In this document: positions 1 to 22,940 of the stretch, in pieces | How positions within the stretch are numbered: position 1 is the stretch's first letter | How the letters are laid out: every line of letters starts with the position of its first letter | Origin: Ruminococcus sp. UBA4385 | GTDB lineage: Bacteria; Bacillota_A; Clostridia; Oscillospirales; Ruminococcaceae | Assembly: GCA_002391065.1 (NCBI GenBank) | Contig: DGRP01000017.1 | Location: 1 to 22,940, forward strand | Direction: 5' to 3' | Length of the DNA: 22,940 bases | The notes under the pieces: model-generated | Told to the model about the DNA's origin: nothing | Databases searched by the model: none | What the model saw: only the letters and a program-made list of their open reading frames with translations | Made by a program: the position numbers and the translations under genes

Positions 1-309
1 ACCGCAGCTTTCACACTTGTACTTCTCATAAGGAATAAAGCTTGAACTTGCCTTGGAAACAGTATCGCTTGGTTTAAGCTTTACTTTCGTACTCTTGCAT
101 TTCGGGCAGACCATACCCTTAGGAGCTGCCTGTTCAGCAAAAATGTTGTCGCAGATAAACATGCCTCCAGAAACCATATCCAGCACCTCGTCAGGAAGCT
201 CAATATTATCCTCCTGCGCAAGCTTTATCATTTCATCATAGTTTTTGCAGGCTTTTGCTTTTTCCTGAAGTTCAGGCGGGAGATCCTTGATATAGGCTTC
301 AATATTCAT
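1..309 (-). CDS. Double-glycine leader peptide with zinc-ribbon-like core (partial)
   Basis: Open reading frame of 103 codons that starts at 309 and runs off the left edge, so the C-terminus is missing. A strong AAGGAGG ribosome binding site lies upstream of the ATG. Residues 1-49 look like a Nif11-type or bacteriocin-type leader: an acidic/lysine-rich helix ending IELPDEVLDMVSGG. The part after the double glycine starts MFICDNIF and contains CPKC and then CESCG, an arrangement that could bind zinc. It is the second gene after the promoter at 689-717, 27 bases behind a peptide gene with a nearly identical leader end. By family knowledge, such leaders are cut after GG by a C39 peptidase-ABC exporter, but none is visible in the window. 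Function of the core is unknown; it could also be a small cytoplasmic zinc-ribbon protein that keeps a leader-like N-terminus. Confidence 0.75.
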   Translation of the reverse strand, partial: MNIEAYIKDLPPELQEKAKACKNYDEMIKLAQEDNIELPDEVLDMVSGGMFICDNIFAEQAAPKGMVCPKCKSTKVKLKPSDTVSKASSSFIPYEKYKCESCG

Positions 310-336
310 TAGCAAAACCTCCTTAAATAATAAACA

Positions 337-561
337 TTATGTAACAATAGTCTTGATTTTCTTCCAGAGACTATATAAAACGTTATCTGATGAATTTTTA
401 GAGCTTGCATTTACACCGCCTGAAACTGCTTCAAGTGCTTCAAATGGAAGTTCAATATCAGTTAGCTGAGCACGGGAGAAAAACTCATCAATACTTCCAC
501 TGCTTTTCAGCTGTGCTATCTGTGCCTCTGAAAGAGACTCTCTGAACTGTTTAATATCCAT
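337..561 (-). CDS. Bacteriocin-like precursor peptide with double-glycine leader
   Basis: A 74-residue peptide. Residues 1-49 form a charged leader ending IELPFEALEAVSGG, and the 25 residues after the double glycine form a short Ser/Asn-rich stretch followed by VLYSLWKKIKTIVT, which is cationic and amphipathic. That design matches class II bacteriocin or Nif11-leader peptide precursors, which are cut after GG and exported. The ATG at 561 has an AAAGGAGG site just upstream. It is the first gene of a minus-strand operon with the partial peptide gene at 1-309; the two leaders share 10 of their last 14 residues, so the same processing machinery probably handles both. No immunity gene, modifying enzyme or exporter is visible in the window; these may lie beyond the left edge. 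The core has no Cys, and its Ser/Thr residues could be modified or not. Confidence 0.8.
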   Translation of the reverse strand: MDIKQFRESLSEAQIAQLKSSGSIDEFFSRAQLTDIELPFEALEAVSGGVNASSKNSSDNVLYSLWKKIKTIVT

Positions 562-688
562 ACTAAATATCCTCCTTTGTATGGTGCAAATAATCAGAAG
601 ATCAAACTTCTTTGTATTCTTATACGAAGAAGGATGTCAGAATGGCAATAAAAAATAAACTTTGTGAAATATCCCAATCAACAATAGT

Positions 689-717
689 ATTATAACATAC
701 AATTTGTATAATGTCAA
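689..717 (-). promoter_or_regulatory. Perfect sigma-A promoter of the peptide operon
   Basis: Read on the minus strand there is TTGACA (717-712), a 17-base spacer, and TATAAT (694-689), all matching consensus. Transcription would begin near 682 and leave about 120 bases of untranslated leader before the peptide gene at 561. That leader contains short GAAG/CTTC and CTTCTT/AAGAAG pairings that may fold. The spacer holds a perfect dyad, listed separately. Confidence 0.85.
697..709. promoter_or_regulatory. 13-bp palindrome inside the promoter spacer (possible operator)
   Basis: ATACAA-T-TTGTAT is a perfect dyad sitting between the -35 and -10 boxes of the peptide promoter. A repressor bound here would block RNA polymerase. 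The cognate regulator cannot be named from the window. Confidence 0.45.
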
Positions 718-718
718 C

Positions 719-757
719 ACAAAAAGACAGCGAAACTTTTTTACTGCTTCGCTGTCT
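719..757 (-). terminator. Rho-independent terminator of the gshA-amidotransferase operon
   Basis: On the minus strand AGACAGCGAA pairs with TTCGCTGTCT (757-748 with 734-725) around a 13-base loop, followed at once by a run of T. The stem begins inside the stop codon of the amidotransferase gene. Confidence 0.8.
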
Positions 758-1506
758 CAAATATTCATAGCATCCATAGCCTTTATGTATTGCAGTGTCG
801 GCACGAAAATGCCTTCATGTTCTTTTCCTTCAAAAACGAGTTTACCCTTCCTGTATGCACGAACTTGTGCAAGCGGCATCTCGTTCCAGCCTTCATCATC
901 GAGCTTTTCGGTGGAGAAGACTATTCCGCCTTTATATTTTTTATATTTCAAAGTGTCCCTCATATTTTTGTGTACATATAACAGCTCGCCGTCTGAAATC
1001 ATAAGATTCAGCTTGTTTCTCGGAGCAAGCTCCTTGATAAATGAATCAATGAGCGTAAATCGCTCCTCCGAGGAAAGCGCTCTCTCAGCCTGAGCTTCAT
1101 TCAGCTTGTCAAGCATATTGAGAAACACCCTTTCCGAATCTGTATCACCTGTTTGCTTCCCGAGATAAGGTATAAGTCTGCTTCCTGAGTAGATAGTACC
1201 GTTATGAATAAGTGTCCATTGCCTTCCTGTAATATCGCCGGCGCTGAACGGGTGGCAGTTTTCAAGCTTGATTGAGCCTACAGTTGCAAACCGAATGTGT
1301 GCCATAGCACTTGTCTGAGGTTTCAGGCTTTCAAGTATTTCGGATAAAGCACTGCTTTCGATAGCTCTTTCACAGCCCTTTATGGTTTTTCCGTCATGCA
1401 TCAGCCCCCAGCCGTGAGGGTGCTTTGCACTGTGGGAGAAAAACTCCGTAAGCAATGCTTTTATATCTGTCGGTTTTTCAGAGCTGAAACCGAAAAGCTC
1501 GCACAT
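757..1506 (-). CDS. Class II glutamine amidotransferase-fold (YafJ/EgtC-like) hydrolase
   Basis: A 249-residue Ntn-hydrolase of the YafJ-like class II glutamine amidotransferase family. The start at 1506 makes Cys the second residue (MCELFGFSS), as required for an N-terminal Cys nucleophile after Met removal; a longer start at 1539 would bury it. Family motifs visible are HGWGLMHDG, AHIRFATVG, NCHPF, LIHNGTI and TDSE. No synthetase domain is attached, so it probably hydrolyses a gamma-glutamyl amide rather than feeding ammonia to a partner domain. The gene starts only 4 bases after the stop of the glutamate-cysteine ligase gene, with its GAAGGTGA ribosome site inside that gene, so the two are co-translated. 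This pairing recalls egtA/egtC of ergothioneine synthesis, where EgtC removes a gamma-glutamyl group; no other egt gene is present, so that role is only an inference. Confidence 0.85.
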   Translation of the reverse strand: MCELFGFSSEKPTDIKALLTEFFSHSAKHPHGWGLMHDGKTIKGCERAIESSALSEILESLKPQTSAMAHIRFATVGSIKLENCHPFSAGDITGRQWTLIHNGTIYSGSRLIPYLGKQTGDTDSERVFLNMLDKLNEAQAERALSSEERFTLIDSFIKELAPRNKLNLMISDGELLYVHKNMRDTLKYKKYKGGIVFSTEKLDDEGWNEMPLAQVRAYRKGKLVFEGKEHEGIFVPTLQYIKAMDAMNI

Positions 1507-1510
1507 TTTA

Positions 1511-2665
1511 TCACCTTCTTCGGTAAATATCCTCAGCATTTATCCTTGTGCAGAGAAGATTGTTAAGCTTGTGTTTTTCAAATTCAATAATCTGTTTTGA
1601 TTTTTCATCATCAAAGGTATTACTCATATCATCAATTATCTGAGCCGCCCTTTCAAGTATGGGAACGTTATCTATCATAACCTCACTGAGATCATATTTT
1701 GCGGCATTTTTGTAGTTTTGCACAGCTGTTATCTGAACCTCTTCGCTAAAATCTATATCAGGCTTTTTGGAAAGGTACATCATAAGCAGATGTGCAAATT
1801 CAAGGTCTCTTTTATCAATTCCCAGCGGCTCAAGAGGGTTGATATCAAACATTCTGAGCTCAATGTGGCTGATTCCGTTTTTGAAATTTTCAAGCTTATT
1901 TATCCCTTTGGGCTTCAGCCTTACGGGAAGATAAACCTCGCTTGCAGAAAACAGCACACCTTTATTCACAAAATACTCTATGCTTGAAATAAGGCTTTCA
2001 ATACTATCCGTATTTAATACGGGAACAAACTCATTCCAGTAGCCTCTTTCACTGCATCTCATTGATGAGTATCCGCTTCGTTTCAAGCCGTTCTGACCGT
2101 CTTTGTCAAGTGAAATATCATAAACGGGACTTGCAGCAGTCAGCAGCAATGGCAGCCAGCTATGTACGCTCATTTGTCTGTAAAGCCTGAGGTAGAATCT
2201 GCTTTTGAACTGCTCATAATCATCGGTATCGCATACAGACCTCAGATAATCTTCACTGAACGAGAAATTAAAATGTATTCCCGAAAAAAGCATAAGCCTT
2301 TTACCGTAGCGCCTTTCAAGCTGATCTCTGTAAAGGCGTTTTCCTCTGTGCTCGCCAACGAAGTTTGCAATCGGGATCTCATTTTCATTCTCAAACCGAG
2401 GAGGATTGCTGTACAGCCAGAACGTTTCGCCTCTTTCTGAGAGTATTTCTCTTGCCTTTGTATCAAGCACGGCGAGCTTCTCCATAGCCTCATCTACGCT
2501 CTGACAGACAGGAGTAACTATCTCTGTCTGGTTTTCACAGAAGTCACGGGTAAGGCTTTCGTCATCACCAAACGGGTGAGGTGACTGTGCAAGTCTGCCG
2601 TTACTGTCAATTCTCAAGGTCTCTCGCTCAATGCCAAAGCTGCCTTTATAAAATAGATCGTTCAT
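1511..2665 (-). CDS. gshA: Glutamate-cysteine ligase, E. coli GshA type (short form)
   Basis: A 384-residue protein of the proteobacterial-type glutamate-cysteine ligase family, which joins Glu and Cys with ATP to make gamma-glutamylcysteine. Evidence is the GIERETLR motif at residues 11-18, the PHPFG and LTRDFCENQTEIVTPV segments, SGIHFNFSFSE, and the HIELRMFDINP segment that helps form the active site. It is shorter than E. coli GshA (about 518 residues) and has no ATP-grasp glutathione synthetase domain such as the one fused in GshF, so the product may stay at gamma-glutamylcysteine or go to a separate enzyme. The ATG at 2665 follows CAAGGAGG at good spacing. It is the first gene of an operon with the downstream amidotransferase-fold hydrolase. 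Confidence 0.88.
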   Translation of the reverse strand: MNDLFYKGSFGIERETLRIDSNGRLAQSPHPFGDDESLTRDFCENQTEIVTPVCQSVDEAMEKLAVLDTKAREILSERGETFWLYSNPPRFENENEIPIANFVGEHRGKRLYRDQLERRYGKRLMLFSGIHFNFSFSEDYLRSVCDTDDYEQFKSRFYLRLYRQMSVHSWLPLLLTAASPVYDISLDKDGQNGLKRSGYSSMRCSERGYWNEFVPVLNTDSIESLISSIEYFVNKGVLFSASEVYLPVRLKPKGINKLENFKNGISHIELRMFDINPLEPLGIDKRDLEFAHLLMMYLSKKPDIDFSEEVQITAVQNYKNAAKYDLSEVMIDNVPILERAAQIIDDMSNTFDDEKSKQIIEFEKHKLNNLLCTRINAEDIYRRR

Positions 2666-2677
2666 AATTACGCCTCC

Positions 2678-2706
2678 TTGACATCGGGTCTGTGCGGTAT
2701 TATAAT
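2678..2706 (+). promoter_or_regulatory. Perfect sigma-A promoter for the serine hydrolase, overlapping a divergent -10
   Basis: TTGACA at 2678-2683, exactly 17 bases, TATAAT at 2701-2706. The minus strand also reads TATAAT at 2704-2699, with a weak TTAAGG -35 at 2727-2722 and a 17-base spacer, placing a gshA start near 2692. The two -10 boxes overlap by four bases, so the two promoters should compete for polymerase. Confidence 0.85.
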
Positions 2707-2746
2707 TAATGTGCGGTGTTGCCTTAAACCGAAAGGAATGATCTTT

Positions 2747-3601
2747 ATGTATGAAAGTATTATAGATATGCTCTCAGCCGAGGGGCTTGACCTGCACGGC
2801 ATTGAGATAACACAAAACGGTGAAACCGTCCTTAAATGCATTTATGATGAGGATATCCGCTATCCTGTGTATTCTGTTACAAAGTCTGTAACATCAGCCG
2901 CATTTTCGCTCGCCTGTGATGACGGACTGTTATCAGCCGATACTCCGCTTTCAGAGTTTCTTGAAAAAAGAGCCGATATGCCGAAAGCCTTCAAGGAGCT
3001 TACGTTCAGCCGATTTCTCACTATGACGGCAGGCAAGTACCCCTTCCGCCCCGAGGGTGATGACTGGCTTGAATTTGTTTTCTCACTTGGAACTGACTTT
3101 ACTGATTCGGGCTATTGCTACTCAAACATACCTGCCTACCTTGTAGGAAGAGCAGTAGAAAACGCAGTCGGCGGAGACCTTATGAAATATCTGGATAAGC
3201 GCCTTTTTGCGCCGCTTGAAATACCGTCTCCGAAATATGCCGTGTGTCCTCAGGGGCATTTCTACGGAGCAACAGGCATGGAGCTCTCTGTCCATGAGCT
3301 TACAAAGCTGGGTCAGCTTTATCTTAACGGCGGAATATTCGCAGGTGAGCGTATCCTTTCCGAGCAGGCGGTTCGTGAGACAGTAACACCTCGTCTTGAT
3401 ACAGGCTTCGGTGACAGCTACGGCTATTTCTTCCGCATAGGCAAGGACCATTACTCTATGGTCGGCAAATGGGGACAGCGGTGTATAGTCTTTCCCGAGA
3501 GAAAGCTTATTGTTTCATATCTTTCCCATCAGCCCGAAAGAAGTGACGAGCTATACCGCAAAATAAGAGAACAAATCTCCAATCATTCAAATCATATATG
3601 A
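2747..3601 (+). CDS. Serine hydrolase of the beta-lactamase/penicillin-binding fold
   Basis: A 284-residue protein of the class C beta-lactamase-like serine hydrolase family. The SVTK motif at residues 43-46 gives the nucleophile Ser43 and Lys46; YSN at 125-127 is the second motif; GKWG around 240-243 stands where KTG or HxG is usual. No signal peptide or membrane segment is seen, so it is probably cytoplasmic and more likely an esterase or peptidase than a resistance enzyme. The start at 2747 has AAAGGAA 8 bases upstream; a longer frame beginning at 2678 is ruled out because that TTG is the promoter -35 box. It stands alone, divergent from the gshA operon. An AT-rich 10-bp hairpin (3588-3597 with 3605-3614) overlaps its stop codon and may end the transcript weakly. 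Confidence 0.85.
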   Translation: MYESIIDMLSAEGLDLHGIEITQNGETVLKCIYDEDIRYPVYSVTKSVTSAAFSLACDDGLLSADTPLSEFLEKRADMPKAFKELTFSRFLTMTAGKYPFRPEGDDWLEFVFSLGTDFTDSGYCYSNIPAYLVGRAVENAVGGDLMKYLDKRLFAPLEIPSPKYAVCPQGHFYGATGMELSVHELTKLGQLYLNGGIFAGERILSEQAVRETVTPRLDTGFGDSYGYFFRIGKDHYSMVGKWGQRCIVFPERKLIVSYLSHQPERSDELYRKIREQISNHSNHI

Positions 3602-3614
3602 ATAATATGATTTG
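3588..3614 (+). terminator. AT-rich hairpin at the end of the serine hydrolase gene
   Basis: CAAATCATAT pairs with ATATGATTTG around a 7-base loop. It is AT-rich and has no clean T run, so it would be a weak terminator. A second hairpin, GGCTGAAA/TTTCAGCC at 3646-3666, follows and also lacks a T tract. Confidence 0.4.
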
Positions 3615-3778
3615 ATTATATCATACAAAAAAACATTTGTCAATAGGCTGAAAGTTATTTTCAGCCCATGTTGATTTTATACAAATATTCCTTCGTTTTT
3701 TGTAATTATCGCCAAAATCTGAGTTAACTGTAATATTTGCCGTTCCTCAAGCGACTTATATACAGGGAGGTGTAAAGC

Positions 3779-4285
3779 ATGCTGGACTATAATCCCAATA
3801 TCCGAGAGCTCGAGCGGATAATAAATCAATATAAGAAGACAGTCTACGGCATAGCAGCTGCAATGCTCAGAAACAAGAGCGATGCCGATGATGTTTTTCA
3901 GGAGGTGTTTCTTCTGTATTATAAGAAGAACATAGCCTTTGAAACCGAAGCAGGCAGAAGAGCATGGCTCATAAGAGTTACAGTGAACAAATGCAGACAG
4001 GTAAACAACAGTGTGTGGAACACAAGAGTTGATAAAACAGATGAGCTTGAAATAGTTCACGAGTTTGCCTTTACAAATGAAGAAAGCGAGGTCTTCACAG
4101 CGGTATCAGAGCTTGAACAGAAGTACCGTATACCTGTGATACTTCATTATTTTCAGGGCTTGTCTGTAAATGAGATAGCTGACATTTTAGGTGAGCGCAG
4201 CAATACTGTAAGCGTAAGACTGAACCGAGCAAGAAAGCTCCTTAAACAGAGATTGGAGGAAGACGATGAAAACGGATATTTTTAA
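3779..4285 (+). CDS. RNA polymerase sigma factor, ECF-like (sigma-70 family)
   Basis: A 168-residue sigma factor. Region 2 is seen at about residues 17-75, with the NKSDADDVFQEVFLLYYK core that binds polymerase and the -10 element and AWLIRVTVNKCRQ closing it. Region 4 at about 110-158 has the helix-turn-helix LSVNEIADILGERSNTVSVRL and the typical ending LNRARKLLKQRL. Regions 1 and 3 are missing, as in ECF sigmas. The ATG follows GGGAGGTG. Its last 20 bases overlap the next gene, a membrane protein, so the two are translationally coupled in the usual sigma/anti-sigma arrangement. A TGTAAT (3729-3734), 17 bases, CGACTT (3752-3757) pair upstream looks somewhat like an ECF promoter and could mean autoregulation, but this is weak. 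Target genes are unknown. Confidence 0.9.
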   Translation: MLDYNPNIRELERIINQYKKTVYGIAAAMLRNKSDADDVFQEVFLLYYKKNIAFETEAGRRAWLIRVTVNKCRQVNNSVWNTRVDKTDELEIVHEFAFTNEESEVFTAVSELEQKYRIPVILHYFQGLSVNEIADILGERSNTVSVRLNRARKLLKQRLEEDDENGYF

Positions 4286-6164
4286 CAGTATCAATCAAAA
4301 GCTGACTCCCGATCAGAGTCTTATCACGGAACTGCTTGAAAAAGCAGGACGTAAAGAGTTCTCCGAAGAGCCTGTAATTGATATAGAGCAGGCACCTGCC
4401 GAGCTCTTCACTGAGTCTGAGCGTGATGAGCCTGTCGAGAAGAAGGAGCAGTCAAAGATAAAGGTAAGAAGCAAGTTCCTGCCTTTTGCTGCAGCGGCTG
4501 CTGCTTTGGTAATAGTCTGCACAGGCGGTTTTTTTCTGCTGAGGGGAACAGGCATTCTTAACTATCCGGGTGCAGGCGATTCTGAAAATGCTGCGACCGA
4601 GGAAGACCTTATGACGGCTAACGGCAATGCAAAGCTTCTATTTTGCGAGGTTAACAACTGCGTAGCAGACCTGATTGCAGACGGAAGGGAAAACGAAATA
4701 GACGAGTACAGAAAATCGGACAATTATGGCAAGCCTGTCCGTCTGTCAGACCTTAAAAAGGCAGATTCAGGCAACTGTATCGACTATAGCATCTATCGGA
4801 CCTTTGTTGATAACGAGATCGAAGACGGCTATATCTATTTTGAGATCGACGCTCAGTACAATGTGATAGCAGCCCAGTGGGCTAAGAGCAAAGACACAAC
4901 AGCAGTAGGTCAGTATCCCGACCCCGAGTTTGACCCGACTGTCAAGCATAAGATCGGAGAGATATATCATTCGGTCGGTTATGATGATTACAACGTCTAT
5001 GACGAGGTCTGGGACGGACTATCGGTAGAAATAGAGCCTGATTCCGTCACACCCACAGGCCTGACAGTGAACTTTACACGCAGCTGTGATCTGCTTGACA
5101 ATCAGTATCAGATGGTAAGAAGTGATTATGAATTGTTCTCTATTAATGATGGAAATGCCAATGAGCTTGACTTCATTAGTGACGCAAGAGGCTATGAATA
5201 CAGAGAGGGCGTACTCAGAAAAGAGGGTGACGCACTTACCTATAAGTATGACTGGTCGAACCTTTACGGTGCACTGGAGCCGGGTGATTATAGTATGGGT
5301 ATCCATGTTATCACCAATGGCGAGGACGTTAGGGAAACACAGAATTATGAGCTGCAATTCACTATCCCGGCTGAACCTGTGGAGGTTCCCGATGTTGTAG
5401 GAATGACCTCGGAACAAGCGCAGACAGCACTAACACAAGCAGGCTTCAAGTGCTTTATCAGGGAAAGATATGATGATAATGCTGAAAAGGGTATCGTAGT
5501 AAAGCAGGATATAGAAGCAGGCACAAAGTATGAAACAGGCGGACAGGTCGTTATCTTTGTAAGTGTGGGTCCCGTTGAGAACGCTTGTAAGGTTCCCGAT
5601 GTAAGAGATCTGACCGAGGAAGAGGCTGTTGCTTTTATCAAAGAAAACAAGCTTACACCAAAGGTTGAGTATATTCAGCATGATGACTCCACAAAGGGCA
5701 GAGTAGTTCAGCAGTCGATATCCGCAGGCGAGTTTGTCGCTCCGAATACAGAGGTGACACTCTCTGTCTCCACAGGCATACCCGAGCTCCCCGAGGACTG
5801 GGGCATTACAATGCGTGCAGATTCGGTAACTCCGAACAATATGAGCCTTTACTTCATAAGTGACGGCTCAGCCGAAAGCTGCGAGGTAATGACAGGAACA
5901 GAGTTTACTCTCTATAAGCTCAACGGCGATAAAGCAGAAAAGCTTGAACCGATAAGCGGAGCCTTCTGGAGAGATATAGCCCTTGAAATAAACACAGAAA
6001 AAGATGCCGAGACAAAAACAGGCATAGACTTCTCCGAGGGCGGCTACGGAGAGCTCGAAAAGGGCACATACAGAATAGAAAAGACCCTGGGTCTGACCTC
6101 GGGTCTTGACGGAGAAACAGGCGGCAGAACACGCACATTTACCTGTGACTTCACTGTAGAGTAG
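4266..6164 (+). CDS. Putative membrane anti-sigma/sensor protein with two PASTA and two Ig-like domains
   Basis: A 632-residue one-pass membrane protein. Residues 1-70 are a charged cytoplasmic tail, 71-92 the membrane helix, the rest extracellular. Outside come an unassigned domain (about 115-210), an Ig-like repeat (about 253-367), PASTA modules at about 372-436 (VEVPDVVGM) and 441-504 (CKVPDVRDL), and a second Ig-like repeat (about 512-631). Both Ig-like repeats begin with a DSVTP strand. PASTA modules in kinases such as PrkC bind muropeptides or lipid II. The start overlaps the sigma gene by 20 bases and uses GGAGGAA, so the best guess is that the tail holds the sigma factor until the outside part senses a wall signal. 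The tail has no zinc anti-sigma HxxxCxxC motif, so the anti-sigma role rests on position and topology only. Confidence 0.75.
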   Translation: MKTDIFNSINQKLTPDQSLITELLEKAGRKEFSEEPVIDIEQAPAELFTESERDEPVEKKEQSKIKVRSKFLPFAAAAAALVIVCTGGFFLLRGTGILNYPGAGDSENAATEEDLMTANGNAKLLFCEVNNCVADLIADGRENEIDEYRKSDNYGKPVRLSDLKKADSGNCIDYSIYRTFVDNEIEDGYIYFEIDAQYNVIAAQWAKSKDTTAVGQYPDPEFDPTVKHKIGEIYHSVGYDDYNVYDEVWDGLSVEIEPDSVTPTGLTVNFTRSCDLLDNQYQMVRSDYELFSINDGNANELDFISDARGYEYREGVLRKEGDALTYKYDWSNLYGALEPGDYSMGIHVITNGEDVRETQNYELQFTIPAEPVEVPDVVGMTSEQAQTALTQAGFKCFIRERYDDNAEKGIVVKQDIEAGTKYETGGQVVIFVSVGPVENACKVPDVRDLTEEEAVAFIKENKLTPKVEYIQHDDSTKGRVVQQSISAGEFVAPNTEVTLSVSTGIPELPEDWGITMRADSVTPNNMSLYFISDGSAESCEVMTGTEFTLYKLNGDKAEKLEPISGAFWRDIALEINTEKDAETKTGIDFSEGGYGELEKGTYRIEKTLGLTSGLDGETGGRTRTFTCDFTVE

Positions 6165-6199
6165 AACAAGGTTAAATATAAGCATAGGAGCTGAACGTT

Positions 6200-6427
6200 A
6201 TGGACAGTAAGTTTCAGAAAATGGGCGAGACTATAGATAATGCCTTCGGTGTGTTTTATGCATGGCTTGCTGTCCTGTTCGTTCTGGCTGTGATAATAAC
6301 AGCTGCGGTTATCAGGCATAAAAGGGTAGTCAGGGAAAAGGGCAGCTCATCAAGAATAGGCATTATCATACTCGTCGGATTGTTTGCGCTTGTCCTAGCA
6401 CCGCTGCTTATCGGAACATTTTTATAG
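6200..6427 (+). CDS. Small two-helix membrane protein of the sigma operon
   Basis: A 75-residue protein with membrane helices at about residues 18-39 and 53-73, joined by a short basic loop (RHKRVVREKGSSSR) that should face the cytoplasm. The N-terminal part is amphipathic. It begins 35 bases after the sensor gene, behind AGGAGC, and is the last gene before the terminator at 6436-6464, so it belongs to the sigma operon. No family is recognised. A helper, a partner of the sensor, or a regulatory proteolysis adaptor are possible, but nothing in the sequence decides among them. Confidence 0.7.
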   Translation: MDSKFQKMGETIDNAFGVFYAWLAVLFVLAVIITAAVIRHKRVVREKGSSSRIGIIILVGLFALVLAPLLIGTFL

Positions 6428-6435
6428 CTTTACTG

Positions 6436-6464
6436 ACAGATGCTGCTTCGGCGGCATCTGTTTT
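6436..6464 (+). terminator. Rho-independent terminator with UUCG tetraloop
   Basis: ACAGATGCTGC pairs with GCGGCATCTGT over 11 bp with one G-T pair, closed by C(TTCG)G, the especially stable tetraloop, and followed by TTTTG. It closes the sigma/sensor/small membrane protein operon. Confidence 0.9.
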
Positions 6465-6471
6465 GTAATAT

Positions 6472-6488
6472 AAATGTAATTTACATTT
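6472..6488. promoter_or_regulatory. 17-bp perfect palindrome over the HAD gene -35 box
   Basis: AAATGTAATTTACATTT is symmetric about position 6480 and covers the whole TTTACA -35 box at 6480-6485. The position fits a repressor operator. A related half-site (TTTACATTTGTT) occurs at 20363 ahead of the small peptide gene. Confidence 0.55.
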
Positions 6489-6508
6489 TGTTAGATATGT
6501 GCTATACT
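6480..6508 (+). promoter_or_regulatory. Promoter of the HAD phosphatase gene (extended -10)
   Basis: TTTACA at 6480-6485, 17 bases, TATACT at 6503-6508, with TG placed one base before the -10 box to give an extended -10. The start of transcription would be near 6515, about 23 bases before the ATG. Confidence 0.75.
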
Positions 6509-6537
6509 TGAAGAGAGATTTAAGAAGCAGGTGTATT

Positions 6538-7185
6538 ATGAGTAAATATAAGTATTTTGTATTTGATTTTGACCTTACTCTCGCAGACAGCTCTGAGGCA
6601 ATACTGATGTGCTTCAAGCACGTTCTGAATGAATTCGGCTACCCTATGAAAAGCGACAGAGAGATCTATAATACCATTGGTCTTACCCTTGTTGACGGCT
6701 TTGATATCCTGACGGACACTCCGAACAATCCTCAGCGTGAGGAGCTTCGCAAGGCTTACGTCAAAAAGGCTGATGAAGTAATGGTAAAGCATACATATTT
6801 CTACGATGATACCATAGCTGTTTTGCAGGTGCTCAAACACGCTGACAGGAAGGTTGGTATAGTTTCCACAAAGTACCGTTATCGAATAGAGCAGACCTTT
6901 GAACAGCAGGCTGGCTCTATGCCTGTCGATATTATAGTCGGCGGAGAGGACGTCACCGAAGCCAAGCCCGATCCGCAGGGTCTCAATCTGATAATTGAGA
7001 AGTTCGGCGCTGATAAAGCAGATGTGCTTTACATTGGCGACAGCTATATTGATGCAGAGACTGCCCGGAGAGCAGGCGTTGATTTTGTCGGTGTTACCAC
7101 CGGTTCTACCACTAGGGAGACTTTTGAAACTTATCCTCATATCTATATCGGAAAGAGCCTTCTTGATATATTTCAGAATATATAA
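6538..7185 (+). CDS. HAD-superfamily phosphatase, subfamily IA (Gph/PpaX-like)
   Basis: A 215-residue haloacid dehalogenase-type phosphatase. Motif I is DFDLTLADS with nucleophile Asp10 and acid/base Asp12; motif II is the Ser/Thr of VSTKYR; motif III is the Lys of EAKPDP; motif IV is YIGDSYID. The helical cap lies between motifs I and II, as in phosphoglycolate phosphatase (Gph) and pyrophosphatase PpaX. Substrate cannot be told from sequence; sugar phosphates, phosphoglycolate or pyrophosphate are possible. The start at 6538 follows AGGTG; an upstream in-frame GTG at 6499 sits in the promoter -10 region and is not used. The gene is alone between a terminator and the next promoter. The palindrome on its promoter suggests a specific repressor. 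Confidence 0.9.
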   Translation: MSKYKYFVFDFDLTLADSSEAILMCFKHVLNEFGYPMKSDREIYNTIGLTLVDGFDILTDTPNNPQREELRKAYVKKADEVMVKHTYFYDDTIAVLQVLKHADRKVGIVSTKYRYRIEQTFEQQAGSMPVDIIVGGEDVTEAKPDPQGLNLIIEKFGADKADVLYIGDSYIDAETARRAGVDFVGVTTGSTTRETFETYPHIYIGKSLLDIFQNI

Positions 7186-7225
7186 ACAATCAGTAAAGAT
7201 AAATTGAAAATACTGTGAAAAACTA

Positions 7226-7254
7226 TTGCTATATTGAGGAAAAAGTGATATAAT
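7226..7254 (+). promoter_or_regulatory. Promoter of the yicC-to-spoVM operon
   Basis: TTGCTA at 7226-7231, 17 bases, TATAAT at 7249-7254. It is the only convincing promoter ahead of the long gene block that begins at 7301; transcription would start near 7261. Confidence 0.75.
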
Positions 7255-7300
7255 ATATTGATATTAATTTTAACGATCTATGGTCGGAAAGGACTTTATT

Positions 7301-8188
7301 ATGATAAAGAGCATGACAGGCTTCGGCCGTGAGCATATAACTAACGAGAAACGTGAAATTATAGTTGAGATACGCTCTGTAAATCACAGGTATTATGAGT
7401 TTACAGCAAAGACACCAAGAGCCTACGGTTACCTTGATGAGAAGCTTAAAGCATTCCTTAAAAGCGGTATCTCAAGGGGCAAGGTCGAGGCGTCCGTTCT
7501 CATATACAATCTTGAGGGCACAGATGCGGAGATAGAGCTTAATCTTCCTGTTGCAAAGGGTTATGTTAATGCGCTCAGGGGCGCAGCAGACGAGCTTGCA
7601 CTTACCGATGATCTGTCGCTTACCTCTATCAGCAGAATGAGCGATATCTTCACAGTTGTTAAAAAGACCGAAGACGAGGAGGTCATCTGGAATGAGGTCA
7701 AGGAAGCTGCTCAGACGGCACTTGACCGCTTTGTAGAGATGAGAATAACCGAAGGTCAGAAAATGTATGATGACATAAGCTCCAGGCTTGATACTATCGA
7801 GCAGGCAGTCACTTTCATAGAGACTAAAGCTCCCGAGTCTGCAAAGGCTTATTATGACAGGCTTTACAACAAGATCAAGGAAAGCCTTGAAGCGCTCGGT
7901 CAGACCGAGGTTGATGAGAGAAGAATAGTTACAGAGGTTGCAATCTTTTCCGATAAGGTCGCAGTTGACGAGGAGACCGTAAGGCTGAGAAGCCATATCG
8001 CTCAGTTCAGAGAGCTTATCCAAAGCGGTGAGCCTGTAGGCAGAAAGCTTGATTTCCTTGTTCAGGAAATGAACAGAGAGATAAATACCACAGGTTCTAA
8101 ATGCAGCGATATAGAGATCACAAGAACTGTAGTTGATGTCAAGGCTGAGATAGAGAAAATCAGAGAACAGATTCAGAATATAGAATAA
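7301..8188 (+). CDS. yicC: YicC-family endoribonuclease
   Basis: A 295-residue protein with the family's signature start [12 protein letters not shown] and the C-terminal [22 protein letters not shown] segment, followed by a final coiled helix ([15 protein letters not shown]). YicC proteins are endoribonucleases linked to small-RNA turnover and stationary-phase survival in E. coli; the Firmicutes member YloC belongs to the same family. The start at 7301 has GGAAAGGA upstream at good spacing and matches family N-termini; the in-frame ATG 21 bases earlier adds seven residues the family lacks. It is the first gene of the long operon, 10 bases before remA, as in Bacillus. Confidence 0.93.
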
Positions 8189-8198
8189 CGGAGTTTTT

Positions 8199-8450
8199 AT
8201 GAAGCTTATAAACATTGGTTTCGGAAATCTGGTTTCGTCTTTGAAGGTTGTAGCTGTTGTTTCTCCCGAGTCTGCGCCTATTAAGAGAATGATACAGGAA
8301 GCCAGAGAAAAGGGAACACTTATAGATGCGACCTACGGCAGAAAGACCAGAACTGTCATTGTTACCGACAGTGACCATATAATCCTTTGCGCTGTTACTC
8401 CCGAAACTATCGGAAGCAGGGCAGATGACGGGGAGGATGAAGATGAATAA
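8199..8450 (+). CDS. remA: RemA/DUF370 family regulatory protein
   Basis: An 83-residue protein close to Bacillus RemA over nearly its whole length: INIGFGN at the start, [16 protein letters not shown], and the [11 protein letters not shown] and [15 protein letters not shown] segments. In B. subtilis RemA is a ring-forming DNA-binding activator of extracellular matrix and osmoprotection genes; whether it controls matrix genes here is not known. The C-terminus is an acidic tail. Its end overlaps the gmk start by 8 bases, and the GGGGAGG site for gmk lies inside it. Confidence 0.93.
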
Positions 8451-9069
8451 GGGAAAGCTTTTTATAGTTTCTGCGCCTTCGGGCTGCGGAAAGGGAACTA
8501 TCCTTGCTGAAGCTTTTGAGGAGAATACAGTGTATTTTTCTGTTTCCTGCACTACCAGAGACCCTCGTGAGGGTGAAGTAAACGGAAAGCATTATTACTT
8601 TTTAAGTAATGATGAGTTTGAAAAAATGATTGCTGAGGACGGCTTCCTTGAGCACGCACGTTTTGCGGAGCATTATTACGGAACTCCGAAAAAGGCTGTG
8701 TTTGATAAGCTGGAGAATGGCTGTGATGTTATTCTTGAGATAGAAACAAAGGGCGCTTTTCAGGTAAAGGAAAAATATCCCGAGGCAGTTATGATTTTCA
8801 TTCTTCCGCCGAGTGTCGGAGAGCTCAGAAGAAGGCTTAATAAGCGCGGAACCGAGAATGAAGAAGTAATTGAAAAAAGAGTGAGCAAGGCGGCAGGGGA
8901 AATAGAGAAATCCATGAAATATGACTTCGTCATTATGAATGATGAGCTTGATGCCGCAGTAAAGGATTTCAATAAAGTGATAGAAGCAGCCAGACAAGGC
9001 ACACATGATGCTGATGCCTTCAAGGCTGACAATATGATAAATGTTATTAAAGAGGTGCTTGAAAAATGA
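8443..9069 (+). CDS. gmk: Guanylate kinase
   Basis: A 208-residue nucleoside monophosphate kinase that converts GMP to GDP with ATP. The P-loop [10 protein letters not shown] is at residues 10-19, the GMP-binding part has [19 protein letters not shown], and the lid and C-terminal helix follow normally. The start at 8443 has GGGGAGG six bases upstream; the ATG at 8437 directly abuts that site and is too close. The stop shares bases with the next start (ATGA), coupling gmk to rpoZ. In the Firmicutes block gmk commonly follows remA, as here. Confidence 0.96.
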
Positions 9070-9275
9070 TGTTAAGACCGTCGGTATCGGAGATTCTTTC
9101 AAATAATGAAAGCTATTATTCGCTCGTTATCGCTGTCGCAAAGAGAGCAAGAGAGATAACTGAGGACGCTTTTAATGAGAAGAAAATTCTTGATATCAAG
9201 CCTGTGCAGACTGCTGTTGAGCAGCTTGCCAACAAAGAATACAGAATAGTTGAGGACCCTGCTCTTAAGGGCTGA
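9066..9275 (+). CDS. rpoZ: RNA polymerase omega subunit
   Basis: A 69-residue protein. The SYYSLVIAVAKRAREI helix near residues 16-31 is the conserved omega core (usually RYxLVxxAAKRARQL), and KPVQTAVEQLANKEYRI matches the second half. Omega binds the beta-prime subunit and helps assemble polymerase. It starts at 9066 with AGAGGTG upstream, overlapping the gmk stop by four bases; a second ATG directly follows, so either Met could initiate. The next gene is priA 24 bases away; coaBC, found here in Bacillus, is missing. Confidence 0.9.
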   Translation: MMLRPSVSEILSNNESYYSLVIAVAKRAREITEDAFNEKKILDIKPVQTAVEQLANKEYRIVEDPALKG

Positions 9276-9299
9276 TACTGATAAGGAGCTTGTCTGATA

Positions 9300-11765
9300 A
9301 TGCGTGGAGTGTTTACTGTCGCTAAGGTCGCAGTCAGTGCGGCTTCTTACAGCTTTGACAGGCTTTACAGCTATCATGTCCCCGAGGATATGGAAGGTCA
9401 GGTATTAGCCGGCATGAGGGTGCTCATTCCGTTTGGAAGGGGCAACCGAAAGGTCATAGGCTTTATTGCTTCTACCTATCAGGAATCGGTATATAATGAT
9501 GCTATTAAGCCGATAATATCTGTTGTTGATTCCCAAAGCCTTGTTACAGAGGAAATGATGAGGATCATTCTCTGGCTGAAGGAGCATACTTTTTGTACCT
9601 ATTTTGAGGCATACAGATCTTGTGTCCCTAATGGATTTTCGTTAAGTGTATCCACACATTATGAGCTTGTAAACACTTATATTGACGAGGACAGCCTTGA
9701 TGAAAGCGAGAAGGAGCTTATAGATTTTCTTCGGAATACTAAGTCGCAAAGGGATATTGATTCGCATCTTGGTGATAAGAGCAATAAGCAGCTTCAGAAG
9801 ACAGTTCAGAGCCTTATTGATAAGGGCTATATCGAAACAGGAGATCTTTTCAAAAGAAAGGTCGGAGACGAAACTGTAAAAATGGTTCGTCTGACAGATG
9901 AGTATCTGAACGGAGACTTTTCTTCGGAGCTTACTCCAAAGCAGAAAAATGCTGCTGAGATGTTATCAGAGTGCGAATGTGCATCTGTTAAAGAGCTATG
10001 CTATATGACAGGCTGTACAGCCGGCATAATAAAAGCTTTGGTTGATAAGGGCGCTGCTTATACCTTTGACTATGAGGTCATGCGTGATGCACTCGGAGAG
10101 ATAGGCGAAAGGGTTGATCCCGAATCTGTCATTCTTAATGATGAGCAGCAGCAGGCTTTTGAAGGCATTATCAGCTTGGTCAATGATGATAAGCCGTTTG
10201 GTGCGCTTCTTTACGGAGTGACCGGAAGTGGAAAGACTTCAGTGTTTATCAGGCTCATTAATGAGGTCATAAAAGGCGGAAAGACAGCTATGCTTCTTGT
10301 GCCTGAGATATCACTTACACCGCAGATGCTTACAAAGTTCAAAAGTCTGTTTGGTGAAAAGATAGCGGTGCTTCATTCCTCTCTTTCAATGGGACAGAGA
10401 ATAGACGAGTTCAAGCGTATCAGAAACGGCGATGCAAGAATTGTTATCGGTACACGAAGCGCAGTATTTGCTCCGCTATCGGATATAGGTATAATAATTA
10501 TGGACGAAGAGGGCGAGCCCTCATATAAGTCCGATCAGTCTCCAAGGTATCATGCCAGAGATGTTGCTGTACAGCGCTGCGGTTATCATAATGCCGTGCT
10601 TTTGCTTGCTTCGGCAACTCCTTCACTTGAGACCTTCAATGACGCAAAAAAAGGCAGATTTCATCTGTTTGAGCTTCATAAAAGATATAATGATGCCAAG
10701 CTTCCCGATGTAAGCATTATAGATATGCAGCAGGAAGCAGAAGAGGGAAACAGCGGCCTTTTCAGCCGAGCTCTTGCAGACGGCATACAGACGGCTCTTG
10801 ACAGAAATGAGCAGATTATTCTTTTCCTTAACAGAAGAGGACACAGCACTCATGCGACCTGTCTTGACTGCCGACAGCCGATTTCATGCCCTAACTGCCG
10901 GCTTCCGCTTACCTATCATAAGAAGAATAACCGCTTTATGTGTCACTATTGCGGTTATACTATGGATAACCTTGAGAAATGTCCTGTGTGTAAAGGAGAT
11001 AAAATCAGGCTTACAGGTGTCGGCACTCAGAAGGTAGAAGATGAGCTTGCAAGGCTGTTCCCTGCGGCAAGGCTCCTCAGAATGGATGCAGACACGACAT
11101 CGTCAAGGTATTCCTATGAGAAGAATTTCAAAGCCTTTGAAAACCATGAGTATGATATACTTCTTGGTACTCAGATGATAGCAAAAGGGCTGAATTTCCC
11201 CGATGTAACTGTAGTCGGTGTTATCTCGCTTGATAAAGCCTTGTTTACAGGTGACTACAGAAGCTATGAGCGTACCTTTTCTCTGCTCACACAGGTAGCA
11301 GGACGCTGCGGCAGAGGAGAGAAACCGGGAAAAGCGTTTATTCAGACATTTGTGCCTGACCATTATGTTATAAATCTTGCAGCACAGCAGAATTATGATG
11401 AGTTTTTCAAAGAGGAATCAGCCCTCAGAAAAACGCTTACATATCCGCCGTATTGCGATATATGTGTGTTTGGCTTTTCTTCTCCGATGGAGAGCCAGAC
11501 TGTGGCTGCTGCAAATTGGGTAACGGCAAGAATAGCACAGTATATAAAGGAGAATAAGGTAAGCTTTCCTTTAAGAGCTCTTGGTCCTGCACCCTGTACA
11601 CTTGGTATTATTAATGGCCGTTACAGATACAGACTGATACTTAAATCAAAGAATATAAAGGATTTCAGAGCAATGATAAGGACAGTTCTGGAAGACTTCT
11701 ATAAACAAAAACAGTTAAAGACCGTTAGAATATATGCCGATCTGAACGGTGATATCGGACTTTGA
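9300..11765 (+). CDS. priA: Primosomal protein N' (replication restart helicase PriA)
   Basis: An 821-residue helicase that reloads the replisome at stalled forks. The N-terminal DNA-binding part is followed by the Walker A GVTGSGKT at 306-313 and motif II DEEG at 402-405. Eight zinc-binding cysteines lie at 521, 524, 530, 533, 548, 551, 561 and 564, then motif V GTQMIAKGLNFP and motif VI QVAGRCGRG at about 665-673. Two features are off the usual pattern: DEEG instead of DEEH/DEAH, and Cys670 where Ala is usual. All other motifs are intact, so it should still be functional. The ATG at 9300 has AAGGAG at a somewhat long spacing; a GTG at 9306 is an alternative. It ends just before def, whose ribosome site lies after the priA stop. 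Confidence 0.95.
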   Translation: MRGVFTVAKVAVSAASYSFDRLYSYHVPEDMEGQVLAGMRVLIPFGRGNRKVIGFIASTYQESVYNDAIKPIISVVDSQSLVTEEMMRIILWLKEHTFCTYFEAYRSCVPNGFSLSVSTHYELVNTYIDEDSLDESEKELIDFLRNTKSQRDIDSHLGDKSNKQLQKTVQSLIDKGYIETGDLFKRKVGDETVKMVRLTDEYLNGDFSSELTPKQKNAAEMLSECECASVKELCYMTGCTAGIIKALVDKGAAYTFDYEVMRDALGEIGERVDPESVILNDEQQQAFEGIISLVNDDKPFGALLYGVTGSGKTSVFIRLINEVIKGGKTAMLLVPEISLTPQMLTKFKSLFGEKIAVLHSSLSMGQRIDEFKRIRNGDARIVIGTRSAVFAPLSDIGIIIMDEEGEPSYKSDQSPRYHARDVAVQRCGYHNAVLLLASATPSLETFNDAKKGRFHLFELHKRYNDAKLPDVSIIDMQQEAEEGNSGLFSRALADGIQTALDRNEQIILFLNRRGHSTHATCLDCRQPISCPNCRLPLTYHKKNNRFMCHYCGYTMDNLEKCPVCKGDKIRLTGVGTQKVEDELARLFPAARLLRMDADTTSSRYSYEKNFKAFENHEYDILLGTQMIAKGLNFPDVTVVGVISLDKALFTGDYRSYERTFSLLTQVAGRCGRGEKPGKAFIQTFVPDHYVINLAAQQNYDEFFKEESALRKTLTYPPYCDICVFGFSSPMESQTVAAANWVTARIAQYIKENKVSFPLRALGPAPCTLGIINGRYRYRLILKSKNIKDFRAMIRTVLEDFYKQKQLKTVRIYADLNGDIGL

Positions 11766-11782
11766 CCGAAAGGAAATTAATT

Positions 11783-12253
11783 ATGGCAATAAGAAAGATA
11801 CTCAACAAAAGTGATGAGATACTTCACAAAAAATGCAAGCCTGTGACAGAGTTTGATGATAAGCTTGCTCAGCTTATTGATGATATGATTGAAACTCTGC
11901 GTAAGGCTGAGGGTGTTGGTCTTGCAGGACCGCAGGTTGCAAAGCTCAGAAGAGTTGTAGTCATCATAATCGAGGATCAGGTCTATGAGCTTGTTAATCC
12001 TGAGATACTTGAAAAGTCCGATGAGAAGCAGAGAGTGCTCGAGGGCTGTTTGTCATGCCCGGGCGAGTGGGGATATGTAACAAGACCAATGGCTGTAAAG
12101 TTCAAGGCACAGAACAGACACGGTGAGTGGTATGAAATGCAGGTAACTGATCTGTTTGCTCAGTGTGTTTGTCATGAGCTTGATCATCTTGACGGTCATA
12201 TCTTCACTGAAATAGTTGAGGAATTTGTAAATATAGAGGACGAACAGCAATGA
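11783..12253 (+). CDS. def: Peptide deformylase
   Basis: A 156-residue metalloenzyme that removes the formyl group from the first Met of new proteins. The three family motifs are present: GVGLAGPQV, EGCLSCPG with metal ligand Cys89, and CHELDHLDG with ligands His131 and His135 and catalytic Glu132. The start at 11783 (MAIRKIL) follows AAAGGAAAT and matches family N-termini; an in-frame codon at 11762 overlaps the end of priA and adds a non-conserved leader. The stop overlaps the fmt start as ATGA. def and fmt work in the same formyl-Met cycle. Confidence 0.96.
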   Translation: MAIRKILNKSDEILHKKCKPVTEFDDKLAQLIDDMIETLRKAEGVGLAGPQVAKLRRVVVIIIEDQVYELVNPEILEKSDEKQRVLEGCLSCPGEWGYVTRPMAVKFKAQNRHGEWYEMQVTDLFAQCVCHELDHLDGHIFTEIVEEFVNIEDEQQ

Positions 12254-13179
12254 AGATAGTTTTTATGGGAACACCTGATTTTGCTGTTCCGACACTTGCT
12301 GCCCTGTACAGCAGCAGACACGAGATCGCGGCTGTGTTCACCCAGACAGACAAGCCTAAAGGCAGAGGCTATAAGCTTACACCGCCGCCTGTTAAGGTTC
12401 TGGCTCTGGAGCATAATACAGCAGTGTATCAGCCTAAAAGCCTGAAAAAGGATGCCGATGAATATCTTGACGTTCTCAGGGATATAGCTCCTGACGTTAT
12501 TGTTGTGGCAGCTTATGGAAAGATACTTCCAAAAGAAGTGCTTGATATTCCGAGACTTGGCTGTGTGAATGTTCACGGCTCGCTTCTTCCGAAATACAGA
12601 GGGGCAGCTCCTATACAGCAGAGTGTTCTTAACGGTGATGCTGTAACAGGTATCACAACAATGCTTATGGGAGAGGGCCTGGATACAGGAGACATTCTTC
12701 TGCAGAGAGAGACTGAAATCGGTGAAAACGAGACCGCTTCCGAGCTCTTTGACAGGCTGTCCGTGATAGGAGCAGAGCTTCTTATCGAAACGCTTGAAGG
12801 TCTTGAAGCAGGCAGCATAATGCCTGTAAAACAGGACGATTCAAAAGCGACATATGCAGGAATGCTTGATAAGAGTATGTGTGAGATAGATTATACAAAG
12901 CCTGTTTTCAGTGTTCACAAGCATATTTGTGGACTTTCTGACTGGCCTTGTGCAGTGACTAAGCTTGACGGAAAGAGACTTAAAGTTTATCGCTCAGAGA
13001 TCGTCATGAATATGAAAGCCAATAAAGAGCCGGGTACAGTGCTTGATGACAAGCTTTCTGTTGCTTGCTCCGACGGTGTTATCAGATTCACTGAGGTTCA
13101 GGCTGAGGGCTCAAAGCGTATGAAGGCTGAGGATTATCTCAGAGGAAAGCCTGTTCCTGCGGGAACGAAGCTCGGGTAG
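12250..13179 (+). CDS. fmt: Methionyl-tRNA formyltransferase
   Basis: A 309-residue enzyme that formylates initiator Met-tRNA using 10-formyltetrahydrofolate. The start MKIVFMGTPDFAVPTL is typical. Catalytic residues line up one position after E. coli numbering: Asn107, His109 (within NVHGSLLPKYRGAAPIQ) and Asp145 (GLDTGDILL). The C-terminal OB-like domain follows and contains the usual ending (MKAEDYLRG). It overlaps def by four bases, so the formylating and deformylating enzymes are coupled. Confidence 0.97.
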   Translation: MKIVFMGTPDFAVPTLAALYSSRHEIAAVFTQTDKPKGRGYKLTPPPVKVLALEHNTAVYQPKSLKKDADEYLDVLRDIAPDVIVVAAYGKILPKEVLDIPRLGCVNVHGSLLPKYRGAAPIQQSVLNGDAVTGITTMLMGEGLDTGDILLQRETEIGENETASELFDRLSVIGAELLIETLEGLEAGSIMPVKQDDSKATYAGMLDKSMCEIDYTKPVFSVHKHICGLSDWPCAVTKLDGKRLKVYRSEIVMNMKANKEPGTVLDDKLSVACSDGVIRFTEVQAEGSKRMKAEDYLRGKPVPAGTKLG

Positions 13180-13186
13180 CGGCTGT

Positions 13187-14497
13187 ATGGGTAATGCGAG
13201 AGGCTTTGTATTAAAGCTGCTGGTCAGACAGGAGCAAAGCGGTTCATATTCAAATATACTTCTAGATCAGAAGCTCTCACGTTCTCAGCTTGATGAGCGT
13301 GAAAAGAAGTTTGCTGCTGCTCTGTTTTACGGAGTTATCGAGCGCAGACTGACGCTTGATGCGATAATTGACAGCCGATGCAATAAAAAGGCTGAAAAGC
13401 TGAGTTCAGATGTAAGAAATATTCTTAGAATGGGTATTTATCAGCTGAAGTATATGGATTCGGTTCCTGATAATGCGGCAGTCGATGAATCTGTAAAGCT
13501 TGCTAAAAAGGGCAGAAATCCTGCCGCAGCAGGCTTTGTAAATGCTCTCCTTCGTGGGTTTATAAGAGATAATAAGTGCTTGCCCTCGGTTAAGGGCAAG
13601 GTTAAAATGCTGGCACTTGAATACTCCTGCCCTGAGTGGCTTGTACGCAAATGGGCAGACGATTACGGTTTCAATGCCTGTGAGGGGATACTCAGAGCAT
13701 CGCTTGGAAAAGCCCCTGAATATGCAAGACTAAATACTGCAAAGTCAGAAACTCGGTTCATTATCTCAATGCTTGAGCAGGAAGGTGTTCATGTCACAGA
13801 TATGGGATACGGCTGCGTAAAGCTTTCGGGCTTTGGTGCGGTCGAGGAGCTTGAAGCGTTTAAGCAAGGGCTTATCCATGTGCAGGATCTGTCCTGTCAG
13901 CTTTGCTGTATGGCACTTGATCCCAAAGCCGGAGACACAGTTCTTGATTTGTGTGCAGCTCCGGGCGGTAAAACCTTTACTATCGCAGAGCTTATGAATA
14001 ATAAGGGTCAGATAATGGCGTTTGACCTGCATGAAAACAGAGTAAAGCTTATTAAAAGCGGTGCTGAAAGGCTCGGCCTTGATTGTGTCAGTGCGTCGGT
14101 AAATAATGCTAAGGAGCATAACTGTGATATACCGCTTTCAGATAAGGTTTTGTGTGATGTTCCGTGTTCGGGACTTGGAGTTATCAGACGAAAGCCTGAG
14201 ATAAAGTATAAGCCTGAAAATGATCTTGAAAGGCTGCCTGAGATTCAGTTTGACATTCTGAAAACTTCAGCGACTTATGTCAGGGTCGGCGGAACTTTAG
14301 TTTATTCGACCTGTTCGCTGTCAAAGGCTGAGAACGAGGCTGTTGTTGAGCGCTTTCTTTCTGAAATGCCTGATTTTGAGCCCGTAATTATCGGGGAGCT
14401 TGCAGGAAAGACATTTGACAGCTCAAGTGTTACCATATTTCCCGATATGTTTGATTCTGACGGTTTCTTTATTGCGAAATTTCGCAGACTGAGGTGA
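13187..14497 (+). CDS. rsmB: 16S rRNA (cytosine-967-C5)-methyltransferase
   Basis: A 436-residue protein of the RsmB/Sun type. Residues 1 to about 140 form the NusB-like RNA-binding domain (ending NAAVDESVKLAKKGRNPAAAGFVN in two parts). The SAM-binding LDLCAAPGGKT is at about 253-263, the PC motif (DVPCSGLG) puts the release Cys at 327, and the TC motif (YSTCS) puts the catalytic Cys at 376. It modifies C967 of 16S rRNA in E. coli. The gene starts 7 bases after fmt with only a weak ribosome site (GGGTAG), so translation probably depends on coupling. Confidence 0.93.
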   Translation: MGNARGFVLKLLVRQEQSGSYSNILLDQKLSRSQLDEREKKFAAALFYGVIERRLTLDAIIDSRCNKKAEKLSSDVRNILRMGIYQLKYMDSVPDNAAVDESVKLAKKGRNPAAAGFVNALLRGFIRDNKCLPSVKGKVKMLALEYSCPEWLVRKWADDYGFNACEGILRASLGKAPEYARLNTAKSETRFIISMLEQEGVHVTDMGYGCVKLSGFGAVEELEAFKQGLIHVQDLSCQLCCMALDPKAGDTVLDLCAAPGGKTFTIAELMNNKGQIMAFDLHENRVKLIKSGAERLGLDCVSASVNNAKEHNCDIPLSDKVLCDVPCSGLGVIRRKPEIKYKPENDLERLPEIQFDILKTSATYVRVGGTLVYSTCSLSKAENEAVVERFLSEMPDFEPVIIGELAGKTFDSSSVTIFPDMFDSDGFFIAKFRRLR

Positions 14498-14501
14498 TAG
14501 C

Positions 14502-15548
14502 TTGTATACCCTTGATGAAAGCGGAAAAATTGATATACTCGATCTGCTGTATGATGAACTTGAAGAGCAGATCAGACTTCTTGGTGAGCCGAAATTTCGG
14601 GCAGCTCAGATCTTTGATTGGCTTCATGTAAAAAAAGTCAAAGAATTTTCACAAATGAGTAACATTTCTGCACAATTGCGGAATAAGCTCAGCAAAAAGT
14701 TTTGTATAAAATCACTATTTATTGTAAAAAGACTTGAATCAAGTACCGATAATACTGTAAAATATCTATATGAGCTTGAAGACGGTAATCATATTGAGAC
14801 CGTTTTGATGGAATACAGCTATGGAAAAACGCTTTGTGTTTCTTCTCAGGTAGGCTGTAAGATGGGCTGCAGATTCTGCGCATCTACGCTTGCAGGCTTC
14901 AAGAGGGATCTGACATCTTCCGAGATTCTTGAACAGGTGTATGAGACAGAGCGTGACCAGGGTATCAGTATTTCAGGGCTTGTGCTTATGGGTATAGGTG
15001 AGCCTCTGGATAATTACGATAATGTAGTAAATTTCCTGAGACAGCTGAGTGCGCCTAAGGGGAGAAATCTTTCTCTTCGTCATGTATCGCTTTCGACCTG
15101 CGGAATTGTGCCGATGATATATGAGCTTTCAAAGCTCGATCTTGGGCTTACGCTGTCGATATCACTTCATTGTCCGAATGATAAGGGCAGAAGTGAAATA
15201 ATGCCGATCAATAATAAATATAATATATCAGAGCTTATGGCTGCCTGCAAGGACTACTTTGCTAAGACGGGAAGGCGTATATCCTTTGAGTATGCTCTGA
15301 TAAACGGAGTGAATGACACTCCTGCACACGCAGATGAGCTTGCAGCTCTGCTGAGAGGTTTTATCTGCCATGTGAATATTATCCCTGTCAATAAGATTAA
15401 AGAGAGAAATTACAGCTCAGACAGAGCTGCCGCAAAGAGATTTGCACATCTTCTCGGAAAGCTTGGTATAAATGCCACAGTAAGAAGGACCCTCGGAGCA
15501 GATATAGATGCAGCCTGCGGTCAGCTGAGAAGAGAGTATGAAATATAG
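14502..15548 (+). CDS. rlmN: Dual-specificity 23S rRNA/tRNA adenine-C2 methyltransferase (radical SAM)
   Basis: A 348-residue radical SAM enzyme that methylates C2 of A2503 in 23S rRNA and A37 in some tRNAs. The iron-sulfur cysteines are 119, 123 and 126 (CKMGCRFC), in the context LCVSSQVGC. The methyl-carrying Cys339 is near the C-terminus (DAACGQLR), and the second conserved Cys112 is present. GIGEPLDN is the SAM-binding segment. The start is a TTG at 14502, with GAGGTGAT a few bases upstream and overlapping the rsmB stop; no ATG or GTG is available close by in frame. Confidence 0.95.
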   Translation: MYTLDESGKIDILDLLYDELEEQIRLLGEPKFRAAQIFDWLHVKKVKEFSQMSNISAQLRNKLSKKFCIKSLFIVKRLESSTDNTVKYLYELEDGNHIETVLMEYSYGKTLCVSSQVGCKMGCRFCASTLAGFKRDLTSSEILEQVYETERDQGISISGLVLMGIGEPLDNYDNVVNFLRQLSAPKGRNLSLRHVSLSTCGIVPMIYELSKLDLGLTLSISLHCPNDKGRSEIMPINNKYNISELMAACKDYFAKTGRRISFEYALINGVNDTPAHADELAALLRGFICHVNIIPVNKIKERNYSSDRAAAKRFAHLLGKLGINATVRRTLGADIDAACGQLRREYEI

Positions 15549-15559
15549 CAGAAAGGACG

Positions 15560-16297
15560 GTGAGCCGTTTGTTCGTTGCATCGAATACTGATAAAGGTAA
15601 AGTCAGAGAAGAAAACCAGGACAGAGTTGAGACAAGATTTCTTGGCGATAATATGTCTGTAGCTATAGTCTGCGACGGTATGGGCGGCGCAGCCTCGGGT
15701 GCAGTTGCAAGTCAGCTTGCTGTTGATACGATTGCGCACAGGGTAGTTGATAATTTCCGTCCTGATATGAAACCAAATTCTATAAGAAATCTTCTTCTTA
15801 CATCTGTTCATGCTGCGAATACCGTAGTTTATGAAAAGAGCCGTGAGGATATAGATAAAAACGGTATGGGTACTACCTGCGTTGCAGCACTTGTTGTGAA
15901 CAAGTGTATTTACGTTGTCAATGTCGGAGACAGCAGAGCGTATATTCTGACTGACAGCGGCATAAAGCAGATAACTACTGACCATACCTATGTTGAAATG
16001 CTTCGTCAGTCGGGACAGATAACCGATGAAGAGGCTAAAAATCACCATATGAAGAATGTCATAACAAAGGCAGTCGGAGTTGAACCCGATGTTGAGGTCG
16101 ATTATTTCGAGCTTGAGGAGTGGGGCAATTTTTCGATAGTGCTTTGTTCTGACGGCTTGTCAAACTACTGCTCTGATGATTTTATTTATGAGACTGTGTT
16201 TGGCAAAAACCTCGATGAGGCTATAAAAACATTGATAAATTATGCAAATGAAAGCGGCGGAAGAGATAATATAACTGCTGCTATCATAGCTAATTGA
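15560..16297 (+). CDS. prpC: PP2C-family Ser/Thr protein phosphatase (PrpC/Stp)
   Basis: A 245-residue PPM-type phosphatase that reverses phosphorylation by the PrkC kinase encoded just downstream. Metal-binding motifs are ENQDR near residue 18-22, VCDGMGG with Asp39, GDSRAY, CSDGLSNY and GGRDNITAA, all in the usual order. It has no membrane segment. The start is not certain: GTG at 15560 is only two bases from AAAGGA, while TTG at 15569 (removing three residues) has better spacing. The pair prpC-prkC is the standard Firmicutes arrangement; here a 43-base gap separates them. Confidence 0.94.
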   Translation: MSRLFVASNTDKGKVREENQDRVETRFLGDNMSVAIVCDGMGGAASGAVASQLAVDTIAHRVVDNFRPDMKPNSIRNLLLTSVHAANTVVYEKSREDIDKNGMGTTCVAALVVNKCIYVVNVGDSRAYILTDSGIKQITTDHTYVEMLRQSGQITDEEAKNHHMKNVITKAVGVEPDVEVDYFELEEWGNFSIVLCSDGLSNYCSDDFIYETVFGKNLDEAIKTLINYANESGGRDNITAAIIAN

Positions 16298-16340
16298 TAA
16301 AGGAACATAAGTATATAGATTAGAATTGGAGTTGAATTGA

Positions 16341-18656
16341 ATGGATTCTAATATCGGCAAAAAGCTCGACGGCAGATATGAAATAACCGAGCTTATAGGC
16401 GTCGGCGGAATGGCTGACGTGTATAAAGCTATAGATGTTATGGAAAATCGTACTGTCGCCGTAAAAATCCTGAAGGCTGAATTCTCTGAGAACGAGGAGT
16501 TTCTAAGGAGATTCAGGAATGAGAGCAAGGCTATTGCGGTGCTCTCTCACCCTAATATCGTCAAGATCTATGATGTGGGCTTTTCTGATGAGATACAGTT
16601 CATTGTTATGGAATATATTGACGGTATCACGCTCAAGGAATTTATTGAGCAGCAGGGTGTGCTTCGCTGGAAGGATGCACTGCACTTTGTAACACAGATA
16701 CTGAGAGCTTTACAGCACGCACATGACAAGGGTATAGTTCACCGTGACATAAAGCCTCAGAATATTATGCTCTTCACTGACGGTACTATCAAGGTCATGG
16801 ACTTTGGTATCGCAAGATTCTCCAGAATTGACGGTAAGACCCTTTCTGATAAGACAATAGGCTCTGTTCATTATATTTCACCTGAGCAGGCAAGAGGTGA
16901 TATGACCGATGAAAGGTCTGACATCTATTCTGTTGGTGTAATGCTTTACGAGATGCTTACAGGAAGGAAGCCGTTTGAGGGCGAGAATCCTGTATCTATA
17001 GCTGTCAAGCATATGCAGGACAAGGCAGTTGAGCCAAGAGAGATAATGCCCTCTATTCCTGAGGCGCTTGAAGAGATCGTTATCCACGCAATGGAGAAGG
17101 ATCCTATCAGACGTTATCAGTCTGCAGCCGAGATGATTAAGGATATAGATACATTCAAGATCAATCCTTCCGTAGTATTCGGCTATAAGAACGGTGTTTC
17201 AGCAGCTGATAATGCACCTGTAGTGCCGGTTTCCTCAAACAACATTTATGATGAAGAGGATCAGTACGAAGAGGATTACGATGATGACGAAGAGGAAGAT
17301 GATGAGGACGAAGAGGACGAGAAGAAGCGTTCTTATGTAGTTCCTATTCTCCTCGGAATGACCGTTGCAGTTGTAATTATTGCTTGTATAGTTATTGTAT
17401 ATTCAGTTCTGAATTCATTCAGCGGCGATGACGGACTTGGTTCAAAGGGCGTTGTAACGCTTCCGAACTTTGTTGGAATGAACATCGTAAAGGTTGAGCA
17501 GGATTATAAGGACAAGCTGAAATTTGATGTTTCAGAAGAGTATAACAATGAGTTTGACGAGGGTATCATCATCGGACAGGCTCAGACGGTCGGCAAGCAG
17601 GTCAAGGAAGGAACGACCATAGCACTGACTGTAAGTAAGGGTAAAAAGATGATAACCGTGCCTGATATGACGGCTAAGGAAAGTGCCGTCGCCCAGAGTG
17701 AGCTCAAGGCCGCAGGATTTAATGTCGTATTGCGAGAGCAATGGACAGATGATGTTGCTAAGGGTCTTGTAGTCAAGACCGAGCCTGCTGCAGGTGAGCA
17801 GCACGCAGAGGGCGCAACAGTTGCTGTATTCGTCAGCATGGGACCTGTTGAGACCAGAGTTAAAGTTCCTGATGTAGTTGGTCTTACAGAAGAGAAGGCT
17901 GTTAAGTCGCTCAAGGAGAATAAGCTTACTCCTATCGTTCAGGAGGTTGAGCATGACGGTGATAAGGGCAAGGTAATCGAGCAGGATCTCGAGGCCGGTT
18001 CTTATCAGGAGAGAAATACCGAGGTTATAATCTATGTATCTTCGGGTGAGGTTGCTCCTACACAGCTGACATTCTCTATGCCGCTGCCTGAGGGCCTTAA
18101 TGGTTCTTACTCGCTTGATATTTACAAAGACGGAAATGTAGCTTATACTCAGAAGATCTCTAACGGTGAGGCTGTTGCAGGCGGTTCTGTAAACATCACT
18201 GTTGAGGGTAAGAAGAAGGAAGTTCTGACTATCTACGTTAAGAGCGATGAGACTACACAGCAGTGCAGATACGCTGTATATGATATAGACTACGATAATA
18301 AGAGCGCAACTCTCAGCGGAAGCCTGAACGAGAGTGGCCTTATCAATATCAGTCCTACAACTACAGCACAGTCTGAATTTGAAGTGTTCATTAACAGCGG
18401 TAACGGAGGAAATGCATCTGTATCAAGCAGCAAGGCTAAGGCAGGTACAACTATAAACGTTACTGTAACACCTAACACAGGATTCACAGTTGGTACTGTT
18501 ACTGTAACCTATGGCGGTCAGACAATGGATATTACTTCCAGCAGAAGCTTTAATATGCCAAGCTCGAATGTAACCGTAGATGTAACATTCAATGCAGAAG
18601 CACAGCCGGAGCCTCAGCAGCCCGAACAGAATGACGGCGGAGACCAGCAGCAGTAA
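16341..18656 (+). CDS. prkC: PASTA-domain Ser/Thr protein kinase (PrkC/Stk) with extra C-terminal domains
   Basis: A 771-residue one-pass membrane kinase. The kinase domain spans about residues 13-275: glycine loop GVGGMADVYKA, Lys42 in VAVKILK, catalytic HRDIKPQN with Asp136, DFG at 154, and an activation loop reading GSVHYISPEQARG. A highly acidic stretch (about 303-328) precedes the membrane helix (about 334-357). Outside are three PASTA modules starting near 371, 437 and 507, which by family knowledge bind muropeptides or lipid II. About 200 further residues follow: a Ser/Thr-rich beta region and, at about 675-750, a segment resembling bacterial beta repeats (VTVTPNTGFTVGTVTV, then FNMPSSNVTVDVTF), ending in a Gln/Pro-rich tail. 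PrkC of Bacillus stops soon after its PASTA array, so this extension is unusual. Confidence 0.95.
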   Translation: MDSNIGKKLDGRYEITELIGVGGMADVYKAIDVMENRTVAVKILKAEFSENEEFLRRFRNESKAIAVLSHPNIVKIYDVGFSDEIQFIVMEYIDGITLKEFIEQQGVLRWKDALHFVTQILRALQHAHDKGIVHRDIKPQNIMLFTDGTIKVMDFGIARFSRIDGKTLSDKTIGSVHYISPEQARGDMTDERSDIYSVGVMLYEMLTGRKPFEGENPVSIAVKHMQDKAVEPREIMPSIPEALEEIVIHAMEKDPIRRYQSAAEMIKDIDTFKINPSVVFGYKNGVSAADNAPVVPVSSNNIYDEEDQYEEDYDDDEEEDDEDEEDEKKRSYVVPILLGMTVAVVIIACIVIVYSVLNSFSGDDGLGSKGVVTLPNFVGMNIVKVEQDYKDKLKFDVSEEYNNEFDEGIIIGQAQTVGKQVKEGTTIALTVSKGKKMITVPDMTAKESAVAQSELKAAGFNVVLREQWTDDVAKGLVVKTEPAAGEQHAEGATVAVFVSMGPVETRVKVPDVVGLTEEKAVKSLKENKLTPIVQEVEHDGDKGKVIEQDLEAGSYQERNTEVIIYVSSGEVAPTQLTFSMPLPEGLNGSYSLDIYKDGNVAYTQKISNGEAVAGGSVNITVEGKKKEVLTIYVKSDETTQQCRYAVYDIDYDNKSATLSGSLNESGLINISPTTTAQSEFEVFINSGNGGNASVSSSKAKAGTTINVTVTPNTGFTVGTVTVTYGGQTMDITSSRSFNMPSSNVTVDVTFNAEAQPEPQQPEQNDGGDQQQ

Positions 18657-18657
18657 T

Positions 18658-19545
18658 ATGACAGGATTAATAATCAAAGCAGTCGGGGGCATCTACACCG
18701 TAGAAGCCTCCGACGGTGTTTATCAGTGCAAAGCCAGAGGGATTTTCAGGAAGAAAAATATCTCACCTGTCTGCGGAGACAGGGTTGATATATCTTTTGA
18801 AGATGACAGCACAGGTGTAATTGAGAAAATATCAGAGCGCAGGTCTGTGCTTATAAGACCGCCTCTTGCTAATCTTGATGCGCTCGTGTTTGTGTCCTCA
18901 ACCTGTGAGCCGAAGCCTAATCTGACGCTGCTGGACAAGTTTATTGCAGTAGCCGTTTTCAAGAAGATCGAGCCTGTTATAGTTTTCACTAAGGTGGATA
19001 AGTATTCTGCCGATGAGTATGCAGATATTTACCGAAGCTCGGGCTTTGAGGTTTTTGAAATAGACAATACTACAGGTGAAGGCTCAGCCGGCTTGAAGAA
19101 AAGGCTTCAGGGGAAGCTTTCTGCGTTTACGGGCAATACGGGTGTAGGAAAGTCATCTCTTCTTAACTGCCTGTTTCCCGAGCTTTCGCTTGCTACGGCT
19201 CAGATAAGCAAAAAACTCGGCAGAGGAAGACATACCACACGTACTGTTGAGCTATACAAGCTTCCTGACGGCGGTTATATAGCAGATACTCCGGGCTTTT
19301 CGGCTTTTGATACGAACAGATATGACATTATACTTAAAGATCAGCTTGCTGAGTGTTTTACGGAGTTTTCTCCTTATATCGGTAAATGTCGTTTCCAGGA
19401 TTGCAGCCACACAAAAGAAAAAGGCTGCGCAGTTATTGAGGCCGTTGACAGCGGCCTGATAGCACGTTCAAGGCATGAAAGCTACGTAACAATGTATGAG
19501 CAGGCAAAGCAGATAAAGGAATGGGAGCTGAAAAACAATGGCTAG
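18658..19545 (+). CDS. rsgA: Ribosome small-subunit-dependent GTPase A
   Basis: A 295-residue circularly permuted GTPase that helps late 30S maturation. An OB-fold N-terminus (IIKAVGGIYTV) is followed by the G4 motif TKVD at 111-114 ahead of G1 GNTGVGKS at 159-166, the order that marks the permutation. Then come GRGRHTTR, G3 DTPG at 210-213, and the zinc knuckle Cys244, Cys249, His251, Cys257. The ATG at 18658 is one base after the prkC stop and matches family N-termini; an in-frame ATG inside prkC at 18631 would add nine residues and is less likely. No strong ribosome site is seen, so coupling with prkC is probable. rpe, which follows in Bacillus, is absent. Confidence 0.95.
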   Translation: MTGLIIKAVGGIYTVEASDGVYQCKARGIFRKKNISPVCGDRVDISFEDDSTGVIEKISERRSVLIRPPLANLDALVFVSSTCEPKPNLTLLDKFIAVAVFKKIEPVIVFTKVDKYSADEYADIYRSSGFEVFEIDNTTGEGSAGLKKRLQGKLSAFTGNTGVGKSSLLNCLFPELSLATAQISKKLGRGRHTTRTVELYKLPDGGYIADTPGFSAFDTNRYDIILKDQLAECFTEFSPYIGKCRFQDCSHTKEKGCAVIEAVDSGLIARSRHESYVTMYEQAKQIKEWELKNNG

Positions 19546-20161
19546 ACCCTGTGCAGTCTTCGTGGGCGGAGATCCCGTATCAAAGACCGTTCTCGACAGA
19601 GAGAAGCTGGAGTCTTCCCTTATTATCACTGCTGATGTAGGCTATAGAAGAGCAATTGATCTGGGTATTACTCCTGATATTGTTCTCGGAGATTTTGATT
19701 CTTCTGAAAAGCCCGAGGGTGTAAATGCTGAGGTTTATCCTGTTGAAAAAGATGATACAGACCTTATGCTGGCGCTAAAAAGGGCAATATCTGAGGGCTG
19801 TGATGATATTACAATTTACGGTGCTTGCGGAGGAAGGCTTGACCATACTGTCGGAAATATTCAGGCAATGGCATATTGTGTGAGCCGTGGTGTCAGGTGC
19901 TGTATTATTGCAGATGATCAGAGGGCGGAAATGTTCCCTGCAGGTGAATATCGGATTGAACCTATGAAGAATTGGTCACTGTCTCTTTTTGCTTATGGCG
20001 GTGATGTTAAGAGACTAACTATAAAGGGTGCTAAATACTGTTGTGAGGATATTACGCTTACTCCATATTTCCCTCTTGGTGTTTCTAATGAAGCATCTGA
20101 GTATCCTGCACATATCAGCTTTGAGAGTGGTTATCTGCTGTGCATAAGGTCAAAGCTATGA
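19538..20161 (+). CDS. thiN: Thiamine pyrophosphokinase
   Basis: A 207-residue enzyme that transfers pyrophosphate from ATP to thiamine to make the cofactor thiamine diphosphate. Family motifs are TADVGYRRAIDLG, GDFDS at 51-55, KDDTDLMLAL, and GACGGRLDHTVGN; the C-terminal thiamine-binding part has the LGVSNE segment. It overlaps rsgA by 8 bases and uses GGGAG inside that gene. It is followed by spoVM, as in Bacillus. No TPP riboswitch is seen; expression should follow the long operon. Confidence 0.93.
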   Translation: MARPCAVFVGGDPVSKTVLDREKLESSLIITADVGYRRAIDLGITPDIVLGDFDSSEKPEGVNAEVYPVEKDDTDLMLALKRAISEGCDDITIYGACGGRLDHTVGNIQAMAYCVSRGVRCCIIADDQRAEMFPAGEYRIEPMKNWSLSLFAYGGDVKRLTIKGAKYCCEDITLTPYFPLGVSNEASEYPAHISFESGYLLCIRSKL

Positions 20162-20188
20162 ACAGAAATCTGCTTTTCAGAATAGTAT

Positions 20189-20213
20189 AGTATACGCCGT
20201 AAGGCACAATACT
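20189..20213 (+). other. Small hairpin just ahead of the spoVM ribosome site
   Basis: AGTAT/ATACT and GCC/GGC stems enclose a GTAA (GNRA-type) loop, ending two bases before the TGGAGG of spoVM. An 11-bp dyad, GTATAGTATAC at 20185-20195, overlaps it. It could tune spoVM translation or be a promoter-region dyad; the evidence is only the pairing. Confidence 0.35.
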
Positions 20214-20228
20214 TTGGAGGTACTTATT

Positions 20229-20312
20229 ATGAAGATCGTGGTTGTAAAAAGCCCGAAGATTTTATCGGGTATGCTTAGACTGATCTTTAAGGTCAAAAAA
20301 TACGAGGAATAA
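20229..20312 (+). CDS. spoVM: Stage V sporulation protein M-like micropeptide
   Basis: A 27-residue peptide with start ATG behind a strong TTTGGAGG site. It matches Bacillus SpoVM (26 residues) in length and pattern: Met1, Lys2, Lys7, Pro9, Lys10, Leu12, Gly14 and Arg17 line up, including the Pro9 kink. SpoVM is an amphipathic helix that recognises the curved forespore membrane and anchors the spore coat ATPase SpoIVA. The position straight after thiN is the same as in Bacillus, which strongly supports the call. Its presence implies a sporulation pathway or its remnant. It lies 67 bases after thiN and is closed by the terminator at 20318-20349. Confidence 0.85.
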   Translation: MKIVVVKSPKILSGMLRLIFKVKKYEE

Positions 20313-20317
20313 TAAAC

Positions 20318-20349
20318 AATCCGATCGGCTTTGCGTCGGTCGGATTTTT
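20318..20349 (+). terminator. Rho-independent terminator closing the yicC-spoVM operon
   Basis: AATCCGATCGGC pairs with GTCG GTCGGATT-type bases over 12 bp with two G-T pairs and a 5-base TTTGC loop, followed by a T run to 20349. Confidence 0.92.
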
Positions 20350-20362
20350 CGTTAACAAAAAA

Positions 20363-20382
20363 TTTACATTTGTTGGTGTAAA
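20363..20382. promoter_or_regulatory. TTTACA-N8-TGTAAA inverted repeat upstream of the peptide gene
   Basis: Six-base arms 20363-20368 and 20377-20382 separated by eight bases. It lies about 40 bases before the -10 box of the peptide promoter, a place suited to an activator. The left arm and flank (ATTTACATTTGTT) resemble the palindrome region at 6479-6491. Confidence 0.35.
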
Positions 20383-20417
20383 ATAATTTGAAATGTATAG
20401 AAAAATAATTATATTTA

Positions 20418-20426
20418 TGCTATAAT
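20418..20426 (+). promoter_or_regulatory. Extended -10 promoter of the small peptide gene
   Basis: TATAAT at 20421-20426 preceded by TGC at 20418-20420, an extended -10 box. No good -35 lies 17 bases upstream (TAGAAA), which fits a promoter that leans on the extended -10 or on an activator. Start near 20433. Confidence 0.65.
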
Positions 20427-20477
20427 ATTTAATGTAAATATGTGTAACGATCATTCATTTGAAAGGAAGGATCAAAT

Positions 20478-20579
20478 ATGAAGCTGAATTATGAAGAGGC
20501 TGAAATTGAAATAGTTATGTTTGAAATAGCGGATGTTATCCAGGCCAGCGATGATTTAGGTCCGATGATACCGGTTTAA
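20478..20579 (+). CDS. 33-residue acidic peptide, candidate modified-peptide precursor
   Basis: ATG at 20478 sits behind GAAAGGAAGG at ideal spacing and has its own promoter. The peptide begins MKLNYEEAEIEIVMFE, continues IADVIQASDD and ends LGPMIPV. It has no Cys, no signal peptide and only one Lys; it is acidic with a central hydrophobic stretch. The next gene, 81 bases on, encodes an HPr-kinase-fold ATPase, with a strong hairpin between the two, an arrangement that allows much more peptide than enzyme. Kinases of this fold modify peptides in some lasso peptide clusters, so Ser24 (in QASDD) is an imaginable target, but no cyclase, protease or exporter is visible here. It could instead be a regulatory leader peptide. 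No family can be named with certainty. Confidence 0.65.
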   Translation: MKLNYEEAEIEIVMFEIADVIQASDDLGPMIPV

Positions 20580-20590
20580 TATGCTTTTAT

Positions 20591-20620
20591 TCGGCAGGCA
20601 ATATTTGTATTGTCTGCCGA
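20591..20620 (+). other. 13-bp stem-loop between the peptide and kinase genes
   Basis: TCGGCAGGCAATA pairs with TATTGTCTGCCGA around a TTTG loop, with one G-T pair. No T run follows, so it is more likely an attenuator or an mRNA-stabilising end for the peptide transcript than a full terminator. Confidence 0.75.
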
Positions 20621-20660
20621 TATGTATGATAAGGTTATTTGCTTAGTAAGGAGTTGCTTT

Positions 20661-21395
20661 ATGCCTGAGTTTAAGATTCTGTTAGCCAAAAAAACTATAC
20701 AGATAAACTCTGTCTATGATGAAGTCAAGGATTTATGTGCTGACTATTTAACTGACGGTGAAGCAGATTTTTGTGTCAGTATAAGCCAAGAAGACCTTAC
20801 AGCTGAAAGGGAGAAAGCTGTCAGATCTGCAATAGCTGAGGGCAGAAGACCTTATGAAAGCACTGACAGTTACCTTGAGACGCTTGCAGTTTACAGGCAA
20901 ATAAGCGAACAGATGCCTTTGTATAATACAATACTATTTCATGGTTCATGTATTGAGGTTGACGGGAAGGCATATTTGTTTACTGCAAAGTCGGGAACAG
21001 GAAAATCAACGCATACAAGGCTTTGGAGAGAGCTTCTCGGTGAACGCGCTGTAATGATAAATGACGATAAGCCTCTTATACGGATCACAGATGAAGGTGT
21101 AACAGTTTTCGGAACCCCGTATAACGGTAAGCACAGACTTGGAAGTAATTCATCAGCACCGCTTAAGGCAGTCTGCATTCTTGAACGAAGCGAGAAAAAC
21201 GAGATTGCCAAAGTAAGCTATGAGGCATATTACGGAAAGCTTATTCAGCAGATGTACCGCCCCTTTGATCCTGTTTCGCTTTCAAAGTCGCTTATTTTGC
21301 TTGATAAGCTGATACAGAATACGGAGCTTTACAGGCTTGGCTGTAATATGGACATTGAAGCCGCCGAGGTTGCATATAATGCAATGAAGGGCTGA
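20661..21395 (+). CDS. HPr kinase/PEPCK-fold small-molecule or peptide kinase-like protein
   Basis: A 244-residue P-loop protein. The nucleotide site AKSGTGKST is at 109-117, followed by INDDKP (133-138) and GTPYNGK (151-157), the pattern of HPr-kinase-like and PEPCK-like ATPases. The first 90 residues are not recognisable, and the second HPr kinase signature is missing, so it is not a true HPr kinase. Proteins of this kind are often found beside small peptides, PqqD-like proteins or nucleotidyltransferases in Clostridia, and some phosphorylate lasso peptides. The start at 20661 follows TAAGGAG; a longer frame from TTG at 20610 would run through the hairpin. It forms a two-gene unit with the 33-residue peptide and ends at a terminator. 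The substrate is unknown. Confidence 0.8.
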   Translation: MPEFKILLAKKTIQINSVYDEVKDLCADYLTDGEADFCVSISQEDLTAEREKAVRSAIAEGRRPYESTDSYLETLAVYRQISEQMPLYNTILFHGSCIEVDGKAYLFTAKSGTGKSTHTRLWRELLGERAVMINDDKPLIRITDEGVTVFGTPYNGKHRLGSNSSAPLKAVCILERSEKNEIAKVSYEAYYGKLIQQMYRPFDPVSLSKSLILLDKLIQNTELYRLGCNMDIEAAEVAYNAMKG

Positions 21396-21411
21396 TATAC
21401 AGTTATAAATC

Positions 21412-21454
21412 AGCATTTTTCTGTTTGTGTCAGAGAAATGCTGTTTTGTTTTTT
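21412..21454 (+). terminator. Rho-independent terminator after the kinase-like gene
   Basis: AGCATTTTTCTG pairs with CAGAGAAATGCT over 12 bp (one T-G pair) with a 7-base loop and is followed by GTTTTGTTTTTT. A smaller competing hairpin (GCTGAT 21391-21396 with ATCAGC 21409-21414) includes the stop codon. Confidence 0.85.
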
Positions 21455-21460
21455 ATTTGC

Positions 21461-21489
21461 TTGACAAATTGACGTTTATAATGTATAAT
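21461..21489 (+). promoter_or_regulatory. Perfect sigma-A promoter of greA-lysS
   Basis: TTGACA at 21461-21466, 17 bases, TATAAT at 21484-21489. Transcription should begin near 21496, about 36 bases before greA. Confidence 0.9.
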
Positions 21490-21531
21490 AATATTTTGTA
21501 GGAATATTTTTATTTATAGGAGTGTGTTAAT

Positions 21532-22008
21532 ATGGCTGCAAATTCCAAGACCGTTTCAAAGGCAGGATATGCTAAATTACAGGAGGACCTTGAGTACCTC
21601 GTAACCGTCAAAAGAAGGGAAGTTGCTCAGAAACTTAAAGAGGCTCGTTCGTTCGGAGACCTTTCCGAGAACGCTGAGTATGATGAGGCCAAGAATGAGC
21701 AGGCTATTCTCGAGTCCAGAATTAATGAACTTGAGCTTCTGATCTCGAATGCTGTAGTAGTTGAAGACGATGATATCTCACTTGATGAGATTGGAGTTGG
21801 TTCTGTTATAAGAATCAGAGACATTGAGCTAGATGAGGTTGAGACACTTCAGATTGTAGGTTCTACTGAGTCTGACCCTGACACGGGAAAGATTTCTGAT
21901 GAGTCGCCTATAGGCAGAGCAGCTCTTCACCATAAGGTGGGAGATGTTTTTGAGGCAGAAACTCCTGCAGGACTGCTTAAATTCGAGGTCATTGATATTT
22001 CAAAGTAA
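21532..22008 (+). CDS. greA: Transcription elongation factor GreA
   Basis: A 158-residue factor that rescues backtracked RNA polymerase by stimulating its RNA cleavage. The N-terminal coiled coil (residues about 10-75) has the LSENAEYDEAK tip that carries the acidic residues reaching the active site, and the C-terminal FKBP-like domain has VGSVIRI and the SPIGRAALHHKVGDVFE segment. The ATG at 21532 follows AGGAGTG. It is the first gene of an operon with lysS, 33 bases downstream. Confidence 0.96.
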   Translation: MAANSKTVSKAGYAKLQEDLEYLVTVKRREVAQKLKEARSFGDLSENAEYDEAKNEQAILESRINELELLISNAVVVEDDDISLDEIGVGSVIRIRDIELDEVETLQIVGSTESDPDTGKISDESPIGRAALHHKVGDVFEAETPAGLLKFEVIDISK

Positions 22009-22041
22009 TCAAGAATATAACAGTCAGAAAGGATTTTTATA

Positions 22042-22940
22042 ATGAGTGATGTAAAGGAAAATACTGCTGCTGTTGAAGAGACAGCAGAGCTTTCCGCAGA
22101 GGAGATCAATTCCTATAAGAAGATAAGAATGGAAAAGCTTGCCGAGCTTCAGGCTGAGGGCAGAGATCCGTTTGTAATAACAAAGTATGATGTTACATCA
22201 AGCTGTGTAAGTGCTAAGGAGACTTATGAGAAGGTCGAGGCTGAGTGTAAGGCTCAGGCCGGAGACGATGAAGAGGCTTTAGCTGCTGCCCTTGAAGCTA
22301 ACAGAGTAAATGTTTCTATTGCCGGACGAATGATGTCAAAGAGACGTATGGGTAAGGCAGGATTTATAGATATTCATGACAAGAGTGGAAAGATACAGGC
22401 TTATGTTCGTCTTGATGCTGTTGGAAAGGAAGCCTTTGACAGCTATATCAAGAAGGGCGATATCGGCGATATAGTTGGAATCAAGGGCTATGTGTTCAGA
22501 ACTAAGATGGGTGAAATCTCGGTTCATGCTGAGGAAATGACCCTGCTTTCAAAGAATCTGCTGCCGCTGCCCGAGAAGTGGCATGGTCTTACAAATCAGG
22601 ACGTGAGATACCGTCAGAGATATACAGACCTTATCTGTAATCCTGAGGTAAAGGATACGTTTATCAAGCGTTCGCAGATTATATCTTCCATCAGAAGATA
22701 TCTTGACAGCCAGGATTTTATTGAGGTTGAGACACCGATGCTGGTATCGAATGCCGGCGGTGCTGCTGCAAGACCGTTTGAGACGCATTATAATGCTCTG
22801 AATGAAGATGTAAAGCTCAGAATTTCGCTTGAACTTTACCTCAAGAGACTGATAGTCGGTGGACTTGAAAGAGTTTATGAGATTGGAAGAGTGTTCAGAA
22901 ACGAGGGTGTTGATGCAAGACACAATCCTGAGTTCACACT
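22042..22940 (+). CDS. lysS: Lysyl-tRNA synthetase, class II (partial)
   Basis: The first 299 residues of a class II LysRS that charges tRNA-Lys; the C-terminal part lies beyond the window. After an acidic 20-residue extension come the start of the anticodon-binding OB domain ([15 protein letters not shown]), [21 protein letters not shown], and [17 protein letters not shown]. Motif 1 is near [21 protein letters not shown], then the [17 protein letters not shown] stretch, and motif 2 is [17 protein letters not shown] at the edge. The ATG follows GAAAGGA. Confidence 0.96.

Follow-up and report, generated by a model that had tools for sequence, protein, structure and literature searches.

Membrane partners of ECF sigma factors in Ruminococcus may repeatedly have acquired PASTA domains from the PrkC kinase

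The window analysed here, by which we mean the whole stretch of 22,940 nucleotides from Ruminococcus sp. UBA4385, contains an operon in which a sigma factor gene overlaps by 20 bases with an ORF encoding a 632 aa protein (Table 1). The sigma protein contains Pfam domains Sigma70_r2 (residues 15-73, 39.3 bits) and Sigma70_r4_2 (residues 107-155, 49.2 bits), both above the cut-off, and matches the NCBIfam sigma70-ECF superfamily with 76.8 bits (cut-off 42.9). It belongs to the ECF sigma factors, which have sigma-70 regions 2 and 4 only and are about 160-190 aa long, and its best relative by sequence in the PDB is SigW (E = 9.7e-11). As the 632 aa protein has a single hydrophobic segment according to a hydropathy rule, the sequence-only reading of an ECF-like sigma gene overlapping a one-pass membrane protein is confirmed. 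The third small membrane protein of that reading is present as a hydrophobic 75 aa ORF, but it is not a constant member of the operon: there is a homologue in RUG393 and, by eye, a look-alike ORF in G313, while none was seen between the sensor gene and the HAD gene in G280 and G302. The sigma gene is preceded by a candidate ECF promoter, and by eye a similar element with equal spacing precedes its counterparts in RUG393, G280 and G302. When three genomes were searched for a regulon, this promoter-like pattern showed no excess over a reversed control (forward plus reverse counts of 3+0 versus 3+5 in G001, 2+1 versus 2+1 in G280 and 1+1 versus 1+3 in G302), and autoregulation remains a guess.

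Table 1. Features of the sigma factor operon, its membrane protein and the PrkC-type kinase in the window
Feature	Position	Strand	Basis
Candidate ECF promoter of the operon, TGTAATATTT-N13-CGAC	3729..3755	+	weak
ECF sigma factor gene, 168 aa	3779..4285	+	Pfam; PDB sequence relative
One-pass membrane protein, putative anti-sigma factor and sensor, 632 aa	4266..6164	+	sigma overlap; homologues
Cytoplasmic tail, residues 1-70, putative sigma-binding part	4266..4475	+	retained with the sigma subfamily while most outer parts are unrelated
Transmembrane segment, about residues 74-92	4485..4541	+	hydropathy maximum 2.34
Type IV pilin-like domain, residues 107-235	4584..4970	+	profile search; model
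Strand-rich region, possible first Ig-like domain, residues 252-367	5019..5366	+	secondary structure of model
PASTA 1, residues 372-436, nearest to PrkC PASTA 2	5379..5573	+	Pfam; unit comparison
PASTA 2, residues 441-505, nearest to PrkC PASTA 3	5586..5780	+	Pfam; unit comparison
Big_14 Ig-like domain, residues 512-612	5799..6101	+	Pfam 37.2 bits, cut-off 27
Small hydrophobic protein of 75 aa, not always present	6200..6427	+	homologue in RUG393; look-alike ORF in G313
PrkC-type Ser/Thr kinase, three PASTA domains; inferred source lineage of the PASTA pair	16341..18656	+	Pfam; tree

The 632 aa protein has the general layout of a membrane anti-sigma factor, with its gene directly behind the sigma gene, an N-terminal tail, one membrane helix and an outer domain, and eight homologues have the same N-terminus. 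The two PASTA domains predicted for the outer part, a module otherwise known chiefly in kinases and penicillin-binding proteins, were borne out by Pfam (residues 372-505, 104.5 bits, cut-off 23.2), which found neither a kinase nor a transpeptidase domain in this protein. The two Ig-like repeats claimed before were recovered in part: one is the Big_14 domain behind the PASTA pair, but the other is no more than strand-rich in the model, as the stretch before the PASTA pair had no Pfam match when scanned alone; the same region in a relative gave a sub-threshold Big_14 match (20.2 bits). A phage search with the sensor protein returned two partial matches (28% and 40% identical). Not mentioned in the sequence-only reading is the domain next to the membrane, which in profile searches matches the globular half of type IV prepilins, with the best prepilin match (E = 1.6e-25) in the genome of RUG393 itself. 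The model of this domain has a pLDDT of 88.7 and gave no clear match in a structure comparison. The N-terminus for prepilin cleavage and methylation was not found in the sensor (no N_methyl match in Pfam), and is present in both prepilin relatives scanned.

The sigma and sensor genes are adjacent in all three whole loci of close homologues (RUG393/G001, G280 and G302; the locus in G313 is broken by a contig end), hence the pair is kept together in close homologues. Joining of PASTA modules to sigma control turned out to be wider than first claimed. A hand tally of 29 genomes of the genus gave at least 77 PASTA genes among the matches listed, of which 50 are kinases or penicillin-binding proteins, classified by similarity to the PrkC of the window and to L219, with Pfam on a few. 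None of these 50 listed genes has a sigma gene directly upstream, each having been checked with at least 828 bases of upstream DNA, whereas 23 of the remaining 27 among the matches listed lie directly behind an ECF sigma gene, with a spacing that ranges from an overlap of up to 71 bases to a gap of 4. These comprise six types of sensor (A to F), and the intact neighbours, at least 23, are spread over 14 of the 29 genomes. In 41 genomes of the family (including G001), 20 PASTA loci chosen by odd ORF length were examined, which added two Pfam-confirmed sigma-PASTA neighbours outside the genus (L230 and L232) and one locus with the PASTA gene upstream of the sigma gene, i.e. in reverse order (L231).

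We compared the individual PASTA units of these sensors with 78 units from PrkC, 32 from other kinases and 12 from penicillin-binding proteins. For all 59 sensor units the best non-sensor match was a PrkC PASTA, and this nearness to PrkC is thus common to several unrelated sigma-linked proteins. In a PASTA tree built from 129 columns, in which several key supports of 82-93 are below the starred level, type A sensors branch next to the PrkCs from the same sub-clade (88/87), those of type C from G300 and G312 next to the PrkC of G300 (93/82), and the type F sensors from G159 and from G308 next to the PrkC of the respective genome (88/88 and 85/84). Descent of all sensor PASTA pairs from one origin was rejected, with one clade of all 16 sensor rows having a p-AU of 0.006. 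Clades of type C alone (p-AU 0.008) and of A plus C (0.005) were likewise rejected, while type F alone (0.23) and A plus F (0.07) were not, although these sub-group values are only indicative, as the sub-groups were chosen with the tree already known. At the DNA level, the G159 and G301 sensors of type F resemble each other (83%) more than either resembles the PrkC of its own genome (77% and 78%), so that recent copying is not shown by every sensor. Out of five sensors compared in this way, a clear lead for the own PrkC was found only for G308 (type F) and G300 (type C), and the type C sensor of G299 has the PrkCs of G159, G299 and G301 at much the same distance. Judged by these sequence comparisons, this borrowing of PASTA appears to have happened more than once among related bacteria.

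The first 80 residues of the 632 aa protein contain no cysteine and no histidine, and the zinc (ZAS) anti-sigma motif is therefore absent, as had been read from the sequence. Neither Pfam nor NCBIfam matched the protein to a known anti-sigma family, and an RsgI-type N-terminal domain was not found in these databases at E values up to 1. The model of the tail has helices at residues 3-13 and 17-28, at low confidence (pLDDT mostly <50). For a wider view we took the 37 sigma genes matching with at least 150 bits, for 35 of which a partner ORF was found by rule, giving 36 pairs with that of the window and 31 once sigma factors at least 90% identical were dropped. A short tail resembling MKxDxxxxIxxxLxPD...KA is retained in these 31 non-redundant pairs, most of whose outer parts are unrelated. 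Sigma similarity correlates with tail similarity (r = 0.81, reached in 0 of 2000 permutations), and in the 410 of 465 pair comparisons with unrelated outer parts the mean tail similarity is 0.19 versus 0.084 for the N-termini of other ORFs, with 85% of the 410 above the 95th percentile of this control, which consists of six-frame ORFs, many of them not genes. Sigma similarity also correlates with ectodomain similarity (r = 0.72), as near relatives have both in common, and this counts against the anti-sigma reading. On sequence grounds, a constant tail combined with changing outer parts is what one would expect of the part of a non-zinc anti-sigma factor that binds sigma. Tails of this kind are known, and RsiV also lacks the zinc motif. 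The suggestion that the sigma-binding part may be new is thus only partly right, as the tail is one of a family of short non-zinc tails that accompany this sigma subfamily. Within this subfamily most partners are other kinds of protein, and PASTA was absent in all four of the other partners scanned (L044, L046, L047 and L118).

We consider it probable that the 632 aa protein is the membrane-bound anti-sigma factor of the overlapping sigma gene, with a PASTA pair derived from PrkC and a wall signal releasing the sigma factor. The short helical tail would hold the sigma factor at the membrane, while outside the cell a pilin-like stalk and Ig-like parts would carry the PASTA pair, which probably descends from PASTA 2-3 of PrkC, a kinase also encoded about 10 kb downstream. 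Muropeptides and lipid II have been proposed as ligands of PASTA kinases, and the PASTA pair would similarly meet such uncross-linked wall material. The outer part would then be cut or reshaped, the tail would let go of the sigma factor, and the freed sigma factor would turn on its regulon and possibly its own operon.

It is possible, if rather unlikely, that the protein is an anti-sigma factor in which the PASTA pair serves as wall anchor or spacer, with the pilin-like or Ig-like parts reading the signal, for example pilus subunits or surface contact. In close homologues the tail and pilin-like domain are well conserved, whereas the number and order of the PASTA and Ig modules differ, which fits such a role, as does the type IV pilin of Ruminococcus flavefaciens, described in sections of PMC3672088 as a major, cellulose-linked extracellular protein. 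Counting against PASTA as a sensor, parts of PMC9674922 report that the PASTA domains of C. difficile PrkC are dispensable for phosphorylation and septal localisation. However, PrkC-like PASTA domains are also present on sensor types B to F, for which the pilin-like profile gave no convincing match (marginal scores only, E = 0.035-0.076), and did not arrive there by one common origin; this points to use of the PASTA part itself. That the membrane protein is instead a positive co-factor or membrane tether of the sigma factor would agree with the lack of a known anti-sigma domain in Pfam and NCBIfam, but is improbable given that RsiV, RsgI and RsiP, also membrane sigma partners with a cytoplasmic N-terminal part, are inhibitors according to sections of PMC6066255, PMC12203970 and PMC8092216. 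Least probable is that the adjacency is a by-product of domain shuffling in PASTA- and ECF-rich genomes with an outer part that has no sensory role: PASTA can be abundant in the genus (from 3 to 28 matches in individual genomes of the 29, among the matches listed, versus 4 to 8 in each of the other 60 genomes of a 61-genome phylum sample that includes G001 with 9), but the position directly behind a sigma gene in 23 of 27 versus 0 of 50 genes, in six types and with such tight spacing, argues against it.

The preferred reading, a PASTA-bearing anti-sigma factor, has parallels in several known systems. The SigI/RsgI systems of Clostridium thermocellum, as outlined in sections of PMC12203970, also have several sigma/anti-sigma pairs per genome and combine an inner N-terminus and one membrane helix with varied outer sensors, but in these an autocleaving periplasmic domain is followed by the sensor, which is a carbohydrate-binding module or a glycosidase, PA14, peptidase-like or unknown domain. 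In the proteins described here PASTA is found outside, accompanied in the window by pilin-like and Ig-like parts, and the partner is an ECF sigma factor. SigV/RsiV of Bacillus subtilis likewise consists of an ECF sigma factor and a membrane anti-sigma factor with its outer part as receptor, in that case for lysozyme (parts of PMC6066255); outer domain and ligand differ, and proteolysis, known for RsiV, is only presumed for the protein of the window. In the SigP/RsiP/PbpP system of Bacillus thuringiensis a cell-wall signal also reaches an ECF sigma factor via a membrane anti-sigma factor, but sections of PMC8092216 describe the sensor as a separate penicillin-binding protein, and the term PASTA is absent from its main text. 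Class I (ASDI) and class II anti-sigma factors also have an N-terminal cytoplasmic part and are often encoded with the ECF gene (sections of PMC7406223, where anti-sigma domains of <50 aa are set aside as possible class II), but the protein of the window has no match to a Pfam or NCBIfam anti-sigma family. With the PASTA kinases PrkC, PknB and StkP the sensor shares PASTA units that are nearest to those of PrkC among the units compared, and it differs from them in having a short tail beside a sigma factor as its inner part and no kinase domain. We found no report of a PASTA-bearing anti-sigma factor in the literature searched, which covered titles and abstract openings and few subscription journals.

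Membrane anti-sigma factors may thus repeatedly have acquired PASTA parts of PrkC, so that the same wall signal may reach both the kinase and the sigma factor. We give even chances to a broader reading, in which the wall-sensing ectodomain of PrkC would be a shared cassette, copied repeatedly and in places recently onto partners of several unrelated ECF sigma factors, with one wall signal feeding phosphorylation and a set of sigma regulons; in the window, the pilin-like stalk would add a reading of pilus or surface state. The repeated borrowing suggests that protein phosphorylation and gene switching may both answer to a single signal from the wall. If sigma factors do use the sensor of the kinase, what PASTA domains sense would become testable by a transcription read-out, and this would show a bacterium wiring one signal to two types of output through domain copying.

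The sigma gene and the gene of its membrane-bound partner, a putative anti-sigma factor (the sensor), share 20 bases in the window, which agrees with the overlap described in the sequence-only reading, and the sensor contains a single hydrophobic segment (residues ~74-92). Both PASTA modules previously ascribed to it were detected by Pfam, whereas of the two Ig-like repeats only one was recognised (as Big_14); the second, located before the PASTA pair, lacks Pfam support of its own, and is plausible from the predicted model. The proposed third small membrane protein corresponds to a 75-aa hydrophobic ORF after the sensor, which has a counterpart in the RUG393 genome (G001) and a look-alike in genome G313, but none was seen in the G280 and G302 loci. 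The PrkC of the window, a Ser/Thr kinase with PASTA domains, has an InlB-like B-repeat domain (Flg_new_2) C-terminal to these domains.

Features of the sigma/sensor locus and of the PrkC region in the window
Feature	Coordinates	Detected by	Position
ECF sigma factor, regions 2 and 4	3779-4285	Pfam	
Sensor, 632 aa	4266-6164	ORF	
PP2C	15560-16297		~10 kb downstream of sensor
PrkC-type kinase, three PASTA domains	16341-18656		~10 kb downstream of sensor

Window-type sensors (E 1e-40 or better) were found in three of the 29 genus genomes (G001, G280 and G302), with a fragment in G313, and in all three whole loci the sensor gene is adjacent to the sigma gene; the separation that the sequence-only reading named as a refuting outcome was not seen among them. 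The downstream HAD, YicC, Gmk and PriA genes are common to the window, G280 and G302. In the window the gene of the small membrane protein lies close to the HAD gene, while in RUG393 three long, apparently secreted ORFs (375, 737 and 1790 aa, L041:7089-15921) separate the two. In a very large protein collection, eight proteins matched the N-terminal 370 residues of the sensor, all with PASTA and Big_14 modules in varying number and order.

All 29 genus genomes contain PASTA family matches, and a hand tally of the matches listed, with inspection of each neighbourhood, gave at least 77 PASTA genes: 25 PrkC, 11 further zinc-ribbon kinases, 14 penicillin-binding proteins and 27 others. Among these listed matches, 23 of the 27 others have a same-strand sigma gene immediately in front of them; taking longest-ORF starts, the two genes overlap by up to 71 bases or stand 4 bases apart. 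The search for further sigma-PASTA pairs proposed earlier thus yielded 23 pairs in 14/29 genomes. No sigma ORF was found in the DNA examined around each of the 50 listed kinase and penicillin-binding protein genes, which took in 828 to 8620 bases upstream. Of the remaining four, one in G299 comes second after a sigma gene, one is a contig-start fragment, and two encode small membrane proteins that lack a sigma gene. At the G299 locus (L178:1436-3108) a 405-aa type D ORF comes first after the sigma gene and overlaps a 152-aa PASTA ORF, the two being either one split gene or two genes. The 23 listed pairs sort into six types, A (that of the window) to F, with 24-38% sigma identity between type representatives except for B and F (51%). 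In one pair from each of types B to F, Pfam confirmed PASTA and sigma region 4; region 2 passed the cut-off in C, D and F but fell short of it in B and E. Arrangements noted besides the sigma-PASTA pairs include a small 154-aa membrane protein that has a single PASTA domain, lacks a sigma gene and keeps its neighbours in two genomes (L195:1529-1993, L198:3667-4131), and, outside the genus, a four-unit PASTA protein upstream rather than downstream of a sigma gene (G029, L231:2552-4653). Large Ser/Thr kinases of the zinc-ribbon kind carry four to six PASTA domains; they are distinct from PrkC, and some adjoin other kinases of the same style (L167-L169, L171).

We then compared 181 individual PASTA domains (units): 78 from PrkC, 32 from zinc-ribbon kinases, 12 from penicillin-binding proteins and 59 from sensors, namely those of the 23 pairs, of the window and of six type A database homologues. 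The closest non-sensor match was a PrkC unit for 59/59 sensor units, and a zinc-ribbon-kinase or penicillin-binding-protein unit for none; as this set is unbalanced, identity is the better control, and identity to PrkC units was 49% (median, 30-94%) for sensors, 34% for zinc-ribbon kinases and 37% for penicillin-binding proteins. Sensors keep the PrkC unit order, with a repeated unit in C_G299, D_G159, D_G308 and two F sensors. At the DNA level, the G308 type F sensor and its own PrkC share 85% identity over 887 bases (versus 82% with the PrkC of G159 or G301 and 75% with the G301 sensor), and for the G300 type C sensor and its own PrkC the figure is 80% over 648 bases (next best compared 71%). 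G159 and G301 argue against a general rule: their type F sensors are nearer to each other (83% over 1191 bases) than to their own PrkC (77-78%). A tree was built from 46 rows, 26 of PrkC, 16 of sensors and 4 of outgroup, omitting sensors with one unit as well as types D and E. In it the sensors needed eight label changes, three forced by strongly supported branches, and a single clade of all sensors was rejected (p-AU 0.006). The type of the window sits next to the PrkCs of its own sub-clade (88/87), pointing to capture of its PASTA from an ancestral PrkC of its lineage. Gene conversion that followed an older capture could also have produced a pattern like that of repeated capture.

The sequence-only account of the outer part missed a pilin-like domain. 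A profile of sensor residues 1-233 had matches in 20/297 family genomes, many proteins aligning solely over ~residues 113-230, and these included prepilins (N_methyl 38.8 and 39.7 bits in two scanned by Pfam), the top one (E 1.6e-25) from RUG393's own genome, as well as zinc-ribbon membrane proteins and lipoprotein-like ORFs. The motifs ANxNAK, AQW and GQYPDP align, and a predicted model of the domain reached pLDDT 88.7, with no clear match among the solved structures compared. Since the profile aligns with prepilins over this stretch, the predicted globular half of a pilin is carried by the sensor directly after its membrane helix. It is also combined with a zinc ribbon and a membrane helix (L013:1018-1749, L031:273-992, L018:1378-2235) and occurs in lipoprotein-like ORFs (L014, L035); several architectures other than pili employ this half of a pilin.

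A partner ORF, called by a set rule, follows 35/37 relatives of the window's sigma gene scoring at least 150 bits (exceptions L094 and L097). These partners have one hydrophobic segment and differing outer parts, and over their N-terminal 30 residues most are similar to MKxDxxxxIxxxLxPDxxLxxxLxxKA. Across 31 pairs, which include the window and exclude near-identical sigma factors, sigma similarity correlated with similarity of the tail (r 0.81, 0 of 2000 permutations), and also with that of the outer part (r 0.72). More telling, therefore, is that in the 410/465 comparisons with unrelated outer parts mean tail similarity was 0.19, versus 0.084 for N-termini of other six-frame ORFs, many of which are not genes. 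The cytoplasmic tail of the sensor (residues 1-70), modelled with low confidence as two short helices, has the features expected of a short sigma-binding part of the non-zinc kind, which is not proof of this putative binding. None of four other partners scanned in the window's sigma subfamily has PASTA, which seems rare there. A tandem cluster at L052:3311-7782 has four ORFs weakly similar to the window's sigma factor alternating with other ORFs.

We propose that the tail would bind the sigma factor at the membrane, that the PASTA pair may meet wall precursors or fragments, and that the sigma factor would be set free for its putative regulon, probably by stepwise proteolysis as excerpts describe for RsiV, RsgI and RsiP. 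The main alternative is that PASTA serves only as a wall anchor of the sensor and that sensing falls to the pilin-like part. Differing outer sensors are already known for RsgI anti-sigma factors (excerpts of PMC12203970), and in PbpP/RsiP wall signals reach ECF sigma factors via a separate protein (excerpts of PMC8092216), whereas in the window PASTA is on the sigma partner itself, an arrangement not found in the portions of the literature searched, including for PASTA domain, sigma factor and Ruminococcus combined. Most surprising is that the sensor of a kinase seems to have been acquired repeatedly.
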